From the IMG/VR virus record IMGVR_UViG_3300045257_000045, positions 1-64,000 of that record: a stretch of 64,000 nucleotides of DNA; one strand, given 5' to 3'. This DNA is from a virus. Positions 1-64,000 of this stretch are shown piece by piece. Below the pieces are notes generated by a model, which made no database searches, was not told where the DNA came from, and saw nothing but the letters and a program-made list of their open reading frames with translations. Within the stretch, counting starts at the first letter, position 1, and each line of letters starts with the position of its first letter. The position numbers were made by a program, and so were the translations under genes.

Positions 1-119
1 GGTGTGCATGTTATACTTGATTCAGTTGCAAGCGAAGCGCGAACCGACAGACGTTAGTCGGTTGCGTAGCGTGACAGACGGATTAGGTGTGCATGTTATA
101 CTTGATTCAGTTGCAAGCG
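1..119 (+). repeat. 34-bp direct repeat, two copies (1-34 and 86-119)
   Basis: The two 34-base copies are identical and their starts are 85 bases apart. Each contains an extended -10-like element, TGTTATACT (TG at 9-10 and 94-95, TATACT at 12-17 and 97-102). A 6-bp hairpin (43-48 with 57-62) lies between them. Because copy one touches the window edge, more copies may exist upstream. The repeats sit directly before the long noncoding region, so they are probably tandem promoters for it; that is inference. Confidence 0.8.
71..102 (+). promoter_or_regulatory. Candidate extended -10 promoter before noncoding RNA region
   Basis: TGTTATACT (94-102) matches an extended -10. A GTGACA at 71-76 could be the -35, but the 20-bp spacer is long. 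GTGTGC at 87-92 recalls the motif next to the -10 in the other promoters of this phage. Transcription would start near 108 and run into the hairpin-rich segment. Confidence 0.45.
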
Positions 120-1150
120 GGAACGATTAGACGATGTAGACTATCTTTTAGTGATGAAAGATAGCCTATAACGTTTTGAATCGCAAAACGGATCTTGACA
201 AAGTAGCGCGTGGCGCAAGCCACCTTAACACATAGTGCCAGTGCGGAATCGGCCAACTATGGTAGTTACTGATAGGGATAGCGGATATCCCACTAGTACT
301 CCAATCGAATGGTAGCGAACTGTCGCCTCTTCGGTGAGGGAGTGTAGAACATCGAAACCTAGCAAGTATCCAGCGTCACCTTAGACACTGGTAGGCTTAC
401 AGGAATCGGTGTACAGCCGCAACAAACCGAGCGCAACTGTGCGGGCCTGGGATTCTCCCTAACGAACCAGGGACTAAAAACCCACCTCCCATCGCTAGTC
501 GCTTGGTTAAACGTGATAAGACTGAGCGCAACTCTGCGCTCTGCAATGAACGGCCTGAGCGTACTCCTCTGTATAAAGGCGGAGTATTCGTCAAGGGCGT
601 GGTCCGTATCATCACCGAAACAATCCCCCTTCGCGAGACAATCCGTCGAGGTATCAGCTTTGACGGGGCGGCGTGTCGGAGGTGCGAGTTAGTGGTGGTA
701 TGAAATCCGTGTGTTAACGGAGGACTGATTCCATGTATCAGCTTGGCTGACACCCTGCTTGGGTGAACCTGTGGAATCTTATCGCGCCATCGTCTAGGAC
801 TAGACGGCAGAATCGGCCATTCTGAGCACAAAAGGCACAACACTGAACATCGCTTGAACGGAATCCCTGCGCTGATAACACAGGGATTCTCTTCCCCATC
901 AATCGAATCGGTGTGCGAAACTGCGAATCGCGCAGGGTCAAGGACGTTGTAATCCTTGGTAGATAGACGCTGAAACCTAACGGCACAAACGGAGCTAGGC
1001 TTTGTCCTACGCCCAATCTCCTATATGGAGAATCGCCTTATAAGGTGCGGAACATCGTGAAATCCTACCTGAACACCTCAACGGTACACCCTGCGCGACA
1101 TAGCATAGCAATCCTCTGACAATCCCATAAACACATCGCCGTTCAACGGT
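108..1150 (+). ncRNA. Candidate giant structured noncoding RNA (~1 kb)
   Basis: No open frame here has a ribosome site or protein-like composition, in a genome otherwise packed with genes. Instead the strand is dense with perfect hairpins: 141-148/157-164, 172-178/184-190, 210-214/219-223 closed by a GCAA (GNRA) loop, 275-280/286-291, 326-329/336-339, 524-530/535-541, 738-742/746-750, 751-755/761-765, 791-796/801-806, 861-869/881-889, 939-944/953-958 and 1017-1021/1027-1031. Size, GNRA loop and phage setting resemble the large ornate phage RNAs (GOLLD, ROOL class), but I cannot assign a family. Strand is inferred from the promoter-like repeats and the downstream genes. The 5' and 3' ends are approximate. 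Confidence 0.6.
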
Positions 1151-1188
1151 CGGATGTGCTCATCGTTTCGTCAAAGGAGAGAGCTGTA

Positions 1189-1407
1189 GTGTCTAACCAA
1201 TCGTTCGCAATCAGCGATACATTGCGAGGTCGCTTTGCGTCGCATGACAACAACCGCCTTTGCATCATTTTCTACCGTGGGGCGAACCGTGTCAGCAGTT
1301 TCTGCGCTGATGGTTGCCGTACGGATTACATGTCCGAGAAAACAGAGGAGAGCAGCCATCACGGCCTAACCCTCGCCGAAGCCATCGCATTAGCGGAGAA
1401 GGAGTAA
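1189..1407 (+). CDS. Small hypothetical protein, paralogue of the next gene
   Basis: A 72-residue product of unknown function. I chose the GTG at 1189 because AAGGAGA (1174-1180) lies at normal spacing from it, whereas the upstream ATG at 1156 has no ribosome site. The N-terminus (QSFAISDTLRG) and C-terminus (GLTLAEAIALAE) match the corresponding ends of the protein at 1411-1659, so the two genes are tandem duplicates. It is the first gene after the noncoding region and starts a long + strand array. Confidence 0.75.
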   Translation: MSNQSFAISDTLRGRFASHDNNRLCIIFYRGANRVSSFCADGCRTDYMSEKTEESSHHGLTLAEAIALAEKE

Positions 1408-1410
1408 CCC

Positions 1411-1659
1411 ATGCAATCGTTCGCTGTATCCCCAACACTCTGCGGCGTAATCGACGCGGATGAAACCTCAACCTCAGTCGTATTCTTCGGCGCTAACGAG
1501 TCGGAGATCGGCACTTTCAACTACGATGAGCAGGGCTCTTACTACTCTTCGGCGTACACCCACAAAGTCGGAAGCTACGGCCTGACACTGCTTGAGGCCA
1601 TCGCTACGGCGGCGTATGAACAGCAACTTTACAGCATCCTCGACGTCATCGCGGCATAG
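1411..1659 (+). CDS. Small hypothetical protein, tandem paralogue
   Basis: An 82-residue protein of unknown function that begins three bases after its paralogue ends. The ribosome site (GAAGGAG) lies in the end of the preceding gene. Shared features with 1189-1407 are QSFAVSPTLCG at the start and GLTLLEAIATA near the end. The middle is rich in Ser, Tyr and acidic residues. No transmembrane segment or catalytic motif is visible. Confidence 0.8.
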   Translation: MQSFAVSPTLCGVIDADETSTSVVFFGANESEIGTFNYDEQGSYYSSAYTHKVGSYGLTLLEAIATAAYEQQLYSILDVIAA

Positions 1660-1666
1660 GAGAGAA

Positions 1667-2038
1667 ATGAAGCTCACAATCGACGTTTCCGAACACCACA
1701 ACAACGACGTTATCACTCTCAAAGTCGCAGACTCCTGCGTCCATGAACAGGCGTTTTCCGTCGAACTCACCAACATCCCCGACGATCTGTCGCACTCGTT
1801 GCGGTCTGAGCGCGAGTACTCCGACCGCCTCGACAAACAGCTCAGCGACGTGATGGGGAAACTGCATCTGGCGGAGAGCAACGTCGGGAATGTCCAGCAA
1901 CCTCCGTACTCCACGCTGGTCACCAACAAAATCAACAGCATCAAGAAATGCCGCGACATCACCGGCTACGATCTGAAGGCAGCCAAAGAACTCGTTGAAG
2001 CCATCTTAGACGCGGGCGGAACGACGCGCAGGGAGTAA
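1667..2038 (+). CDS. Hypothetical protein with ribosomal L7/L12 C-terminal-like motif
   Basis: A 123-residue protein. The start at 1667 follows GGAGAGAA. An N-terminal beta-rich part ends in VELTNIPDDL (residues 32-41). A charged, probably helical linker follows. Residues 88-111 (NKINSIKKCRDITG then YDLKAAKELVE) closely match the helix-turn-helix of the bacterial L7/L12 C-terminal domain, which in ribosomes contacts translation factors. The first half is shared with 2043-2456 and 4783-5208. Phages are known to carry bL12-like domains; a role in ribosome or translation-factor binding is inference. Confidence 0.8.
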   Translation: MKLTIDVSEHHNNDVITLKVADSCVHEQAFSVELTNIPDDLSHSLRSEREYSDRLDKQLSDVMGKLHLAESNVGNVQQPPYSTLVTNKINSIKKCRDITGYDLKAAKELVEAILDAGGTTRRE

Positions 2039-2042
2039 CGCT

Positions 2043-2456
2043 ATGAAGCTCATCATCAACATGCTCCACCACACGGAGAAATACTTCGACACTACGGTAA
2101 TTCACAACGGCGTGGAGTTCACCGTCGAAGTCACAAACGTACCGCCCAATCTCAAAGGCTTCCTGGAGTGTGAGCGCGAGATCACGGCGAAGCTGACTGC
2201 GGAATTGGCTGGGTGCCACGAATGCAATGCGCGACAGTTCCGAATGCTCAACGAGCGTGACGACGAAATTGCAACGCTCAAGGGGCAATGTGTAACGCTC
2301 CAAGGCTATGTGGAGCGCGCCTATACCGAGGGCGGCGGTGCCCCGCCTACTACCCAAATCGCCGCCGTCAGGAAGCTGCGCGAGAACACCGCGTATTCGC
2401 TGGGTGACTGCGCACGGATCGTCAAACTGCTGTTCCCAGTGAAGGAGGCTAAATGA
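2043..2456 (+). CDS. Hypothetical protein, paralogue with degenerate L7/L12-like end
   Basis: A 137-residue paralogue of the preceding gene. It shares the N-terminal module (VEVTNVPPNL) and a central charged helix beginning ECEREITAKL. Near the C-terminus IAAVRKLRENTAYSLGDCA is alignable to the L7/L12-like motif upstream, but the glycine and lysines are lost. The ribosome site is AGGGAG. The ATG of the next gene overlaps its stop. Confidence 0.8.
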   Translation: MKLIINMLHHTEKYFDTTVIHNGVEFTVEVTNVPPNLKGFLECEREITAKLTAELAGCHECNARQFRMLNERDDEIATLKGQCVTLQGYVERAYTEGGGAPPTTQIAAVRKLRENTAYSLGDCARIVKLLFPVKEAK

Positions 2457-2626
2457 AGTACGACAACGACACCATCCCGCGCGCCGTCATCGACGCAATC
2501 ATCAAAGCGTGGCCGGATCAGGCTGCGGAGATCCTCACCGCAATGCGGTGGGCAGGAGATCACTATTTCGTCAACCGATGGGGTATGTACGTCGGAATCG
2601 AAGTGGACGGCTACATCCACACGTAA
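2453..2626 (+). CDS. Small hypothetical protein (57 aa)
   Basis: The ATG overlaps the upstream TGA (ATGA) and GAAGGAGG lies just before it, so translation is probably coupled. The product is acidic, has Trp at 20, 33 and 43, and ends GIEVDGYIHT. I do not recognise a family. Confidence 0.7.
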   Translation: MKYDNDTIPRAVIDAIIKAWPDQAAEILTAMRWAGDHYFVNRWGMYVGIEVDGYIHT

Positions 2627-2635
2627 GGAGAGATC

Positions 2636-2842
2636 ATGGCAACGCTTCGTGAATGGTACGCCTTTGACGGCGTCGATGCACCGTCGTGGCTTAGCGAGAA
2701 CACCGCCAACACCTTGTGCTCAGTGCTGAACAGCTACATCCCGAAAGAGTACAGTACAAGCGGCACCCGGTATCACATGCTCAATCACTACCCCAGCGGC
2801 GCTCTGTATTTCCAACTGCTGAAGCGCCCGGTGGGCGTATGA
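2636..2842 (+). CDS. Small hypothetical protein (68 aa)
   Basis: The start follows a strong AAGGAGAG site. The product is aromatic-rich (REWYAFDG at the start) with no recognisable motif. The gene ends in tandem TGA TGA stops, and the same frame stays open downstream as the next small gene. Confidence 0.75.
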   Translation: MATLREWYAFDGVDAPSWLSENTANTLCSVLNSYIPKEYSTSGTRYHMLNHYPSGALYFQLLKRPVGV

Positions 2843-2902
2843 TGACCGGAATCCACCGAGACTATCGTGTGGCACTGCCCTACCAGAACCCTCCCCAAAC
2901 CA

Positions 2903-3040
2903 ATGGAGTACATTGTGTTTATAAGCGGAGGGTTCTACGTCGGGTGGTTTAACGGCGAAGTATTCTCAGACGACGACGGTTACGAATACCAGCCGTTCTC
3001 TATCGACTGGTGGGCCTACCTACCGACAGGACCGAAATGA
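2903..3040 (+). CDS. Small hypothetical protein (45 aa)
   Basis: The product is acidic and aromatic (GWFNGEVFSDDDGYEYQPF), which looks protein-like. The ribosome site at ATG 2903 is weak. A GTG at 2867 in the same frame would add 12 residues. A competing 37-codon frame starting at the ATGATG at 2839 overlaps it and is less protein-like. The stop overlaps the next start (ATGA). Confidence 0.55.
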   Translation: MEYIVFISGGFYVGWFNGEVFSDDDGYEYQPFSIDWWAYLPTGPK

Positions 3041-3171
3041 TCCCAACCTCGTTATACGACTTCGACGAAGCCGATAGCTATTCCCCCGGCAAAGACATAC
3101 TGCCAGTTCGCCGTCATGTGGTTCACACCGCCACAACGGCGGCATTGTCTTTCACAAAGGGGAAACGATGA
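3037..3171 (+). CDS. Small hypothetical protein (44 aa)
   Basis: Starts on an ATGA overlap with the previous gene and ends on another with the next one. It begins MIPTSLYDFDEAD and has a basic tail. Support comes mainly from the chain of overlapping frames. Confidence 0.5.
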   Translation: MIPTSLYDFDEADSYSPGKDILPVRRHVVHTATTAALSFTKGKR

Positions 3172-3293
3172 CAGACCTCGCCTTCACGCTCTACAGACTT
3201 AGCATCGCAATGCTACTCCCCGAGGGTGAGTACAAGTCGGTGCTTATCACCGCAATCGAATCCAGACTTATCTCGCTAAGGAGAGTCGCATGA
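3168..3293 (+). CDS. Small hypothetical protein (41 aa)
   Basis: ATGA-coupled at both ends, and AAGGGGAAACG before the ATG is a plausible ribosome site. The product is a short amphipathic helical peptide (LYRLSIAMLLPEGEYKSVL). Function unknown. Confidence 0.55.
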   Translation: MTDLAFTLYRLSIAMLLPEGEYKSVLITAIESRLISLRRVA

Positions 3294-3436
3294 ACAGACC
3301 ACTTCAACACCTCGCCACGTCAACGCTATGGGCTGTGGTTCGCCGCAACCCCGCTGGCAAGCTGCCGCAAATCGCAGAGCAGGAACTCCAACGGGAGTTG
3401 TCCATACGTCGCCAAATGGAGAGGAGAGCAGTATGA
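3290..3436 (+). CDS. Small basic hypothetical protein (48 aa)
   Basis: ATGA overlap at the start, with AAGGAGAG eight bases upstream. The C-terminal half is Arg- and Glu-rich and looks helical, and may bind nucleic acid. No family recognised. Confidence 0.6.
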   Translation: MNRPLQHLATSTLWAVVRRNPAGKLPQIAEQELQRELSIRRQMERRAV

Positions 3437-4077
3437 AACTGTACAAACTAACCAACAGCGACAACGAAACCAACGGCGGTATGAAATGGGAAATAGGCGT
3501 CACCAACTTCGCCACTGGTGAAGGGGAGCCAAGACTATGCAGTAATACTGTACTGCACGCTTACCCAAGTCTGCTCCTTGCGGAGTTAATGAACCCGGCG
3601 CACAGCAACTTTAGCAGGTATAAACTCGCCTACGAAGCAGAGGGGGAAGTTGTGGTGTCGGACGGCACGAAGGTGGGCTGCAAAGCGCTCACTATCACCA
3701 AGCGAGTGGAGGTTCCAGCACTAACCACAACGCAAAGGGTGGTTTTCGGTATTCTCTGCGCTTTGGAAGCATACACAAATCCTACGTTCGTGGAGTGGGC
3801 AACTAAGTGGCTTAGTGGCAAAGACCGTTCGAAGGAATCCGCCAACAGCGCCGCCAACGCCGCCGCCAACGCCGCCGCCAACGCCGCCGCCATCGCCGCC
3901 GCTTACGCCAACAGCGCCGCCAACGCCGCCGCCATCGCCGCCGCTTACGCCAACAGCGCCGCTTACGCCAACAGCGCCGCCGGCGCCGCCGCCAGCGCCG
4001 CCGCCATCGCCGCCGCTAAGGTAGGTGCGCTAATTGACTTCGCGGCCATTGCTGAGAAGTGTCTCAGCTACGTGTAG
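3433..4077 (+). CDS. DUF7666-like phage protein with long Ala/Asn repeat tail
   Basis: A 214-residue protein. The start at 3433 follows GGAGAGCAG and overlaps the previous stop. Residues 1-135 match a widespread but uncharacterised phage family: MKLYKLT start, an LCSNTVLHAY box, an LAELMNPAHSNF box, VGCKALTITK, then QRVVFGILCALEA and WATKWLSGKDRS. After this comes about 60 residues of near-pure Ala with Asn, Ser, Tyr and Ile at regular spacing, then a non-repetitive end (VGALIDFAAIAEKCLSYV). Such tails are typical of the family and may form a helix or coiled solenoid. The activity is unknown. Confidence 0.85.
   Translation: MKLYKLTNSDNETNGGMKWEIGVTNFATGEGEPRLCSNTVLHAYPSLLLAELMNPAHSNFSRYKLAYEAEGEVVVSDGTKVGCKALTITKRVEVPALTTTQRVVFGILCALEAYTNPTFVEWATKWLSGKDRSKESANSAANAAANAAANAAAIAAAYANSAANAAAIAAAYANSAAYANSAAGAAASAAAIAAAKVGALIDFAAIAEKCLSYV
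3841..4017 (+). repeat. GCC-rich low-complexity tandem repeat inside coding sequence
   Basis: Short units of the type GCCAACAGC GCCGCC, mostly multiples of three codons, encode the Ala-rich tail. The region around 3895-3990 repeats a unit covering AIAAAYANSAANA with minor changes. It is likely to vary in length by replication slippage. Confidence 0.9.
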
Positions 4078-4082
4078 ACACT

Positions 4083-4250
4083 ATGCCACGACGTCGCCCG
4101 CACAAAGTCTCCGTAGACAAGCCAACCGGCTTCGCTAAACGCAAGTTAAAACGCTGGGTTCGGCGCATCGAGAAAAACAACGCTCAGATGCGTCTGTTCG
4201 ACAACCAGCAAACCCAAGATCACGGCTATACCGCCTACACCCAGGCGTAG
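4083..4250 (+). CDS. Small highly basic protein (55 aa)
   Basis: It starts at the ATG at 4083, five bases after the preceding gene. The first 35 residues carry many Arg and Lys (MPRRRPHK, KRKLKRWVRR). The tail is polar and Gln-rich. This composition suggests RNA or DNA binding. No family recognised. Confidence 0.7.
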   Translation: MPRRRPHKVSVDKPTGFAKRKLKRWVRRIEKNNAQMRLFDNQQTQDHGYTAYTQA

Positions 4251-4298
4251 CCAAACCATTTCACCCCACACCAAAACCAAACAAAAAGGACAAACAAC

Positions 4299-4679
4299 AT
4301 GCAATTCGAACTCAACAACGACAGCATCACCATCGAAGGTAGCGGAAACGCCGCCACCATCGCCCTTCTCGTGGCAGCACTGGAAGGACTCGGCACCCCG
4401 GTCACCCCGGCTTCGCCCGCGTCGGCACCCGCGCCCGCTTCGGAGCCGAAGGACAGTATCTACAGTGACACCTTCAACGAAATCCTCGACGCCTACGACG
4501 GTCGCCCCGATGCGACGCACAAGATCGTAGCGTTCCGTCAGCCGGTAGTCGGCGACAAGTACCTCGATCCGACCGGCTTCACGGTGAAGCGCAAGACCAC
4601 ACCGCGTGAGTTCGGCCCGCGTCTCATCGTGGAAGTCGTGGAGCAGGATAACAGCTCCGACGACAACGACGGCTTCTAG
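4299..4679 (+). CDS. Hypothetical protein with Pro/Ala linker and acidic tail
   Basis: A 126-residue product after an AAAGGACA site. Residues 1-32 form a small alpha/beta start (MQFELNNDSITIEG). Residues 33-50 are a Pro/Ala/Ser linker (TPASPASAPAPASEPK). The rest is globular, ending in an acidic tail SSDDNDGF. Acidic tails of this type occur on single-stranded DNA-binding proteins, but no OB-fold is evident, so this is only a resemblance. A terminator follows 45 bases later. Confidence 0.8.
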   Translation: MQFELNNDSITIEGSGNAATIALLVAALEGLGTPVTPASPASAPAPASEPKDSIYSDTFNEILDAYDGRPDATHKIVAFRQPVVGDKYLDPTGFTVKRKTTPREFGPRLIVEVVEQDNSSDDNDGF

Positions 4680-4723
4680 GCTCTAACAGAGCTACCTCAT
4701 CAACCTCCCTGTATCACCCTAAC

Positions 4724-4761
4724 GCCGCCTTGGAGCATACAGACTCCCAAGGCGGCTTTCT
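4724..4761 (+). terminator. Rho-independent terminator
   Basis: A perfect 10-bp stem (4724-4733 with 4747-4756) is followed by TTTCT. It closes the first part of the + strand array, although no obvious promoter is seen before the next gene. Confidence 0.8.
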
Positions 4762-4782
4762 AATTCCAAGAAGAGAAATATC

Positions 4783-5208
4783 ATGGAAACGAACATCGCA
4801 ATCAACGTTACTTCGGCTATTGTTGGTACCTACGATAGCCCGACACCTTTTGAGTTCAGCCTCGGCGGGCACAAGGCAGTCATCACGCTCACCAACATCC
4901 CGCGCGATATGACGGCGGAGCTGGAAGCCGCCAAGCGTCGCCAGGAGCAGATGCGCGAGTCGCGCGACTCCTATCTGAAGCAAAGCAACGAGTTTGAGAA
5001 CAAAATCCACGCCTTAGAGCGGCAGGTTGCCAGTACCGAGGAGTCTGCACCGCGCTCCGCCGTCTCGGACGACACGATGAAGGAGCTTCTGCTGTACATC
5101 AAGTCGGCGGACATGGCTAACGCGAATTCCCGCATCGTCGTGGCGCGGCTTGTGACTGGATGGAATTCACAGCGCGCTCAGTCTTTCGTCGCAACCAACG
5201 GTCTGTAA
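4783..5208 (+). CDS. Third member of the LTNIP paralogue family, coiled coil
   Basis: A 141-residue protein. ITLTNIPRDMTAEL (about residues 37-50) matches the N-terminal module of the proteins at 1667 and 2043. A long charged heptad-like segment follows (KRRQEQMRESRD to HALERQVAS), a predicted coiled coil. The C-terminal 40 residues differ from the L7/L12-like end of the first paralogue. Confidence 0.8.
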   Translation: METNIAINVTSAIVGTYDSPTPFEFSLGGHKAVITLTNIPRDMTAELEAAKRRQEQMRESRDSYLKQSNEFENKIHALERQVASTEESAPRSAVSDDTMKELLLYIKSADMANANSRIVVARLVTGWNSQRAQSFVATNGL

Positions 5209-5224
5209 CCAAGGAGAGAACAAC

Positions 5225-6505
5225 GTGCCTGAAGAACCTGTTCCCAACATCTTCGAAGACCTAGTACCGCTGCAAATCACGGCGGACGAGGGCGAGGCGG
5301 ACGACAACCTAGCCCAGTGCTCAGAGTGCAACTGCGACTTCGCGGAAGACGAACTCGCCAACGGTCGCTGCGAAACCTGCAACGAGAACTACAGCACATG
5401 TGGACGCTGCGACGACGCCGTACATAACAGTAACACAGTCACCGTTAGGACCAACAACAGCCGACGCGGCGGCGAGGAAACGTGGTGTGACGATTGCTCC
5501 TCTCACTCCTGGGACTGCAATGATTGCAACAACGTTTTCAGCGACAACGTAGACCATCGAACCGACCCAGATGACAACCGCGTCTGCGAACGATGCTACG
5601 ACGAACACTACGGGTACTGCGACTCCTGCGAACGCACAATCCCCGCCGTAGTCTTCGGCGCGGATGGGATGTGCCAGGAGTGCTACGACAACCACGAACG
5701 CGACGAAGACAACGAGGGCGACAACCACGAACGCGACGAAGACAACGAGGGCGACAGCCAGGGCGGACGAATCCGCGACTACGGCTACAAACCCGCACCA
5801 ATCTTCCACGGCAAGGGGCGGCAGTACGGCGTAGAATTGGAAGTCAACTGCAACCTGAACACCGCCGAAGATACGATTCACTTGCTGGGTGGCGGCGACC
5901 ATATCTACCTCAAGGAAGACTCAAGCATCGACTCTGGCGGCTATGAGATCGTCTCACACCCGCACGACGTCGCGGAGCATCGCAAGCTCTGGAAACCGTT
6001 CTTCGCCAACGTGCCAAAAGGCATGACCGGCTACAAGACCGGCGAGTGCGGGATGCACATCCATATCTCGCGCAAGGGTCTGACTGACATGCACATCCAA
6101 AAGATGGTTGTGTTTCTCACCTCAGAGGGCAACAAGGACTTCATCACCGCTGTCGCTCAGCGGGAGTCCTGCACGTACAACAACCGCGCGCCTAAGAAGC
6201 TCAGCGACACCTACCACGGCAAGCACGACGCTCTGAACACAGCTAGCGGCGTCACCATCGAAGTGCGCATCTTCCGCAGCACAGTGCGGGAGGATCGCTT
6301 CTTCAAGAACCTGGAATTCGTAGACGCTATGGTTCAGTGGACTAGCTTCCTGAGCTATCGCAATCTCGGCTATGCAGGCTTCGTCGCGTGGGTGAGGGAT
6401 CGTCGCAAGGAGTTTCCAAACCTCTTCGCCTACCTCGTAGAGCGTGGCTACACCACGTTACCGCTCAAGGACATCGTCAAGGAGACATTCGCCAAATGTG
6501 CTTAA
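5225..6505 (+). CDS. Amidoligase with N-terminal zinc ribbons
   Basis: A 426-residue protein. GTG start at 5225 after AAGGAGAGAACAAC. Residues 30-155 contain eight CxxC pairs (32/35, 49/52, 59/62, 88/91, 98/101, 121/124, 132/135, 150/153), enough for about four zinc sites. After an acidic linker with an exact 11-residue duplication, residues 200-380 carry the amidoligase_2 (COOH-NH2 ligase) signature: GVELEV (202-207), KEDSSI (230-235), GYEIVSHP (239-246), CGMHIHIS (275-282) and IEVRIFRST. These enzymes use ATP to form amide bonds on small molecules or peptides. It overlaps the following glutamine amidotransferase by 10 bases, so the two probably act together. The substrate is unknown. Confidence 0.88.
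   Translation: MPEEPVPNIFEDLVPLQITADEGEADDNLAQCSECNCDFAEDELANGRCETCNENYSTCGRCDDAVHNSNTVTVRTNNSRRGGEETWCDDCSSHSWDCNDCNNVFSDNVDHRTDPDDNRVCERCYDEHYGYCDSCERTIPAVVFGADGMCQECYDNHERDEDNEGDNHERDEDNEGDSQGGRIRDYGYKPAPIFHGKGRQYGVELEVNCNLNTAEDTIHLLGGGDHIYLKEDSSIDSGGYEIVSHPHDVAEHRKLWKPFFANVPKGMTGYKTGECGMHIHISRKGLTDMHIQKMVVFLTSEGNKDFITAVAQRESCTYNNRAPKKLSDTYHGKHDALNTASGVTIEVRIFRSTVREDRFFKNLEFVDAMVQWTSFLSYRNLGYAGFVAWVRDRRKEFPNLFAYLVERGYTTLPLKDIVKETFAKCA
5687..5752 (+). repeat. Exact 33-bp tandem duplication within amidoligase gene
   Basis: Two identical in-frame 33-base units (5687-5719 and 5720-5752) encode the acidic 11-mer beginning DNHERDEDNEG. They lie in the linker between the zinc ribbons and the catalytic domain. 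Confidence 0.95.
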
Positions 6506-7311
6506 TCATCGCTTCGTTCCAAGGCACCCTGCCATCCAAGGAGCTGCTTGAACGCGCCTGGGAGGACAACAACCACGGCTGGGGGATCATGTGGGCGGAG
6601 AACGGCACCGTCCGCAACGTCAAAGGATTCCGCCTTGACAGCTTGATGCGCAACGTCAACAACCGCGAAGGGTCGCCGTTTGTGGTGCATCTTCGCTGGG
6701 CGACGCATGGGCTTGTCAACACACAGAACTGCCATCCGTTCAAGGTCACGAAGGGATTGCAGCTTATGCACAACGGCGTCATGCTCCAACCCGAGACCGA
6801 CAAGGACATGAGCGACTCGTGGCACTTCGCGCAGGAGTTACGGGACCTGTGCGTCAAGTATCCCGGCTTAGACACTAGCGACAACGAAGACTCGCTGGTG
6901 GCCTTCACCGAGAAGGTCTGCGGTACAAGCAAGATCGCCTTCATGTACAGCGACGGGACCATCGCCATCGCCAACGAGAAGATGGGCAGCGAATACGAGG
7001 GACTGTGGCTCAGCAACGAGTACAGCATCCCCAGAAACGACGAAGACCTCTACGCCCAATTCTTCGGCAAACACCAAGAGCGCAGTAAGACACAGTGCAT
7101 CCGCCCCGAGGGGTTCTTCGCTGACGGCGAAATCGTGGAGATCGAGAACTATGACTGTGACTACTGCCAGCAACCGGACGACAAGCTGTTCGGCTACGAA
7201 GGGATGCTGGTCTGCGCTAGCTGCTTAGACTGGGCAGTGCGTGAGGATCTGATCTGTAAGCAGATGGTCACCGCTGACCAGTTTGACGACGTACCGTTCT
7301 GGGTGAGCTAA
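6496..7311 (+). CDS. Class II glutamine amidotransferase with zinc ribbon
   Basis: A 271-residue protein. The ATG at 6496 is followed directly by Cys2, as needed for the N-terminal nucleophile of class II (Ntn) amidotransferases. The other signatures are HGWG (27-30), HLRWATHG (65-72), NCHPF (78-82) and HNG (92-94). The C-terminal 40 residues hold a CxxC...CxxC ribbon (CDYC and CASC). The domain hydrolyses glutamine to deliver ammonia. No synthetase domain is fused, and the overlapping upstream amidoligase is the likely partner. Amidoligase/amidotransferase pairing is known from comparative genomics of these families. Confidence 0.9.
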   Translation: MCLIIASFQGTLPSKELLERAWEDNNHGWGIMWAENGTVRNVKGFRLDSLMRNVNNREGSPFVVHLRWATHGLVNTQNCHPFKVTKGLQLMHNGVMLQPETDKDMSDSWHFAQELRDLCVKYPGLDTSDNEDSLVAFTEKVCGTSKIAFMYSDGTIAIANEKMGSEYEGLWLSNEYSIPRNDEDLYAQFFGKHQERSKTQCIRPEGFFADGEIVEIENYDCDYCQQPDDKLFGYEGMLVCASCLDWAVREDLICKQMVTADQFDDVPFWVS

Positions 7312-7488
7312 ATGGAGTACGGAGCGGAGTTTCTATACAACACCGACATCAAGCCCACGGTCAAGGTGTCGCGCGGCAAAGACCGCGAACCCGTCTACCT
7401 GCAAGCAGTCGGCGCGTATGAAGCTGAGTTCATGCGGCGTTTGACAGACTGCATCAACGACCACATGAATCTAGCGGAGGGTCTCTAA
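7312..7488 (+). CDS. Small hypothetical protein (58 aa)
   Basis: Starts directly after the amidotransferase stop and ends on a TAATG junction with the next frame. The sequence is mixed and helical towards the end (EFMRRLTDCINDHMN). It may belong to the amidoligase operon. No family recognised. Confidence 0.7.
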   Translation: MEYGAEFLYNTDIKPTVKVSRGKDREPVYLQAVGAYEAEFMRRLTDCINDHMNLAEGL

Positions 7489-7628
7489 TGTGCGCCTTCT
7501 GCGAACCAACAACGTTAACAGGCGTCGCCTTGTTGCTGGCGACGTGGAGACTGTGGGCGCATCGCCTGAGCAACGTTTGGAGGAGACGACAATGTCGGAG
7601 ACTAAGCCCTACTACACACGTTCGCTAG
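7488..7628 (+). CDS. Possible small CxxC/membrane peptide (46 aa)
   Basis: The ATG overlaps the previous stop (TAATG). The product begins MCAFCEP, followed by a short hydrophobic stretch (LTGVALLLATWRLW) and a basic tail. It overlaps the next gene by 37 bases, which lowers confidence. GCGGAGGGT upstream is a good ribosome site. Confidence 0.5.
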   Translation: MCAFCEPTTLTGVALLLATWRLWAHRLSNVWRRRQCRRLSPTTHVR

Positions 7629-7933
7629 ACGATTTTCCAGACGACGTTATCGCCCGCGCTAGACAAGGTGAGCGCGGCTGGTACGCCGTTCTCAACAGCC
7701 CCAACAACATCCACGGGCGCAGTATGCCTGACTTCTCGTCTTTCGGGGACACCCGTGAAGAAGCAATCGCACGGTGCGCTAAGGTTATGCGCGACGACGA
7801 TAAGGGAATCGGCAAATACGCCCCCCATTCATGCTTCCGAGGGTACGCCCTACACTGGATACTCTGCGCTCACTGGGCGCACCGGATGGGCGAAGAAGTG
7901 GACGCTTTAGGTAGCTGGATACCGGATAGGTAA
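7592..7933 (+). CDS. Hypothetical protein (113 aa)
   Basis: I chose the ATG at 7592 because GGAGGAGA precedes it; a GTG at 7490 would extend it over another frame. It contains GERGWYAVLN, then SFGDTREEAIARCAKVM, which resembles small HicB-like alpha/beta domains, and a His/Trp-rich end (YALHWILCAHWAHRMG). The HicB resemblance is weak and no toxin partner is next to it. Confidence 0.75.
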   Translation: MSETKPYYTRSLDDFPDDVIARARQGERGWYAVLNSPNNIHGRSMPDFSSFGDTREEAIARCAKVMRDDDKGIGKYAPHSCFRGYALHWILCAHWAHRMGEEVDALGSWIPDR

Positions 7934-7937
7934 CGTC

Positions 7938-8129
7938 ATGGACGACCCTAAAGCGAGGCTCATAGCGCTGCTTGAACACAGCCGCGACAGCGCCCAGGAA
8001 ATGCTCAGCGGCACCGAGAACTACGCCGACAAGCAACTGCATCGCCACATCGAAGCTATGGACTTGCAGATCGGCGTCGTCAACGGCGCGCGTAGTGACT
8101 ACGGCGTCAAAAAGAAGCGTGTAAAATAG
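7938..8129 (+). CDS. Small helical hypothetical protein (63 aa)
   Basis: Starts four bases after the preceding stop. It looks entirely helical (ARLIALLEHSRDSAQEML) with a basic C-terminus (GVKKKRVK). Function unknown. Confidence 0.7.
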   Translation: MDDPKARLIALLEHSRDSAQEMLSGTENYADKQLHRHIEAMDLQIGVVNGARSDYGVKKKRVK

Positions 8130-8139
8130 GAGCACAACA

Positions 8140-8448
8140 ATGCCGCGCTACCGATTCAACGACTGGAGCCCCTTGGATACAAAGCAGTTGGACACATTCG
8201 CGTCCAAGCTGGATACGCTAGCGAAGCAGACCTTCGGCATCGACCAGGATGGAGATTGCCCTGTATCTGTTCGCGTCTTGGACCGTTCCCGGTATGAGCC
8301 GATGCACTGGTGGGTAGTGCCTTACGAGCACACCGCCAAGACCGCCGAGGAGATGGAGCGGATCGAACAGGCACTGCTGTCGAACCTGGACACAGCGCTG
8401 GATGCTTTGCAACGCTTCAGAGCCATGCACCAACGAAAGAGGACATAA
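8140..8448 (+). CDS. Hypothetical protein (102 aa)
   Basis: Good AGGAGCACAACA site before ATG 8140. The central part (CPVSVRVLDRSRYEPMHWWVVPYEHT) is beta-like and is flanked by helices. No recognised family. The next ATG follows its TAA immediately. Confidence 0.75.
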   Translation: MPRYRFNDWSPLDTKQLDTFASKLDTLAKQTFGIDQDGDCPVSVRVLDRSRYEPMHWWVVPYEHTAKTAEEMERIEQALLSNLDTALDALQRFRAMHQRKRT

Positions 8449-8628
8449 ATGCCCGCACCCGAAGACGTAGTGGAATACGTAAGAGAAATGGCGGAGGAAT
8501 ACACGACGCTGCGAATCCGCGACAGCGCAGTCAGGGAGAAAATCAAACAGATGGAAGCTAACCGAGGCAACCGGGTGTACATCAACGCTCTACGCTGGGC
8601 CATCGGCGTAGGGAACGAGGACTTGTAA
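8449..8628 (+). CDS. Small helical hypothetical protein (59 aa)
   Basis: Begins directly after the previous TAA, with AAGAGGAC as ribosome site. Mostly charged helix (VVEYVREMAEEYTTLRIRD), ending NEDL. TAATG junction with the next gene. Confidence 0.65.
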   Translation: MPAPEDVVEYVREMAEEYTTLRIRDSAVREKIKQMEANRGNRVYINALRWAIGVGNEDL

Positions 8629-8783
8629 TGCCCGACCCCGTAATCACCTGGACGCGCCCGATGTTGGAGCGCTTTAAGACAGCGTACGACGCTGCTACCG
8701 GCGACACGTTCGTGTTCGACGGCAACGAGTTCGTCGTCGCCTACGCAAGATACCTCATCGAATACCTGGAGGCAAAGCTGTGA
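8628..8783 (+). CDS. Small hypothetical protein (51 aa)
   Basis: TAATG-coupled to the gene before. It starts MPDPVITWTRPMLERF and has a single globular patch (TFVFDGNEFVVAYARYLIEYL). No family recognised. Confidence 0.6.
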   Translation: MPDPVITWTRPMLERFKTAYDAATGDTFVFDGNEFVVAYARYLIEYLEAKL

Positions 8784-9109
8784 ATCGTAGACTAAAATTG
8801 GTCGCTGACGCAAAGCTGGGCGACATAAACGGGTGGCAGCAACGCCACAACGACGCTATACTAGGGCCGAAGCAAGGCTTTGAGCACGCCATCGTCCACA
8901 TGCTGGACGCGTGGCTGGAATACGCCGAGACGCACCAGATTCGCTACGAATCCAAGATTGGCGGCGACGGCGTTCTGGGTGACCCGTGGGCGGAGATCGG
9001 GCGCGGCATCCTGCAACTTCTCAACGGCGACTGTGGGCGCATCGACTGCGGCACCATCGACGCCTTAGTGCGTAACACACTTCGTAAGAACGGCGTGGAG
9101 GAAGAGTAA
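8780..9109 (+). CDS. Hypothetical protein (109 aa)
   Basis: GTG start at 8780 on a GTGA overlap, with CTGGAGGCAAAG upstream. It contains AIVHMLDAWLEYAETH and GILQLLNGDCGRIDCGTID. Predominantly helical. No function assigned. Confidence 0.7.
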   Translation: MNRRLKLVADAKLGDINGWQQRHNDAILGPKQGFEHAIVHMLDAWLEYAETHQIRYESKIGGDGVLGDPWAEIGRGILQLLNGDCGRIDCGTIDALVRNTLRKNGVEEE

Positions 9110-9288
9110 TGGGACCGTGGTGCGAGGCTTGCCACTGGAAGGGTTGGCTGCTCTGCGAGAACGACGTTCATGGCTGGCGCATCGAGCGCTGCGACGCTTG
9201 CTTCCTCTACGCAACGGACGAGGAAGCCGTCAAGGCAGTGGCAGAGCAGGCAGAATCGTGGCTGCTCCATCAGGAGAACGACGAGTAA
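9109..9288 (+). CDS. Small zinc-ribbon-like protein (59 aa)
   Basis: TAATG-coupled at both ends. Residues CEACHWKGWLLC and RCDACF provide two CxxC pairs plus a lone Cys and a His, as in a small zinc-binding fold. The C-terminal half is an acidic helix. Confidence 0.7.
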   Translation: MGPWCEACHWKGWLLCENDVHGWRIERCDACFLYATDEEAVKAVAEQAESWLLHQENDE

Positions 9289-9506
9289 TGCAGACACTAG
9301 AGCAGAAACTGTCTGAGCTGGTCGGTGAGCTGGCCTTCCTCAACAGCGACATCGTCGGGATGCGCCTAAACGGGCAACAGAAGCCGCAAACGCACGGCTT
9401 CGGCTTTGAAGAGAACGCCGCACACGCTGTCTATCAGTATTCCAAGGTAGAAGACATCGCTCTAGCGGCCTTGAGCGCAGTGCGCAACATGAAATCCCTG
9501 CTGTAA
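9288..9506 (+). CDS. Small helical hypothetical protein (72 aa)
   Basis: ATG 9288 overlaps the upstream stop. Two helices (LEQKLSELVGELAFLNSDIVGM and DIALAALSAVRNM) flank a Gly/His-rich turn. No known family. Confidence 0.7.
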   Translation: MQTLEQKLSELVGELAFLNSDIVGMRLNGQQKPQTHGFGFEENAAHAVYQYSKVEDIALAALSAVRNMKSLL

Positions 9507-9514
9507 AGGACACA

Positions 9515-9682
9515 ATGCAACTAGAACTACAAGCCTACGAAGTGGACGCCGGTCGCTGGGTCTCTCACCTGACATACAGCGGAGGAACGCATACCGTAAC
9601 GGTAGCGCTGCGCGACGCGAAAGAGCGCCGTGAGATGTACCCAGGAGCGCGCTACCGCGTGATTATGGTGATTGACGAATGA
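9515..9682 (+). CDS. Small beta-rich hypothetical protein (55 aa)
   Basis: Start after AAAGGACACA. Alternating hydrophobic pattern (TVTVALRDAKERREM, RVIMVIDE) suggests a compact beta fold. ATGA overlap with the next gene. Confidence 0.65.
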   Translation: MQLELQAYEVDAGRWVSHLTYSGGTHTVTVALRDAKERREMYPGARYRVIMVIDE

Positions 9683-9924
9683 GCGACATCTTCCCAACAA
9701 ACCACCAAGAACTATTCATCTTCGCTATCAATAAGGCCCGCAGTGTCAACGGCGAATGGGGAGGATGGCAGGATGCGTACCGACTTCGCTCCTGGGCGCG
9801 CAGGTACGCCGCTACTCACCAGCTAACCGCACCCACGGACTACGACGCTTATGGGATTTACTACGCCGACGACTTGCTGGGTGCTGACGATAGAGCGGAG
9901 CTAGACGCAGAGGGGCTGCTGTGA
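9679..9924 (+). CDS. Hypothetical protein (81 aa)
   Basis: ATGA-coupled start. Aromatic-rich helical first half (FIFAINKARSVNGEWGGWQDAY), acidic end (GADDRAELDAEGLL). GTGA overlap with the next gene. Function unknown. Confidence 0.7.
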   Translation: MSDIFPTNHQELFIFAINKARSVNGEWGGWQDAYRLRSWARRYAATHQLTAPTDYDAYGIYYADDLLGADDRAELDAEGLL

Positions 9925-10250
9925 GCGATACTGGAATCGTGGCAAACGACGTAGACACTACCATCACACCGGACAGCCTCAACCCTCCGACATGGCAGGG
10001 CAGGAAGCTGTCCTGGAGCGGCGAAGGACGCATCCCCGAGCCTGGGGAGATCGTCTACGCCGAGACTGGCTCTGAAGAGACAGAGGAAGGCACCGTCTTC
10101 CACGAGGCGCTGGGCGTCGTCACCGGCTACTGGCAGGCGTATGGCAGGCTTGGCGTTAAGGTGAAGCTGCACGGTACGGACAAAGTCGTCTACAACTTAG
10201 GGTCGGAGATCGACCTGAACCCGCCGTCTGAGGATGGCGTTGCGAATTAA
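9921..10250 (+). CDS. Hypothetical protein (109 aa)
   Basis: GTG start overlapping the previous TGA. A Pro/Thr-rich N-terminus leads into a beta-type domain (IPEPGEIVYAE, ALGVVTGYW, LGVKVKLHGTDKVVYNLG) reminiscent of small SH3-like barrels. The fold is only suggested by the strand pattern. Confidence 0.7.
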   Translation: MSDTGIVANDVDTTITPDSLNPPTWQGRKLSWSGEGRIPEPGEIVYAETGSEETEEGTVFHEALGVVTGYWQAYGRLGVKVKLHGTDKVVYNLGSEIDLNPPSEDGVAN

Positions 10251-10414
10251 ACAGTCTTGCCCAGCACCAAGCGAGGCAACCGTCTTGTGGGAACTGGAGT
10301 TGAAGGGTCTACCCAGTTTGGGACGTTAAACTTTCTGTAATCTTCCGGTGTCTGTTCCAAGAGCAACAGCTTTGCAGGGTCCGTGAATCCCTGCGCCAAT
10401 TCGAAGGAGAAACG
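10251..10414. other. Intergenic spacer with a small hairpin
   Basis: No open frame with a start signal is seen. A 6-bp perfect stem (10374-10379 with 10389-10394) lies about 20 bases upstream of the next start and could be a leader structure. I see no convincing promoter. Confidence 0.5.
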
Positions 10415-10720
10415 ATGAAAAACTTCAAAGTACTACAGATCGGTATGTCAGCGGAGCGGCAACTTAGGAACGCTGCCTTCGCAGCCAATCTTGAGCGCGA
10501 CGATCCTAACCCATTCCCCGCGCCTAGCGGATTTGGCACCGGACGGTGCGAGTGCTGCGCCAAACCGATCTCGCGCAACAAGTCGGTGTGTATGCTCTGC
10601 CTGAAAGTCGCGGCAGGGAAACTAACTGCCGATACGATGCGGGCCGCTAAGGGCAAGATGGTGGGCAAAGAAGTCTACAACCTGCACCTCGCTGACCTCG
10701 AAGGACAGAACCATGCTTAG
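10415..10720 (+). CDS. Zinc-ribbon protein (101 aa)
   Basis: Start after GAAGGAGAAACG. Two CxxC knuckles, CECC and CMLC, about 20 residues apart, form a probable zinc ribbon in the middle. The flanks are helical and basic. DNA- or RNA-binding is plausible but unproven. Confidence 0.75.
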   Translation: MKNFKVLQIGMSAERQLRNAAFAANLERDDPNPFPAPSGFGTGRCECCAKPISRNKSVCMLCLKVAAGKLTADTMRAAKGKMVGKEVYNLHLADLEGQNHA

Positions 10721-10814
10721 ATTTATACTGCGCCTGCTCTTCAAACCCTCGCCGCGCATCGTCGGCAAGAACGAAGCGGTGCGGCAGATGTTGTCTCTGT
10801 CCCAAAACCACTAG
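10713..10814 (+). CDS. Very small basic peptide (33 aa)
   Basis: The ATG at 10713 has GAAGGACAG upstream and overlaps the previous stop. MLRFILRLLFKP is amphipathic and might sit on a membrane. Low information content; kept because of the ribosome site and tight spacing. Confidence 0.5.
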   Translation: MLRFILRLLFKPSPRIVGKNEAVRQMLSLSQNH

Positions 10815-10838
10815 ACACTATAACCAGGAGGACCAGAA

Positions 10839-11276
10839 ATGACGAATCCATTCTTCGTAGTAAAGAACTTCGCAACGTTTGACGACGAACGGGTGCGCGA
10901 CCTGTTGGTCGGAGCCTTCGAAGGTGGCTCCAACTACTGGTACATGATCGAGAGCTACGACTACGGCGGCGGCTACGGTCCTGCCGACTTCGTACCGGGC
11001 GGCAGAGCATTCATCGAAGGGTGGGCTGGATTACTCGCCTACATGCTTCCCTTCGTGGAAGGGTGCTCGTTGCTGATCTCCTCCCCCGCCACTGATGACG
11101 ACTCGGAGCGCAAGATGGACAAGCTAGACCGTGCGGCGTTGCAGAAGGGGCTAGCACTGATGGCGAAGAACTACGGGTTCACGCACTACGCCGACTTCGT
11201 CAACGAGAACGACGACGCCAACACCGCCGACGTGTTCCTGCAACTATCCCTGTTTGGGGAGGTGATCTTCGGATGA
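10839..11276 (+). CDS. Hypothetical phage protein with GGSNYWY motif (145 aa)
   Basis: Strong AGGAGGACCAG site. It contains VRDLLVGAFEGGSNYWYMI, a box I recall from small uncharacterised proteins of many unrelated phages. Then come a Gly-rich loop (DYGGGYGPADF) and a helical C-terminus ending HYADFVNENDDANTADVFLQ. The role of the family is unknown. Stop overlaps next start. Confidence 0.8.
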   Translation: MTNPFFVVKNFATFDDERVRDLLVGAFEGGSNYWYMIESYDYGGGYGPADFVPGGRAFIEGWAGLLAYMLPFVEGCSLLISSPATDDDSERKMDKLDRAALQKGLALMAKNYGFTHYADFVNENDDANTADVFLQLSLFGEVIFG

Positions 11277-11464
11277 CGCTTCGAATCGACGGCCAATTGG
11301 TTACCTCGCTGACCAACGACGAGCTAGGAGCTACGCTGCAAGACCTCTCTGACGAGATCAAGCGACGCAAGCTCGTGTTCTACGGGACACTGGAATACAC
11401 CAAAGCCGGGGCTGACGCCGTCATGGAAGTCGGCAGCATGATCCGCAACATTCGGGATTACTGA
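11273..11464 (+). CDS. Small hypothetical protein (63 aa)
   Basis: ATGA overlap with the preceding gene and GGGGAGGTG upstream. Short beta start (LRIDGQLVTSL), then an acidic helix. Unknown. Confidence 0.7.
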   Translation: MTLRIDGQLVTSLTNDELGATLQDLSDEIKRRKLVFYGTLEYTKAGADAVMEVGSMIRNIRDY

Positions 11465-11476
11465 GGAGACGGCAGC

Positions 11477-11701
11477 ATGATAAAGAGACACGTTGTTTAT
11501 TGCAGGTTTTGCTGGGCAAACCAAGGGGCTTCTCGAAAGGCCACGCACATAGCCGCCCAGTCCCACAACGAGGGAATTACTATCACCTGGGTGCCCATCT
11601 GCGCCTCTGAAATCAAAGGGTGGAACGATGGCGGGGACTGGAAAGCGCCGATCTACCAGCTAGGCCAGTTAGTGCCGCACAAGGAGACACTGTATGGTTA
11701 A
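11477..11701 (+). CDS. Small Cys-containing protein (74 aa)
   Basis: Start after GAGGAGACGGCAGC. YCRFCW gives one CxxC near the N-terminus; a further Cys and several His could complete a metal site. Trp-rich second half. No family recognised. Confidence 0.7.
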   Translation: MIKRHVVYCRFCWANQGASRKATHIAAQSHNEGITITWVPICASEIKGWNDGGDWKAPIYQLGQLVPHKETLYG

Positions 11702-11876
11702 AAGACGAGTCAGCATAACCGTGGAAATCCATCTCGTGGAGTACGAAGACGACAAAATCCACTACGTTATAAGCCACCACGGACAAGCCTTCAACAACAG
11801 TTTTACACCGCTTATCAAACTCGGTGCCAGCGTTGCTATCGGCAGCGACATCATCGACAAAGCGTGGAAAGAATGA
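11694..11876 (+). CDS. Small beta-rich hypothetical protein (60 aa)
   Basis: Overlaps the previous gene by eight bases, with AAGGAGAC upstream of ATG 11694. Alternating strands (VSITVEIHLVEYEDDKIHYVIS) form the core. Unknown. Confidence 0.65.
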   Translation: MVKRRVSITVEIHLVEYEDDKIHYVISHHGQAFNNSFTPLIKLGASVAIGSDIIDKAWKE

Positions 11877-12052
11877 GCCGTAGTCACTACGAGCTTATCA
11901 TACTCCACCGAGATCTGGTTTTGGAGTTGATGATCTTCTGGAACGAAGTCTACCAGATGTCCGAGTGGGTAGGACCCATCGAAGCGGTGCGGAAGCTACG
12001 CAAAGCAACGCTGGACGAGCTTGCGGCGCGGGATCAGAAGTTGGGAATATGA
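11873..12052 (+). CDS. Small helical hypothetical protein (59 aa)
   Basis: ATGA-coupled start at 11873. Two long helices (YELIILHRDLVLELMIFW and VGPIEAVRKLRKATLDELAA). No known family. Confidence 0.65.
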   Translation: MSRSHYELIILHRDLVLELMIFWNEVYQMSEWVGPIEAVRKLRKATLDELAARDQKLGI

Positions 12053-12080
12053 GCGACAGCACCACTGCCGGGTGGATCAG

Positions 12081-12290
12081 ATGAAGTGCTTCTTGTGCGG
12101 TGGCGAGACAGCCAGCAAGGTTACCAACCTAACGGCGCGGGTACAAGGTAAAGCTGTGCCTGTCACGGTGGAAGCGACAGTGTGTATCCGCTGCGACTTC
12201 GCTGTGCTTAGCGACGCGCAGAGCGATGCCTATACCGCAGAGGGTGACCTGGTTTACAAGGAGATGTATACCTTTCGGAAAGGAGGATAA
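12081..12290 (+). CDS. MqsA/YgiT-like zinc finger protein (69 aa)
   Basis: MKCFLCGG followed after about 30 residues by VCIRCDFAVLSDAQSDAYT reproduces the layout of the MqsA-type N-terminal zinc finger (two CxxC pairs around a beta hairpin). The antitoxin's C-terminal HTH is absent and no MqsR toxin is beside it, so this is a stand-alone domain. An 11-codon frame just upstream (12049) is probably fortuitous. Confidence 0.7.
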   Translation: MKCFLCGGETASKVTNLTARVQGKAVPVTVEATVCIRCDFAVLSDAQSDAYTAEGDLVYKEMYTFRKGG

Positions 12291-12294
12291 CACG

Positions 12295-12387
12295 ATGATA
12301 CTTTGGATTAACGGCGCACTGACGCTCGTGGGAGGATCTGCCCTTCTGGACCTGTTCAAGACACTGCTGATGTACTTCCCGCACTAG
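12295..12387 (+). CDS. Tiny membrane peptide (30 aa)
   Basis: An excellent AAAGGAGG site precedes ATG 12295. The product is almost one transmembrane helix (WINGALTLVGGSALLDLFKTLLMYF). It ends this run of small genes. An A/T-rich spacer with an 8-bp hairpin (TTTTTGAA/TTCAAAAA) follows. Confidence 0.6.
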   Translation: MILWINGALTLVGGSALLDLFKTLLMYFPH

Positions 12388-12468
12388 CGTGTTTTTGAAA
12401 CTTCAAAAAATTGTACTGGAATTAAGAAGCCAACAAATCAAAAACAAATAGGAGAAAACAAAACACAC

Positions 12469-13401
12469 ATGGCAAACGAAGCCCAACAGGGTGCATTCAA
12501 ATCCGGTGTCATTCTGAAGCTGCTACCGGAGCAGATCATCGTAAAGAGCGGGGATAACGGACGCTACGTAGACCCGGATCGTCGTCCGCTCATTCTCAAG
12601 ATCATGGAAGACGGACGAGTCAACGTCCCGCTTGTAGGCCGGAAGATCGAACAGAACCAAGTCCAGCTAGTCGCCGGTTACGGTAGGCACGCTGCCGGTA
12701 CGTTCATCAACCTCCACCTCACAGACGGCGTACTGACGAAGATGATTGAGGAGTCGGGGCGAACAGGCATTACCGTGCCCGTAGCGCCTATCAAGCTGCC
12801 AATCATCCTCGAAACCATGAGCGCTGAGGAAGCGTTCCTCCGCAACATCTCGGAGAACGACGACCGCACTGCTACCACGTTCGTGGACAAAGCGTTCAAC
12901 ATCCGCAAAGCCATCCAGGTCTTCGGCAAGACCGAGGACGAAGCGCGCTACCTCTACCCTGACGCCACCGGTAAGCCCAAGAGCGCCGCCTGGGTCAGCC
13001 AGATGCTCAAGATTACGACACTGGGTAAAGACATCCTGGCCGACATCGTTGTGGGTGAGCGCTCCGCTAACGTTGCCTTCGCTCTGGCTGACATGCCGGA
13101 AGAAGCACGGGGCAACGTTCTCGCCCTAGCTAAGCAGACGGCGGCAGAGACCGGCACGGCTGTGACTGCAACGTCCGTCGTCGCCGCTGCCCGCACAACC
13201 GGTGCTAAGACCGCCACCGTGGGTCGCAAGCTCAAGGAAGCCAAGACGCTGTTCGAAGAGCACAAGCTCGACGGCGCTCCGTACCACTGCCGGGAGTTCT
13301 GCAAGACATTCCTGGCCTGGGTCGCGGACGAGGTCGATGACGCAGTGATGAGCCGCGCGTTCTACAGCAGGTTCAAAGAGTCCCCGAAGGACTCGAAGTA
13401 A
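12469..13401 (+). CDS. ParB-like nuclease/partition-fold protein
   Basis: A 310-residue protein. Start after ATAGGAG in an A-rich leader. Residues 40-76 contain the ParB N-terminal-type motif LVAGYGRHAA (67-76) that follows two strands. NISENDDR (126-133) corresponds to the conserved ParB N-x-x-E box, followed by a helical region with an HTH-like segment (SAAWVSQMLKITTL). In ParB-type proteins this fold binds CTP or acts as a nuclease. No ParA is next to it, so a transcriptional or nuclease role is as likely as partition. A promoter begins 26 bases downstream. Confidence 0.75.
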   Translation: MANEAQQGAFKSGVILKLLPEQIIVKSGDNGRYVDPDRRPLILKIMEDGRVNVPLVGRKIEQNQVQLVAGYGRHAAGTFINLHLTDGVLTKMIEESGRTGITVPVAPIKLPIILETMSAEEAFLRNISENDDRTATTFVDKAFNIRKAIQVFGKTEDEARYLYPDATGKPKSAAWVSQMLKITTLGKDILADIVVGERSANVAFALADMPEEARGNVLALAKQTAAETGTAVTATSVVAAARTTGAKTATVGRKLKEAKTLFEEHKLDGAPYHCREFCKTFLAWVADEVDDAVMSRAFYSRFKESPKDSK

Positions 13402-13426
13402 TTGTCTGTTTACACTTCGCATCAGC

Positions 13427-13456
13427 TTGACACACACATCTAGTGTGCGGTATAGT
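13427..13456 (+). promoter_or_regulatory. Promoter of the shared family (P1)
   Basis: TTGACA at 13427-13432, an 18-bp spacer containing ACACATCTAGTGTG, and TATAGT at 13451-13456. Transcription should start near 13463, the first base of an ATG codon, in front of a 330-base region without a conventional gene. Confidence 0.85.
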
Positions 13457-13462
13457 TGGTGT

Positions 13463-13552
13463 ATGAGCGTTTACACAGCCACCGTATCAACAGTGGGTAG
13501 GACTCCTAAACAATCGAAGGTCAGCCTCGCAGGCCGCACCTTCAGATACTAA
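13463..13552 (+). CDS. Possible leaderless micro-protein (29 aa)
   Basis: The ATG coincides with the predicted start of transcription of promoter P1, so the message would have no leader. The product begins MSVYTATVSTVGRTPKQ and ends in a basic aromatic tail (LAGRTFRY). It overlaps the nested hairpin at 13516-13543. No ribosome site; low confidence. Confidence 0.3.
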   Translation: MSVYTATVSTVGRTPKQSKVSLAGRTFRY

Positions 13553-13790
13553 GGCGAGTCTTCCCCGGCTTTACAATCGCGTCGGTCCGGGAGCGAAGAC
13601 CTGCACAGGCGCAACAAAGCGAGAACGTTGGGACTAAGCGTATATAAATGGGGCCGCAAACAGGTTTATGGCAATAGGAACCTTACCATGTATATCCACG
13701 TCTCCGCGCAGTCATCAGAAGCACCCAGCCTCAGACTTTCGGGTCGGTTCTAGGCGCTGGGGTAGTAATATGAACCGGTCCACAAAGGAC
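13463..13790 (+). ncRNA. Candidate structured RNA with its own promoter
   Basis: Between the ParB-like gene and 13795 there is no gene with a ribosome site, yet promoter P1 drives it. Compact nested helices are present: 13516-13521/13538-13543 enclosing 13524-13527/13531-13534, and 13724-13729/13756-13761 enclosing 13734-13736/13743-13745. It may be a regulatory RNA or a long leader for 13795. A 29-codon leaderless frame occupies its first 90 bases, so a dual or coding role is possible. Confidence 0.5.
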
Positions 13791-13794
13791 AACG

Positions 13795-14106
13795 ATGAAC
13801 CACAACTCAACTAACGGAGTGGAGGGGGCCGCTGTGCCCCCTTCCCCCGCCTCAGATAATAGGCTGTGTGCGTCGTGCGACACGCCCTTAACACCCGCAC
13901 GACTCAAGGCGCAGCCGTGCGCCAGCCAGTGCGTTCCCTGCTTGGAAGCAGCGGGCGACGTGCTGAAAACACAACGCTACGATGAGCAGGTGGGCGAGGA
14001 GATCATCCCCACCTACTTCCGCAAAGCGTCGTCCTATCTGCAAGCCACAATCATTCGCGCCAAAGGGGCGACCGGCTTCAGATCCTTGACCGAGGAGAAC
14101 AACTAA
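13795..14106 (+). CDS. TraR/DksA-type zinc finger protein (103 aa)
   Basis: Start after AAAGGACAACG. Residues 25-50 fit the DksA/TraR C4 finger: CASCDTPL, TPARLKAQP, then CVPC. DksA-family proteins bind the secondary channel of RNA polymerase and alter promoter choice; short phage and plasmid TraR versions act alone. The usual acidic coiled-coil tip is not evident, and the C-terminal helical part may serve another role. Confidence 0.7.
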   Translation: MNHNSTNGVEGAAVPPSPASDNRLCASCDTPLTPARLKAQPCASQCVPCLEAAGDVLKTQRYDEQVGEEIIPTYFRKASSYLQATIIRAKGATGFRSLTEENN

Positions 14107-14108
14107 CA

Positions 14109-15278
14109 ATGATCGACACAGGCTTGGAAGAGCTGACAGCAGACGACTGGCAGAGGCTGGAGCATTACAACGGAGAGGTGGTGCTGGAGTACTCCGCCAA
14201 AATCCACGCCTATACAGTCGTAGGGGAAGACGGCGTGCGCGTCTTGGTGCCTGGGGTGACCACCGTCATCGGCACACTGGACAAGTCTGGGCCGCTGACA
14301 GCCTGGGCGGCGAACAGCACCGTCGCTTGGTTCGTGCAGAACTTTCCCGTACTTGAAGCACGGGAGGGTTTAGCTGCTCTCTACCAGCGCTTCAGAGACA
14401 AGGCTCCGTGGGACGACGACGTAGATGGCCTACCGGCTACCGTCTCGTGCTCCACGAAGGAGCTGGCTAATCTGCTCAACGAAGCCAGAGGCAACTACCG
14501 CGCTTTGAAACAGACCGCCTGCGACGTTGGGAACCTAGCCCACATGTGGCTGGAGGGGTACGTTAAGGCGCTGATCGACGGTGAAGACTACTCTGCGCCT
14601 ATGCCAGACAACCCGTTCTCGGTGAACGGAATCCAGGCGGCGTTGAAGTGGTTCGCTCGACACAAGTTCAGGCCGGTGTTCAGCGAGAAGAAGATGTACA
14701 GCCGGGAGCATGGGTTCTCCGGTACGTGCGACTGGGAAGCCTACGTCACACCGTGTGAAGACACGTCCTGCTGCCCGCACGGCAGCGGCGAAGAGATGTT
14801 TGAGCTGGGTGACTTCAAGACCTCCCGTAGCCTCTACGACGAATACAGGATGCAGGCAGCGGCGTACGTCGTCGCCAGCGAGGAAGAGTTCCCGGAGCGC
14901 CCGGTAGACGGCGTGAGGCTGCTGCACCTGGACAAAGGGACAGCGGAGTTCGAATCGTGGCGCATCCCGCGCAGCGAGGTTGACTCCGACTTCGACGGCT
15001 TCCTGGGGCTGCTGCAAACGTACCACTGGCAGAAGCAGTTGGAGTACGACCGGCGCTACGTCAAGGACGTCGCCAGGGCAGAGAAGAAGGCGGCTAAGGC
15101 AGCGGCGGACGCGTTGAAGCCAAAGCGCAAACGACGCGCGGCGGTTCGTGAGGTCGCTGCTGAAGAGATCGGCATAGAAATCGAAGGTGAGACACCGCTG
15201 GCTGCGCCAGCGAAGAGAGCGTCGCGCAAGAAGGCCGGGACTGATCCGGGAATACAGATCGAAGGGGAGGCAGCATGA
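14109..15278 (+). CDS. PD-(D/E)XK exonuclease, Cas4/RecB-like
   Basis: A 389-residue protein. The catalytic core lies in residues 185-255: Glu in VFSEKKMYS, GTCD (205-208), ELGDFKTS (232-239) and the QAAAY motif (249-253), matching the H/E...GxxD...(D/E)xK...QxxxY layout of RecB-type nucleases. Such phage enzymes process DNA ends for recombination or replication. No iron-sulphur cysteine set typical of Cas4 is complete. The tail from 330 on is Lys/Ala-rich, with two copies of an I(E/Q)IEGE motif. Confidence 0.85.
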   Translation: MIDTGLEELTADDWQRLEHYNGEVVLEYSAKIHAYTVVGEDGVRVLVPGVTTVIGTLDKSGPLTAWAANSTVAWFVQNFPVLEAREGLAALYQRFRDKAPWDDDVDGLPATVSCSTKELANLLNEARGNYRALKQTACDVGNLAHMWLEGYVKALIDGEDYSAPMPDNPFSVNGIQAALKWFARHKFRPVFSEKKMYSREHGFSGTCDWEAYVTPCEDTSCCPHGSGEEMFELGDFKTSRSLYDEYRMQAAAYVVASEEEFPERPVDGVRLLHLDKGTAEFESWRIPRSEVDSDFDGFLGLLQTYHWQKQLEYDRRYVKDVARAEKKAAKAAADALKPKRKRRAAVREVAAEEIGIEIEGETPLAAPAKRASRKKAGTDPGIQIEGEAA

Positions 15279-15436
15279 GCGAAACGTATTTGATGGTGTC
15301 GGGCGCTGTGTTCGCGCTGGCCGCTATGGCGTGGAACCACGACGACTGGGGAAACTTCTTCGTCAAGGCTGCGCTATGGGGTATGACGGCGTGGAGCGTC
15401 TTCCAGGTCGGACAGATTCACGGAGTGTGGCGGTAA
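15275..15436 (+). CDS. Small membrane protein (53 aa)
   Basis: ATGA overlap with the nuclease gene and GGGGAGGCAGC upstream. Two hydrophobic segments (YLMVSGAVFALAAMAW and FFVKAALWGMTAWSVF) are separated by an acidic turn, giving a hairpin membrane topology. Function unknown. Confidence 0.65.
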   Translation: MSETYLMVSGAVFALAAMAWNHDDWGNFFVKAALWGMTAWSVFQVGQIHGVWR

Positions 15437-15438
15437 GT

Positions 15439-15804
15439 ATGGAAATCAATTTGAACGCCGACCCGGCCTTCCGCGAGATGGTGAAGGCCGAAGTTCTAGC
15501 CGCCCTCCTGACCGGCGCAAGAGAAGACCTCAGCAAAGGTCTCAAACAGGCCATTGCGGAAGGTGTTCGGAGGGCAGAGATAAAGGTGCTGGGGTTTATC
15601 AGTACCGCAATTACAGAGGCCGTCTCCGGGTTCGCCACAAGGGCGTTCATCCAAGACAATGCACGCCAAGCGGTGAGGGAGCTGGTGCGAGAAACTCTGA
15701 TAAACGAGGTCAAGGCCGCTGCTGCCGACGAGGTCAAGAAGTTCGACATCGGCGCTCTAGTCAAGGCCAAGTTTGCAAACCTGAAGGTGAGCATAATCGC
15801 ATGA
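15439..15804 (+). CDS. Helical hypothetical protein (121 aa)
   Basis: Start at ATG 15439 (a longer frame upstream overlaps two genes and lacks support). Almost entirely amphipathic helix with Ala, Glu, Lys and Arg; contains AIAEGVRRAEIKVLGFISTAI. Possibly a coiled coil. Stop overlaps the next ATG. Confidence 0.7.
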   Translation: MEINLNADPAFREMVKAEVLAALLTGAREDLSKGLKQAIAEGVRRAEIKVLGFISTAITEAVSGFATRAFIQDNARQAVRELVRETLINEVKAAAADEVKKFDIGALVKAKFANLKVSIIA

Positions 15805-16043
15805 CCCACAAAGAGATGGAAGACGCAGTTCAGGCCAGTCTGCTGCGGCGCATCAAAGAACGGATCATCCGCGCGGAGGAAAGCGTCGCGCGACTGAAGT
15901 CCTGGACGGATTTACAGATCGACACGAAGGCAGTCATTGACGAGGTTGACCACCTCTCCAACTTGGCAGACGCCATCGCCAACATCGCAGAGGCTTTGGC
16001 CAGTGTCGCCAGCGCAAGGAAAGACCCTCGCACAACTACTTGA
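15801..16043 (+). CDS. Helical hypothetical protein (80 aa)
   Basis: ATGA-coupled to the previous gene. Long charged helix (MEDAVQASLLRRIKERIIRAEE) and an Ala-rich second helix. The stop codon TGA is itself part of the TTGACA element of the tRNA promoter. Confidence 0.7.
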   Translation: MTHKEMEDAVQASLLRRIKERIIRAEESVARLKSWTDLQIDTKAVIDEVDHLSNLADAIANIAEALASVASARKDPRTTT

Positions 16044-16069
16044 CACACACCTACCTTGTGTGCGATACT
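16040..16069 (+). promoter_or_regulatory. Promoter of the shared family (P2) for the tRNA
   Basis: TTGACA at 16040-16045, an 18-bp spacer ending GTGTGC, and GATACT at 16064-16069. Start is expected near 16076, about 14 bases before the tRNA. The -35 overlaps the stop codon of the upstream gene. Confidence 0.88.
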
Positions 16070-16089
16070 TAAAGGGTACACAGCTTTTT

Positions 16090-16164
16090 GCCCCGGTCGT
16101 CTAGCGGCTAGGACAGCGGATTCCAGACCCGCTAACGTCGGTTCGAGTCCGACCTGGGGTGCCA
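16090..16164 (+). tRNA. tRNA with CCA anticodon (tRNA-Trp by codon)
   Basis: The 75-base sequence folds as a full cloverleaf: acceptor 16090-16096 with 16154-16160 (two G-U pairs), a D arm with GTCT/GGAC, anticodon loop TTCCAGA at 16121-16127, T arm GTCGG/CCGAC with TTCGAGT, discriminator G and encoded CCA (16162-16164). The anticodon CCA reads UGG. The anticodon stem has one A-C mismatch at its base (16120/16128), and the D-arm and framework look like Gln/Glu-type tRNAs, so the charged amino acid is uncertain. G73 fits Trp as well. Confidence 0.9.
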
Positions 16165-16206
16165 CACCAAATTAGGTCCATACAAAAAGGAAATCAAAAA
16201 CACTTT

Positions 16207-17052
16207 ATGTCGCAGGAAATCACACCGTATATTCAGATCACGCCGCCTGTCATCTACAGCGCCTACAACGCTGACGGCTATGACGAAACCGGCCTGAGCG
16301 ATGTCGCCAAGCTCAAACCGGCCAATCTGATCCTCGTCCAGCCGACCACCAGGGAGCCGAAAGACGCTCGTCCTGGTCAGTTCCTGGACTCGTTGACCGA
16401 CGAAGTCCACGATTCAATCGTCCTGGTTCCTCTCAGGACCAGCAAAGGCAGGGTTCTGTTCCCGCCTGGAGAGATTGATCTCGACGCCGAGCCGATCTGC
16501 CGTAGCGATGACGGCATCGTCCCCAGTCCGTACGCCAAGCAGCAGCAGAGTAGGACGTGCGCAACCTGCCCGATGTCGCGGTGGGTGGGTGGCAAGAAGC
16601 CCCCGTGCTCCGACAAACGGCGTATGCTCGTAGCCACTAAGGATACCGGCCTGCCCCGCTTCTTCACGGCTGGCGGCAAGTCCATCCCCGGTCAGCAGAA
16701 GATGCTCGACCGCATCAACGAGTACGTCCGAGTCAACGCCGCCAACATGAAGGCAGGCAAGCTGGACAAAGACGGCAACCCGCTCAAACCTCTGGCTCTG
16801 TTCGACTTCTTCTTCACCCTCAGCTCCGAGAAGGTGGTCGGCAAGTTCAGCTACTTCGTGGCGCGCTTCGACAATGTGAAGCGTGTTGCAAACCCAGGCG
16901 ACTTCGGTAGTCTCTTTGAGGAGTTCGTCATCAAACGTAGGCTCCAGGCTGAAGAGGACGCAGAGGCAGCTAAGGTAGTTGCTTCCGAAGCCTCGGCAGA
17001 TGAGGCTGTGTCCAGCATCGTTGACGCGGAATTCGTTCCCGAAGACGTCTAG
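16207..17052 (+). CDS. Phage protein with Cys cluster, candidate DNA-binding role
   Basis: A 281-residue protein. ATG 16207 with AAGGAAAT upstream; a GTG/ATG further 5' would run into the tRNA. The middle holds PICRSDDG, then CATCPMSRW and PPCSDKRRML, a four-Cys cluster that could bind zinc. The C-terminal 50 residues are acidic and Ala-rich (AEEDAEAAKVV, ending EFVPEDV). Proteins of this layout occur in many phages without a known function. The setting between a RecB-type nuclease and an RNA ligase suggests nucleic-acid work. Confidence 0.7.
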   Translation: MSQEITPYIQITPPVIYSAYNADGYDETGLSDVAKLKPANLILVQPTTREPKDARPGQFLDSLTDEVHDSIVLVPLRTSKGRVLFPPGEIDLDAEPICRSDDGIVPSPYAKQQQSRTCATCPMSRWVGGKKPPCSDKRRMLVATKDTGLPRFFTAGGKSIPGQQKMLDRINEYVRVNAANMKAGKLDKDGNPLKPLALFDFFFTLSSEKVVGKFSYFVARFDNVKRVANPGDFGSLFEEFVIKRRLQAEEDAEAAKVVASEASADEAVSSIVDAEFVPEDV

Positions 17053-17406
17053 TTCACACATCGTGGGTCGTTCAAAAGACAGGACGGCGTGTTGCAACAC
17101 GCTACGCCAAAGCGGTGAGGGAAACTAGCCGAACACGTGGCCCCACGAAATCACGCTGTGTGCTGAAGTCCCAAGAAGCCCTTGTCTAAGAGCTTGTGGT
17201 GGTTGGCGCTGGACTCGCCCACGGGAGCACACGGAAACCACAACAAAGTCCTCCCTGCCATCGGCAGGGTAAGGCTAGGTGAGGCGTAGACCAGAAGCCA
17301 GTACACGCTTTGGCTGTGGTCGGACGGAGGACCGACTGCGGATTGCCTCGGGTTAGTGGCCCACAATGTTTGAACCACCAAAGAGGGTGAGAAGCCCTCT
17401 GCACAC
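17053..17406 (+). ncRNA. Candidate structured RNA upstream of a tRNA-like element
   Basis: No gene with a start signal is present in these 350 bases. Stable helices are evident: the palindrome 17087-17102, the long-range pair 17194-17200/17237-17243, the 7-bp hairpin 17253-17259/17263-17269, 17319-17323/17332-17336 and 17382-17387/17395-17400. It runs directly into the tRNA-like element. No member of the shared promoter family precedes it, so it may be processed from a transcript starting at P2. Confidence 0.5.
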
Positions 17407-17488
17407 GCTCCCGAAGCCGAAGGGACGAGGCTACCCGATACAAAGGGGAGTTAGTCGGTGGATAAATCGAGTCCGACCGGGAGCACCA
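17407..17488 (+). ncRNA. tRNA-like element (aberrant cloverleaf, encoded CCA)
   Basis: GCTCCCG (17407-17413) pairs perfectly with CGGGAGC (17478-17484), followed by A and CCA (17486-17488). A D-arm-like stem (AGCC/GGCT, 17415-17418/17429-17432) and T stem (GTCGG 17454-17458, CCGAC 17473-17477) are present, with canonical UCGA in the T loop. But the T loop is 14 bases, as if 7 bases (17459-17465) were inserted, and the anticodon arm is irregular (about 8-base loop, one mismatch). It is either a tRNA pseudogene or a tRNA mimic at the 3' end of the upstream RNA. Confidence 0.6.
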
Positions 17489-17505
17489 TTTCAACAAGGA
17501 GAACC

Positions 17506-17697
17506 ATGCAGACCAAACAGAATTTCTACTACTGCGCTACGTGCGGATCGCAAGCGCAGAAGCCCGCCTGTGAACGCTCACGCGGCGACAAGACGCCTGA
17601 TAAGGCCACACTGGGGACATGGTCCTGCACTAAGTGCGGCAAGCATGTGAAAGTCAAACGCAGCAGCGAGGACGTTTCCAAGAAGGTGGCTGCTTAA
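17506..17697 (+). CDS. Small zinc-ribbon protein (63 aa)
   Basis: Start after AAGGAGAACC. CATCG and CTKCG (CxxC pairs about 30 residues apart) form a zinc ribbon; the C-terminus is basic (HVKVKRSS). TAATG junction with the RNA ligase gene suggests joint expression. Confidence 0.75.
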   Translation: MQTKQNFYYCATCGSQAQKPACERSRGDKTPDKATLGTWSCTKCGKHVKVKRSSEDVSKKVAA

Positions 17698-18242
17698 TGG
17701 ACTTCGAACCTTTTCAGAAGATCGCGCGGCTGAGCCGAGACATCGTAGTGACTGAGAAGATCGACGGCACGAACGCACAGGTGTTCGTCAGCGACGATCT
17801 CAGCGAAGTTAAGGCCGGTAGCCGCAACCGTTGGCTCACGATTGAAGCCGACAACTTCGGATTCGCCCGCCGGGTAGCGGAGAACCGAGCAGAGCTGCTG
17901 AAGCTGGGTCCAGGGCGTCACTTCGGTGAATGGTGGGGCAGCGGCATCCAACGAGGCTACGGCCTAGTCGGCGGCGACAAGCGATTCTCCCTGTTCAACA
18001 CAGCCAAGTGGGGCGACGACGCTGTCAGACCGGCGTGCTGCTCCGTGGTGCCGGTGCTCTACGAGGGGGTGTTAGACCAGAGCGCTATCAACGGGTGCCT
18101 GTTTCGGTTGCAGAGTTCGGGTAGTGTAGCCGTCCCCGGCTTCATGAAACCGGAGGGCGTCGTCATCTTCCACACAGCTTCCAGCCACCTGTACAAGAAG
18201 ACCATCGAAGGCGACGAGAAGCCAAAGGGACGGGCAGCTTGA
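17697..18242 (+). CDS. RNA ligase (Rnl2-like nucleotidyltransferase)
   Basis: A 181-residue protein. Motif I is EKIDGTN (20-26, nucleotidyl-accepting Lys21), motif III-like GEWWG (77-81), motif IV EGVVI (153-157) and motif V YKKT (166-169), the order found in ATP-dependent RNA ligases. These seal nicked RNA through a ligase-AMP intermediate. It is only the catalytic core; T4 Rnl2 is about 330 residues. ATG overlaps the upstream stop. It lies about 200 bases after a tRNA-like element and 1.5 kb after a tRNA, so tRNA repair is a reasonable guess. No polynucleotide kinase is recognised. Confidence 0.85.
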   Translation: MDFEPFQKIARLSRDIVVTEKIDGTNAQVFVSDDLSEVKAGSRNRWLTIEADNFGFARRVAENRAELLKLGPGRHFGEWWGSGIQRGYGLVGGDKRFSLFNTAKWGDDAVRPACCSVVPVLYEGVLDQSAINGCLFRLQSSGSVAVPGFMKPEGVVIFHTASSHLYKKTIEGDEKPKGRAA

Positions 18243-18874
18243 AAGATCTAATCCCTGTAGTAGCGTCGCAAGGCGCAATCCAGATCCGCGCCAGCGAAGT
18301 GAAGACGAAGCTGCTGGCAATCAAGGACAACACCGAGACCGGCTACCTCGACCAGTGCGACCTCCTCAGAGAGGCGCAGGAAGGTAAGTACGCCGAAGTC
18401 TGGGGCTACGCCACGTTCACCGAGTGGATCGAGCAGGCCAGCGGGCTGGGTATGTCGGCGCGGCAGGCGTACTATTCCATCAAGATCAGCAAGACGGCCA
18501 ACGCGCTAGGGCTTAGTAGAGCGCAGCTCAAGGCTGTGCAGATCTCCAACATGAAGGTCATCTTCGGCCTGGACGTCAAGCAGCACGAGGCTGCGATGCG
18601 TGAACTCATGGAAGAAGCGCCGGGACTTAGCCTGAAGGAAGTCACCAGCAAAGTCCAGGCTCTCAAAGGAGAACCTGAGTCGCAGTTCTTCTCGCTGAAG
18701 CTGGAGCAGGCTGTGTACGAGAACGTCATGGCGGCGTTCGAACTGGTCCGCAAGAACCACGGCTCCGTAGACGCTAACGGAGACCCGGTGGACATCACGG
18801 ACAGCAAGTGCTTAGAGCTGATCTGCGCCGAGTACATGAACGACGCTAACAACTACGAGGAGGACGAAGCATGA
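18239..18874 (+). CDS. Hypothetical protein with HTH-like middle (211 aa)
   Basis: A TTG start at 18239 overlaps the ligase stop (TTGA). The middle, YATFTEWIEQASGLGMSARQ then AYYSIKISKTANALGL, resembles the plasmid/phage modules in which a W..F..W helix precedes a helix-turn-helix. The C-terminus is acidic. Probably DNA-binding, but no specific function is assigned. Confidence 0.7.
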   Translation: MKDLIPVVASQGAIQIRASEVKTKLLAIKDNTETGYLDQCDLLREAQEGKYAEVWGYATFTEWIEQASGLGMSARQAYYSIKISKTANALGLSRAQLKAVQISNMKVIFGLDVKQHEAAMRELMEEAPGLSLKEVTSKVQALKGEPESQFFSLKLEQAVYENVMAAFELVRKNHGSVDANGDPVDITDSKCLELICAEYMNDANNYEEDEA

Positions 18875-19014
18875 AAAAGTGGATTGCACTGTTCGGTTTA
18901 GCCGGTATGGTTATTCCTATGCTGTTTTGGGGAGGAGTTGCTTGGTTGGTGGGGTACATGGTGTGGCCTTGGTTGGCCTCTATCCTCCGCGCCAACGGAG
19001 TTCACGGGGTATGA
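18871..19014 (+). CDS. Small membrane protein (47 aa)
   Basis: ATGA overlap and GAGGAGGACGAAGC upstream. One long hydrophobic region with Trp and Gly (IALFGLAGMVIPMLFWGGVA, then WLVGYMVWPWLASIL), giving one or two membrane passes. Unknown role. Confidence 0.65.
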   Translation: MKKWIALFGLAGMVIPMLFWGGVAWLVGYMVWPWLASILRANGVHGV

Positions 19015-19331
19015 TCTGCCTGGGGCAAGATAACAGGAACATCCAGGTGGCGTTGGACAACGTATCAGCAAAGCTAATCCTCGCCATTCTGCGGCAGACA
19101 ACCACCAAGCAACTGATTGGCGCGTCGGAAGACCTGCAACGTGACGGCTTCGCCTTGCTGAGCGGGATCGACGCCGAGGCGGCGCGCATGGACGCTGTGT
19201 CTCTCCTAGCAAGACACCTGGACCGCATGGTTCACCCGTCGATCCTGCCGCCACAGCCACAGCCAGCAGCGTCGGAGCCAACCACAGAGACGGAGTCGTC
19301 ACCGGAGCCACCTAAGACGTGGCTGAACTAA
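19011..19331 (+). CDS. Hypothetical protein with Pro-rich tail (106 aa)
   Basis: ATGA-coupled start at 19011. A helical first part (NVSAKLILAILRQTTTKQL) leads to a tail of Pro, Glu, Ser and Thr (ILPPQPQPAASEPTTETESS). No family recognised. Confidence 0.65.
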   Translation: MICLGQDNRNIQVALDNVSAKLILAILRQTTTKQLIGASEDLQRDGFALLSGIDAEAARMDAVSLLARHLDRMVHPSILPPQPQPAASEPTTETESSPEPPKTWLN

Positions 19332-19332
19332 T

Positions 19333-19617
19333 ATGCTACCAACATTCGAAGTAGGAAAGACGTACACACTCACCATCGAGAACACGCCTGAAGGGGATCT
19401 GGAAGAGTGTCCGACAGGGTTCACGGGGGTGTGTACGGAAGCTGTCGATGACTATGTCGTTTTAGAGTGCGAGATAGCCGGGGGCGTGGAAGTGGTGGAC
19501 TTCACCTACTGCTGGAAGCACGACCAGTGGCACGACGACAACCTGTGGGGAAACCTAGTGGGGGCCGTGGAATCCGAAAAGGGTTGTCCTGGCGCAGACA
19601 ACCAAAAATGGAAATAG
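19333..19617 (+). CDS. Hypothetical protein (94 aa)
   Basis: Begins just after the previous stop. Beta-rich with acidic loops (VGKTYTLTIENTPEGDLEEC) and a His/Trp cluster (YCWKHDQWHDDNLWG). Four Cys are scattered. Unknown. Confidence 0.7.
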   Translation: MLPTFEVGKTYTLTIENTPEGDLEECPTGFTGVCTEAVDDYVVLECEIAGGVEVVDFTYCWKHDQWHDDNLWGNLVGAVESEKGCPGADNQKWK

Positions 19618-19703
19618 TACCAGTCGTTAAGGTAATAAACTCTTCTTTTGCTCCCGGCTACTCGGAGGCTGCATTGAATTATGACTTTCTGGAGGTGAAA
19701 TGA
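19608..19703 (+). CDS. Very small hypothetical protein (31 aa)
   Basis: ATG at 19608 overlaps the end of the previous gene; the stop forms ATGA with the HNH gene, whose ribosome site TGGAGGTG lies at its end. It may be a coupling frame rather than a functional product. Confidence 0.4.
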   Translation: MEIVPVVKVINSSFAPGYSEAALNYDFLEVK

Positions 19704-19972
19704 AGCGCGGCCTAGACTACCCCGACTACAAGCGTTTGGTGCGGTGCGTCTTCAAGCGTGACGAGTGGAAGTGCAGGCACTGCAAGAGCCGCAACGACCT
19801 CCACGCCCACCACGTTGTTTATCGCAGCCACGGTGGCCCAGACACTACCGGCAACCTCTTGACGTTGTGTGTCGCTTGCCATCGCAAGGTTCACGAGGGG
19901 GAACGCAAGCGCCGCTTGAGTATGAGCGGCGACGCTGACGGAGAGATGCAGTTCGTTTGGCTTTACTACTAA
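19700..19972 (+). CDS. HNH endonuclease (90 aa)
   Basis: Classic small HNH protein: CRHC (25-28), HAHH (35-38, catalytic His), N52, LCVACH (56-61) and H65. The two CxxC pairs bind a structural zinc. Free-standing HNH enzymes in phages assist packaging or act as homing nucleases; no interrupted gene or intron is seen here. Ribosome site GGAGGTG. Confidence 0.9.
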   Translation: MKRGLDYPDYKRLVRCVFKRDEWKCRHCKSRNDLHAHHVVYRSHGGPDTTGNLLTLCVACHRKVHEGERKRRLSMSGDADGEMQFVWLYY

Positions 19973-19982
19973 GGAGACACTA

Positions 19983-20273
19983 ATGAGCGTTGAATACTAT
20001 TCCTGCGAGGAGTGCGGATATAACTTCCCGGATTGCGGGCGCTACGGACACTGCAAGTGTGAACGAATCTTCTGCGGCGGGTGCTTCGATGAGACCACGA
20101 AGAAGTACGGGCTTGTGGATATCAAAAACTACGGCTGGGTGTCTGACGGCTGCGACATCTGCACTTTTGTGACACCTACCGACTGCATGGTGTTGTACTA
20201 CGCGCTGAAGTTGCTGAAGAAAGAACGTGCTGAGCTGGTTCAGGAGATGAGGGAGGCAAAAGGAAGCCTATGA
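19983..20273 (+). CDS. Cys-rich zinc-binding protein (96 aa)
   Basis: AAGGAGACACTA before the ATG. Nine Cys in the first 60 residues (CEECG, CKC, CGGC, CDIC) resemble a RING-like or paired zinc-finger array. The C-terminal third is a charged helix. Function unknown; protein or RNA binding is possible. Confidence 0.75.
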   Translation: MSVEYYSCEECGYNFPDCGRYGHCKCERIFCGGCFDETTKKYGLVDIKNYGWVSDGCDICTFVTPTDCMVLYYALKLLKKERAELVQEMREAKGSL

Positions 20274-20665
20274 AAGACTCTCTTGGGAACGAAATCACGG
20301 CTGGCTGCTACCTCGCCTGGGCGACGCGGGAAGGATCTTGCCACTCCGCCCTGCGCATAGGCAGGGTGTTGGGGGTGGGGATGAAAGAAGAGTATGGCAC
20401 GAAGACACCACACATCTCGGTGCTGATGCTGACAACTGATCGCGGACTCACATCAAAGACCAGGAAGACTACTCTTTCCATTCCTGGTAGAAGCATTGTG
20501 ATTAGCCCATCCTCGCTACCGGATCGGCACTACGGCTTGCTGTGCGCTGCGGCCATAGAAGGATGGGCCACGTCCTGCCCTGTAGACCCTGACTACGTAT
20601 GCGGCGCTGACTACTGCGACGACCCGGCGTGTAACACGCATGGACCGAGGAAAGATGACGCTTAG
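20270..20665 (+). CDS. Hypothetical protein (131 aa)
   Basis: ATGA overlap with the previous gene. The first half is a beta-type fold starting DSLGNEITAGCYLAWATREG, reminiscent of small SH3-like phage proteins. The end is Cys-rich (VCGADYCDDPACNTHG). Its 3' end overlaps the helicase start. Confidence 0.7.
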   Translation: MKDSLGNEITAGCYLAWATREGSCHSALRIGRVLGVGMKEEYGTKTPHISVLMLTTDRGLTSKTRKTTLSIPGRSIVISPSSLPDRHYGLLCAAAIEGWATSCPVDPDYVCGADYCDDPACNTHGPRKDDA

Positions 20666-22340
20666 ACCATTCCAGAAAGAGACGACGCAGAAGATCAAGG
20701 CGCGGCTGGCCGCTGGCATCACCAAGCAGCTCGTGCAATACGCTACCGGGCTAGGCAAGACGCCTCTGTTCTCTTCCCTGCCTGATGAACTCGGCTTCAC
20801 AAAGCGCGTCCTGGTCGTCGTCCACCGGGAGGAGCTGAACACCCAGGCGCACGACAAGCTGAAGACCTGGAACCCAACCCGCACAGTAGGTATTGAGATG
20901 GGCAGTAGGCGCTCCCACGGTGAGCAGCTCATAGTCGCAGGGAATGCCACGATTGGGCGTAAGGGGAGCCCAAGGCTGCTTCAGTTCAATCCGCTGGACT
21001 TCGACTGCCTTGTCATAGATGAATGCCACCACAGCACCTCCCAGAGCTACAAAACGATCATCGAGCACTTCACCCAGAACAAGGGTCTCCTGGTCCTGGG
21101 AGTTACGGCCACGCCGAATCGAGCGGACGGCACCGGCCTGGGAGAGATCTTCCAGGAGATTGTGGATGTCAAGGACATCCTGTACGGCATCAACAACGGA
21201 TGGCTGGCTGATCTGCGCGGCATTCGCATCAAGACCGGCGTAAACATAGGGGAAGTCTCTAACAAGGCCGGTGACTTCGACCAGCACGAGCTTGGCGATA
21301 CGGTCAATACCCCGGCACGCAACGATCTGATCGCACGGTCCTGGCTGGAGCACGCGAAAGACAGGCAGACGGTGATGTTCACCGTTGACATCGCCCACGC
21401 TAAAGGGCTGGCCCAAGCGTTCAAGGGTCACGGGATCTCTGCCGAAGCAATCTGGGGAGACGACCCTGATCGGGCCTTCAAGCTGAAGTGCCACCGGGAA
21501 GGCAGCATCAAGGCTCTGATGAACTGCGCCCTGCTCACCGAAGGCTACGACGACTGGAGAGTGTCCTGCATCGGGGACGCTGCGCCGACCCAGAGCGAGT
21601 CCCGCTACACGCAGAAGATCGGGCGGGGAACACGTATCCCAGACGGCATTGGAAACCTACTCGAAGCCCGCGCCGCTGGCAAGCTGATCGAGAAGAACGA
21701 CTGCATCATCCTGGACTTCGTAGACGCTACGTCCAGGCACAGTCTGGTTACTCTGCCCACTCTCTTTGGGATGTCGGCGGCAGCGGACCTCAAAGGCAAA
21801 GCCATCAGCGTTGTGACGGCTGAGATTGCCAAGGCTAAGCTGACGAACCCGTACCTCGACCTGACGAAGATCGAAGACGCCAGCCAACTCCAGGCGTACG
21901 CGGTGCAGGTAGATTTGTTCAAGGTCACCTTCCCGCCAGAGATCCTGGACATCTCTCCGTACCAGTGGCATAAGACCTCTGACAGGATGTACTTCCTGGC
22001 TCTACCGGGAGGCAAGGGAGTAGGAGTCTGCACGGACATCCTAGGTAAGTGGCACATCCTCGGCAACGTTGGGGACTACAGAGTCAAGGACGAACGGGAA
22101 ACGTTCGAAGACGCCATCAGAGAGGCAGACTACAAGATTGAACTGCTTGGAGGGCGCGGCATCAAAGGCTTGATTAGCCGCAAGTCCAGGTGGCACGACG
22201 ACCCTCCAACTAAGCCTCAGCTTATGGCCTGCAAGTGGAACAACATCTCTGTTCCCCCAGGCGCTACGAAAGGAGAAGTGGCTCTGAAGCTGACGGCGAT
22301 GCGCGTGGAGAAGGACAGGCTGAAAGGACTAACAGTATGA
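20655..22340 (+). CDS. SF2 DNA/RNA helicase
   Basis: A 561-residue protein. I prefer the ATG at 20655 (MTLRPFQ, GAGGAAAG upstream) to the one at 20640. Motifs in order: Q-like LRPFQ, Walker A TGLGKT (31-36), motif Ia VVVHREEL, DECH box (122-125), motif III VTATP (150-154), motif V region LLTEGYDD and motif VI QKIGRGTR (320-327). This is the RecG/UvsW-like superfamily 2 core; the C-terminal 200 residues are not recognised. Probable role in remodelling replication or recombination intermediates. Confidence 0.92.
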   Translation: MTLRPFQKETTQKIKARLAAGITKQLVQYATGLGKTPLFSSLPDELGFTKRVLVVVHREELNTQAHDKLKTWNPTRTVGIEMGSRRSHGEQLIVAGNATIGRKGSPRLLQFNPLDFDCLVIDECHHSTSQSYKTIIEHFTQNKGLLVLGVTATPNRADGTGLGEIFQEIVDVKDILYGINNGWLADLRGIRIKTGVNIGEVSNKAGDFDQHELGDTVNTPARNDLIARSWLEHAKDRQTVMFTVDIAHAKGLAQAFKGHGISAEAIWGDDPDRAFKLKCHREGSIKALMNCALLTEGYDDWRVSCIGDAAPTQSESRYTQKIGRGTRIPDGIGNLLEARAAGKLIEKNDCIILDFVDATSRHSLVTLPTLFGMSAAADLKGKAISVVTAEIAKAKLTNPYLDLTKIEDASQLQAYAVQVDLFKVTFPPEILDISPYQWHKTSDRMYFLALPGGKGVGVCTDILGKWHILGNVGDYRVKDERETFEDAIREADYKIELLGGRGIKGLISRKSRWHDDPPTKPQLMACKWNNISVPPGATKGEVALKLTAMRVEKDRLKGLTV

Positions 22341-23233
22341 AGAAGATTCTATCAATTCAAGGCGGCGGCATTCGAGGGATCATCCCCTGCCTCGCTCTAA
22401 TGGCGCTGGAAGAACAGCTTGGAGGCTTGACGAAGGACCACATCGACATGGTGGCAGGCACTAGCACAGGCGCTCTCCTGGCCGCGTGTGTGGTGACAGG
22501 AGTACCGGCAGCGGAAGCGCTCAAGGTCTACACCAGTCAAGGAAAATACATCTTTAGCCCTACATTCACTGCGCACAGATATCTGAACTTGGTTGAGGAA
22601 GGTCACCAGTTCGACAACGTGATCCTACACCAAATCGTCAGGGATACGCTAGGTTCTAGCGCCGACATGACGATCAACGACTCCCCCATCGACGTGCTCA
22701 TCACTGCCGTTGACATGGGAGGAGAGCGCAAGTACTTCGTCAAGGACAGCGCCAACAGCGTAAAGAAAACCGGTCACTACACAGTCCTGGACGCTGCGGT
22801 AGCTTCGGCCTGCGCCACTACCTACCACGGGGCGTACCTTATCTCGGGCGACGGCTTCTACTTCGATGGTGGCACTGGAGGGCTGGCAGACCCCATCTGG
22901 CACGCTGCCAAGCTGGCGTTCAAACTCGGGCCGTACAACCCTGCGGAGACACGCATCATCAACCTTGGCACGGGACGCTTCACACCGGCTAAGATGCCCG
23001 ACCCTCCGGTGACCTTGCTAGAGGGGGTCTCATGGGTGACAAGCAGCTTGGTCACCGCCAGCAAGACCGAGGCGCAGGAAGACGTGGACATGTTCTGGCC
23101 TGGGATTACGACGGGCCTGTTCCCCGAGCTGGCCGCTGACATTGACGAGGCGGATGTCTCAGCCATCCCGCTGTTACTGGAGATCGGCAAGAGACAAGCA
23201 GACAAACTGTACTGGAAGGCACTACTTTTATGA
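22337..23233 (+). CDS. Patatin-like phospholipase
   Basis: A 298-residue protein. Oxyanion loop GGGIRG (9-14), nucleophile elbow GTSTG (41-45, Ser43) and DGG (176-178, Asp176) form the complete Ser-Asp dyad of patatin lipases, which cleave acyl chains from phospholipids. No signal peptide, so it acts in the cytoplasm or on the inner membrane face. ATG overlaps the helicase TGA; its stop overlaps the next gene. Phage patatins could serve lysis, membrane remodelling or exclusion; bacterial relatives (CapV type) act as defence effectors. Confidence 0.92.
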   Translation: MKKILSIQGGGIRGIIPCLALMALEEQLGGLTKDHIDMVAGTSTGALLAACVVTGVPAAEALKVYTSQGKYIFSPTFTAHRYLNLVEEGHQFDNVILHQIVRDTLGSSADMTINDSPIDVLITAVDMGGERKYFVKDSANSVKKTGHYTVLDAAVASACATTYHGAYLISGDGFYFDGGTGGLADPIWHAAKLAFKLGPYNPAETRIINLGTGRFTPAKMPDPPVTLLEGVSWVTSSLVTASKTEAQEDVDMFWPGITTGLFPELAADIDEADVSAIPLLLEIGKRQADKLYWKALLL

Positions 23234-23832
23234 AACTGACGACACTTCTTTTCGCAACACTTCTTTTCGGCACGCTCGAAGCGGCGACTACGTCCTTCGG
23301 AACAGGCTTAGGAGGGATCGAGTTCAACGACTACGGCGGAGCCAATGTCGCAACCATACCGGACCCTGCGTGGCACGCTCCGATCGGTCCTTCGGTGTGG
23401 GAGTCGATCCAACCTGATTCCACCTCCCCGGCCATCCCCAACGGCACGACCGTGGACTTCTTCTTCATGTTCACCCTTGGAACACCTGTCAGCGGCAACC
23501 TGTCGTTGCTGGTGGACGACAATGCAAAGATTGTGGTGAACGGAGTTGTCTTGTACGACAACACCAGCAGCCCCCTAGGCGAACACTGCGCCGCCTCTCT
23601 GCCCAACTGTATGGAGGTAATGAGCCTGGACATCGGCTCCTACTTAGTGTCTGGGGTCAACAAGGTTCAGGTGTCTGTGCGGCAGGCTGGGAACGGCCCG
23701 TTCGGTCTCGACGTGTTTGGCACGGCGCAGTCCACAACCTCTAACGCAACCCCTGAGCCGTCCAGCATGGTGCTGATGATCGGTGGTGGCCTCGTGTTTA
23801 TCACAAAGCTGTCTCGGAGGAAAAGTGGATAA
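23230..23832 (+). CDS. Secreted PEP-CTERM protein
   Basis: A 200-residue protein. Residues 1-19 are a signal peptide (KLTTLLFATLLFG then TLEAA). Residues 20-165 are a beta-sandwich-like domain with a GIEFNDYGG start and a LLVDDNAKIVVNGV strand pair typical of carbohydrate-binding folds. The C-terminus has PEP at 175-177, a hydrophobic helix (178-192) and a basic end (RRK), the tripartite PEP-CTERM signal recognised by exosortase EpsH/XrtA in bacteria making exopolysaccharide. It depends on a host exosortase, as none is seen here. ATGA-coupled to the patatin gene. Confidence 0.9.
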   Translation: MKLTTLLFATLLFGTLEAATTSFGTGLGGIEFNDYGGANVATIPDPAWHAPIGPSVWESIQPDSTSPAIPNGTTVDFFFMFTLGTPVSGNLSLLVDDNAKIVVNGVVLYDNTSSPLGEHCAASLPNCMEVMSLDIGSYLVSGVNKVQVSVRQAGNGPFGLDVFGTAQSTTSNATPEPSSMVLMIGGGLVFITKLSRRKSG

Positions 23833-23932
23833 CATTATCGGGTGGTTGCTGTCTAACCCTGAGATAGTCGTGACGGGGTTGGTTGTTTTGATACTTGTAT
23901 TGCTGGTGCTCGACAGGGGCTTGAAGCGATGA
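23825..23932 (+). CDS. Tiny membrane peptide (35 aa)
   Basis: GTG start at 23825 overlapping the PEP-CTERM gene end, with CGGAGGAAAA upstream. A single membrane helix (IVVTGLVVLILVLLVL) with a short basic tail (DRGLKR). Could be a holin-like or accessory membrane peptide for the two preceding genes; unproven. Confidence 0.6.
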   Translation: MDNIIGWLLSNPEIVVTGLVVLILVLLVLDRGLKR

Positions 23933-24246
23933 GCCGTGCAATGAAGAGCGTGGACTTCTCCTCGAAGGAGGGCAAGTCCCTGTTCTCCGTAGCAGATCGC
24001 TCCGTCATAACCAAAGCTCTTACTGATCCGTACGGGCTGAATCGGTGGGATGGAACCAGAAAAGGATTCCTAGTAGAGCTTGCCTACCACAAAGACTGGG
24101 CGATTGGAGCCCAAATATGCTGGGGCGTCTGCATCAAGAGACATTGGAAGAAGGGAACTTCGTGCCTGATCTCTGAAGCCATGCAACTCATCGAGCAGAA
24201 GGTAGCCAACCGGGACTGGGACGCGCGAAAGGACTCTAAAGAATGA
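23929..24246 (+). CDS. Hypothetical protein (105 aa)
   Basis: ATGA overlaps at both ends. Trp/Lys-rich and basic (KGFLVELAYHKDWAIGAQI). No recognised domain. Sits directly before the primase-helicase gene. Confidence 0.7.
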   Translation: MSRAMKSVDFSSKEGKSLFSVADRSVITKALTDPYGLNRWDGTRKGFLVELAYHKDWAIGAQICWGVCIKRHWKKGTSCLISEAMQLIEQKVANRDWDARKDSKE

Positions 24247-26132
24247 GCGACGAAATAGGCGATGAAGAAACTACGAAGACCGAGCAACTCATCGCCTCAC
24301 AGGGCTGGGCCAGCAAGCCCAGCGGCAACGGTGAGAACGTTGCTGTAGAGGTGTGCCCGTTCTGCCGCAACACCAACTGGAAGTTCTTCATTCACATCGG
24401 CGGCGACAAGGACGGCCTGTTCCGCTGCGTGGCCTGCGAAGAGAACGGAAACTACTGGCAGTTGAAAGAGAGACTCGGCATCAGCATGACCAACGTCTCG
24501 TCAATGAGGGCGGCTGCGTCTCCTGGCGCGCCGCAGGCTCTCCCCAACTTAGAGACTATGCACCGTCGCCTGATGACCGACGAGGCTATGGGCGACGTCC
24601 TGGACTACCTAGTGGCAGAGCGTGGCTTCTCCATTGCCACCATCACGAAGCTGAAGCTGGGGGCAGAGGAATACAACGGCAAGAAGTGGTACGTAATCCC
24701 TTACCTCGACGCGGCTGGCAAGCCTACGTACTACAAAGCCAGAAGCATACCCACCGTTCCCCCAACGAAGAAGGAGTTCCGCGCACCTGCTGGGCGCGAG
24801 GCTCCTCTGTACAACGAGTCCTGCTTGAAGACGGGGATGAGCGAGTTGGTCATGGTGGAAGGCGAGGCTGATTGCATCGCCCTAATCAACCAGGGCTGCG
24901 CCAACGTCGTCGGAATCCCAGGAGCCGGGATGAAGAAGGCCGAGTGGATTGTGAAGCTAGACCGCTTGGCTCCTGCTACCATCTTCCTCTGCTACGACAC
25001 CGACAAGGTGGGGCAGGACGCCGCTAAGGAGATGGCTGCGCGCGTCGGTATCGACAAATGCCGAAACCTCGTACTGCCTGCATTTGAGATCGACGGGCCG
25101 GATGGGACGAAGAAGGCTGGTAAGGACTTGAACGAGTTCTTCGCCAGCGGGCACACCCTTGAGGAGTTCGAAGTCCTCAAGGTAGAGGCTCAGCAGTTCC
25201 CTGTGGCAGGCGTGCAGACTTCTAGTGAGGTGCTGGACGAGCTAATGGCGTCCCTCACAGAAAGCGGCGCTGAGCCTACCTACCTGACTCCGTGGCCGTC
25301 CCTCACCAAAAGGCTAGGAGGGTGCGAACCGGGAGACATGATTGGAATTATGGCTCAAGGAAAAACCGGGAAGACAACGCTCGCCCTCAACTGGTGCCAG
25401 TGGTTTGCTGAAAGGCACGCGCCTTCTCTTCTGTTCTGCCTAGAGATGCTGCCAACTCGGATGGTAAGAAAGTGGGCCTCTTTGGTTACGCAGACCGACG
25501 ACACACCGGGCGCGTCGCAGCTAACCCCGGAAACAGTGGGGCTGGCTAAAGCAATCGCTATAAATATGCAGAACGACATCCTCTTCGGTTACGGGCAGTC
25601 CCGAAAGCCAGAAGACGTTTGCAACACGATTGAACAAGCCGTTAGGCGCTACGGCGTGAAGTTGGTTGTAGTTGACAACTTGCAGCTACTGTTGCACGGA
25701 GTCAAGGACGTTGCGCAGGAAACCAGCAAGGTGTCTAAACAAATCAAAGCTTTGGCAATGAAGCTAGGAGTTGTCATTCTTCTGATCGTGCAGCCTAAGA
25801 GAGTTCAGGAAGGAACCATTATCGGGGCCTACGACGCAATTGGGTCGTCAGCGGTCGAGAAGGACGTAGACGCCATGGTCCTCATGCATAGGAACGAATG
25901 CGGGCGTATACAAAAAGCCACCGACTTCCACGGTATGTTGGAGACCGATGAGGGCTTGGAGCCGCAGATTTTAATGAGAGTTCCTTTATCACGCTACTCG
26001 GCAGGCGGGGCCTGCACTCTGTGGATGGAGGGGGGGACAAGCACCGTCAGAGAACTGAATTCAGACGAGTCATCTAGCGCTGGCGCGGTCGTGAGAAGCG
26101 GTGTAATTTCAATAGAGGCGGAGGCTATCTGA
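24243..26132 (+). CDS. Primase-helicase (zinc finger, TOPRIM, DnaB-like)
   Basis: A 629-residue protein with an N-terminal zinc finger (CPFC 38-41, CVAC 62-65), a TOPRIM primase core (VEGEAD 205-210, YDTD 251-254), then a RecA-fold helicase with Walker A GKTGKTT (373-379), the CLEM motif and Walker B VVVDNLQ. This is the T7 gp4/Twinkle architecture: it unwinds DNA 5' to 3' at the fork and lays down primers. Length fits the family (about 570-680). Stop TGATGG overlaps the next ATG. Confidence 0.93.
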   Translation: MSDEIGDEETTKTEQLIASQGWASKPSGNGENVAVEVCPFCRNTNWKFFIHIGGDKDGLFRCVACEENGNYWQLKERLGISMTNVSSMRAAASPGAPQALPNLETMHRRLMTDEAMGDVLDYLVAERGFSIATITKLKLGAEEYNGKKWYVIPYLDAAGKPTYYKARSIPTVPPTKKEFRAPAGREAPLYNESCLKTGMSELVMVEGEADCIALINQGCANVVGIPGAGMKKAEWIVKLDRLAPATIFLCYDTDKVGQDAAKEMAARVGIDKCRNLVLPAFEIDGPDGTKKAGKDLNEFFASGHTLEEFEVLKVEAQQFPVAGVQTSSEVLDELMASLTESGAEPTYLTPWPSLTKRLGGCEPGDMIGIMAQGKTGKTTLALNWCQWFAERHAPSLLFCLEMLPTRMVRKWASLVTQTDDTPGASQLTPETVGLAKAIAINMQNDILFGYGQSRKPEDVCNTIEQAVRRYGVKLVVVDNLQLLLHGVKDVAQETSKVSKQIKALAMKLGVVILLIVQPKRVQEGTIIGAYDAIGSSAVEKDVDAMVLMHRNECGRIQKATDFHGMLETDEGLEPQILMRVPLSRYSAGGACTLWMEGGTSTVRELNSDESSSAGAVVRSGVISIEAEAI

Positions 26133-26641
26133 TGGGGAGGCACAACAGTAAAGAGTACTACGATAAATACAATCGCAGCGAGAAGGGCAAAGCCGCACAA
26201 AGGCGGTGCCAAGAAAAACGTAGGCTGTGTGTTAGGTCTGCCCCAAGCGTTAAGCAGTTCTTTCAACGAAAAGCTACTACCATGCGCTTCACGGCAAAAT
26301 GCCAAAACGTACCTTGCACTCTGTCCTGGGAGGATTTGCGAGAGCAGTTCGAAAGCCAAAAAGGCTTATGTTTCTATACAAGCGTTCCTATGGAGTTAAG
26401 GTGCAGGCGTCGTTCTGAGGCACACCTTAGTTTATCTATAGACAAGATAGTTCCTAGAGAAGGCTACGTAAAAAACAATATCGTACTTTGCACTGTGGCT
26501 GTTAATCTTAGGAAGAACGATTCGACTATGGAAGATCTTCTCCAGATGGGCGAGTGGTACGGCAGGGTAATCACTGCCAGACCCGACCTAGCGTCACCGG
26601 TCAACAGGGGCGCAATTCAAACGGAGGTTGTTTCTATATGA
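26132..26641 (+). CDS. Divergent HNH-type endonuclease (169 aa)
   Basis: Basic N-terminus (HNSKEYYDKYNRSEKGK) and a nuclease-like core: a Cys-containing CFYTSVPME box, LSIDKIVPREGYVKNNIVLC and VNLRKNDSTMEDLL. This is the pattern of the divergent HNH/AP2-associated enzymes (C.yTg.p, siDrid...GY...N). Codon use is more A/T-rich than neighbours, suggesting recent arrival. Possibly a free-standing homing nuclease near the primase gene. Confidence 0.7.
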   Translation: MGRHNSKEYYDKYNRSEKGKAAQRRCQEKRRLCVRSAPSVKQFFQRKATTMRFTAKCQNVPCTLSWEDLREQFESQKGLCFYTSVPMELRCRRRSEAHLSLSIDKIVPREGYVKNNIVLCTVAVNLRKNDSTMEDLLQMGEWYGRVITARPDLASPVNRGAIQTEVVSI

Positions 26642-26895
26642 GTTTCCTTACCAAGTTCACGGACCAGCAGCTTGCGGAAGAGATCGAACGTAGAAAGAAA
26701 ATCGCCACCATCCCTCCTCAGCCACTCTCTAACCCGGATTGGGCTCCTCTCCAAAGCACGATCCTGTACGGGCATAATGAGTCTGTTAGGAATGGGTACG
26801 TGGACGATGACTTAGAGCACTACGTGTTCGAAGCGGCTATGACGGCGGTGTTCGGGCAGCGCTATTGGGAGTGGCGCAGGGCACATACGCTATGA
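26638..26895 (+). CDS. Hypothetical protein (85 aa)
   Basis: Start at 26638, overlapping the previous stop, with ACGGAGGTT upstream. LTKFTDQQLAEEIERRKK is a common start of small phage proteins. Acidic middle, basic Trp-containing end (QRYWEWRRAH). Confidence 0.7.
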   Translation: MSFLTKFTDQQLAEEIERRKKIATIPPQPLSNPDWAPLQSTILYGHNESVRNGYVDDDLEHYVFEAAMTAVFGQRYWEWRRAHTL

Positions 26896-27155
26896 ACTCA
26901 GCCGCCTTCGATGACCTAGTAAGAAGAGTCGCCCACGTCTGGGATACTCTATACCCTGCACAGTCGTGCGATGGGCCTGCCAGGGCGCTGGAGATAATCA
27001 GCGCCGAGGTGCAGGATCTCCGTGGCCGCGCGGCACGCCTGGACGAGGCTCTCACAATGTGGCAATTCAACTTCGACCCTTCTGACCTCGACCCGGCCAA
27101 CTACTTGACACCCACTGCTAGTGTGTGCGATACTGAAGGTATAAGGACGACATGA
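26892..27155 (+). CDS. Hypothetical protein (87 aa)
   Basis: ATGA-coupled start at 26892. Helical (LVRRVAHVWDTLYPA, ALEIISAEVQDLRGRAARL). A promoter of the shared family lies inside its last 50 bases, so the end of the protein is shaped by the promoter sequence. Confidence 0.65.
   Translation: MNSAAFDDLVRRVAHVWDTLYPAQSCDGPARALEIISAEVQDLRGRAARLDEALTMWQFNFDPSDLDPANYLTPTASVCDTEGIRTT
27105..27134 (+). promoter_or_regulatory. Promoter of the shared family (P3)
   Basis: TTGACA at 27105-27110, an 18-bp spacer with CACTGCTAGTG ending GTGTGC, and GATACT at 27129-27134. It lies within the end of one gene and just before the gene at 27152, and probably drives the resolvase-to-RecA block. Confidence 0.88.
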
Positions 27156-27367
27156 GCAACCAAAACAACAACGCGGGCGAGGCGTACGAAGGCTCGTCAA
27201 CCAGGGACATGGTGGGGTCGCTGTGTTTGATGTTGATGTGCCCTGGTTCATACAGCCCCACAGACGACCCCACCATCGTTGCCTGCGACACTTGCCGCAC
27301 CGGTCTGCCTCGCTGGCTGACTAAGAACGGGGCTATGGCTTGGGCGGTGTGGCTGGAAGAGGCATGA
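27152..27367 (+). CDS. Small hypothetical protein (71 aa)
   Basis: First gene after promoter P3; ATAAGGACGAC upstream. CDTCR gives one CxxC, with two more Cys before it. Trp-rich C-terminus. Function unknown. Confidence 0.7.
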   Translation: MSNQNNNAGEAYEGSSTRDMVGSLCLMLMCPGSYSPTDDPTIVACDTCRTGLPRWLTKNGAMAWAVWLEEA

Positions 27368-27726
27368 AGACTTCATCCTGCAAAGCTAAGGGCCGCGCCC
27401 TACAGAAGCTCGTGGCTAACGAACTTCTAGGAATAGGGGACAAGTATGGGCTGGTTGCGGACGACATCAAGAGCGTTGGTATGGGTCAGTCGGGTGTCGA
27501 TATCCTGCTCTCCCCCGCAGCGAAGAAAGTTTTCGGCAGCTTGTCTGTAGAGTGCAAGAACGTCGAGGCTCTCAACGTAGTCACTACGTTTCACGAACAC
27601 GCAGCCAAGTACCCAGGTAAGTTTGCTCTACTCGCACACAAAAAGAACCGAACGGAGACCTTAGCAACAATGCGATTCTCAGACTTCTTAACGATCTACG
27701 CAGCTTACGTCGAGGACAACCGATGA
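27364..27726 (+). CDS. Holliday junction resolvase-like PD-(D/E)XK nuclease
   Basis: A 120-residue protein, start at 27364. GRALQKLVANEL, then GQSGVDILLSP (Asp46) and LSVECKN (Glu63, Lys65) match the E...VD...ExK active site of small phage resolvase and VRR-type nucleases. These cut branched DNA, clearing junctions before packaging. It lies in one transcription unit with RecA. Confidence 0.8.
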   Translation: MKTSSCKAKGRALQKLVANELLGIGDKYGLVADDIKSVGMGQSGVDILLSPAAKKVFGSLSVECKNVEALNVVTTFHEHAAKYPGKFALLAHKKNRTETLATMRFSDFLTIYAAYVEDNR

Positions 27727-28253
27727 TGGCCACCCCTCGCAAGTACAGTCCTCAGGAAGTGGACAGCGTGGTTGACAGGCTCATGGACGGCGTGTCCTGC
27801 GCTGATGTGGCCTACAACACAGGCATCCCGGTGGCGACGATCAGAACATGGCAGGCGAAGTACGAGTCTCCTGCTGGAGCAGACAAGCTCAGGAAACACC
27901 GCGAAGCGTTCGTCGCTGTCATCGACAGCTTCAACCAGATTCGCACCGTACTTGGCCAGATCCAGGCGATGGACTACGCTAACGCGCTGGAGGGCAGCGG
28001 GGCGCAGTATGGCAACACAGACCGCTCACTGCAAGTGATCGACTTCATGGTTGACGTCACCAAGGCAGTGGAGGGAACGCTCACACCGGAGCAGTTGGCC
28101 TTCTTCAACGAGAACCTCAAGGACAACGACCTGGAAGAAGCTCTCAAGGTGCAGACTGTGCAATTCATGAGGCTCCAAGAGAAGCTGGGCAAGGTTTTCA
28201 TCGCCCGTGAGTTGTTCCCGGTCAGCAAGTACTTCGTTAGCGCAAAGCAATGA
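27723..28253 (+). CDS. HTH DNA-binding protein (176 aa)
   Basis: Starts on ATGATGG overlapping the upstream stop. Residues 10-48 hold a homeodomain-like helix-turn-helix (EVDSVVDRLMDGVSCADVA, then TGIPVATIRTWQAKY). The rest is helical. Could be a regulator or, by analogy with the HTH layout, a terminase-small-like protein, but it is far from any packaging gene. Confidence 0.7.
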   Translation: MMATPRKYSPQEVDSVVDRLMDGVSCADVAYNTGIPVATIRTWQAKYESPAGADKLRKHREAFVAVIDSFNQIRTVLGQIQAMDYANALEGSGAQYGNTDRSLQVIDFMVDVTKAVEGTLTPEQLAFFNENLKDNDLEEALKVQTVQFMRLQEKLGKVFIARELFPVSKYFVSAKQ

Positions 28254-28387
28254 AGTGGCTCAGGGACAACTACTACGAGGTTTGGAACTACCAGACCTGC
28301 TACGCGCCTATCTTCGTCACACGGTATGACGGGTGGATGCGCATTCGCTTCTTCGGCCTGCTGCTCGTCAAGATCAAACTACCTTAA
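28250..28387 (+). CDS. Small hypothetical protein (45 aa)
   Basis: ATGA-coupled. Aromatic and basic (NYYEVWNYQTCYAPIF, RIRFFGLLLVKIKLP), perhaps membrane-associated. No family recognised. Confidence 0.55.
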   Translation: MKWLRDNYYEVWNYQTCYAPIFVTRYDGWMRIRFFGLLLVKIKLP

Positions 28388-28403
28388 CCAAACAAAGGAA
28401 ATA

Positions 28404-28739
28404 ATGCTCAAATCAATCTTAAACCGCTTCGGCTACAAACTCGTCAAGTCGTCAGACGAACCCAGAGAACTCATCCAGGCATTCGCCTTGGAGATCGAGG
28501 AAGAGCACCGTGCAGCGGAGTACTTCGGAGACGTAGACGATCCGCTTTACGGAGAGACCCGCTTTGAACTGTTCGACTCCCTGACAGGCTTCGCCCAGCA
28601 GCTAACAGAAATGGTATACGCGGAAAAGTACGAAGGTCAAGCGGAAGACGTACGTAACCAGTGCGCCGCTGTCGGTGCCATCGCCATGTACATCTCTAAG
28701 AAGTTCGGAGATCTTCTGCCCAGGCCGGTGAAAGCATGA
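28404..28739 (+). CDS. Hypothetical protein (111 aa)
   Basis: AAAGGAAATA before ATG 28404. Acidic helical protein (ALEIEEEHRAAEYFGDVDD). Stop overlaps the next ATG. Unknown. Confidence 0.7.
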   Translation: MLKSILNRFGYKLVKSSDEPRELIQAFALEIEEEHRAAEYFGDVDDPLYGETRFELFDSLTGFAQQLTEMVYAEKYEGQAEDVRNQCAAVGAIAMYISKKFGDLLPRPVKA

Positions 28740-29155
28740 CCCACATCCAAGCCATCAACGCGGTGCAGAGCGGAGACTGCGTGGAGTCTACGCCGACAGA
28801 GTGGTTGGTAGTTCGTGCGGCTCTTAGAGCCTACGCCGACGCGATGAACCGGGTGCGAAAGTTCGTCTTCGCCAAAACAGCGCTGCAAGAGATTGAGCGC
28901 CTTGACGAGACGTTCGGCTACGTCCCTGGTAAGCCTTATGCTCCTGGCAAGGTGGACGAGCGCAAGGCTCAGCCGCCGTCGCGGTTCTTTCGACCTGGAG
29001 ACTTGGTTGTGTTCGTCCCTGGCTCCAAGGTGAAGAACGGCGGGCCGTTCACCGTCCGTGGCGTCCAGCTTAGGCTCACCGAGCAGGCGCAGGACGTGAC
29101 GCTGGAAGAGATCCCCGGCACCTACGACAGCGAGTCCTTGAAGAGGTACGTATGA
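28736..29155 (+). CDS. Hypothetical protein (139 aa)
   Basis: ATGA overlaps on both sides. A helical first half is followed by a beta-type module starting FRPGDLVVFVPGS and GPFTVRGVQLRLTE, SH3-like in pattern. No specific function. Confidence 0.7.
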   Translation: MTHIQAINAVQSGDCVESTPTEWLVVRAALRAYADAMNRVRKFVFAKTALQEIERLDETFGYVPGKPYAPGKVDERKAQPPSRFFRPGDLVVFVPGSKVKNGGPFTVRGVQLRLTEQAQDVTLEEIPGTYDSESLKRYV

Positions 29156-29526
29156 AAATCGAAATGGGAAAGAAGTACCAGACGCGGGATGGAAAACAGT
29201 GGCGCACCTACTGTGTGGACGGTGGCGGCGTGTTACCTGTACACGGAGCTTTCTTAGACTCCTCTGGATGGAGAGAGTCTCCTCGCAGCGCGGAGGGTAA
29301 GGTCTACTTATACGGCTTAGGCTACCCTGGCGACTACCCTGGCGACCTTATCGAAGTCCCAGAGACGTTCGACCACGGAGTCATGTTCTTGAACGTCTAC
29401 GACACCGGATTCGTCGCCTGCCACAAGTCGCTGGAAACGGCAAAGGAGTGGGCCTGCGACGCCATCTTAGTAGCACGCTTGGAGATCCACGTCAAAGGCA
29501 AAGTAGGAGAGGGGCTGGAACAATGA
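29152..29526 (+). CDS. Hypothetical protein (124 aa)
   Basis: ATGA-coupled. Starts [19 protein letters not shown], a layout seen in small phage proteins of unknown role, with Gly/Tyr-rich loops including the repeat YPGDYPGD. Precedes recA directly. Confidence 0.7.
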
Positions 29527-30545
29527 TCGAAGTTGCTAATCCGTCAACGCCTAAAGAGATCAAGAGCGCAGTAGACGCTGCGGTGGCTGGGCTCACGAAG
29601 ACTCACGGAGCGGGCATCGTCTTCCGAATGGGCGACAAGGTAGGAAAGCCGGTCCCTAACATTCCCACCGGCATCTACGACCTGGACTACGAAGTACTGG
29701 GAGTGGGTGGTGTGCCTAAGGGGCGCATCATCGAGATCTACGGCCCCGAGTCCGCTGGCAAGACAACCCTGGCGCTCCAGATCGTGGCCCAGGCACAGCG
29801 TGCTGGCGGTATGGCTGCGTTCGTGGACGTCGAACATGCTCTGGACCCCACCTGGGCGGAGACGCTAGGCTGCGACGTAAAGAACCTTCTAGTGTCACAG
29901 CCAGACTCCGGTGAGCAGGCGCTGGAAGTGGTGGGGGCTCTGGTTGAATCCGGCGCGTTCGCTGTTATCGTGGTGGACTCCGTGGCCGCTCTAGTGCCTC
30001 AGGCAGAGCTGGACGGGGACTTCGGTGACAGCCACATGGGCCTGCAAGCACGTCTGATGTCTCAAGCCTGCCGCAAGCTCACCGGCATGGTGTCCAGGAG
30101 CGGCGTAGTCCTAATCTTCATCAACCAGTTGCGCGAGAAGATTGGTGTGATGTTCGGTAGCCCAGAGACTACGACTGGCGGCAAGGCTCTGAAGTTCTAC
30201 GCCTCGGTTCGCCTCGACGTTCGCCGTATCGGCTCGATCAAGGAAGGAGACGTCTCTATTGGCAACAAGACGAAGATCAAAGCTGCTAAGAACAAGGTCG
30301 CTTCGCCGTTCCGTACGACGGAGGTTGATCTGCTGTTCGGAAAAGGATTCGACTGTGAAGGTAGCTTGGTTGACGCCGCCATCACAGCAGGAGTTATCCA
30401 AAAGAGTGGATCTTGGTTCTCCTACGGCACCGACCGCATCGGGCAAGGACGTAGCAACGCCATAGCAACGCTGCGCTCCAGTGGACTTCTACCGCAGATC
30501 CTGAAGGAAGTGCGGGCTCTGGCTAACCACGAGAGTGCTACATGA
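29523..30545 (+). CDS. recA: RecA recombinase
   Basis: A 340-residue, full-length RecA. Walker [10 protein letters not shown] (74-82), the VDVEHALDP motif, VVDSVAAL Walker B, the [12 protein letters not shown] helix, LIFINQ and the loop-2 region [13 protein letters not shown] are all present. It coats single-stranded DNA and drives strand exchange. Together with the RecB-like nuclease, resolvase-like nuclease and helicase it gives the phage its own recombination set. Start on an ATGA overlap after GGGGCTGGAAC. Confidence 0.97.
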
Positions 30546-30955
30546 CGGAGTACGTAGCCGGGTTCATGTTCGACACAGGAACCTACACCGTGGCTTTGAT
30601 TCAGAAGCAGCGACCGGCATGGCAGAAGGGGCGCTGGAACGCCATCGGCGGGCATATCGAAGCTGGTGAGAGCCCACGCGAGGCTGTGGCTAGGGAATTT
30701 GAAGAGGAGACGGGCGTAAAGAACAGCGATTGGAAACGGTTCGCCGTCTTGGAGGGCGGAGACTTCAAGGTACACTTCTTTGTAGTCTTAGACGACGCTG
30801 TGTGCCGCGTGAACACTTTGACGGACGAGCAGGTCAACTACTACCCCCTTGACTTACTGCCGTATCCCCTAGTGCCTAATCTAAGGTGGCTGATTGAGTT
30901 GGCGTTAACGAACCTTAGAGGGGCTTCTGAGTTGCACATAAAAGAGGTGGCGTGA
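30542..30955 (+). CDS. Nudix hydrolase
   Basis: A 137-residue protein with a perfect Nudix box: G37, E43, then REFEEETGV (51-59). Nudix enzymes hydrolyse nucleoside diphosphates linked to another group, for example oxidised dNTPs or NAD-type molecules. The substrate cannot be told from sequence. It lies between recA and the ribonucleotide reductase, consistent with nucleotide-pool control. Confidence 0.92.
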
Positions 30956-31221
30956 TGCCGCCTTGGACTCCAGACCCTAACTCCTTCGTCCTCGTGGTAT
31001 CTAACCGTCTGTATAGCAAGCTGTGGGACGAGATGGCTCAGTACCAAAACAGAACCATAGGCGACTTCGAACTGTGCAAGCACATCGCAGAGCTTGGTCT
31101 GCCGGTGGATGACATGAAGTACCGTATGACAACGATTGAAGTTGACCCGGCGTTGAAGGAGCACGAATGGAAAAGAAGACCCCTGCGAACGCCGACTGAG
31201 GCTGTTAACCGTGGCTGCTGA
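30955..31221 (+). CDS. Hypothetical protein (88 aa)
   Basis: ATG 30955 (or GTG 30952) follows AGAGGTGG. Begins PPWTPDPNSFVLVVSNRLY and ends with a basic segment. No known family. Confidence 0.65.
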   Translation: MPPWTPDPNSFVLVVSNRLYSKLWDEMAQYQNRTIGDFELCKHIAELGLPVDDMKYRMTTIEVDPALKEHEWKRRPLRTPTEAVNRGC

Positions 31222-31465
31222 CTCACTTCTGTTTCTACTGAAGGACTTGTCTAGGGTGGACGTGTCGATGAACCCAGGTGTACCCAGCGACGCCAAGGTT
31301 GTCGCGATGGAGCGCGGCGACTTCCTCCCTAAACACTCGTACAACACAATGTACATCGTTATCAGCAGTCACACCTTCGACCCTGTGCCTGAGGGCGAAC
31401 TTATCCCCGACCTAAAACTAATCTACACCACAACGCAAAGGACAAAGAGTGACCGCACCTTTTAA
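31211..31465 (+). CDS. Hypothetical protein (84 aa)
   Basis: GTG start at 31211 overlaps the previous gene by 11 bases; a shorter version could start at ATG 31269. Mixed alpha/beta (AKVVAMERGDFLPKHSYNT then MYIVISSH). Its end overlaps the ribonucleotide reductase start. Confidence 0.6.
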   Translation: MAADSLLFLLKDLSRVDVSMNPGVPSDAKVVAMERGDFLPKHSYNTMYIVISSHTFDPVPEGELIPDLKLIYTTTQRTKSDRTF

Positions 31466-33125
31466 GACACAGTTTTCAGAGAACATTTTCTTCCAGAAGT
31501 ACGCCCTAGACGCTAAAGACACCTGGGGTGCGTTGGCACATCGCTGCGTGAACGACGTGTGCGGCACGTTCCAGGGCAAGGCTGAGCCTCTGATGTCGCT
31601 GAGCGAACGCTCCCAGCTCGTGCAGTACATCACGGATATGAAGTTTATTCCAGGAGGGCGCTACCTCCGCAACGCCGGTAGGTCGCTGCACGCTTGGAAC
31701 AACTGCTTCCTGCTACGGGCAGAGGAAGATACGCGCGAGGAATGGGGAGACGTTCTGAAGCGGTCGTCAGACTGCCTAATGTCCGGTGGCGGCATCGGCG
31801 TAGAGTACAGCCGTCTCCGCGAAGCTGGAGCCAAGCTGCTGCGTACCGGTGGCACCAGCAGCGGCCCTATCCCGCTGATGTACTCCGTCAACAACCACGG
31901 GCGCAATGTCATGCAGGGCGGGGATCGTCGCGCCGCCATCTGGGCTGCGTTGAACTGGCGTCACCTGGACATCGGTGCGTTCATCCGCAGCAAGGACTGG
32001 CACAACATGAGCGTGGGTAGGGCCAAGAAGCACAACGGCACGCCGTACACTTTGTGGGACGCCAAGCAGGACGACTTCAACTTCCCTGCCCCGCTGGACA
32101 TGACCAACATCAGCGTTAACTACGACGACGACTGGAAGTTCGATGCCGGTAACCGGGTGTACCTCGACAACGTGCGGCAGGCGCTGAGCACCGGGGAGCC
32201 TGGGTTCGGATTCAACTTCGGCGCGCAGGAGGATGAGGACCTGCGCAACGCTTGCTGCGAGGTAAGCAGTGCAGACGACAGCGACGTGTGCAACCTGGGG
32301 AGCCTTAACCTAGGCGCTACTGAGGATCTAGCCGAGTTGGCGGCAGTGACGTACCTCGCTACCAAGTTCCTGGTGTGCGGGACCACCAGAGCCACGCTGC
32401 CCTACGCGAAGGTGTACGAGGTGCGGGAGAAGAACCGCAGGCTGGGACTTGGTTTGATGGGGGTCCACGAGTGGTTGCTTCGTCGCGGCCAGCCGTACGA
32501 GGTTACCTCTGAGCTTCACAACTGGCTGGGGATCTACCGCAACATGTCCTCCTCTGCGGCGAGCGTGTTCTGCGACGCGCTTGGCATCTCCAGGCCGGTG
32601 GCAGTGCGGGCAATCGCTCCTACCGGCACCATCGGGATCATGGCTTCGACCACCACGGGGATTGAGCCGCTCTACGCCGTCGCCTACAAGCGCCGTTACC
32701 TCACCGAGGGAAGAGTTTGGAAGTACGAGTACGTGGTTGACGCTACGGCTGACCATCTCGTCAAGACGTACGGCATCGACCCGTCTAAGATCGACACTGC
32801 GGCGTCTCTGGCGGCTGAGCCGGAACGACGCATTAAGCTGCAAGCCGACATCCAGGACTACGTGGACATGGCAATCAGCTCGACCATCAACCTACCGGCC
32901 TGGGGCACTGACCTCAACAACGAAGACAAGGTGCTGCCCTTCGCCAAGATGCTGGCGCAGTACGCGCCCAGGCTTCGCGGGTTCACCTGCTATCCAGACG
33001 GGGCGCGTGGTGGACAGCCGTTGGAAGTTGTCGCCTATGAGGACGCCTTGAAGCACAAGGGAGTCGTCTTCCAGGAGAACGACATCTGCGACATCACCGG
33101 GCACGGTGGGACGTGCGGGTTGTAA
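31449..33125 (+). CDS. nrdJ: Adenosylcobalamin-dependent ribonucleotide reductase (class II)
   Basis: A 558-residue protein, GTG start after AAAGGACAAAG. Key residues are visible: Cys86 (NNCFLL) and Cys281 (VCNLGS) as the reducing pair, N267-x-C269-x-E271 (NACCE) as the radical site, the PTGTIG loop and a C-terminal C547/C556 shuttle pair. It reduces ribonucleotides to deoxyribonucleotides using B12 and needs no small subunit; none is seen. NACCE instead of the usual NPCGE is unusual. The protein is shorter than many NrdJ, consistent with the compact phage and cyanobacterial types. Confidence 0.92.
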   Translation: MTAPFKTQFSENIFFQKYALDAKDTWGALAHRCVNDVCGTFQGKAEPLMSLSERSQLVQYITDMKFIPGGRYLRNAGRSLHAWNNCFLLRAEEDTREEWGDVLKRSSDCLMSGGGIGVEYSRLREAGAKLLRTGGTSSGPIPLMYSVNNHGRNVMQGGDRRAAIWAALNWRHLDIGAFIRSKDWHNMSVGRAKKHNGTPYTLWDAKQDDFNFPAPLDMTNISVNYDDDWKFDAGNRVYLDNVRQALSTGEPGFGFNFGAQEDEDLRNACCEVSSADDSDVCNLGSLNLGATEDLAELAAVTYLATKFLVCGTTRATLPYAKVYEVREKNRRLGLGLMGVHEWLLRRGQPYEVTSELHNWLGIYRNMSSSAASVFCDALGISRPVAVRAIAPTGTIGIMASTTTGIEPLYAVAYKRRYLTEGRVWKYEYVVDATADHLVKTYGIDPSKIDTAASLAAEPERRIKLQADIQDYVDMAISSTINLPAWGTDLNNEDKVLPFAKMLAQYAPRLRGFTCYPDGARGGQPLEVVAYEDALKHKGVVFQENDICDITGHGGTCGL

Positions 33126-33129
33126 TCAC

Positions 33130-33159
33130 TTGACACGCAATTACATTGTGTGCGATACT
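33130..33159 (+). promoter_or_regulatory. Promoter of the shared family (P4)
   Basis: TTGACA at 33130-33135, an 18-bp spacer containing CGCAAT-TAC-ATTGTG (near-perfect inverted repeat) ending GTGTGC, and GATACT at 33154-33159. Lies directly after the reductase and drives the 33184-38914 block. Confidence 0.9.
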
Positions 33160-33183
33160 TAGGGGATACAAGGAGTCGGGAAC

Positions 33184-33366
33184 ATGACGAAGACACAGGG
33201 CAGCGACCTTAGAAGCGCGGTTAACTCAATGCTAACCGCCAGAGTCAGCCTCCTACACGCAGAGCAGAGGTACAAAGAAGCCACCGGCAAGTACGAAGCC
33301 TTGGTGTGGAAGTTTGAACAGGACGACGACCGGAAGGCTGTACAGATTGCGAAGGCGGTGACGTAA
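33184..33366 (+). CDS. Small helical hypothetical protein (60 aa)
   Basis: First gene after promoter P4, with AAGGAGTCGGGAAC upstream. One charged helix (LLHAEQRYKEATGKYEALVW). TAATG junction with the next gene. Confidence 0.7.
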   Translation: MTKTQGSDLRSAVNSMLTARVSLLHAEQRYKEATGKYEALVWKFEQDDDRKAVQIAKAVT

Positions 33367-33524
33367 TGCTGGATGACAAACAGGCGGGCTCATGGGGAAC
33401 AGAAGGCAGGTGTTTTTGGTGCAACACTGACCCAGCAGAGTCGGCGCTGATTGGGGAAGGGCCACACGCAACGTGGTGTCCCCATTACAGGTCAACGCCG
33501 ATGCCACCAATGGTGAAGCAGTGA
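33366..33524 (+). CDS. Small zinc-finger-like protein (52 aa)
   Basis: TAATG-coupled. CFWC and, 20 residues later, CPHY with a second His nearby could form a C3H-type metal site. Function unknown. Confidence 0.6.
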   Translation: MLDDKQAGSWGTEGRCFWCNTDPAESALIGEGPHATWCPHYRSTPMPPMVKQ

Positions 33525-33781
33525 ACCGGCGACCAACCAAAGGCGAAACTCTGAGGGTGCGTAACGGCGGCTTGGTGACGGTGGGGAGCTGCGGGATGAA
33601 GTACGTCCGCTGCTCCTACATCGGGCAGGCGACGAGCTTCCTGGTCTCGCTTAAAGACCTCTGCATCGTGGAAGACTCAGAACCTCTCAAAGCGGTAGTG
33701 AAAAAGCAAAGCCAGCGTCCAGCGATGGACGCACTCGACCAAGAGTTTCTTGGTGATTTGGAAGGTAAGGAGAACAACTAA
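33521..33781 (+). CDS. Hypothetical protein (86 aa)
   Basis: GTG start on a GTGA overlap. Beta-rich first half (GETLRVRNGGLVTVGSCG), SH3-like in pattern, with an acidic C-terminus. The start could also be a GTG at 33473. Confidence 0.6.
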   Translation: MNRRPTKGETLRVRNGGLVTVGSCGMKYVRCSYIGQATSFLVSLKDLCIVEDSEPLKAVVKKQSQRPAMDALDQEFLGDLEGKENN

Positions 33782-33782
33782 C

Positions 33783-34019
33783 ATGGCGATGGAAAAAGAC
33801 AAGTGGCTCGACATTTCCGTAGAGTATGCGCGCGAATACATCTACAGCGACTTCACACTGCGGATCGATAGCCCCACGCTGCTTAACGTATCCGAAAGTT
33901 CGCTAGGAGGGCACGCACACCGAGTGCAGACCGCTGACGGAGTCGCTTACTACGTTGCTCCCGGCTGGAAGGCCATCTCGTGGACGGTTAAAGACGGCCA
34001 ACCCCTGTTCAAGTTTTAA
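33783..34019 (+). CDS. Hypothetical protein (78 aa)
   Basis: AAGGAGAAC upstream of ATG 33783. Beta-type pattern with His and Trp (GGHAHRVQTADGVAYYV, KAISWTVKDG). Unknown. Confidence 0.7.
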   Translation: MAMEKDKWLDISVEYAREYIYSDFTLRIDSPTLLNVSESSLGGHAHRVQTADGVAYYVAPGWKAISWTVKDGQPLFKF

Positions 34020-34033
34020 GCAAAGGACATAGC

Positions 34034-34216
34034 ATGAACGACCAAGGCACACAACCTGACAACATCGACGTGGCCGCGTCATTGAACCCGGCCAGCGACG
34101 TGTTCCGCTTCAACATCATCATCGGCACCTTGGAGCCTCTGGAGCGCGCCGCGCAGATCCGAGTGCTCAAGTCGGTGGCTCATTTTCTTGACATCGCTGA
34201 GGACATGGAGAGCTAA
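34034..34216 (+). CDS. Small hypothetical protein (60 aa)
   Basis: CAAAGGACATAGC before the start. Helical second half (PLERAAQIRVLKSVAHFLDI). TAATG junction with the next gene. Confidence 0.7.
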   Translation: MNDQGTQPDNIDVAASLNPASDVFRFNIIIGTLEPLERAAQIRVLKSVAHFLDIAEDMES

Positions 34217-34503
34217 TGCCGTTTTATTCATACGTCTGCGACAGCACGGTCAATCTACCGTTAGAACACCCTGGACCTGCCTACGTGTTCACGGTGTTCT
34301 ACAAGAGCTTCGCTGAGGCGCTTCCGTTCATCGAGCACACTAAGTGTGACCTGTGTGGCTGGAACGCTACAAGGGTGCAAGAGGCTACGCTCCCGGCCCA
34401 CCTCTACGGAGATCCGGCAGGGTACGACAAGCCCTCCCCCACCAAGCGATTCAACACCAAGACCGTCTCGCAGAAAACAGGCAACAACAACTCAGTAGGG
34501 TGA
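34216..34503 (+). CDS. FmdB-like zinc-ribbon protein (95 aa)
   Basis: Begins MPFYSYVCD and has CDLCG about 30 residues on, the general form of FmdB-type ribbons (MPxYxYxC...C..C), though the first CxxC is reduced to one Cys. The tail is Lys/Thr/Asn-rich and disordered. Function unknown. Confidence 0.6.
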   Translation: MPFYSYVCDSTVNLPLEHPGPAYVFTVFYKSFAEALPFIEHTKCDLCGWNATRVQEATLPAHLYGDPAGYDKPSPTKRFNTKTVSQKTGNNNSVG

Positions 34504-34507
34504 CCTA

Positions 34508-34744
34508 ATGCCTAAAACACTCCACCCTAAAGTACGCACCGAGCTTCTGGAGAAGGGGCTCGTGATGCTGGAAACGTTCTCGTACTGCCGAGAGCAGTAC
34601 CACCGCGCCGACATAGGGCTGTCTGTAGAACAGAACTTGGTCCGAGAGATGCTCAACGACATCGCCCTGGCTACAGCCTTGGAAGAGCTGGACGAGCAGC
34701 TTAAACAAAAGCAGATAGAAGCTGCTAAGGAGGACACAGCATGA
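34508..34744 (+). CDS. Helical hypothetical protein (78 aa)
   Basis: Starts four bases after the previous stop. Charged helices throughout (LVREMLNDIALATALEELDE). ATGA overlap with the next gene, preceded by AAGGAGG. Confidence 0.7.
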   Translation: MPKTLHPKVRTELLEKGLVMLETFSYCREQYHRADIGLSVEQNLVREMLNDIALATALEELDEQLKQKQIEAAKEDTA

Positions 34745-35100
34745 AGAAAGCATACTACGCACGGCCCATCAGCATCGATGGTTCACCGCAACACGAACGA
34801 GACTTGGCTCTCATCTGGGATCTGGGCTTCGAGCCTTACCCGGTCGGTGACACGAAGGCGAAAGCCCTGGAGCAATACAAGGTTGTTGGTATGGACGCTT
34901 TTAGACCTTACGTAGAGGCGTGCTCTGCCTTGGTCTTCAGAGCATTCCCTGACGGCTCTGTCGGTACAGGCGTCGCCAAGGAAATCGAGTGGGCGCATCT
35001 TACTGGTATTCCGGTAGTCGAGATCCCGCGCCAGATCGAGCGCCGCACGTTAACCGTTAAGCAGACGAAGGACATGTTGGCCGAGCTGGGGCAGAGGTAG
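34741..35100 (+). CDS. Nucleoside 2-deoxyribosyltransferase-like protein
   Basis: A 119-residue Rossmann-type protein: KKAYYARPIS start, LIWDLGFEPYPV, ACSALVFRAFPDG, and SVGTGVAKEIEWAHLTGIPV, which contains the GT...E...A...G.PV motif of the NDT/DUF1937-like fold. NDT enzymes cleave or exchange N-glycosidic bonds of deoxynucleosides. In phages such proteins may salvage or modify nucleotides or degrade base-linked signals. Excellent AAGGAGG site. Catalytic Glu assignment is tentative. Confidence 0.75.
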   Translation: MKKAYYARPISIDGSPQHERDLALIWDLGFEPYPVGDTKAKALEQYKVVGMDAFRPYVEACSALVFRAFPDGSVGTGVAKEIEWAHLTGIPVVEIPRQIERRTLTVKQTKDMLAELGQR

Positions 35101-35104
35101 ACAG

Positions 35105-35710
35105 ATGACACGAGGCACAAAGTCTTTACTGTTCGGAGCGCACGCCTTCTGGCTGCATCCGTTCTTCGTCTACGCCGCCTGGGTCAAGCTCTACGGTTGG
35201 ACCTTAGACCCGCGCATCCTCGTCGCCTGCATCGTGCATGACTGGGGCTACGCTGGGTGTGAGGCGATGGACGACGCCAACGGGAAGCAGCATCCTCGCT
35301 TAGGCGCTAAGATCATGCACTTCTTGTTCGACTGGCACGACGAGGTGCAGATTCACCACGACCCGTGGGTGTCTTACGCGAGGTGGGGGAGAAGCACCAA
35401 ATGGCACGACTTCTGCCTCTATCACTCCCGCAGCATGGCGCGGTTGGAAGGTAAGATGCCGTCCAAACTGTGCGCTGCTGACAAACTCGCTCCGTGCTTG
35501 ATGCCCGCGTGGCTGTACATCCCGATGGCGAAGTTGTCCGGTGAGATTTGGGAATACATGGAGGAAGGACAGAAGGTAGATATGGGGGAGCACGTAGACT
35601 GGCTGACATACCTGTTCATGACATCGGACGTGCCGGGTCATTGGTTCAGAGGGCTCCAGCGCTACATGGCGTCGTGGGTTAAGAGCTACATGGAAAAGGA
35701 GACCGCGTGA
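35105..35710 (+). CDS. HD-domain hydrolase (201 aa)
   Basis: HAFWLHP (13-19), VHDWGY (44-49) and a later CLYHSRS...CAADKLAP supply the H...HD...D metal-binding set of HD phosphohydrolases. Likely substrates are nucleotides (5'-nucleotidase or dGTPase-like), but the exact reaction is unknown. It stands next to the NDT-like gene in the nucleotide-metabolism block. Confidence 0.8.
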   Translation: MTRGTKSLLFGAHAFWLHPFFVYAAWVKLYGWTLDPRILVACIVHDWGYAGCEAMDDANGKQHPRLGAKIMHFLFDWHDEVQIHHDPWVSYARWGRSTKWHDFCLYHSRSMARLEGKMPSKLCAADKLAPCLMPAWLYIPMAKLSGEIWEYMEEGQKVDMGEHVDWLTYLFMTSDVPGHWFRGLQRYMASWVKSYMEKETA

Positions 35711-36069
35711 GTAAGTCAAACTACGTTCAACAGGTGGTGCTGGAGAAGCTACGCTTCGGGATGCAATCAGTGCTGCCATTAGCCGACATGAGAGCCGAGG
35801 CAGACTTCGACATACTGGCACGGGCGATGATCTTCTCTGCTAGTGGCTACATCGCATCTCTGCGCGACAAGTCTACCTCCTATCCGGCAGACTGGTGGCA
35901 GGCGTTCAAGGCTAGATGGTTCCCGCAGTGGCTGAAGGAGCGCTACCCGGTTATGACCTTGTCTATTAGCCACTACAAGGTCTGCCCTCACCTGGACACG
36001 GCCAGCCAGTACGACCATCTGAGCTTCTTCATCCAAGAGCCGGGACAGTCGTTGGGGAATATACTGTGA
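35707..36069 (+). CDS. Hypothetical protein (120 aa)
   Basis: GTG start on a GTGA overlap, AAAGGAGACC upstream. Trp-rich middle (ADWWQAFKARWFPQWLKERY) with an MRAEADFDIL box. GTGA overlap with the following membrane gene. Confidence 0.7.
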   Translation: MSKSNYVQQVVLEKLRFGMQSVLPLADMRAEADFDILARAMIFSASGYIASLRDKSTSYPADWWQAFKARWFPQWLKERYPVMTLSISHYKVCPHLDTASQYDHLSFFIQEPGQSLGNIL

Positions 36070-36263
36070 GGTTCCTAAAACGTTGGGTGCAGGTATGCGG
36101 AGTGTACGCCGCTATTGGGGGAGTTGCCTACGCTGTGGCGGAAACCTTGATTTGGCTCAGTAAGCACTTCGGCCAAGACTATGTTGCGGCCACCTTTTTG
36201 TTCTTGATTGCTACTATCTTCACAGCGTTCATGTGGGACATAGACGGCAGGAGGTCTAAGTGA
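36066..36263 (+). CDS. Two-pass small membrane protein (65 aa)
   Basis: GTG start. MRFLKRWVQVCG start, hydrophobic segments VYAAIGGVAYAVAETLIWL and FLFLIATIFTAFMW, basic end. It is a tandem paralogue of the next gene (same RFLK/KFLK start, same spacing). Confidence 0.75.
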   Translation: MRFLKRWVQVCGVYAAIGGVAYAVAETLIWLSKHFGQDYVAATFLFLIATIFTAFMWDIDGRRSK

Positions 36264-36454
36264 AGTTCCTGAAGTATTGGGTAGTGGCTATGTTCGTGGT
36301 GACTGCCTTTATGGGGGTATCTTATGGGTTATTCGCCTTTTTGTGTTGGTTGTCTCTGTACGTAAGCCTTGACCATATCTACGGCGCTTTGGTGTTTCTT
36401 GCTGTGACCGCGTTTCTTGCGTGGGTAGTGTCAGCCGAAGGTGGTGGCTGGTGA
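36260..36454 (+). CDS. Two-pass small membrane protein, paralogue (64 aa)
   Basis: GTG start on overlap. MKFLKYWVVAMF start and two membrane segments like the previous protein. A pair of small two-pass proteins could form a channel, holin or exclusion protein, but there is no direct evidence. Confidence 0.75.
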   Translation: MKFLKYWVVAMFVVTAFMGVSYGLFAFLCWLSLYVSLDHIYGALVFLAVTAFLAWVVSAEGGGW

Positions 36455-36867
36455 AGCGCGTCTACGCCACGAACAACAACTGTCTCCAGGCGGCTATCGC
36501 GTCCGTCCTGGAGATCCCGCTGAAGGAAGCTCCCAACGTGGCGTGCCTTCCTTCGGGCTCTGTCAACAAGAACTACATGGAGGACATCGTCAGATGGGCG
36601 AAGAGACGCGGCCTGGGCGTCGTCCACTTCTGGTGGACCGACAAAGTCAGACTGGTCATACCGTCCTTATTCGACGTGTGGGTGGTGGCGATAGGCCACA
36701 ACAAGAACTGTGAACACGACGAGTCCCACGCTGTGGTTTGCAGGGCGCTCACCGAGGACGGGGAAGTGTCTTTGACGTTTGAGCACGACCCTGCCAGAAC
36801 CAAGCTCTTCGTAGACCCCATCGAGCACTGCTTCTTCTTCGTACCGCTGAGGCCGGTAAAACTATGA
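36451..36867 (+). CDS. Papain-like (C39-type) cysteine peptidase-like protein
   Basis: A 138-residue protein with GTG start at 36451. Cys11 in NNNCLQAAIASVLEIPLKEAP, His93 in SHAVVC and HDP (112-114) match the Cys-His-Asp/Asn arrangement of C39-like domains found as stand-alone proteins in phages and bacteria (start xNCLQAAxASLLxxPxxxVP). Whether it is an active peptidase is not known. Confidence 0.75.
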   Translation: MKRVYATNNNCLQAAIASVLEIPLKEAPNVACLPSGSVNKNYMEDIVRWAKRRGLGVVHFWWTDKVRLVIPSLFDVWVVAIGHNKNCEHDESHAVVCRALTEDGEVSLTFEHDPARTKLFVDPIEHCFFFVPLRPVKL

Positions 36868-37583
36868 GCAATATCCTTATCTCCGTAGTCCACCCAACAG
36901 CACGCGTCAAACCCTCCGCAGGCTTTCCAAGAGGCTGGGTAGACGCTATGCTCAATTTCTACGAGCGGTGCGCGGAGCCGAGCCGCGTTGAGTACATCCT
37001 GGTTGTTCATGAGTCTAGGTGGGACGAGTTCTGGGGCACCGGAACAAACGCTGTAGACATCTCTTGGGGGTCTACCAACGTAATCAAGAACCCCTACAGA
37101 GACTGCGTCGTTGACCAGCTCAACGTTGGGTGCGCTGCCGCCGACAAGTCCTCCAAGGTTCTGATAGCGACTATGGACGACCTCCGAGCCCCTAAGGACT
37201 GGGACAGGCTGATAGTGGAGTCGTTCCCAGACCTGGACACCCCGCACGTCGTTCAGTATTCGTCATGCTCACCCCGCGACGGGGACTTGATCGTGGCTGG
37301 GGCTATAACCAGGGCGCGGTACGAGTCTGTAGGCTACTGCTTGCACCCCGATTACACCAGCATGTACGCAGACGACGACTTCACCACAGTGGCTAGGCGT
37401 GACGGAGTGATGCTGGAAGCCAAGAACATCCAGTTCGAACACCTCCACCCAGGCTTCGGCAAGGGGCAGTGGGACGAGATCTACGAAAACCAGAACAGCG
37501 AAGCAAACCTCAAGCACGGCATAGAAACGTTCAAACGACGCATCAAAGAAGGATTTCCACCCTATGACATGGTCAAACGCTAA
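36864..37583 (+). CDS. Glycosyltransferase family 2-like
   Basis: A 239-residue GT-A-type protein: ISVVHPTARV start, YILVVHES strand, NPYRDCVVDQLNVGCAAA, an ATMDDLRAP acidic motif for the metal-nucleotide sugar, and a later YADDDFTTVA and HLHP. Such enzymes add a sugar from a nucleotide-sugar donor. In phages the target may be DNA bases, virion proteins or host surface glycans. No base-hydroxylating enzyme is seen here. Confidence 0.8.
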   Translation: MSNILISVVHPTARVKPSAGFPRGWVDAMLNFYERCAEPSRVEYILVVHESRWDEFWGTGTNAVDISWGSTNVIKNPYRDCVVDQLNVGCAAADKSSKVLIATMDDLRAPKDWDRLIVESFPDLDTPHVVQYSSCSPRDGDLIVAGAITRARYESVGYCLHPDYTSMYADDDFTTVARRDGVMLEAKNIQFEHLHPGFGKGQWDEIYENQNSEANLKHGIETFKRRIKEGFPPYDMVKR

Positions 37584-37845
37584 GCACATCACTTTAAAAT
37601 CACTCCAGGACATGCTGGCAGGACTGCCACCGGTTCCCGACGACGTGGTGGTGCGTGCGCACCCCGCTGACGTAGCGAGGGGCTTGCTGGTCTTCCTACA
37701 GCCTAAACCGAATCATGGTCTGCTCACCTCAATGGGCGGTCTGCCGGTGTATGAGGACAAATCTACGCCTGAAGGCACTGCGGTCCTGTGGAACAAGACG
37801 AAGGACACCGTCGAACTCATCGACATCAGCGGGGTGAAGGCATGA
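37564..37845 (+). CDS. Hypothetical protein (93 aa)
   Basis: Overlaps the glycosyltransferase by 20 bases (AAGGATTTCC upstream of ATG 37564). Pro-rich loop (LAGLPPVPDDVVVRAHPADV) followed by beta strands. Its N-terminal theme (VVVRAHPADVARGL) recurs in the next protein (VTVFVHPDDLKAMAL), so the two may be related. Confidence 0.7.
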   Translation: MTWSNAKHITLKSLQDMLAGLPPVPDDVVVRAHPADVARGLLVFLQPKPNHGLLTSMGGLPVYEDKSTPEGTAVLWNKTKDTVELIDISGVKA

Positions 37846-38420
37846 ACCTAGACTTCAACAAGCTGCGGAAGGCGCTCGTGGAGCGACCTAACACGGGCCA
37901 CGACGTTACGGTCTTCGTTCACCCAGACGACCTTAAAGCAATGGCTCTGTTTTACGGGCAGTCGATACCTTTCGGCGCGTGGCCTGCTGTTTCGCACTTT
38001 GTCGGCTACTCCCTCAAGAGGGCTGGTCTGCTTGCGAAGCGCGGCGAGGCCAAGATATTCGACGCCACCGTCCTCACGTTGCAGATCGTGGACCTCAAAG
38101 CCGATGTGTGCAGCAAACCTGGGTACGGCTGTTGCGACGGCAATATGGTTGAAGGCCACGCAGACACCTGCAAACACGCGGACGGAGTAGCGCCGCCGCC
38201 CAACGAAGCCCGCAAGCAGGAGTTGCAGCACGAGGTCTGGCATCTCAAGAACGTCATCACGGAGCAGGACAAGGCTCTGGCTCACTGGCGGAAGGAGGCC
38301 GACAAGGACGCTGCCAAGATGGCTGAGCTTCGTCTTGAGAACTACCGCCTAGGGACTGAGCTGGTGTGGGCTAAGGAAACAGGCAAGCAACTGGTGGAGA
38401 TACTGAGGGGTAAACTCTGA
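37842..38420 (+). CDS. Hypothetical protein with coiled-coil tail (192 aa)
   Basis: ATG 37842 overlaps the previous stop. The N-terminal alpha/beta part (VTVFVHPDDLKAMALFYG) resembles the preceding protein. A Cys/His cluster in the middle (CSKPGYGCCDG, HADTCKH) may bind metal. The last 70 residues are a coiled coil (ELQHEVWHLKNVITEQDKAL). Confidence 0.75.
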   Translation: MNLDFNKLRKALVERPNTGHDVTVFVHPDDLKAMALFYGQSIPFGAWPAVSHFVGYSLKRAGLLAKRGEAKIFDATVLTLQIVDLKADVCSKPGYGCCDGNMVEGHADTCKHADGVAPPPNEARKQELQHEVWHLKNVITEQDKALAHWRKEADKDAAKMAELRLENYRLGTELVWAKETGKQLVEILRGKL

Positions 38421-38578
38421 TGTGGGAATGTTGCGACGAAGCTAGGAGGTTGGGGTGGAATGGCATGGTGAGGATGATTGTGCTAGGGTGGAAGACACCT
38501 AGAGAATCCTCGGTCGTCATCGAGATCTGCCCGTACTGCGACAAGGTTCTCCGAGGTGGAGATTCCGGAGCGGCGTAG
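38420..38578 (+). CDS. Small Cys-containing protein (52 aa)
   Basis: TGATG junction with the previous gene. Starts MWECCDEARR and later CPYC, two possible metal-binding pairs. Last gene before the 38.6-kb spacer. Confidence 0.6.
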   Translation: MWECCDEARRLGWNGMVRMIVLGWKTPRESSVVIEICPYCDKVLRGGDSGAA

Positions 38579-38597
38579 TGCCGCCAGGGATAAACCC

Positions 38598-38669
38598 CAG
38601 ATTACACTTCCATGTCAGAATGTGTACCTTTAGTACTAGCAATAGCCATTTCGGGCTATGCGTAATCTG
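38598..38669. repeat. Inverted repeat around a hairpin near the convergence point
   Basis: CAGATTAC (38598-38605) is repeated in inverse orientation at 38662-38669. Inside lies a 6-bp hairpin (ATAGCC 38642-38647 with GGCTAT 38654-38659). The whole 72-base unit lies in the only sizeable spacer near the meeting point of the two gene arms. It could be a bidirectional terminator or a regulatory RNA element. Confidence 0.6.
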
Positions 38670-38695
38670 TTTGGAGTGATACACTTACCTTGTCT

Positions 38696-38914
38696 ATGCA
38701 CCTTCATAATATAATAGAGGTCTTGGAGAAGGCCATACAACATTTGCGGGACGCCGTCGAGTCTTTGAAGAAGGCCGACGTTCTATTGGCGGGGGTAGAC
38801 ATAGCCGTCCTGGAAGGAATAGTAGCCCCGCCTACCAAGGGCTCAAAGACCTCTGCGTCATTGAAGAGGTCTTGGGAACGACGCAAGCAGAGCGAGGAGC
38901 CCGAAACCTCATAG
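38696..38914 (+). CDS. Hypothetical protein (72 aa)
   Basis: ATG 38696 (TTG 38690 also possible); the only upstream GGAG is too far for a good ribosome site. A helical N-terminal half (EVLEKAIQHLRDAVESL), then a Ser/Lys/Arg-rich end. Its stop overlaps the stop of the convergent gene on the other strand. Confidence 0.6.
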   Translation: MHLHNIIEVLEKAIQHLRDAVESLKKADVLLAGVDIAVLEGIVAPPTKGSKTSASLKRSWERRKQSEEPETS

Positions 38915-39607
38915 AATCCTCAGAGCAACCCTCCCACCAAGATCCACCCACATCCTCAGCTTCTGCCACAGCGTCTTGGGCTTGACGAACTCGTCGGCCT
39001 CTGCGTGTACGTCCTTGGCAATCCCATCTACACTCTGCCCGATCCCCACAAACGCCTTGGACATCTCCGGTGCGGCTTTGCCGACAGCCTCGGAGGTCAC
39101 AGCAATTCCGACAGCCGTCACGTTCGCAGTCTGTACGAATGCGTTCAGATCAGGATAGAGGTCGTCCAGCGAATCCTTGGCATCCCCCACAAGCGCCGTT
39201 GAGGCGTCTCCCAGCTTTGTGTAGCTTGCCAGGACCGGGTCCAGCTTGCTCCCCAGGCCGGTGACGGTGCCGTTCATGGCCGTGAGCTGCTTGTCGGCTT
39301 TGTCCGCAACGTTGGTGACGACGGCCTGGACGGAGGTGAGCTGCTTGTCGGCCTTGACCAGCGCAGAGGACACCTGAGCCATGAGGGCGTCCCGCAGAGG
39401 TAGCTTACCGTACAACGCCTTGCTCTGCGGATCTCCGTTGACGGTCTTCGTGACGGCGTCGAGGACTGGGTCCACACGATCGGTCAGAGCCTGGGCGACG
39501 ACTGCACGGCTGCGGTAGCCTAGCCAGGAGATCGTGGTGAGGGTGCCGAAGAAGGCGAAGACGGACAGCAGGGCGAGGACTACGAAGATGTCTTTAACTG
39601 TCCTCAT
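38909..39607 (-). CDS. Membrane-anchored helical protein (232 aa)
   Basis: MRTVKDIFVVLALLSVFAFF is a membrane anchor. The rest is a long Ala/Val/Lys helix pattern with two copies of KADKQLTS/A (VKADKQLTSVQAVV, DKADKQLTAMNGTV), suggesting a periplasmic rod or coiled coil, as in MCE-like or tail-fibre-like rods. Last gene of the leftward arm. Possibly part of a lysis or exclusion complex; not assignable. Confidence 0.75.
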   Translation of the reverse strand: MRTVKDIFVVLALLSVFAFFGTLTTISWLGYRSRAVVAQALTDRVDPVLDAVTKTVNGDPQSKALYGKLPLRDALMAQVSSALVKADKQLTSVQAVVTNVADKADKQLTAMNGTVTGLGSKLDPVLASYTKLGDASTALVGDAKDSLDDLYPDLNAFVQTANVTAVGIAVTSEAVGKAAPEMSKAFVGIGQSVDGIAKDVHAEADEFVKPKTLWQKLRMWVDLGGRVALRIL

Positions 39608-39938
39608 ACGTTACACCAGCTCCGTGAGCGGCAGACATGCGCGTGTTGTAAACCGCCTCCGCGCCTACCATCTCATCAACCACGTACGCGTCAACAGCAA
39701 AGCCTCGCATAGAATCCAGGCTCCTGCTCGACTTGAACTCGATCACGCTTCCGTTGCTTAGAAGGAGCTTGTTGTCAGACCGGCGCAGTGTGACGTTGTC
39801 GTCCCAAGGTTGCAGCAGCTTCATGGTGTCATCCATAAGGTTCACGCACTGATTGTGGGTCAAGCCGACCACCCAGTTCCGCGAACCAGCGTGGGACAAC
39901 GCGTGTAGTGCTATGAAGTGTAGTTTTCCAGGTGTCAT
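39594..39938 (-). CDS. Terminase-large-subunit-like fragment (114 aa)
   Basis: Contains LLLSNGSVIEF (58-68), SSRSLDSMRG (70-79) and FAVDAYVVDEM (80-90), which correspond to the segment of terminase ATPases that reads S-N-G-S-x-I, then the LRG box, then the hydrophobic Walker B with DE. The Walker A part and the nuclease domain are absent. It has its own AAAGGAAAC ribosome site and intact frame, so it is probably expressed. It may be a remnant or a dominant-negative-type small protein. Confidence 0.65.
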   Translation of the reverse strand: MTPGKLHFIALHALSHAGSRNWVVGLTHNQCVNLMDDTMKLLQPWDDNVTLRRSDNKLLLSNGSVIEFKSSRSLDSMRGFAVDAYVVDEMVGAEAVYNTRMSAAHGAGVTYEDS

Positions 39939-39961
39939 GTTAGTTTCCTTTTGAAATGATG

Positions 39962-40002
39962 AAAAGCCCAGGCCGCAGACTTGTTAGGGTCTACGCCTGG
40001 GC
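39962..40002 (-). terminator. Rho-independent terminator (leftward)
   Basis: Perfect 8-bp stem GCCCAGGC (39995-40002 read leftward) with GCCTGGGC (39966-39973), a partly paired loop, then TTTTC. It lies downstream of the small secreted peptide gene and before the terminase-like gene. Confidence 0.8.
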
Positions 40003-40008
40003 GTTGTC

Positions 40009-40113
40009 TTACTTAGCAGCGACGATGTGAACATCCCAGGGATCGGGAGGAACGGTAGGGCCGTGTGCGACGGCAAGAGCCGCCAGTGTGAGTGCGAGTA
40101 AAATCATCTTCAT
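40009..40113 (-). CDS. Small secreted peptide (34 aa)
   Basis: Start at 40113 with AAGGACACCC upstream. MKMILLALTLAALAVAHG is a short signal peptide; the mature peptide would be only about 16 residues (PTVPPDPWDVHIVAAK). Terminator follows directly. Function unknown. Confidence 0.6.
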   Translation of the reverse strand: MKMILLALTLAALAVAHGPTVPPDPWDVHIVAAK

Positions 40114-40129
40114 TGTTTGGGTGTCCTTG

Positions 40130-40348
40130 TCACGGCTTAGGCTCTTCTGGCTTGGGCTCTGCCATCGGGGGCTGCTTGCGGGAGCCCATTGACCGGGCAA
40201 GAACACCGGTTCCGAAGATGACCAAGTCGTGTGCGATCTGCGGGCGCTGCGTGTTGTCCACGAGAATAACGCCGGTCGCTATGAGCATCAGGCTGACCAT
40301 GTGGTAGCCAGCCTCGCGCTCCAGGAACATTGCGAAACGAGTCAGCAT
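40130..40348 (-). CDS. Holin-like membrane protein (72 aa)
   Basis: AAGGATAAAT before ATG at 40348. Two hydrophobic segments (MVSLMLIATGVILV, LVIFGTGVLA) and a polar, Pro/Lys/Glu-rich C-terminus, the form of small class II-type holins. Position close to the lysozyme gene supports a lysis role. Confidence 0.6.
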   Translation of the reverse strand: MLTRFAMFLEREAGYHMVSLMLIATGVILVDNTQRPQIAHDLVIFGTGVLARSMGSRKQPPMAEPKPEEPKP

Positions 40349-40356
40349 ATTTATCC

Positions 40357-40863
40357 TTACTTGCTTGTCCTAAACACAACGCCAATCTGGGGAACTACAT
40401 TCCACGAGGAGTTGATCCACAGCAGACGGGGCGCAAACAGGATGGCCACGTTGGGGCGAACTTCGTACGCCAGCGTCGCCGCCAAACTTCCTGCAAAAGA
40501 CATGCTCAATCCGCTGGGCACAGCTTGGTTCATCCCGATACCCGCGTCGCCGCCAGCCAGGAACGTCAACTTGCCGCTGGTGAACACGACGCGGTGAAGA
40601 CCCTGTCTGATAGAGGCTGTGAACGCGTAGTAGTCCCGCTTTGTCGTTGGGTCTGTGCGAAGGACGGGCGTGATGTCTGCGGTCGTGCTGGTGTACATCC
40701 TTATGGAAGACAGAGCCGGGTAAATAGCCGTGATCCACAGTGTTGTGCGCGGCGTTCCGATCTGGTTGAACGCTACTCCCCCGCCTGCAAAGGTGGGGAG
40801 TGTCGCCGTTTGCGCCGACGCCGTTAGGCACAACGCTAAAATGAGTGCTAGTCGGTGTATCAC
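40357..40863 (-). CDS. Secreted, beta-rich protein (168 aa)
   Basis: GTG start at 40863 (a longer frame upstream overlaps another gene). Signal peptide IHRLALILALCLTASAQ. The mature part alternates polar and hydrophobic residues in strand-like stretches (GSLAATLAYEVRPNVAILF, NVVPQIGVVFR), like small outer-membrane or periplasmic beta proteins. A phage-encoded surface protein may alter receptor access; inference only. Confidence 0.7.
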   Translation of the reverse strand: MIHRLALILALCLTASAQTATLPTFAGGGVAFNQIGTPRTTLWITAIYPALSSIRMYTSTTADITPVLRTDPTTKRDYYAFTASIRQGLHRVVFTSGKLTFLAGGDAGIGMNQAVPSGLSMSFAGSLAATLAYEVRPNVAILFAPRLLWINSSWNVVPQIGVVFRTSK

Positions 40864-41027
40864 AGGGCTCCTTCGCGCAGGTTCTTCTCGTCCAGCTCGT
40901 CCAAAAACTTCTTGGCTTCGGCCATCTCCGCGTCGGCGTCCTGCGCTGCTGTGGGCCAACCCTCCGCTTCGAACTTCTCCAACTCTTCCGCGATCTTTTC
41001 TTCCTTGGTCTTCTCTACATCGCTCAT
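40860..41027 (-). CDS. Small acidic coiled-coil protein (55 aa)
   Basis: AGGGAGAACACA before the start at 41027. All helix, strongly acidic (EEKIAEELEKFEAEG, EKNLREGAL). Its TGA overlaps the GTG of the following secreted protein. Confidence 0.65.
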   Translation of the reverse strand: MSDVEKTKEEKIAEELEKFEAEGWPTAAQDADAEMAEAKKFLDELDEKNLREGAL

Positions 41028-41040
41028 TGTGTTCTCCCTG

Positions 41041-41556
41041 TCACGCCGACCTGAACAGTTCCGCTGTCCTCGTGTTTCGCTCTTCGGATATTCCGATGCG
41101 GTGGCAGACCTCGGCGCACCGCTTCCAGTTCCTAGCGTCTAGCGCCGCCTTGAGGTGCTGGAACTTGGCGAACCCCGCCAGCCCAAGGTTGTAGGCCATG
41201 TCGAACACAGCCTCCTGGACAAACTCCGGGTAGCTTAGGTACGGAACAACCAGCCGCAGTTCCTTCAAGAACTTGGCCGTGTCGTCGTACAGCACCGCGT
41301 CTATGTCTGCCTCAGCCAACCTAGTCTTGCAGAGGTGCTCGTAATGCGCGGCAGGGTGTCCCACCTCAGACGCTGATACCAAGTGAAAGTCGAAGGCGAG
41401 GTCACAGGCCGGTTCGAAAGGCAGAAGCATAGCGTGCTTGAGGCTAGGCAGCATGTGGCCTACGCCGACAGTGACGTTACCTCTGGTGTCTAGGTAGAGG
41501 TGGTTCACCCTGCCCTCTGCCTCTTCGGTTAGCTTTTTCAGTGCCTCTAGGTTCAT
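41041..41556 (-). CDS. Endolysin, GH24 lysozyme (T4-type)
   Basis: A 171-residue muramidase. Catalytic Glu14, Asp23 and Thr29 have the same spacing as E11, D20 and T26 of T4 lysozyme (EG...YLDT...TVGVGH). It cleaves the glycan backbone of peptidoglycan. No signal peptide, so a holin is needed. AGGAGAACG upstream; start overlaps the stop of the previous gene. Confidence 0.93.
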   Translation of the reverse strand: MNLEALKKLTEEAEGRVNHLYLDTRGNVTVGVGHMLPSLKHAMLLPFEPACDLAFDFHLVSASEVGHPAAHYEHLCKTRLAEADIDAVLYDDTAKFLKELRLVVPYLSYPEFVQEAVFDMAYNLGLAGFAKFQHLKAALDARNWKRCAEVCHRIGISEERNTRTAELFRSA

Positions 41557-41783
41557 CGTTCTCCTCGGTACTCTGTGTCAACTGCCTTCTCCAACTCGCG
41601 CCATGCTGTCTTGACCGTCTGCCACGCAGCCACTTCAGGCACCGATATCGTGTCGGGGTTGTTAACCCGTTCGTTGCGCAGCTTAGCCCAGGAGCCGTAC
41701 GCCACCGCAAAGCGATTGCCCACTTCCCAGGCGGGGGCGGCGGCGTTGAGCGCTAGGCACACAAACAACAGCAGACCCCTCAC
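41553..41783 (-). CDS. Secreted small protein, lysis-cassette neighbour (76 aa)
   Basis: GTG start at 41783. N-terminal signal sequence or anchor (RGLLLFVCLALNAAAPAW), then a helical, charged periplasmic part (VAAWQTVKTAWRELEKAV). The position directly before the lysozyme gene is where spanin genes often lie, but no lipobox or clear spanin pair is recognised. Confidence 0.55.
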   Translation of the reverse strand: MRGLLLFVCLALNAAAPAWEVGNRFAVAYGSWAKLRNERVNNPDTISVPEVAAWQTVKTAWRELEKAVDTEYRGER

Positions 41784-41953
41784 GTTCCTAGACCTTCCGC
41801 CGTGTCCTGCATGTGCCGTGCTAGTTCCCTCTCCAGCTTCGCCACTTCCTGCGGTGTGCCGACCTCTCCCGCTGAGCCGTTGAGAAGCGTGTAGGCGTAG
41901 CACACAATCCGTTCCAGACGGATGATTCTTTGTTTGTCGGTTAGAGCACCCAC
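41780..41953 (-). CDS. Small helical protein (57 aa)
   Basis: GTG start at 41953, inside the end of the dNMP kinase gene. Charged helices (LTDKQRIIRLERIVCYAY, PQEVAKLERELARHM). Its stop overlaps the next start. Unknown. Confidence 0.55.
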   Translation of the reverse strand: MGALTDKQRIIRLERIVCYAYTLLNGSAGEVGTPQEVAKLERELARHMQDTAEGLGT

Positions 41954-42627
41954 GAAGGTTCCTCCTCTTCGTCGCTTATGAATGTCCCGGTGACCTTCTC
42001 AACGACGGCTTGGAACACTGTCTCGGCGTCGCTCCGCAACCCGTCCAAGTCGCCATCGGCCACTCTAATCTCGAAGTCGAACTTTGAATTGATAAGAGCG
42101 ACTTCGCCAGCGTGGTTGGGGTCTCTCCCGTCGTTGACTGTGTAGCCTTCGCGGGTTACCTTCACCGTGTAGCCTTGCGACGACTTGATCCACCAAAACT
42201 CGTTCAAGAAGCGCACGTCGGTCACTAGCGCAATCTGCGGCTTATCAGCTTCGACCCTATACCTCAGAGCGTTGACATAATAGAATTCGTCCTCGGCGCG
42301 TATGTACTCCGAGGCAAAGACTTGCAGGTGCTTCCCGAACCACGTCTTGTTTTCTGCGATCCACGCCAGTTTCTCCGCACTCGTGGCGCAGTCTATTGGG
42401 ATGAGTGGCACAGGCATTAGACCGTACGCCACGGTCTGCGCGGCAACCTCGCTCGACCAGTACGGGTGGCACGGCTGGAGCAGCAAATCGTACCACTGCT
42501 CCTTCAGCATGTCCGCGAAGGCGTAGCGCCTAACGTCGTAACGCCCTCCGTAGGTCTTTATCAAGTGGGCTACAGCTTCGTCTTTGCCTTGTCTGGCGCG
42601 GTGACCGAATCCGATAATCAATGACAT
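41941..42627 (-). CDS. Deoxynucleoside monophosphate kinase
   Basis: A 228-residue protein with a P-loop variant GHRARQGKDE (8-17), matching the T4 gp1-type dNMP kinases (G-x-x-R-x-GKD/GK). YAFADMLKE and LVTDVRFLNEFWWIK further support the family. It phosphorylates dNMPs to dNDPs, feeding DNA synthesis together with the ribonucleotide reductase. AAAGGAATTGC upstream. Confidence 0.85.
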   Translation of the reverse strand: MSLIIGFGHRARQGKDEAVAHLIKTYGGRYDVRRYAFADMLKEQWYDLLLQPCHPYWSSEVAAQTVAYGLMPVPLIPIDCATSAEKLAWIAENKTWFGKHLQVFASEYIRAEDEFYYVNALRYRVEADKPQIALVTDVRFLNEFWWIKSSQGYTVKVTREGYTVNDGRDPNHAGEVALINSKFDFEIRVADGDLDGLRSDAETVFQAVVEKVTGTFISDEEEEPSWVL

Positions 42628-42654
42628 GCAATTCCTTTTAGTGTTAAGCAGTTT

Positions 42655-43989
42655 TTAGTTGGTGTTTGGAACCGTGTACGTGGCTTGGCCTACCATGCCT
42701 TCTTCGTTGTGCCACACGAACGCGTCCGCACTCTGCTGGTTCCCTGTGTACATGTTCTCTGCGTGCCACGCGTCGGGAGGGCAGAGAGCAGACGACACGC
42801 GAACCTTTACACCGTGCAACTCTGTGACACGCTCCTGGTGCAGGTGCCCGGTGCGGACCTCTCGGAACTTAGTGCGTCCCCACATTTCAGGCTTTTGCGA
42901 TGCCATCACCAGGGGGTAGTCCACCTTCTTACCTTTGTGCCCGTGAACCAGCATCAGCATGACCTTGCCCCATTCGTAGAACTTCATTGGGTTAGGGGAG
43001 TTGTTTACTGTGACGTCCAAGCAGTTTTCGAAAGCGCACTCAAGGGAGTCTCCGAGGTGCCACACTGACAGAGTGTCGTGGTTGCCGGGGACCATAAGTA
43101 CATCAACCGGGGCCACTTCTCGCAAGCGCTCTATGGCTCGTGAAATCATCCGACGAGTCTTGACGAACGTCTTCTGGTACCTGCCATCTACATCTTGGGG
43201 TGTTCCTCCCGTGGTCAGGCCCGCCTTGCTGTCTGTGTGTAGAAGATCGTTGCCCACCGTGAACAGCACTCGGTCGAAGTCATACGAACTGGTGCGGCGC
43301 AGTAGCGCCGTCAAGGCGTTGTCGAAATCCTGTTGAGCTATGCTTGAGTCGTAGTTCCTACCACCGGTCTCGTCTCCCCAACAGAGTTTCCCCATGTGCA
43401 GATCTGGAATGCTAATCTCCAACAAGTACCCGCCGCGCTCCTGCCTGCGGTTGATTGGCTTGTAGACTCTGGCATCCTTCTTTGCTTCGTCTTTGAGAGC
43501 TTTGATCTCCGACAGAATGGCTACCACCGCAACCTTGCGGCGCAGCCACGCGGTAATGGCGAAGTTCTCTACGGTAACCGGTACCGTAGACGGGCGCACC
43601 CACTTCGCGTCCTGGAAGGTACGAGTTGAGCGGGGGACACATGACATGTCCCACTTCTTACAGGTCCACTTCTCCACTTCCCACACACTCAGGTCGATCT
43701 CGCAGTGCTCCACTAGAGCCTCAAGAGTGTGTATAGGAGTCTTGGGCATCGTGATGCGCCACGCATCGCCCTCGTGCTCGTGAGTCTCTGGCGCAGCATC
43801 CGACTCTCCCGCGTAGGGCGCGTTAGAGTCTACACCGCCACGCAGCACATCCTGTATCCGTCTTGCCACCTTCTCACTAACGCCACTTACCTTGCTGATA
43901 ATGGTCCTGCCGCAAGTCTTGGCGTCGTACCCAGCCGCCTGACACGCGCTTACTACGTGGTTTATTTCCTGTTCTGAAGTTGAGGGCAT
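42655..43989 (-). CDS. Metallophosphoesterase with N-terminal HTH-like region
   Basis: A 444-residue protein. Calcineurin-like motifs: IPDLHMGK (194-201), GNDLLH (246-251), PGNHD (301-305), VHGHKGK and GHLHQE. The first 60 residues (INHVVSACQAAGYDAKTCG, SGVSEKVARRIQDVL) resemble a DNA-binding helical domain. The core is like SbcD/MRE11-type phage phosphoesterases, which may act on DNA ends or nucleotides. It is the first gene after promoter P5. Confidence 0.85.
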   Translation of the reverse strand: MPSTSEQEINHVVSACQAAGYDAKTCGRTIISKVSGVSEKVARRIQDVLRGGVDSNAPYAGESDAAPETHEHEGDAWRITMPKTPIHTLEALVEHCEIDLSVWEVEKWTCKKWDMSCVPRSTRTFQDAKWVRPSTVPVTVENFAITAWLRRKVAVVAILSEIKALKDEAKKDARVYKPINRRQERGGYLLEISIPDLHMGKLCWGDETGGRNYDSSIAQQDFDNALTALLRRTSSYDFDRVLFTVGNDLLHTDSKAGLTTGGTPQDVDGRYQKTFVKTRRMISRAIERLREVAPVDVLMVPGNHDTLSVWHLGDSLECAFENCLDVTVNNSPNPMKFYEWGKVMLMLVHGHKGKKVDYPLVMASQKPEMWGRTKFREVRTGHLHQERVTELHGVKVRVSSALCPPDAWHAENMYTGNQQSADAFVWHNEEGMVGQATYTVPNTN

Positions 43990-44082
43990 ATTTCTCCGAG
44001 TGTTTGTAGTTAGAGCGTAAGCTGCACAGTGTGCGGGAGCTTCTTACGCCCAAGTGGCGGATAGAGGATTGCTTATCTACTA

Positions 44083-44112
44083 ATGATAGCACACACTTCC
44101 CGCGCGTGTCAA
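44083..44112 (-). promoter_or_regulatory. Promoter of the shared family (P5), leftward
   Basis: Read leftward: TTGACA (44112-44107), an 18-bp spacer CGCGC...GTGTGC, then TATCAT (44088-44083). It directs transcription of the metallophosphoesterase, dNMP kinase and lysis genes. Confidence 0.87.
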
Positions 44113-44113
44113 G

Positions 44114-44533
44114 CTATTTGATCTTAGCTTTCTTCGCTAGGGTGTCGGTGACTGCCGTGGTGGTCACAATATCCACGTGGTTTTTCTCCACGTCGGCTCT
44201 GAGCTTGTGGTTCTCATCCCGCATCCTGGACACAGTTGCTTCGGTGCTGGCTTGGCTGCTGCGCGTGCGCTCGTCCACCATGTCTTGGGTGTGCAGGTTA
44301 ACCAACTGCTGCGCCGTCAGAGCATTGGCTAGATTCTGCAACCCCGTAGCCAGCGCTTCCGTAGCCGCTACCTGCCGTATCTGCTGCTTCTCCACTGCTT
44401 CCAGTCTAGTAGTCCAGGAGCCGTACTGTACAGCGGCTGACCACACCAGAAGACCAACCGCTCCCCACTGAACAGTTAACGGTACGGTGGGCAGATTCCA
44501 CCTTTTGGAAGTAGGTACCGCCTCGTCGCTCAC
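44114..44533 (-). CDS. Membrane-anchored coiled-coil protein (139 aa)
   Basis: A membrane segment at about residues 18-38 (VPLTVQWGAVGLLVWSAAV) is followed by a long heptad-rich region (LEAVEKQQIRQVAATEALA to MRDENHKLRADVEKNHVDI). This resembles Rz-like or holin-like anchored coiled coils. ATGA overlap with the gene before it. Confidence 0.7.
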   Translation of the reverse strand: MSDEAVPTSKRWNLPTVPLTVQWGAVGLLVWSAAVQYGSWTTRLEAVEKQQIRQVAATEALATGLQNLANALTAQQLVNLHTQDMVDERTRSSQASTEATVSRMRDENHKLRADVEKNHVDIVTTTAVTDTLAKKAKIK

Positions 44534-44853
44534 TTAGCAACTCCGGTAGGTGGTGTGGCCGATTGCTTTGTCACGGTGCCCTTGTTCAGATCGATGGCGC
44601 ACACCTTAGGATCTGGGTCAATACCAGCCGCAACGCAGGTTTCTTTGAATAGGCTTTGCTGGTCTGATCTGACCTTTTCCAACTGCTGCGTGATGCCTTC
44701 CTCTCGCCGCACGAGGTTCTCTAGCTTGGCGAGGCGAAGTTCCTGTTCCGCTGCCTTCAGTTTGGCAGCAAGGTCCGTGGGTGCGTCGCTAGTCGCAAAG
44801 GCCGATGAGACTGTCAGAACCAAAATCATTGTAACGTTGTGAAGTAGTTTCAT
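44530..44853 (-). CDS. Periplasmic coiled-coil protein with signal peptide (107 aa)
   Basis: Signal peptide KLLHNVTMILVLTVSSAFA, then a coiled coil (LAAKLKAAEQELRLAKLENL) and two Cys (ETCVAAG, KVCAID) that could form a disulphide. Paired with the next anchored coiled-coil protein, this could be a spanin-like envelope complex; there is no lipobox. Confidence 0.65.
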   Translation of the reverse strand: MKLLHNVTMILVLTVSSAFATSDAPTDLAAKLKAAEQELRLAKLENLVRREEGITQQLEKVRSDQQSLFKETCVAAGIDPDPKVCAIDLNKGTVTKQSATPPTGVAK

Positions 44854-44868
44854 AAGTAAAACCCTTTC

Positions 44869-47181
44869 TTACTGCCTACAGGTGTAGTCGATGCGAAGAA
44901 GACCTGTCCCCTGCATGGTCCAAGTCATGTTGTTGGTGCCGATGCTGTTCAACCCGCTAGCCGTTGAGTTGAAGCCTGGGGTAGTCTGCGAGATGGTGCA
45001 GAACGGTACGGTAGAATACGCCGAGCCAAACGTTGTGGTTCCGCTGCCGGTTTGCAGCGACCCGAAACTACACGTCATGGCTCCTCTAACGTCGTTGCTT
45101 CCGCTGACCAACACACAGGCTCCATTGGTGGTGCTGAACCCCATTGCCCCGGAGGTGGTGCTTTTGATGTGGCCGTTTTGGAATACCAGCCAGACGTTCT
45201 GAGATGCGTTGTTGGTGACGCCGAAGGGGGTTGTGGAACCGCCCTGCCACGCACCGTCGAAGATGTTGCTGTGCCGGATTGTGATACCGGCCCCGGCATT
45301 CACGTTGTCGTTCAGAATCAGGACCGATGTCAGCGGGCTACCCCAGTTGTTTCCGGTGATGCTCACGCTGGTCAGACCCGACACGTTACCGGGCAGAAAA
45401 TTGATGTTTCCGTTTCCGCTTGAGGCACCGGTTACGGTGAGGAGCCCAGCCAACCCGCTGGCGTCTATGCCGCCGCCCCACACTCGGATGCCGCCGTTGA
45501 ACTGCGACACTCCGGTTACCGTTTGGTTTCCTGCGGTCGTTAGACACGTGGCGCAACCGATGGTGCCGCTAGTTGTGAACGTTCCTCCTGTGACGGGAAA
45601 CGCAGTCGCTACCGATGTTACCGTGCCACCTCCGGTCGAGCACCCTGTGCAACTGGCGACCGTCAGGTTACCAGAGGCGTCTAACCTAGTGACTCCGCTC
45701 TGCACGAGACTGCCTGCAATAGACAGTCCACCCTCGACCTGCATGAGAGCGCCGGTTCCGTTGTCCGAGGTGCGCCCTACAAGTGTCTTGCCGGTCTGAA
45801 GAATAACGAAAGAGTGCGAGAGAGCGTTATTCACTACGTCGAACGATGTGGTTGACCCGGCCTGCCACGCACCGTCGTATACACCGTTGTGAAATATACT
45901 GATACCCGACCCAGCGGAGGCTCCTACCTCGTTAAGGATGAGGGATTGTGTTTGCGCGCTTCCGTTGCTTCTTCCGTTGATTTGCACGCTCGACAGGCCC
46001 GCCACGTTACCGGGGGATAGAACGATTTTCCCGCTAGCGGTGCTGGACCCGTTAATGTTGTAGTTACCTTTCAAATTGCTGGCGTCAACCTGGGGGTTGG
46101 TTCCGGCGTACGTAACCGAACCCGTAGTCAGATTGCCTACAGTGTTATTGAGCGAGAAGACACCGCCGCTTGGAATATTTACGGTGTTGAAGGTCGAGTT
46201 GGCGGAGCTGAACCCAACGGATGCATTTATAGTCCCTGCAACATCTAACGCGGTGGAAGGACTGGGGGTGCCAATACCAACCTTGCCATCCGTCTGAATC
46301 CTGACCCTCTCCGCATTGCTGGTGAAGAATGTCATCGGGAGGAACGTCCCAGTCCCAGTAGAGCTAGACGCTATGGCTACATAGTTTCCAGATACTGCGG
46401 CCATAGAGCCTACCGAAGCGTTGGTGGCTGCGGTTGTGGAGACAAAGGAGTTTGCCGATATGATGGCTCCTGCCAGCGTATTGACATCGCTAGACCCCAG
46501 AGAGCCCACCAAGAGTCTGCCCAGATTGTCGAAGCGACCCACCTCGTTGGGGTTGCGGAAGAACACTATAGCAGGAACCGCACCGGTTCCGGTTTGGCCT
46601 GCCGAGATGAATGCGTGGCCGCTCCCGTCCACAGTCATGCTTAGTACGGATGCGTTCGCTGAGGTGCAGAAGTTGGGAAAGGTGGTGCAGGTGTTCGAAG
46701 CCATCACCAGGGAGCCGCCGAGGATCATGGACCCTACCCCAGCGCTGACGTCGGACGCTGTTAGCCCGATCAGGAATCTATTCGAGGTGTCGAACCGAGC
46801 CAACTCCTGGGGGTTGCGCCAGAATCTAAGAGGAAGCAGCGCTCCGGTGCCGGTCTTCCCCACCGATATGTCTGCTCCTCCGGTGGAGGGCGTGGCACCC
46901 ATCGACATCACCGACGAATTGGCGGAAGCATTTGCCGACACGAAGGTGTTGGCTACCATGTCTCCCGGCGAAAGGTGTAGGTCGGTACTCGGCATCCCCA
47001 GCAGCAAGGCTCCAGAATTACCGGAGATCATGATGGGCGCGGGGGTGAATGAAAGGGTCGAGGGGACGTGAATAGATAAGCAGTGCCTAGACACTGTCCC
47101 CTGCTGGTCACAAAGCTGAATGGCGTTGCTCTGCGCTGATAGAGAGCCCGCGAATAACAAAGATATAATAAGTAGTTTCAT
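44869..47181 (-). CDS. Large repetitive fibre-like protein with signal peptide (770 aa)
   Basis: It begins with a clear signal peptide (KLLIISLLFAGSLSAQ), which is unusual for a virion protein. The body is Gly/Ser/Thr/Asn-rich with recurring units such as RFDNLGRLLVGS / RIQTDGKVGIG, and NGVYDGAWQAGSTTSFDVVN / NIFDGAWQGGSTTPFGVTN, the style of trimeric tail-fibre beta-helices. It ends with Cys-containing strands (LLRIDYTCRQ). ATGA-coupled to the preceding fibre gene. Tail fibre, or a secreted host-surface protein. Confidence 0.75.
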   Translation of the reverse strand: MKLLIISLLFAGSLSAQSNAIQLCDQQGTVSRHCLSIHVPSTLSFTPAPIMISGNSGALLLGMPSTDLHLSPGDMVANTFVSANASANSSVMSMGATPSTGGADISVGKTGTGALLPLRFWRNPQELARFDTSNRFLIGLTASDVSAGVGSMILGGSLVMASNTCTTFPNFCTSANASVLSMTVDGSGHAFISAGQTGTGAVPAIVFFRNPNEVGRFDNLGRLLVGSLGSSDVNTLAGAIISANSFVSTTAATNASVGSMAAVSGNYVAIASSSTGTGTFLPMTFFTSNAERVRIQTDGKVGIGTPSPSTALDVAGTINASVGFSSANSTFNTVNIPSGGVFSLNNTVGNLTTGSVTYAGTNPQVDASNLKGNYNINGSSTASGKIVLSPGNVAGLSSVQINGRSNGSAQTQSLILNEVGASAGSGISIFHNGVYDGAWQAGSTTSFDVVNNALSHSFVILQTGKTLVGRTSDNGTGALMQVEGGLSIAGSLVQSGVTRLDASGNLTVASCTGCSTGGGTVTSVATAFPVTGGTFTTSGTIGCATCLTTAGNQTVTGVSQFNGGIRVWGGGIDASGLAGLLTVTGASSGNGNINFLPGNVSGLTSVSITGNNWGSPLTSVLILNDNVNAGAGITIRHSNIFDGAWQGGSTTPFGVTNNASQNVWLVFQNGHIKSTTSGAMGFSTTNGACVLVSGSNDVRGAMTCSFGSLQTGSGTTTFGSAYSTVPFCTISQTTPGFNSTASGLNSIGTNNMTWTMQGTGLLRIDYTCRQ

Positions 47182-49079
47182 TCGGCTTTAACTCCAAGTA
47201 GCGACCCGGTCAGATACCACTTACCGTCCATTGAGCAGAACATCATCACACACATAGTATTGGGGTCGGATAGATTAGTGGGGTCAATCACCGGAGCACC
47301 TACTACACCCGATCCGAACGTTGGGATATGCCCACCAACAGAGTCTTGTGCTATCTTGCATATCCACACCGCCCCGTCTCGTGCGGCGGGTGGGGTGATA
47401 GAAGCGTCAGCGGTTAGAACTTGGCTGGTTGGAAACCCTGCCGCCCCGTAGGTTCCACCGGCTGTTAGTGTAGTGGTGTAGATGGCTGGCGTACCGCGAA
47501 CGTTATCCCGAGAGATAGGGTACGCCCTAAACTTCATCGGTATGTCGGTCGCCGGTCTAGCCCAGTCTCCGTTGTGCCAAGTAGTAATACCGTCACGCAG
47601 AGTGCAGAACGCTCCACCTTCCGCGTGAAACGTTGTCCCTGAAGAGTCCACAGCGTACTGCACCGTGATCTCGTAACCCACGCAGGTCGGGTCGCTTGAC
47701 GGGGTCGTGATAGTACCGTTCCAGCAGTAGGTGATTTGCCCCTGTGGGTTGACGATACCGTCAGATATGGGGCAGACAAACGCCAGAGAACCCGTTGTCG
47801 GGGCTGGGATCGACACCACCCTCAGCCCAGGAATCCGGCCAGCGGGCAGAGCCCCGAAGTTGACCCTCGAAAACGCCGCCCCACCCCACGCATGGGTTTG
47901 AAGAACGGACTTGGTGGGGTCGTTCCAGTCGGCTGTGCTGGTCGAGTTACGGCTCTGCAAGTACATCCTGAACTCGCCGTATGTGAAGATTGATCCCAGC
48001 GGGTTGTAGTCGAACTCCAGGCCGTCCGTAGTGCGTACAGAACCTGCCTGGACAACGTCCCCCATCGGATCGTTTGGGCCATTCAAGATGACCTCTGTGC
48101 CGCCCTGGTTCGCAGGAGCAGCGATGCCCGTGGCGTCCGTACACTTGAACGTGAAGCGCATGAACGCCGCGTTTATGTCGGTCGGGTCTGTCCAACTCCA
48201 GCCTGGGATATTCACGTACTGTGTGCCGTCAGACCTAAACGCATTGTAAGGGGCTGCGCTTCCGTCTCCAGCGGGTATGACGGCTGTAGTCACCGCTGTC
48301 GCGGAAGGCAGAGCAAGCCCTTGCACCGTAAACCCAGCACTAGTAAAGCCGCCAGCCGGTAGAGACGACGCCGGTATAGGCGGGAACTGGTAAGGGTGCG
48401 CCCCGGTCATCACGTAGGACTTCCAGGTCTGGTTCTGCCCAGGTGTCAGCCTTCGAACAGGTATGACCTGCCCAGGGGCATCTATTCGGTACCACGCGTC
48501 CCCTTGGAACGTTGCTCCGTTGTCGAAACTCAGCCAATGGGTCACAAGCTGAGGAACTTGGTTACCGTTCAGGGTAACAACCATGTCAGCCTGTGACGTC
48601 ACTAAGCGAGTGGCCAAGTTCGCCGGGTCGATGCTGCGCGCTCCTGTGTTCTCGGAGATGGCTACCGCCGTTACAAAGGAGCCTTGCACATTGACGCCGC
48701 TGATGTGGAAGGGACCTGGAGTCTCTACCCCGTCCTCGTTGATGCACGTGAAGTCTAACTGCCAGCCGTTCGTAGCACTGGCCGTCTGGACAAACGTTCC
48801 AACGCTGTAGTCCACAGAAGTTCCTGTGGCAGGTACCGATACGAGCACGCTTGCTTGATCTCTGCCCCTACCTACATCGACCCGGATGGCTTGGAAGTGG
48901 GCGTACGGGGCACCGCTTCCAGGGAGCTGGATGGTGCCCGCGAAGCCGAACGCTGAATTGAGGCTGTCTAGTTTATACGCTGGGGCAGCGGTGGCGCTGG
49001 TGATATTAGGCGCAAGAGGATTAGCAGTGCTGGTGTTGGCGGCAGTGCTCGTGAACGATTTAGCTAGACCCTTACCCAT
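47178..49079 (-). CDS. Tail fibre/appendage protein (633 aa)
   Basis: Thr/Ser/Ala-rich N-terminus without signal peptide, then strings of beta-sandwich-like modules (YAHFQAIRVDVGRGRDQASV, FTCINEDGVETPGPF, GYEITVQYAVDSSGTTF). Composition and place after the hub protein fit a tail-tip or side-fibre protein. AAAGGATAAACACAC precedes the start. Confidence 0.75.
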   Translation of the reverse strand: MGKGLAKSFTSTAANTSTANPLAPNITSATAAPAYKLDSLNSAFGFAGTIQLPGSGAPYAHFQAIRVDVGRGRDQASVLVSVPATGTSVDYSVGTFVQTASATNGWQLDFTCINEDGVETPGPFHISGVNVQGSFVTAVAISENTGARSIDPANLATRLVTSQADMVVTLNGNQVPQLVTHWLSFDNGATFQGDAWYRIDAPGQVIPVRRLTPGQNQTWKSYVMTGAHPYQFPPIPASSLPAGGFTSAGFTVQGLALPSATAVTTAVIPAGDGSAAPYNAFRSDGTQYVNIPGWSWTDPTDINAAFMRFTFKCTDATGIAAPANQGGTEVILNGPNDPMGDVVQAGSVRTTDGLEFDYNPLGSIFTYGEFRMYLQSRNSTSTADWNDPTKSVLQTHAWGGAAFSRVNFGALPAGRIPGLRVVSIPAPTTGSLAFVCPISDGIVNPQGQITYCWNGTITTPSSDPTCVGYEITVQYAVDSSGTTFHAEGGAFCTLRDGITTWHNGDWARPATDIPMKFRAYPISRDNVRGTPAIYTTTLTAGGTYGAAGFPTSQVLTADASITPPAARDGAVWICKIAQDSVGGHIPTFGSGVVGAPVIDPTNLSDPNTMCVMMFCSMDGKWYLTGSLLGVKAE

Positions 49080-49092
49080 GTGTGTTTATCCT

Positions 49093-52000
49093 TTACGCTG
49101 TGCCGCTGAACTCTTGCCCGGTCCATTGCTTCGAGAACACCCACGAGGATGCTCCGCTGTACGTGTCCCCTGAACCCGCGTTAACCGTGGCGTCATGCAC
49201 CCCTCCTGAATCCGCTGAACCCAGCGTGACCAGGACGCAACTGATGGTCTGCCCCACGAACGAACCGGTGGGAGGCAGAGTCACTGTGATGGCCCCCGCA
49301 ATCGTGTCCATCTCCACAATCAAATCCGTACCGTCTGCTGGAGCCACCAGGGTGGAATCCGTGGTCACGCGAATGATCGTCGGCAGAGTAGGAATCGGGA
49401 TCAACGGTGCCGGGAAGGCCACATGCACCGCAGCGGAGTACCGGGACAAGGGTCCGTACGGAGTCGCGTTGGTCTTCGAATAGCTTCTCTCCGTCACGGT
49501 CCCTTGCTCTACAGACCAGCGACTCGTCTGCACAGTCTGCGCTGTTGTAGACGCTAGGCTGAGGGTTCCACTGGTCAAAGCGGATACGGAGACCCTTTGC
49601 CAGTTACCGGAAAGAACTACGGTCCTCGTTGTGCTACCTAGCGAGACCGTCACGCTATGCCCGACCACTCCCTTGACGTCCAGGCTGAAGCAAGCCCCGG
49701 CACTCGTTGTAGGGCACGCTGTCGTTAGCGAACCGGCTCCTGAGAATACCAGCTTGGCTACCTGCGACAGGTTACCGGACATGTTGGTGGACATTGGCCT
49801 CGTTACGGCGACGCCCGTGGCGGTGTACTGGCTGTTGGTCTGGTCCTCCGAAAAGGTCAGAAGGTTACCGGGTGCTACCTGCCGAATGAAGAAGATCTGC
49901 CCACGCAAGGATCGAGGCACAGAGAACAGCCTGGAGGTGGTGCGCGTCACTAGGTTGCGTCCGTCGTCAGCTCCCCAAGAGTCGTCTGTGTAACGGACCT
50001 CGAATCCGACCCCTCCTGTTGGGAGAGACTGACCGGTGTCCATGTAGATCAGGCTGTTGTCCCAGCTCAGAATGTTTGGCTGGGTCACGTCTCCTGCGTA
50101 GTTCAAGCCAACCGCCGACACGTCGATGAATGCGGGGCTGGAAGCATCTGTGTTTACCTGGAACGCGCCCACCGGCTTCTGTATGGCGTCGAGAAGGATC
50201 TGGATGTGATCCGGTCTACCGAAGGTGATTGTGTGGATGAAACTCTCCGGTGTCCGATTGTCCAGCGTCGTCACGACTTCATTGATCTCCTCTGCCTGTA
50301 CATCGGCCATGTTGGACAGATTCATGAACTTCAGAATGCTGCCGCCGCGAGGTTCGTTCGCCAGGAACTCTGAGCGTTGTACGTACGTCCCCTTGTAATG
50401 CGTGTAGGAGTTCTCGGCCACCAGGGCAGACGCGGCCAACTCGCACTCGGCGGCGGAGCGTGGGCGCGGGGTAAGGTCGCTACGCACCACTGAGCGAACT
50501 CCGTTGTCTCCCCAGGCCGAGGCTTCAGTGGCTACGCTGGCGAGGTTGGAGACCCTACCAAGCGCGGCTCCTGCGCTGCGGTAGGACAGTCTGACCAACT
50601 GGCCGACAGGCGGGATGTTGGAGGTTCTTGTAACCGAGTCCTTGAAGAACACCAACTGGCCTTGACCGGAGTTGTATTGAGGTGCGCCGGTATAGGTGCT
50701 GGTGGTGGTCGAACCGCCGTTGGGCTGAATGATAGTGGCGACGGGGGCTTGCCCGTCGATAGCGTCTATCTCGTTTGGCCCAACGAGTTGAAGTTGCCAA
50801 GCTGTCGTGATAGCCAGCTCGTCCACGTAGCACGCAGCCAGCGTCGTCGCAGAGTCCAGGTAGACCTTGATGGCCAAGTCTGACGGAACTGCGTTCAGAG
50901 GGGCGATAAGCACACCGCTGAAGCTGGTGAACTCGTCCTGAGAAATGGCCGACACTGGAATGGTTAGCCCAGTCTCCGCCACACCTGTGCCGCTGATCGT
51001 GATTTTCAGGTTACCGGCGAAGAGGGTGCCGTCCTTGCGGAGTAGAGCCCTTACGTTGTAGCTGGTGCCCACCTTCATGGACCCAGCCGGAACGAACTGG
51101 GCGACGTAGGGAATGTCCGTGCCAAAGTTGATGAGCTGTAGGGCGCTTCCCTCCGCTACGTGGGTCGTGGTCTCTGAGACGCCCGAGGCGCTCTCGCCTG
51201 TCCAGCCGCTGGCATACACACCATCCGCCCACAGATCGAAGTCTGAATTCAGCATGGGGACTGTTTCGGACGTCGCCAGGGATGCCGACAACGGCGTGCT
51301 TACCGTGATACCGGTGACCGTGGCGTGCAGGGAATCAGAGATCAACGGAACGTATGTGGCATAGGTGTCATTCGTGCCGGTCAGCGCGCAGGTATTGGAC
51401 CACACCGTTGAGGCTGTGACCAGCCCTGTGATGGGGTCGATCTCGGTAATAGTAGTCTGCCATGTGACCGTGTCCGCTCCGCTGGACGCCAGGGCAACGC
51501 TATGGATTGCTCCCGTAGCGTCTATGTAGCTATACGGCTGAGACGTACGGTTCATCTTGCTGAACGACGCTATGGTACGAATGACGTAGCGCTTGGTGGT
51601 GCTGACGGTCATTGTTTGTGAGCCGTCGCCAGTACCGTTGGCAATCGGGTGCAGGGTACCGCCGTTGGAGACAATGCCGTACAGGCAACCAGCGAACAAC
51701 GAGTTAGGAGCTTGAACCCAGAGGCTTCCGATTACACCGCCGCCGCCCAGGAAGTCCCACTCCCCGTGGGTGAAGCGAAGGTGCCCTTCCATTGGGATGG
51801 AGCTGATGGACTGGATGCTGACGTCGTACGACTGGTCCCCGCTGCCGCCTAGAGAGTTTAGGTAGCCGTTGTTCAGTTGCAGGAACTGGTTGACATGATC
51901 GAAGACTACCCACTTGCTGGTGTCGATGGTGGACCCGCTGAACATCTCGTCAATCAGCAACGAGCTGTCTGCGCCGAACACGCTGTCGATGAGCTGGAAG

Positions 52001-52746
52001 GAAGACTCCAGGCCGGTCCCCAGGAAGTACTCTTGGACATAGCGCTGCGGTTCGATATCCCCAACCACTGTCACGTCGTTGATTAGCGGCGTAGTGTCTA
52101 CCGTGATATCCAGGGCGGCGGGCGTGAAGTTGCGGTTGTTACCGTCCAGTATGGTACTGCGGAATGTCCCGTGATCCTGCGGCTTGAAGAAGAGCTTCAT
52201 GTCGTTGCCGTAGAACACGTAGCTGGCTGCGTCGCACAGATCCTTCTGCACGTCGAAGAAGCTCTTGGTGGGGTCGATGTAGTACTGCGCCACGAGAGGG
52301 CCGTCCATCACGCCGGTCACGTCGAACGCAGTACCGGACAGTCTGGTGATGAGCGTCTTGAGGATCGTTCCCATCGGGACGTTGAAGAACGGGCGCACTA
52401 GGCCAAGCGGATTGAGGCTTAGTCGGTAGTCGTCGGCGCTGGCGTGGTAGATGTACCCCCACACCGGCACTCCGTTCTTGGAACCGATGATCTTCAGATC
52501 CGGTTCATTGGTGATGAACCCCGTGAACCATTTGGGGTAGGTCGCAGAGTCTACAGTAATGTAGGCACCTCGGTGCAGCTTCACGAACGCTGTGTCGTAG
52601 GGGACCAGGGCGAAGTCCAACAGGACGGTGTCTCCCTTGCGGTCTGTCTTGGTAACAGCAGAACCGTCCAGCCACAAGTACTTGGTCAGGTCCATGCCTG
52701 TGGCCCCTACTTGCGTGGTCGTGAATGTGACTGTCGGTGCGGGCAT
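49093..52746 (-). CDS. Tail hub/tip protein with carbohydrate-binding-like inserts (1217 aa)
   Basis: Residues 1-250 show the layout of siphovirus hub proteins (Dit/Tal region): WFTGFITNEPDLK, WGYIYHASADDYRLSLN and QRYVQEYFLG. A central part (about 255-640) has lectin-like sandwiches (FSGSTIDTSKWVVFDHVNQ, LRFTHGEWDFLGGG). The hub resumes around 700-880 with a RVSNLASVATEASAWGDNGV and PDHIQILLDAIQ region, followed by fibre-like C-terminal domains. It probably closes the tail tube and contacts the host surface. Confidence 0.8.
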   Translation of the reverse strand: MPAPTVTFTTTQVGATGMDLTKYLWLDGSAVTKTDRKGDTVLLDFALVPYDTAFVKLHRGAYITVDSATYPKWFTGFITNEPDLKIIGSKNGVPVWGYIYHASADDYRLSLNPLGLVRPFFNVPMGTILKTLITRLSGTAFDVTGVMDGPLVAQYYIDPTKSFFDVQKDLCDAASYVFYGNDMKLFFKPQDHGTFRSTILDGNNRNFTPAALDITVDTTPLINDVTVVGDIEPQRYVQEYFLGTGLESSFQLIDSVFGADSSLLIDEMFSGSTIDTSKWVVFDHVNQFLQLNNGYLNSLGGSGDQSYDVSIQSISSIPMEGHLRFTHGEWDFLGGGGVIGSLWVQAPNSLFAGCLYGIVSNGGTLHPIANGTGDGSQTMTVSTTKRYVIRTIASFSKMNRTSQPYSYIDATGAIHSVALASSGADTVTWQTTITEIDPITGLVTASTVWSNTCALTGTNDTYATYVPLISDSLHATVTGITVSTPLSASLATSETVPMLNSDFDLWADGVYASGWTGESASGVSETTTHVAEGSALQLINFGTDIPYVAQFVPAGSMKVGTSYNVRALLRKDGTLFAGNLKITISGTGVAETGLTIPVSAISQDEFTSFSGVLIAPLNAVPSDLAIKVYLDSATTLAACYVDELAITTAWQLQLVGPNEIDAIDGQAPVATIIQPNGGSTTTSTYTGAPQYNSGQGQLVFFKDSVTRTSNIPPVGQLVRLSYRSAGAALGRVSNLASVATEASAWGDNGVRSVVRSDLTPRPRSAAECELAASALVAENSYTHYKGTYVQRSEFLANEPRGGSILKFMNLSNMADVQAEEINEVVTTLDNRTPESFIHTITFGRPDHIQILLDAIQKPVGAFQVNTDASSPAFIDVSAVGLNYAGDVTQPNILSWDNSLIYMDTGQSLPTGGVGFEVRYTDDSWGADDGRNLVTRTTSRLFSVPRSLRGQIFFIRQVAPGNLLTFSEDQTNSQYTATGVAVTRPMSTNMSGNLSQVAKLVFSGAGSLTTACPTTSAGACFSLDVKGVVGHSVTVSLGSTTRTVVLSGNWQRVSVSALTSGTLSLASTTAQTVQTSRWSVEQGTVTERSYSKTNATPYGPLSRYSAAVHVAFPAPLIPIPTLPTIIRVTTDSTLVAPADGTDLIVEMDTIAGAITVTLPPTGSFVGQTISCVLVTLGSADSGGVHDATVNAGSGDTYSGASSWVFSKQWTGQEFSGTA

Positions 52747-52751
52747 AGTGT

Positions 52752-53123
52752 CTACTCCAGTGCTCTCAAGACTTTGTGAATTGCGGCGGCGCGTTCCCGC
52801 CCAATGACATCAAGCAGCTTCTCGCGCTTGACATCGTTCCCCGTAGTTAATGTCATCAGCGCCAGGAGAAGATCGAACAGAAGCGGAGAGTACTCGACGT
52901 TGCGGAAGCTAAGACAACTCAACGTCAAGGTAAAGCCGAGCGCATCCCGCACGCTGGAGGTGAGGAACTTGCTGCGGTTGAGATCACAGTTCTGGAGTGT
53001 GAGCCCCTTCAACTTGTCGAACTCACACTCGTAGAAGAGAGCATTGTCCTGGAGACCGGTTAGATCCCGGCAGTCCTTTCTAATACTCTCTTTGGTAAAG
53101 TTGCGTAGTCGTTCAAACATCAC
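52752..53123 (-). CDS. Pentapeptide-like hypothetical protein (123 aa)
   Basis: Residues 25-75 contain loosely pentad-spaced hydrophobics (ALFYECEFDKLKGLTLQNC, LSCLSFRNVEY), reminiscent of pentapeptide-repeat solenoids. Located between tape measure and hub genes, so a tail component or assembly factor is likely. ATG overlaps the tape-measure stop. Confidence 0.65.
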   Translation of the reverse strand: MMFERLRNFTKESIRKDCRDLTGLQDNALFYECEFDKLKGLTLQNCDLNRSKFLTSSVRDALGFTLTLSCLSFRNVEYSPLLFDLLLALMTLTTGNDVKREKLLDVIGRERAAAIHKVLRALE

Positions 53124-56100
53124 GAGCTTGCCATCCTTGCCCGTCTCACCGCTTCTTGCGATACCCGGTCGCCTCCCCCTCCTCCAATGTCGCTGGAGGA
53201 TGGAGGTAAGACATTGGTTGTGCCGTTAGGGTTAATGGTTCCGGTGGCCGTTAGCGTGTAACCGGACAACTGCAACTGAACGTTGATCGTCGTAGGTAGT
53301 GCGTTGAACAACCCAGGCGTCGCGGAGAACAAACCCCCGTTAGAGGAGATTCCGGCCACGATCTTTTGCAGGTCTGTGTACTTCAAGATCTGCAAGTCGA
53401 GAGCGGCGATCTGTAGTGCGTTGTCCTGCGCGTGCAAGTCCGAGATGTTCTGGGCGATGGTGAACACCGTGCTCTCCAAAGTGACCTTCTGGGTAGTAAG
53501 GTCAATCTGGGCATCGAGAGCCACGAGTTGCGCGTTATACGTTGACGTGATCTGGGCCAGTTGTTGCCCAGTCTGGATGGAGCCAGCGCGACGCTCGATG
53601 GAGTCCTTGTTGGTAACATCGAAGACTTGCTGGTTGTACTGCTGCGTCAACGTCAACTTCTGTTGAAGGAGTCCGTTGAGCTGAATGGCATCTTGCACCG
53701 CTTGGTCGTGACCTTGGTTCAAGGTCTCGTTCGATGTCTTCTGGATCTGCTGCAACTGAAGCGAGAGGTATTCCTGAGCCGCCGCTGCATCCCCGCCCGC
53801 AGCCAAATAGTCGGCCACCTGCTGGTTGATCTGCACCCACTCCTGGTTGATGGTAGTCAACGTGTCGGAGTGAAGTCGCAGGCTGTCGAGAGAGGACTGG
53901 AAGGTAGCCAGAGTCTGACGCTGCTGGAACTCCAGAGACGCCACTTGAGCCTGCAAGTCCGGTAGGATCTTGTTCAGCTCATCCTGCCCTCCTTTCAGAC
54001 CAGACAGTCTGGAGATCGCAGATGCTTCCTCTTGTTTGACCGCAGCCAGCGTAGCGGCTAGGTCAGCCTGATGGTTGGCGTACGCCGCCATCGTCTTCTT
54101 GTTCTGGGTCTCGATGTCAACAGCGATGTGCTTTGCAGCCGCTGTGAGGATCTCCCCAATCGTGCTCATGATCGTACCGGCTGCGCTGGCGATTACACCG
54201 CCGATTCCGGGGATCATGGCCCCGAACTGGCTGGTCAAAGCGCCGACACCTCCGATAGTTCCACCGGCTTGTTGCCCAGCCTCGTAGGTCTTGGCGGCGT
54301 TGGCTACGCTCTTGAAGACGTTAGCGCCTATGGTTGCGTAGGCACCGATCTCATTGTCGTGCCCCGTTACACCCCCACCCTTGCCTCCGTTTGCTGCGTC
54401 CGCTTTCGACGCCGCATCCAGAGCATTCTTGACGTTCATGCCCGCCAGGAAGTTGATGAGTTTGTTACCGGCCTGCCCCCACGTTTCCGCCGACTTGTTG
54501 TATTGGGTCGTTAGATTCGCAAGCGCAGTTTCAGAAGCTGTGACTGCGGCAACGAACGCATCCCGCGCCCTCTCTACTGCCGGGTCGCTGAAGTTGTCGT
54601 TCTCGTGCGCATTGTTGAACGCGCCTAAATTGTACCTCGCGTTGTCTACGTTATACCGGGCGTCGTCAACAGCCTGGGCCTGGGTAGAACGGTCGATCAT
54701 GTTTCGCAGCGCTGGCTGCGGAACCGTACGCGCGATCTCCTCGGCACGCCCTTGAGCGTCCTTGGTGCGATCTACGAACAGCGCCTGGAGTTCGTGCTGG
54801 AGTCGTTTGGTTTCATCCGACTCTACGTTCTTGGCGGCTGCTACTTCGAGCGACGCCTGCTTCTCCTCGATGAGAAGTTCCAGGTTACGCCGACGAAGAT
54901 TGTACAGAGCTTCCTGGTCCGCTCTGAGGGTGCCGGGATTGGTTGCCGACACGGCCTGGGCTTCGTACTGGTCCGCTCTGACCAGGGCGTCTTGCTTGCG
55001 CTTGTCGTCAGCTTCCTTCTCCAGAAGAGCTATCCGCTCCTGGGTGCGAAGTTTGCTTTGGTCGGTGAACTGCTGTTCGGCCAAACTCTTCTTGGCTACG
55101 ATGTTCGCGTACTCGGTAGTGTGCGCACCGAAGTGGGACAGCTCCTCGTTGTCAACGTCAATCTTGATCTGCCGCTGCTTGAGGATTAGGGCGGTCTCTT
55201 TGTCGAAAGCGTCTACCTTGTCGAGATAGCCTTCCTGGGCGAGTAGTTTTACGTACGCCAGTTCCGTCTTGGCAGATTCCTCCCGGAGGGAGATCAAATG
55301 CTTGGAGGCGTTTTCAGCCTGCGTCGCGTCTTCGGCGTTAGCGGCCTTCTGGGCAGCGGAGATCTGGTTGCGGATCTGCTGGTTCAGCGCAGAGAACTTC
55401 TCTCCGGTGTTGGTCTGGTCCTTATCAAACGCCCCTATAGCGTCGTCATGCCTCTGCTTGTTCTTTGCGTCGAACGGTTCTTTGACCAGCTTCTCTCGGT
55501 ACTTGACGGCCTCTGCCGCCAAGGCATCCTGAACCTTAGCAAGCTCAGCTATTTCAGCTTCCCCGTTAACACGTACCTGCTCAGCGGCTTCCTTGTGGGA
55601 GAGCGTCTTGGATGCCGTAGACTCGGCTACAGCGTTGTCTAGCTCCCTGTACTTCTCCTTGACGGACTCGACGTACGCAAAGACATTTGCTTTGTCGTCG
55701 TCGTATGCCTTCTTCTCTTCCCCGAAAGATTGACGGGCGAGTTTTGCAGGCTCCGTCCTGGGCTCTGTTTTGCTGGTAATTTTGCGGTGGAGGCTACGGC
55801 TCTCGCTGGGGCCGGTGGTGTCCCCGTTGTCGTTAGTGCCTAGAAGGTCGTCTACCGCCTTCTTGTTCTGGGACATTATGTCCAGAAACGACTTGTTAGC
55901 CTCTTCTAGTTTCTTGGGGTCTCTCCCCGCCATCATGTGCTCGAAGCCGTTCGCCGCGAGTTGCGCCGCGAAGGCAATGCCTTGCAGAGACACACCCAGC
56001 GCCGTGAGCACTCCCATCGACGCCGGTATCTTACCGAGCTGGAGAACCATGTTCGCCAAGCCAGAGCCTAGGTCGAGCATGACTTCAGCGAACGTTCTTA

Positions 56101-57988
56101 GAGATGAGGTTAACTTTCCCTCGTTCTGCGATATCCAGGTGTTCAGTTCCCGGAGCCAGCCGCTCAACTTCTCCGACAGCTCTGATGCTCCCGCAGCTTC
56201 CAAACGTTCAATATACAAACTGAGCTGACCACTGGCGCTCTGCCAGTCGTCCTTCATCGAAGCCAGCGCCAACTGATGCGCCTTCATTGCCGGGAGGTTG
56301 CCGATACGCTCTAAAAGGTCCTGATTCTTCAGACCCTCCGCTACGAGCTTCTTGGCTGCTTCCGCCGACAGGTCGAGAACCTGGAGTAGTGCTGCACCAT
56401 GCGGTAAAGAACCCTCAAGGAACTTAGGTATCTCCGACACAGCGCGCTGAATGGTGTTCGCATTGCGCCCAGACGCCTTGAAGGCGACTCCCAGGTCGGT
56501 GGCGAGGTCGATCAACTCCTTAGTGTCTTTGACACCAGCCGCAGCCCCGTTGTCAGCCAAGCTCTTGAAGATGTTGGTGAGCTGGTCTGGCTTCGTGTGG
56601 GTGGCGATGGCAGCGTCTTGGAACGCCTTGACGATCTCCGGGGCGGCAACGGAAGCCTGCCTGAAGTTCTCGGCCAAGTCGGCGGAGTACTGGACATTGG
56701 CTTGGAGAACCCCCCGTAGTTCGTCGGCCTTAGCCTCTAACTCGCGAGTGTATTTAACGCCGTCTTCCAGAGCCTTGAACGGGGAGCTGAGAAGATCAGT
56801 CACACCCTGCACAAGGCTACCGATAACGCGCCACAGGACAACGAACTCTGTGATTTGTAAAAGCTGCTTGCCGAAGTTTTCGAAGCCCTTCTCGTGAATG
56901 GCTTGCATCTTCTTGGCGGCGGCTTCGGCGGCGGCTACCGCCTTTTCCTCTGCTGCTTCTTGAGCGGCTGTGTACTCGCTAAGCGCTCTTTGGTGGCCGA
57001 TTTGAATCTCTTCGTCAAGAGCCTTCGCGGCGGAGGCGCGCTTCTCGGCGGCGGCGATGAGACGGTCGGTCTGCTGGTAGGTCGCTTCTACTTCTTCGTC
57101 CAGCACCCTTTGGTGCTCTAACTGGATTTCTTCGTCCAGTTCCTGGGCGGCTTCGGCGCGCTTGATGGAAGCGGCTATGAGGCGGTCTGTCTGGGCGTAG
57201 GTCTGCTCCAGCTCCTCGTCCAGCATCCCTTGGTGGCGAACCTGAATCTCCTCGTCAAGAACCTTAGCGGCGTCGGCGCGTTTCTCTGCGTTGGCAATTA
57301 ACCTATCGGTGTAGGCGTACTCAGCTTCTTGCTGTTTCTCTAAATTGGCGTTGAATGTCTCGTAGTACTTATTGAGAATGGCCTCTCTCTCCACGGAGAG
57401 TTCTTCGTCCATTGCTTTCGAGGCATCTGCCCGCTTCTCGGCCAACTCAATGAGTTTGTCGGTGTAGGCGTACTCAGCTTCTAGTTGCTCCGCTAGCTTC
57501 GCCTGCTGGTCGTCCAGAGCCGTGGTGCGGTCGTCCTGAAACCGTGCCTCTTTCTTATCCCTACCCGCTGTCTGCGGCAAGGACCCCGACCCTTCAGCCA
57601 GAGCCTGCCGTGCGGCGGCGATCTGGTTGATGCCGTCGATCTCCTGTTCTACACGGGCCTGCTGCTTGGCAGCGTTCTCCGCCTGGATAAGATCTACCTT
57701 AGAGGCTACTGCGGCGAGAGCTTCCGCTCCTTGGTTGGCGGCTGCTGTGGTTTCGCCCGAGAACTCGTTGAACGCGCCCGTCAGCCCCTGTACGGCCTGC
57801 ATGACATTGCTGATCTCTTTTTGGAGACCGGCGAACATGCCCACCCCGACTGAGCCGGGGGCTTTCCCTTCCATGTCCGCAACCCAGTCAAGGTACGCGG
57901 TCTTGATGTCTGCCAAGGACTCAGCAAACTTTTCCTTGCTGACGGTAATCGCCAACACCTCGTTAAATTGTGCTTCCTGGTCGGGCAT
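53120..57988 (-). CDS. Tape measure protein (1622 aa)
   Basis: Largest gene in the window, in the canonical place after the chaperones. Residues 1-345 are coiled coil including four 40-residue repeats; 375-420 hold the typical hydrophobic tape-measure segment (ITEFVVLWRVIGSLVQGVTD); a second Gly-rich hydrophobic stretch is near residue 1270-1300 (GAMIPGIGGVIASAAGTIM); the rest is long helix. It sets tail length; using about 0.15 nm per residue the tail would be roughly 240 nm. The start at 57988 follows CAGGAGATT. Confidence 0.93.
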   Translation of the reverse strand: MPDQEAQFNEVLAITVSKEKFAESLADIKTAYLDWVADMEGKAPGSVGVGMFAGLQKEISNVMQAVQGLTGAFNEFSGETTAAANQGAEALAAVASKVDLIQAENAAKQQARVEQEIDGINQIAAARQALAEGSGSLPQTAGRDKKEARFQDDRTTALDDQQAKLAEQLEAEYAYTDKLIELAEKRADASKAMDEELSVEREAILNKYYETFNANLEKQQEAEYAYTDRLIANAEKRADAAKVLDEEIQVRHQGMLDEELEQTYAQTDRLIAASIKRAEAAQELDEEIQLEHQRVLDEEVEATYQQTDRLIAAAEKRASAAKALDEEIQIGHQRALSEYTAAQEAAEEKAVAAAEAAAKKMQAIHEKGFENFGKQLLQITEFVVLWRVIGSLVQGVTDLLSSPFKALEDGVKYTRELEAKADELRGVLQANVQYSADLAENFRQASVAAPEIVKAFQDAAIATHTKPDQLTNIFKSLADNGAAAGVKDTKELIDLATDLGVAFKASGRNANTIQRAVSEIPKFLEGSLPHGAALLQVLDLSAEAAKKLVAEGLKNQDLLERIGNLPAMKAHQLALASMKDDWQSASGQLSLYIERLEAAGASELSEKLSGWLRELNTWISQNEGKLTSSLRTFAEVMLDLGSGLANMVLQLGKIPASMGVLTALGVSLQGIAFAAQLAANGFEHMMAGRDPKKLEEANKSFLDIMSQNKKAVDDLLGTNDNGDTTGPSESRSLHRKITSKTEPRTEPAKLARQSFGEEKKAYDDDKANVFAYVESVKEKYRELDNAVAESTASKTLSHKEAAEQVRVNGEAEIAELAKVQDALAAEAVKYREKLVKEPFDAKNKQRHDDAIGAFDKDQTNTGEKFSALNQQIRNQISAAQKAANAEDATQAENASKHLISLREESAKTELAYVKLLAQEGYLDKVDAFDKETALILKQRQIKIDVDNEELSHFGAHTTEYANIVAKKSLAEQQFTDQSKLRTQERIALLEKEADDKRKQDALVRADQYEAQAVSATNPGTLRADQEALYNLRRRNLELLIEEKQASLEVAAAKNVESDETKRLQHELQALFVDRTKDAQGRAEEIARTVPQPALRNMIDRSTQAQAVDDARYNVDNARYNLGAFNNAHENDNFSDPAVERARDAFVAAVTASETALANLTTQYNKSAETWGQAGNKLINFLAGMNVKNALDAASKADAANGGKGGGVTGHDNEIGAYATIGANVFKSVANAAKTYEAGQQAGGTIGGVGALTSQFGAMIPGIGGVIASAAGTIMSTIGEILTAAAKHIAVDIETQNKKTMAAYANHQADLAATLAAVKQEEASAISRLSGLKGGQDELNKILPDLQAQVASLEFQQRQTLATFQSSLDSLRLHSDTLTTINQEWVQINQQVADYLAAGGDAAAAQEYLSLQLQQIQKTSNETLNQGHDQAVQDAIQLNGLLQQKLTLTQQYNQQVFDVTNKDSIERRAGSIQTGQQLAQITSTYNAQLVALDAQIDLTTQKVTLESTVFTIAQNISDLHAQDNALQIAALDLQILKYTDLQKIVAGISSNGGLFSATPGLFNALPTTINVQLQLSGYTLTATGTINPNGTTNVLPPSSSDIGGGGGDRVSQEAVRRARMASS
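56969..57478 (-). repeat. Four 40-residue (120-bp) repeats in the tape measure gene
   Basis: Units correspond to residues 171-210, 221-260, 261-300 and 301-340; unit one is followed by a 10-residue insertion. Each carries Y-x-x-T-D-(R/K)-L-I, then EKRA, then LDEE and a HQ or equivalent. The last three are in strict 40-residue register. Confidence 0.9.
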
Positions 57989-58010
57989 GGTTTGCGAATC
58001 TCCTGGTGGG

Positions 58011-58568
58011 TTAGTGGTCTATTACAGTGGCTAGATCCGCGAACTCGCTGGCGGCGGTTCTGCCGCGCAGTCTTCCTGCTGGGATCTCGTCGGTGCCTGC
58101 CCGTGTGCCGGGGATGTGTTCGGCTATGCTTTCCACGATGGTCTGTAACGCTGACTGCGTGGCTTCGTGTAAGGCGGATTGCAGGGCGTTGAGATCGTCG
58201 GCGGCGTTGTCGCTTTCGAACGCTTCGCGGATCATCCTGCCTGTCTCTGCGTGAATCTCCGGTATCACCTTGCCAACGGAGTGGCGGGCAGGGATGCCTG
58301 GGTGGTCAACGTGCCTAGTTCTCGTAACAACGCCGCCAGGACCGGGGAAGCGAAGTTCTTTTGCGACGACTGGGTCTATGGAGTAGGAGTGCCCAGACGC
58401 TTGCGGGGCTTCACCAGCGGCTCCTGTTCCGTACTCCTGCCAGTACCACCAACTCACTTCGTCAGGGACGTGGATGCGGGAGCCCAGAGGCTGAGCCCCC
58501 GACCACTTATCTATGCGCGCTTGGATCTGCTCCGCAAACTGTCCTTCGAACTTGGCGTCGAACGTCAT
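58011..58568 (-). CDS. Minor tail/tail-completion protein, HK97 gp10-like (185 aa)
   Basis: Contains an aromatic WWYWQEYGTGAAG box, then RTRHVDHPGIPARHSVGK, resembling the E.GT...HPG..A motif of gp10-type connector proteins. It lies between the chaperone T part and the tape measure gene, an uncommon position for a connector, so the assignment is tentative. AAAGGAGTGCTCT upstream. Confidence 0.6.
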   Translation of the reverse strand: MTFDAKFEGQFAEQIQARIDKWSGAQPLGSRIHVPDEVSWWYWQEYGTGAAGEAPQASGHSYSIDPVVAKELRFPGPGGVVTRTRHVDHPGIPARHSVGKVIPEIHAETGRMIREAFESDNAADDLNALQSALHEATQSALQTIVESIAEHIPGTRAGTDEIPAGRLRGRTAASEFADLATVIDH

Positions 58569-58579
58569 AGAGCACTCCT

Positions 58580-58918
58580 TTAGAAGTCGGCGTAGTATTG
58601 ACCCATCTCGGAGTCGGTTAGCTGGCTTAGGCGTTTGCCGTTGAACACCACAGGGTCGATAGCGTCTAGGGCGGCTTCTGCGTCCTTCTCCTCCTCACGC
58701 TTCTTGGAGTCGAAGTCTGCTTTCTCTTTAGCGCGGTCGGAGTTGATGCTCGACGCGTGGTTGAGAATGAGAAGTTGGGGAAGGGTAAGCGAGAGTGCCT
58801 GCTTGAGGTCCCAGTGGTAGGCTTCGCACAGCGACGCTACGAAGATGAATGGATTTCCTTTGTCTTCTATTTTCGTTGCATAGCCGCTCTCAGCAGAGGG
58901 GCTATCTGTTCGAAAAAA
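58580..58918 (-). CDS. Tail assembly chaperone, frameshift extension (T part)
   Basis: An open frame of 112 codons without an initiation codon or ribosome site at its start. It continues the G gene in the -1 frame from the slippery heptamer at 58918-58912 to the TAA at 58580. Residues include NPFIFVASLCEAYHWDL and SINSDRAKEKADFDSKK. By analogy with lambda gpG/gpGT, a minority of ribosomes slip and make a G-T fusion of about 249 residues that recruits the tape measure protein to the tail shaft. Confidence 0.85.
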   Translation of the reverse strand, partial: FFRTDSPSAESGYATKIEDKGNPFIFVASLCEAYHWDLKQALSLTLPQLLILNHASSINSDRAKEKADFDSKKREEEKDAEAALDAIDPVVFNGKRLSQLTDSEMGQYYADF

Positions 58919-59328
58919 CTTTTCACTGCGGTGATGATCTGGTTCTGCTCAATCTGCGCCAGGACAACCGTTGCCAGGACGAACGGCGTCTTGCCCAGTT
59001 TCTTGACCTCAGCGACGGTGATCGTGGGGTCTGACTGTGCGCATACTATGCGGGCCATCTCAGGCAGAGACTTGGCGCAGTAGGTGATGAGCGTGGCGGG
59101 GGTCAGACTGTCTAGCAGACCGGTGTTCTTCACGCCTGGGAGACTGCCCAGCAGTGCCTCTATCAAGGGTTGGACCTGGGCGATGAACAGCATGTAATCG
59201 TCGTACTCAAGGTCCAGTACAGGGAATTCTCGATCCCCCAGTTTTATCGTGCGTAGTGCGAGAGACGGATCGTTGGTGGCGGCGCGGACGATCTCCACCT
59301 GCGTCATGGTAGGTTCGTTTGTGTTCAT
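58867..59328 (-). CDS. Tail assembly chaperone (G part)
   Basis: A 153-residue protein between tail tube and tape measure genes. Small, helical, with LGDREFPVLDLEYDDYMLFI at the front, a usual chaperone start, and no virion-type fold. The slippery T TTT TTC sits at codons 138-139, 14 codons before its stop. Start MNTNEP or the ATG seven codons later (MTQVEIV). A strong terminator and promoter P6 lie just upstream. Confidence 0.85.
   Translation of the reverse strand: MNTNEPTMTQVEIVRAATNDPSLALRTIKLGDREFPVLDLEYDDYMLFIAQVQPLIEALLGSLPGVKNTGLLDSLTPATLITYCAKSLPEMARIVCAQSDPTITVAEVKKLGKTPFVLATVVLAQIEQNQIITAVKSFFEQIAPLLRAAMQRK
58912..58918 (-). other. Programmed -1 ribosomal frameshift site
   Basis: Heptamer T TTT TTC, read leftward, is in the exact X XXY YYZ register with the G frame (codons at 58917-58915 and 58914-58912). 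The -1 frame is open from here through the T part with no stop. A downstream stimulating hairpin was not worked out. Confidence 0.85.
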
Positions 59329-59343
59329 AGGCTTCGTAGCAAC

Positions 59344-59384
59344 AAAAAACAGCCCCGCAGTGCCGAGTGGCAGAGCGGGGCTGT
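59344..59384 (-). terminator. Strong rho-independent terminator (leftward)
   Basis: Perfect 10-bp stem ACAGCCCCGC/GCGGGGCTGT (59375-59384 with 59349-59358) followed by six T leftward (59349-59344). It lies between promoter P6 and the chaperone gene, only about 22 bases downstream of the expected start of transcription. Confidence 0.92.
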
Positions 59385-59412
59385 GATTTTGAGTGGGATT
59401 CTCCTACCTTTA

Positions 59413-59442
59413 AGTATCGCACACACCGGACACGGTTGTCAA
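59413..59442 (-). promoter_or_regulatory. Promoter of the shared family (P6), leftward
   Basis: Read leftward: TTGACA (59442-59437), an 18-bp spacer with AACCGTGTCCGGTGTGTGC, then GATACT (59418-59413). Start near 59406. It lies five bases before the stop of the tail-tube gene and faces the terminator at 59384-59344. Confidence 0.88.
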
Positions 59443-59446
59443 GTGA

Positions 59447-60049
59447 TTACGCGAAAATTCCGTGGGTGAATGCCGTGTCATTTCCCTGCCACGTGAACAG
59501 CGGGAAGTCGCACATTGCTTTGACCGACGTTTCGTCGCCCGAGCTGTTGTAGGACAGCGAGACGAACGCAGCCGGGTTGTAGAGCTGGACTTCCTTACCG
59601 TCCAGGATGTTCTGGGCGACGAGCAGCACAGCCTTGGTGACGATGGACTCCGAACCGAGACCGTACATCACGATGCTGCCAGCGGTGATGATCGAGGCGG
59701 TGAGGCCGGTCAGCGACTCCACAACCACGTCATCGAACTGCGCCAAGTCGGCTTCGACGCTGGCGGTCTTCTTGTCGATGTAAATGCCGCGAAGCACCTG
59801 CTCGATACCGGTACGAACTTCCTTGGTGCTCTTGGTGTACGTGATCTTGGCAAGGCCGTTCACGACGCCGAGATCGGTCCATCCGCTGGGCAGGGTGCCG
59901 TTGCTTTTAACAAGCACCGGGGTAGCCGTGACGTCAGGGGACTTGATGTAAAAGCGAGGGGCAGTGATGAACTTGACCGACTGAAGACCGGTTCTGCCGG
60001 TCGCGACCATCGGGGTCTGCCTTGTATTCAGGTTAGAAACAATAGACAT
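59447..60049 (-). CDS. Major tail (tube) protein (200 aa)
   Basis: Position between the connector genes and the chaperones, size, and sequence style (SGWTDLGVVNGLAKITYTKS, KTASVEADLAQFDDVVV, AVLLVAQNILDGKEVQLY) fit siphovirus tube proteins, which form hexameric rings around the tape measure. AAGGAGATTTTCA upstream. Confidence 0.85.
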   Translation of the reverse strand: MSIVSNLNTRQTPMVATGRTGLQSVKFITAPRFYIKSPDVTATPVLVKSNGTLPSGWTDLGVVNGLAKITYTKSTKEVRTGIEQVLRGIYIDKKTASVEADLAQFDDVVVESLTGLTASIITAGSIVMYGLGSESIVTKAVLLVAQNILDGKEVQLYNPAAFVSLSYNSSGDETSVKAMCDFPLFTWQGNDTAFTHGIFA

Positions 60050-60078
60050 TGAAAATCTCCTTGTGAAAAAACTTGGTG

Positions 60079-60495
60079 TTACTGGGTATAGAACTTGGTG
60101 GACAGAGTGCAGCTAAAGTGACAATACGCCGAGGCCGAAATCCTCTTAAAGCTGATTCTGTGTCGATCCCACATCAGGTTGGTGTGCAGCGCGCGAGGCG
60201 CTGACGGATCTGTGTAGTCGAGTAGCGGGGTAAAGTATCGCGCCTTCAGCAGTCCGAATAGAACAGCCACGGTGTCAGCGGCGTCATTCTCGTCATCGTA
60301 AACTACGTCCAAGAACGCCTGCTGAGTAGTCAGGCTGATGCCCGACGTGAGGTTGCCGAAGGACACGTTAATGGAGTTCATCTTCAGCGGTTCTGTAGCG
60401 CGGTTGTTAGGGTCTACGCGAACGGGGTTCAAGATACTTGGATCGGGAAGATTGTCAGCCAGAAAGTGAAGTAGCGAGTCTCGTGAATTTATCAT
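60079..60495 (-). CDS. Tail terminator-like protein (138 aa)
   Basis: It precedes the tube gene and has an alpha/beta layout: an N-terminal helix (RDSLLHFLADNL), strands (NSINVSFGNL) and AFLDVVYDDENDAADTVAVL. This is the usual size and place of gpU-type terminators that cap the tail tube. Assignment by context. Confidence 0.65.
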   Translation of the reverse strand: MINSRDSLLHFLADNLPDPSILNPVRVDPNNRATEPLKMNSINVSFGNLTSGISLTTQQAFLDVVYDDENDAADTVAVLFGLLKARYFTPLLDYTDPSAPRALHTNLMWDRHRISFKRISASAYCHFSCTLSTKFYTQ

Positions 60496-60499
60496 AGGG

Positions 60500-60919
60500 C
60501 TACCTCTTCTTGCTGCATAGGATCAGGTTGAAGCCGATATCCTCACCCTTCAAAAACATTGTCGAGAATCCGCAAATGAAGAACACCTCGTCCTTACCCA
60601 GCGCATCCCTAAACAGGATCGACAGGTTGGGGTCGGTAACGTCCGACAATGTCATGGCAGTTGCAGACACGGTCAGCAAGTACTCGGCATCAGGGGACAG
60701 TGACGTCCCTGCGATCACCAGCGGGTAGTTCTTGGCGGCTACCGTCACCGAAGGTTGCGGGTCCATGAGAACCTCGTTGTTCGTCGTACCCACTCCTCTG
60801 CCGGTCAGTGGGTCGCCTCCGCCCTGCATAGAGCGCCTGATGTAGACGTCCCTGTCGGTGATGGTGAACCGGCGCAGCACGCTGTCTAGTTTGGCTTTGA
60901 TCCCTGCTACGCTTGGCAT
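60500..60919 (-). CDS. Head-tail connector/stopper-like protein (139 aa)
   Basis: Helical start (VAGIKAKLDSVLRRFT), then a beta domain (DVYIRRSMQGGGDPLTGRG, FFICGFSTMFLKGED) typical of head-closure proteins of the gp16/FII type, in the right place between adaptor and terminator. Assignment by context. Confidence 0.65.
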   Translation of the reverse strand: MPSVAGIKAKLDSVLRRFTITDRDVYIRRSMQGGGDPLTGRGVGTTNNEVLMDPQPSVTVAAKNYPLVIAGTSLSPDAEYLLTVSATAMTLSDVTDPNLSILFRDALGKDEVFFICGFSTMFLKGEDIGFNLILCSKKR

Positions 60920-61510
60920 TTACGACCTTCCTAACCGGCTGCTTGAGCGCATTAAGAACGGCCTGCACATCTCCAGAGCGGAGGGGGCGAACTGACTACC
61001 GTCCTGCAAGTAGCTCTGCCGAAGGTGAATGTTGCCGACGTAGGTGGCGTCTGCCGAGATGCCCTGCATTCTATTGGCTATCGCGGTGTCGTCAAAGTTT
61101 AGTGTGTACACAGTCTGCTCACACTGCGCCATCAGGATCGGCTCCGGTACGAACAGATGCCCGTCCGTAACGTCAACGTCCAGGTTCCTGGGAAACTGTA
61201 GGCGTTGCGTGTAGAGGTATTTAGCGGGTGTTAGCCTGTCCATCATCGTGATGACAGTGCGAGTGCGACGGCTGTAGTCAAGCCCAAACTGCTCTCGGAG
61301 AACCGCTGGTGCGGTGAACCTCGCTGTTTCTATAACTCGGCACGCAATGATAAGAAGAGATGTTTTCTGGTCCGTGGACAGAGCACTCCACTGCGTAGCT
61401 TTCACTGTGCTGTAATGCTGGTTCCAATACCCGTCGCAGTACGCCACGTCAGCGTATGAGTTGGCGTATGGGTCGGTCAACGTGGTGTTCAGCGTAAGGG
61501 ATACGGACAT
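60920..61510 (-). CDS. Head-tail adaptor-like protein (196 aa)
   Basis: Residues 18-60 (SYADVAYCDGYWNQHYS, WSALSTDQKTSLLIIACRVIE) match the helical start of phage adaptor proteins (often labelled DnaT-like or gp6-like), which join portal to stopper. It follows the capsid block directly. Confidence 0.72.
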   Translation of the reverse strand: MSVSLTLNTTLTDPYANSYADVAYCDGYWNQHYSTVKATQWSALSTDQKTSLLIIACRVIETARFTAPAVLREQFGLDYSRRTRTVITMMDRLTPAKYLYTQRLQFPRNLDVDVTDGHLFVPEPILMAQCEQTVYTLNFDDTAIANRMQGISADATYVGNIHLRQSYLQDGSQFAPSALEMCRPFLMRSSSRLGRS

Positions 61511-61513
61511 GGT

Positions 61514-61657
61514 CTACTCGCCTTTCTTGGGTTTGGATTTCGATTCTTTCGGCGCTTCAACCACAACTGGAGGGAGTGGGGTGGATAGCGGGGGCGCTAC
61601 CAACGGTCCCTCCAGGTGGGACTGAAGCGCTCTGCGATGACGCCAGAGCATTGCCAT
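61514..61657 (-). CDS. Small Pro/Lys-rich protein (47 aa)
   Basis: ATG at 61657. Basic start (MLWRHRRALQ), Pro-rich middle (APPLSTPLPP), Lys-rich tail. It lies between a small Ala-rich gene and the adaptor gene. Unknown structural or assembly accessory. Confidence 0.55.
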   Translation of the reverse strand: MAMLWRHRRALQSHLEGPLVAPPLSTPLPPVVVEAPKESKSKPKKGE

Positions 61658-61659
61658 GA

Positions 61660-61872
61660 CTAGACCTTAGCGGCGAGAGCGGCGGCGCTCAAGGCGTCGA
61701 GAGCCGCGTTGAAGGACGCAGCGTCGGTGGACTTCTGCGCCTCGGCGGGAGCCAGGGGAGCGGTGGCGGAATCAATGGCCGCTTTGATAGCGTCCACGTT
61801 GGCGCTGTCGGCGGCGAAGGTCGCCTCGGCGGCGGCGGTTGCGGTAATAGCGAGGTCAAGAGCGGATTGCAT
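61660..61872 (-). CDS. Small Ala-rich helical protein (70 aa)
   Basis: GGAGAACACAAAT before the start. About 40 percent Ala, two or three helices (MQSALDLAITATAAAEATF, SFNAALDALSAAALAAKV). Located directly downstream of the capsid gene, where small decoration or accessory proteins are often found; no proof. Confidence 0.65.
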   Translation of the reverse strand: MQSALDLAITATAAAEATFAADSANVDAIKAAIDSATAPLAPAEAQKSTDAASFNAALDALSAAALAAKV

Positions 61873-61892
61873 ATTTGTGTTCTCCTAATGCG

Positions 61893-61923
61893 TAAAGTAG
61901 GAGGAGCGATTTCTCGCCCCTCC
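61893..61923 (-). terminator. Hairpin/terminator after the capsid gene (leftward)
   Basis: Stem GGAGGGGCGA with TCGCTCCTCC (61914-61923/61900-61909), one G-T pair, GAAA loop. The following U tract is weak (TACTTT), so it may reduce rather than stop transcription beyond the capsid gene. Confidence 0.6.
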
Positions 61924-61940
61924 AGGGTTGGTCCAACTGG

Positions 61941-62843
61941 TTAGTTGGATTTGATGTTCACGACGTGGATGCTCTTGGCATCTTCCGCCGCCTGCGCGTT
62001 GGTCTTGTCGTCCCAACCGAAGAGGTGCGCGGCGAAGTGGACGTCCGCCGAGATCACATCCTCTTTGCTCAGCGTGTCGCGGTCAAATTCGACCTGCACG
62101 TTGCGCTGGTAGAACAGGGCCAGAGAACCGGGTCCGACGATGTAGGTCTGGTACTTCAGCACCGAGGACACGGTCGCCTTCTGGACGAGATCCGAGATCA
62201 GGATGGGCAGACCCATCAAGGTGCCGATCATGCCGGTCTTCATCACGTCGCCGTTGAACTGGTACTGGTTCTGAATCGCGCCGAGACTGACGAGGTCACC
62301 GTACACTTTGGAGTGCATGATGATTTTGCCGCCAGACAGCATGTCCATGAAGTTGTCACCGATAGTGGTAACCAGCGCCTTGATGATGGCGTTCTGGGTC
62401 ACGAAGCCGGTGGTTTCCAGGCCGGTCTGGTCGAACGTGTTCGGCGTCTTCGCCGCTTCGAGCACCAGCGCACCGTCGAGGTAACGCGCAGCCTTCTGGC
62501 TGAGCTGCTTCACGATCTCCTCGCCGGGATCGGCCTTGGAGACCAACGACGCCGTATCGTACACGGCGTACGCACCACCACCGCGCTGCACGGTAGCAAA
62601 CTCGGCGTACGTGGTCACACCGCTCGTGGTGAGCGCGGTGCCTTCGGTCATCGCCACGAAGTCAGCGACCCGCTTGAAGGCGGGCATTTTGAACTCCGTA
62701 CCCGGCGAACCCAGGGGCACGGTGGTGTCGATCTCGACCAAGTTGGTGTTGCCAAGAACCATTTTGTCGGGGAACTTAGCGGTGATCTGGTCCGCCAGAA
62801 CTTCCGGCGAGATGATGTCTTGAATGCGGGTAACTGCTGCCAT
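61941..62843 (-). CDS. Major capsid protein (300 aa)
   Basis: ATG at 62843 after AAAGGAGCCATC. The sequence (TRIQDIISPEVLADQITAK, GSPGTEFKMPAFKRV, HSKVYGDLVSLGAIQNQYQ, MGLPILISD, GPGSLALFYQRNVQVEFDRD) fits HK97-fold coat proteins of the type that start with MA...I..PEV. Its place after a scaffold gene and before adaptor genes agrees. No N-terminal delta domain, so a separate scaffold is expected and present. Confidence 0.9.
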   Translation of the reverse strand: MAAVTRIQDIISPEVLADQITAKFPDKMVLGNTNLVEIDTTVPLGSPGTEFKMPAFKRVADFVAMTEGTALTTSGVTTYAEFATVQRGGGAYAVYDTASLVSKADPGEEIVKQLSQKAARYLDGALVLEAAKTPNTFDQTGLETTGFVTQNAIIKALVTTIGDNFMDMLSGGKIIMHSKVYGDLVSLGAIQNQYQFNGDVMKTGMIGTLMGLPILISDLVQKATVSSVLKYQTYIVGPGSLALFYQRNVQVEFDRDTLSKEDVISADVHFAAHLFGWDDKTNAQAAEDAKSIHVVNIKSN

Positions 62844-62876
62844 ATAGATGGCTCCTTTAAGGTGTGAAATGAAAAC

Positions 62877-62906
62877 TGTGCTGCACACACGCGACTCGTG
62901 TGTCTA
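62877..62906 (-). promoter_or_regulatory. Operator-like palindrome upstream of capsid gene (O7)
   Basis: Read leftward: TAGACA (62906-62901), then the spacer CACGAGTCGCGTGTGTGC in the same register as promoters P1-P6. ACACACG-AGT-CGCGTGTGT is the best inverted repeat of the family. The expected -10 (AGCACA) is poor, so this may be a binding site for the shared regulator rather than an independent promoter. Confidence 0.65.
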
Positions 62907-62955
62907 GTACTTACTCCGTGGCCCGTGTGTGCAGGCCAAGTCTTCCACGAAGTCT

Positions 62956-63765
62956 TTAACCGATGAGACCGGCTTCGACGGCATGTGCACGTCTGCGCCT
63001 GTACTCTGCCGGGTCTTCCCGACCCAGCTTTTGGGCCAGCGCCCCATTTGACTTAGGACCGAACAAGTCCTCAAGAGGAGTCATCCCGGCCTTGCTGGAA
63101 CCGGTGCCGGTGACACTCCCAACACCGCCCTTGAAGTCGCTACGAACCATGTACTTGTGCTTCGAGGCGTAGTCGGCGTAATACTCATCCAGCGACATGG
63201 GCTCCATCTGAGCGTTCAGTCGAGGCTGGTCGCCGTCGCCAACCACAATGTACTTGCCACGAGACTCGTCATAGCGGATAGATCCGCTCGTCAAGGCTGC
63301 AACGTCGTCGGGGTTGTAGAACCCGTGCTGGCCTGCGGCACTCTTGATCTCGGCGTCGCGCTTGATGCGGGTGATCTCCGCGCGGGCTTCGGTTGTTTCC
63401 TGGGCCTTGCGATTAGCCGCAGCCACGAGCTGTTCTTTCTCAGTCTTGAAGCTCTCGCTGACGGCCTTCATCTCAGCGATCTGCGCCTGAAGTGCTTCCA
63501 CGTCTGCCGTGGCCGCATCCTTCTTAGCGCCTACAGGGGCCTTGGCGGCGGCGGCTTTCGCAGCGGCCAACTCGGTCTTTAAGGCGTCGGTTTCCGCTTT
63601 GAGGGCGGCGTGTTCCGCGCGCAGCTCTTTGGCTGCTTCGCTCTTACCGGCGATAATCAGTTCGGTGACTTTGGCCTGTTGGCGTTCATCGAACGTTACC
63701 TTCTGTGCTTCCTTCTCGGCGTCAATCAGATCCTGTGCGGCTTTCAATTCGGCGGGTGTTGCCAT
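62956..63765 (-). CDS. Scaffolding protein (269 aa)
   Basis: Residues 1-150 are an Ala/Glu/Lys-rich coiled coil (ELKAAQDLIDAEKEAQKV, ALKAETDALKTELAAAKAA). The C-terminus is basic (EYRRRRAHAVEAG). This is the usual make-up of internal scaffolds, whose basic end binds the coat protein, and it lies directly upstream of the capsid gene. Confidence 0.85.
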   Translation of the reverse strand: MATPAELKAAQDLIDAEKEAQKVTFDERQQAKVTELIIAGKSEAAKELRAEHAALKAETDALKTELAAAKAAAAKAPVGAKKDAATADVEALQAQIAEMKAVSESFKTEKEQLVAAANRKAQETTEARAEITRIKRDAEIKSAAGQHGFYNPDDVAALTSGSIRYDESRGKYIVVGDGDQPRLNAQMEPMSLDEYYADYASKHKYMVRSDFKGGVGSVTGTGSSKAGMTPLEDLFGPKSNGALAQKLGREDPAEYRRRRAHAVEAGLIG

Positions 63766-63841
63766 GATGGTGTTCCTGTTCTTACCCTGTAGTCTTCTCT
63801 GTGCGTTGGGTTAGGTGCGCAGATGTACCCCTAAACAAGTT

Positions 63842-63875
63842 GTCCCTGGTCGGCGGGGTTAGTGCGGCCAGGGAC
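63842..63875 (-). terminator. Hairpin between partial gene and scaffold gene (leftward)
   Basis: Perfect 8-bp stem (63868-63875 with 63842-63849) and a loop of 18 bases. The following tract (AACTTGTTT leftward) is a weak U run, so this is a possible terminator or processing site. Confidence 0.45.
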
Positions 63876-63904
63876 GGTGTTTCGAATGTAGTGTTTTGCC
63901 AGCC

Positions 63905-64000
63905 TTAGAAGTTGGCGGGCATTTTGAGCTTGCTGATCTTCTTGCTCTTCAGCGCAATCGAGGACTCGACGCCCATCGTGCTGAGTCCGCTCTTGGGCGG
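63905..64000 (-). CDS. Partial CDS, C-terminal 31 residues
   Basis: The frame enters from beyond the window edge and stops at 63905. The visible part is Ser/Lys-rich (STMGVESSIALKSKKISKL, ending KMPANF). Upstream of a scaffold gene one expects a portal or maturation protease, but this end is not diagnostic. Confidence 0.6.
   Translation of the reverse strand, partial: PPKSGLSTMGVESSIALKSKKISKLKMPANF

What the first reader, a model, noticed from the sequence alone, without database searches (positions are those of the whole stretch)
1..1150. About 1 kb of hairpin-dense DNA behind repeated promoter-like elements: candidate giant phage RNA
In a genome where genes overlap, a kilobase has no credible gene but at least twelve perfect hairpins of 4 to 9 bp, one with a GNRA (GCAA) loop, and is preceded by two identical 34-base elements with an extended -10. 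Giant structured RNAs (GOLLD, ROOL and similar classes) are known in phages and have largely unknown roles. I cannot place this one in a family from memory, so it may be a new class.
Basis: partly seen in the sequence, partly recalled or inferred. Interest (0 to 1): 0.88.

Follow-up and report, generated by a model that had tools for sequence, protein, structure and literature searches.

The report
Orphan giant structured phage RNA candidate
A kilobase of gene-free DNA at the head of an early gene block in a soil phage, a distant relative of Acidobacteria phages, very probably encodes a large folded RNA that matches no known RNA family; related phages carry comparable folded non-coding blocks, but no relative of this exact RNA was found, so its function remains open.

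Summary
Window 1-1172 has no credible gene. The two 34-bp elements at 1 and 86 are identical. The block has 16 perfect hairpins of at least 5 bp, against 5.9 (SD 2.4) in shuffles. It folds at z = -5.2 on the + strand, against +0.8 for the neighbouring genes, and five sub-domains are each significant alone. It ends just before the ribosome-binding site of the first gene (1189), where a leader of the early transcript would lie.

The RNA reading is favoured but not proven. No Rfam family matches, GOLLD and ROOL included. No homologue turned up in GenBank phages, plasmids, about 90 related phage records, or with two covariance models, so the covariation test cannot be run on this RNA.

Comparable 1 kb structured blocks exist in distant relatives (Tunturi_4, an IMG/VR phage "G011", and "G002"). 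Tunturi_4 and G011 are orthologous there: downstream genes are 50% identical, and the 3' hairpin has 6 double compensatory changes and no broken pair. The window RNA has no detectable homology to them.

Best reading: a new, orphan, giant structured RNA made from the early promoters; action in trans is favoured over a cis leader, without direct evidence.

The parts
1..34 (+). promoter-like 34-nt element, copy 1 (extended -10 TGTTATACT at 9-17)
   Evidence: identical to copy 2; promoter role inferred
86..119 (+). promoter-like 34-nt element, copy 2 (TGTTATACT at 94-102; start site would be near 108-110)
   Evidence: start site inferred
108..1172 (+). proposed giant structured RNA, about 1,065 nt
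   Evidence: fold z -5.2; no gene or Rfam match; + strand inferred from the adjoining operon and Shine-Dalgarno
131..190 (+). 5' hairpins CUAUCUUUUA/UGAAAGAUAG (141-164) and CGUUUUG-AAUCG-CAAAACG (172-190)
   Evidence: probability 0.99 for 141-164
210..223 (+). GNRA (GCAA) hairpin
   Evidence: probability 1.00
345..416 (+). domain closed by ACAUCGA/UCGGUGU
   Evidence: z -4.5 alone
420..512 (+). domain closed by 9-bp helix 425-433/500-508
   Evidence: z -3.7 alone
508..790 (+). multibranched central domain closed by 512-519/779-786
   Evidence: z -4.6 alone
836..918 (+). domain with 9-bp hairpin 861-869/881-889
   Evidence: z -3.4 alone
922..1102 (+). multi-hairpin domain closed by a perfect 11-bp helix 928-938/1088-1098
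   Evidence: z -3.8 alone
1132..1158 (+). 3'-terminal hairpin CACAUC/GAUGUG just before the ribosome-binding site
   Evidence: probability 0.95
1173..1180 (+). Shine-Dalgarno AAAGGAGA of the first gene
   Evidence: read from sequence; 1169-1176 is 8/8 complementary to 658-665
1189..1407 (+). first early gene, 72 aa, GTG start, paralogue of 1411-1659

Best explanation
Window 1-1172 encodes a structured RNA of about 1.07 kb, transcribed on the + strand from the repeated early-promoter elements as the first part of the early transcript. It folds into at least five autonomous domains, including a multi-hairpin 3' domain closed by an 11-bp long-range helix. I think it most likely acts in trans as an RNA (released from the transcript or simply abundant), a scaffold of the GOLLD/ROOL kind, rather than only as a control leader. 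Shown here: non-coding, strong and modular folding potential, leader position, no known family, analogous blocks in related phages. Inferred: transcription, promoter identity, + strand, processing, and action in trans. That it is a functional structured RNA of some sort I put at about 0.8; the trans-acting version at 0.5.
For: Fold z -5.2 with 0 of 20 shuffles as stable; five sub-domains z -3.4 to -4.6 alone; hairpin excess; coding control z +0.8. Of 56 non-coding gaps of 1 kb or more in 34 phage records of the lineage it is the second most structured, exceeded only by one containing tRNAs. No terminator pattern between the block and gene 1189. GAATCG occurs 7 times on + (0.44 expected) and never as CGATTC, a strand bias that fits RNA better than DNA sites. 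Related phages keep structured kilobase blocks directly before a small early gene (T4, G011, G002; fold z -2.8, -4.9, -2.6), with 6 double compensatory changes in T4/G011. AACGG is the most enriched 5-mer over the four blocks taken together (23 vs 6.7).
Against: No homologue, so no covariation for this RNA. Structure-aware alignment to T4, G011 and G002 is at control level (z -0.6 to -1.0) although the same method recovers T4-G011 (z 5.1). The minus strand folds as well, so folding does not say which strand is used. No expression data. No tRNA next to it, unlike GOLLD and ROOL.
Confidence: 0.5

Rival explanations
1. It is a cis-acting leader: the same structured RNA, but its role is to control the early operon (translation of gene 1189, message stability, or antitermination), not to act in trans.
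For: It ends at the Shine-Dalgarno with no terminator pattern in between. The segment CUUUGACG (658-665) is exactly complementary to CGUCAAAG (1169-1176), which overlaps the Shine-Dalgarno, giving a possible switch. T4, G011 and G002 blocks also end just before a gene.
Against: A kilobase is long for a leader. The 8-nt complementarity is expected by chance about 0.2 times (own estimate). 658-665 is predicted to pair locally with 645-652.
Confidence: 0.3
2. It is a DNA element (replication origin, packaging or regulatory region) whose inverted repeats act as DNA.
For: Both strands fold equally well. Large gaps in relatives have CCTAG-rich stretches.
Against: The structure is modular and multibranched rather than iteron-like; GAATCG is strand-biased; cumulative GC-skew extremes do not fall on the corresponding gaps in T4 or T3; the T4/G011 block ends in a hairpin with compensatory changes.
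Confidence: 0.1
3. It is an undetected or decayed protein-coding stretch.
For: ORFs of 148 aa (-) and 66 aa (+) exist; the dicodon score of 503-703 (12.2) is like that of some real small genes.
Against: No Pfam or PHROG match, no visible ribosome-binding site, no relative by pattern search, no + strand ORF over 66 aa, fold z far from that of coding sequence.
Confidence: 0.05

Closest known systems
GOLLD RNA (phage and prophage, many members over 800 nt)
   Same: Large, multidomain, phage-encoded, unknown function (PMC12286853).
   Different: No cmscan match even at E up to 5; no tRNA island beside it (only tRNA-Trp at 16090).
ROOL RNA (about 660 nt in the solved example, phage and prophage)
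   Same: Kind of object: large ornate phage RNA of unknown function; ROOL assembles without protein (PMC12286853).
   Different: No cmscan match; longer; at the head of an early operon rather than near a tRNA island.
Tunturi_4 (PP885687) 64601-65620 (-) and IMG/VR 3300048854_000056 (G011) 70990-71900 (+) non-coding blocks
   Same: Distantly related phages; kilobase structured non-coding block directly before a small early gene; AACGG-rich.
   Different: No detectable sequence or structural homology to the window RNA; different downstream gene; they are homologous to each other.
OLE RNA (about 600 nt, extremophilic or anaerobic Gram-positive bacteria)
   Same: Large structured RNA; encoded within an operon (own knowledge).
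   Different: Cellular, not phage; no cmscan match.

Membership tests
GOLLD | match to the family covariance model, especially the conserved 3' region | tested here: not met
   cmscan of 1-1300 with permissive filters, E up to 5: not among the 3 chance matches
GOLLD | expression rises during phage lysis; multimeric RNA cage | not testable with these tools
   needs RNA-seq and cryo-EM
ROOL | match to the family covariance model | tested here: not met
ROOL | location near tRNA islands in phage or prophage | tested here: not met
   single tRNA 15 kb away; but the region upstream of position 1 is not assembled
Tunturi_4/G011-type early-operon RNA (this work) | sequence or structure homology to the T4/G011 block | tested here: not met
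   nhmmer, blastn, structure-profile alignment and the R2 model
Tunturi_4/G011-type early-operon RNA (this work) | kilobase structured non-coding block ending directly before a small early gene | tested here: met
   window 1-1189; T4; G011
large structured non-coding RNA (general kind) | covariation of predicted helices among homologues | tested here: inconclusive
   no homologue found
large structured non-coding RNA (general kind) | folding far more stable than shuffles, non-coding | tested here: met
permuted tmRNA, tRNA array or Twister ribozymes (common in related phages) | Rfam match at gathering score | tested here: not met
   none in the block, though found in relatives

The most novel reading that the evidence does not exclude
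This is the first seen member of a new class of giant phage RNA made at the very start of the early transcript, and the lineage of soil phages to which it belongs repeatedly carries such RNAs at this place, evolving so fast that only the position and the AACGG-rich, multi-domain style persist; they might assemble into RNA-only particles like GOLLD and ROOL.
Probability: 0.3. Interest if true: 0.85.

Novelty: new variant of a known kind. Interest (0 to 1): 0.62.

Why it matters
Few giant phage RNAs are known and the best studied, GOLLD and ROOL, have no assigned role. A further, unrelated one that heads an early operon would suggest that phages evolved kilobase RNAs several times, and its early position would narrow the possible roles (host takeover, operon control, early scaffolding). 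A cultivated relative, Tunturi_4, carries a block of the same kind that is supported by an orthologue, so expression, deletion and structure work is directly possible there.

Tried and rejected
Rfam at gathering and at E up to 5: only chance hits (a microRNA hairpin at E 0.013, a group II intron fragment at E 3.8). BLAST against phages and plasmids. Single-sequence protein searches for close relatives. Search of 94 related records by DNA; the one hit at E 3e-4 (25 nt) lies inside long reading frames and is taken as chance. Two single-sequence covariance models (922-1102 and 345-512) over about 3 Mb of relatives: no hit but self; unfiltered searches of the T4 and G002 blocks gave only weak single-helix matches. 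Reading the antisense ORF as a decoy protein to reach IMG/VR, the 34-mer core as a pattern, the paralogous first genes as a family query: nothing. The search of bacterial genomes gave one contig in a Bacteroidetes MAG and one remote hit, neither useful for the RNA. A T4/G011 motif pattern found only G011 itself. Mirrored-structure energies did not decide the strand.

Full report
What the window is. The window is bases 1-64000 of a 68,091-base linear virus contig. It has no terminal repeat and ends inside a gene, and its first base coincides with the first base of a repeated 34-nt element, so position 1 is an assembly break rather than a genome end. The replication primase/helicase is closest among GenBank phages to Tunturi_4 and Tunturi_3, phages of Acidobacteriota (37-38% identity). 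Alignment-based searches found a lineage of related phages in IMG/VR, the nearest at 46-48% protein identity. Many genes have a homologue in Tunturi_4 in largely the same order. The early genes at 1-14 kb have no relatives in the 14 genomes checked.

Observation. The two 34-mers are exact and 85 bp apart. On the + strand the TGnTATACT word occurs nowhere else in the contig. Hairpins with stems of 5 bp or more are 16 against 5.9 in shuffles; there is no clear excess at 4 bp. Fold z is -5.2, against +0.8 in the adjoining genes. Domains 345-416, 420-512, 508-790, 836-918 and 922-1102 are each significant alone, z -3.4 to -4.6. The 3' domain is closed by a perfect 11-bp helix spanning 149 nt. Among 56 non-coding gaps of at least 1 kb in the lineage the block ranks second for mean local z on its best strand; the first contains tRNAs.

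Coding. No tested ORF in the block has a Pfam or PHROG match at E up to 1. The first real gene starts with GTG at 1189 behind AAAGGAGA (1173-1180) and is a paralogue of the next gene, 1411-1659. The dicodon score of 503-703, comparable to that of some real small genes, is recorded as a reservation.

Known families. Rfam gives nothing. GOLLD and ROOL, the large phage RNAs described in PMC12286853, are not matched. tRNAs, permuted tmRNA and Twister-P5 ribozymes, which fill several non-coding gaps in related phages, are not in the block.

Homologues. None were found by BLAST, nhmmer, pattern scans or two covariance models over GenBank phages, plasmids, about 90 related records and 3 Mb of fetched relatives.

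Relatives carry comparable blocks. T4 (Tunturi_4, gap 64453-66824, unannotated in GenBank), G011 (69147-71922) and G002 (88906-90507) have large gaps whose downstream part looks like the same kind of RNA and ends just before a small early gene; fold z for that part is -2.8, -4.9 and -2.6. T4 and G011 are orthologous loci: the following proteins are 50% identical, the blocks align by structure-aware scoring (z 5.1) and share a conserved core, and the 3' double hairpin shows 20 of 20 pairs kept in both, six through changes on both sides. With only two sequences this is good but not conclusive evidence. T4-G002 scores z 3.2. The window RNA scores at control level against all three. What it shares with them is position, size, style and the AACGG word, the most enriched 5-mer over the four blocks. 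Since the window RNA itself contributes 8 of the 23 copies, and A-rich linkers before GC stems would produce such words, this is weak evidence.

Mechanism. The most likely course, partly inferred: the 34-mers act as tandem early promoters, the RNA is the first kilobase of the early transcript, folds as it is made, and works as an RNA. I favour action in trans because of the size and the many autonomous domains, features of GOLLD and ROOL, but a cis leader is a serious rival: there is no terminator pattern, the block abuts a Shine-Dalgarno, and an 8-nt segment (658-665) could cover it. A DNA-level role is possible but less likely, given the strand-biased GAATCG motif and the lack of agreement with GC-skew extremes in T4 and T3.

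Verdict. Observation confirmed; interpretation partly supported. This is a real, strongly structured non-coding block, most likely a new orphan giant RNA, of a known kind but no known family. The wider point, that this phage lineage carries kilobase structured RNAs at its early operon, is the more testable one, because Tunturi_4 is an isolate with a cultivated host (PMC11924767).

Noticed in passing
L004:16453-18824 (Tunturi_4 64453-66824) and L223:9147-11922: Unannotated 2.4-2.8 kb non-coding gaps in Tunturi_4 and an IMG/VR relative: CCTAG-rich, with a structured second half; orthologous to each other with compensatory changes in a 3' double hairpin.
   Followed up: partly
L004:10349-15149 and L197:9138-11405: Four Twister-P5 ribozymes in Tunturi_4 and five in G036, on the coding strand between small early genes: repeated self-cleaving sites in an early operon.
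   Followed up: no
L003:43532-43941, L006:39172-39396, L225:10935-11132, L210:2362-2602: Permuted tmRNA genes in four phages of the lineage, some within or near tRNA clusters; none in the window contig.
   Followed up: no
L006:30903-30996, L210:9196-9289 and L205:10780-10833: About 100 nt at 76% identity conserved in the large gaps of T3 and G029 (part also in G022); no Rfam match, possibly another conserved RNA.
   Followed up: no
window 658-665 and 1169-1176: Exact 8-nt complementarity between an RNA hairpin arm and the Shine-Dalgarno region of gene 1189.
   Followed up: no
window 426-443/521-538, 646-660/730-744, 243-255/807-819: Short internal repeats (87-92% identical) inside the block, as if the RNA grew by duplication of small modules.
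   Followed up: no
L003 and L004 (Tunturi_4 record positions 34559, 46620, 51114, 54067, 79136): Dispersed palindromes TGCA-N-ACTGTGCA; similar words also flank the RNA block of T4 and G002; they look like operator sites.
   Followed up: no
window 1189-1407 and 1411-1659; 1667-2038 and 2043-2456: Two pairs of adjacent paralogous small early genes of unknown function (the second pair weak); 1667-2038 has a weak L7/L12 C-terminal-like stretch.
   Followed up: partly
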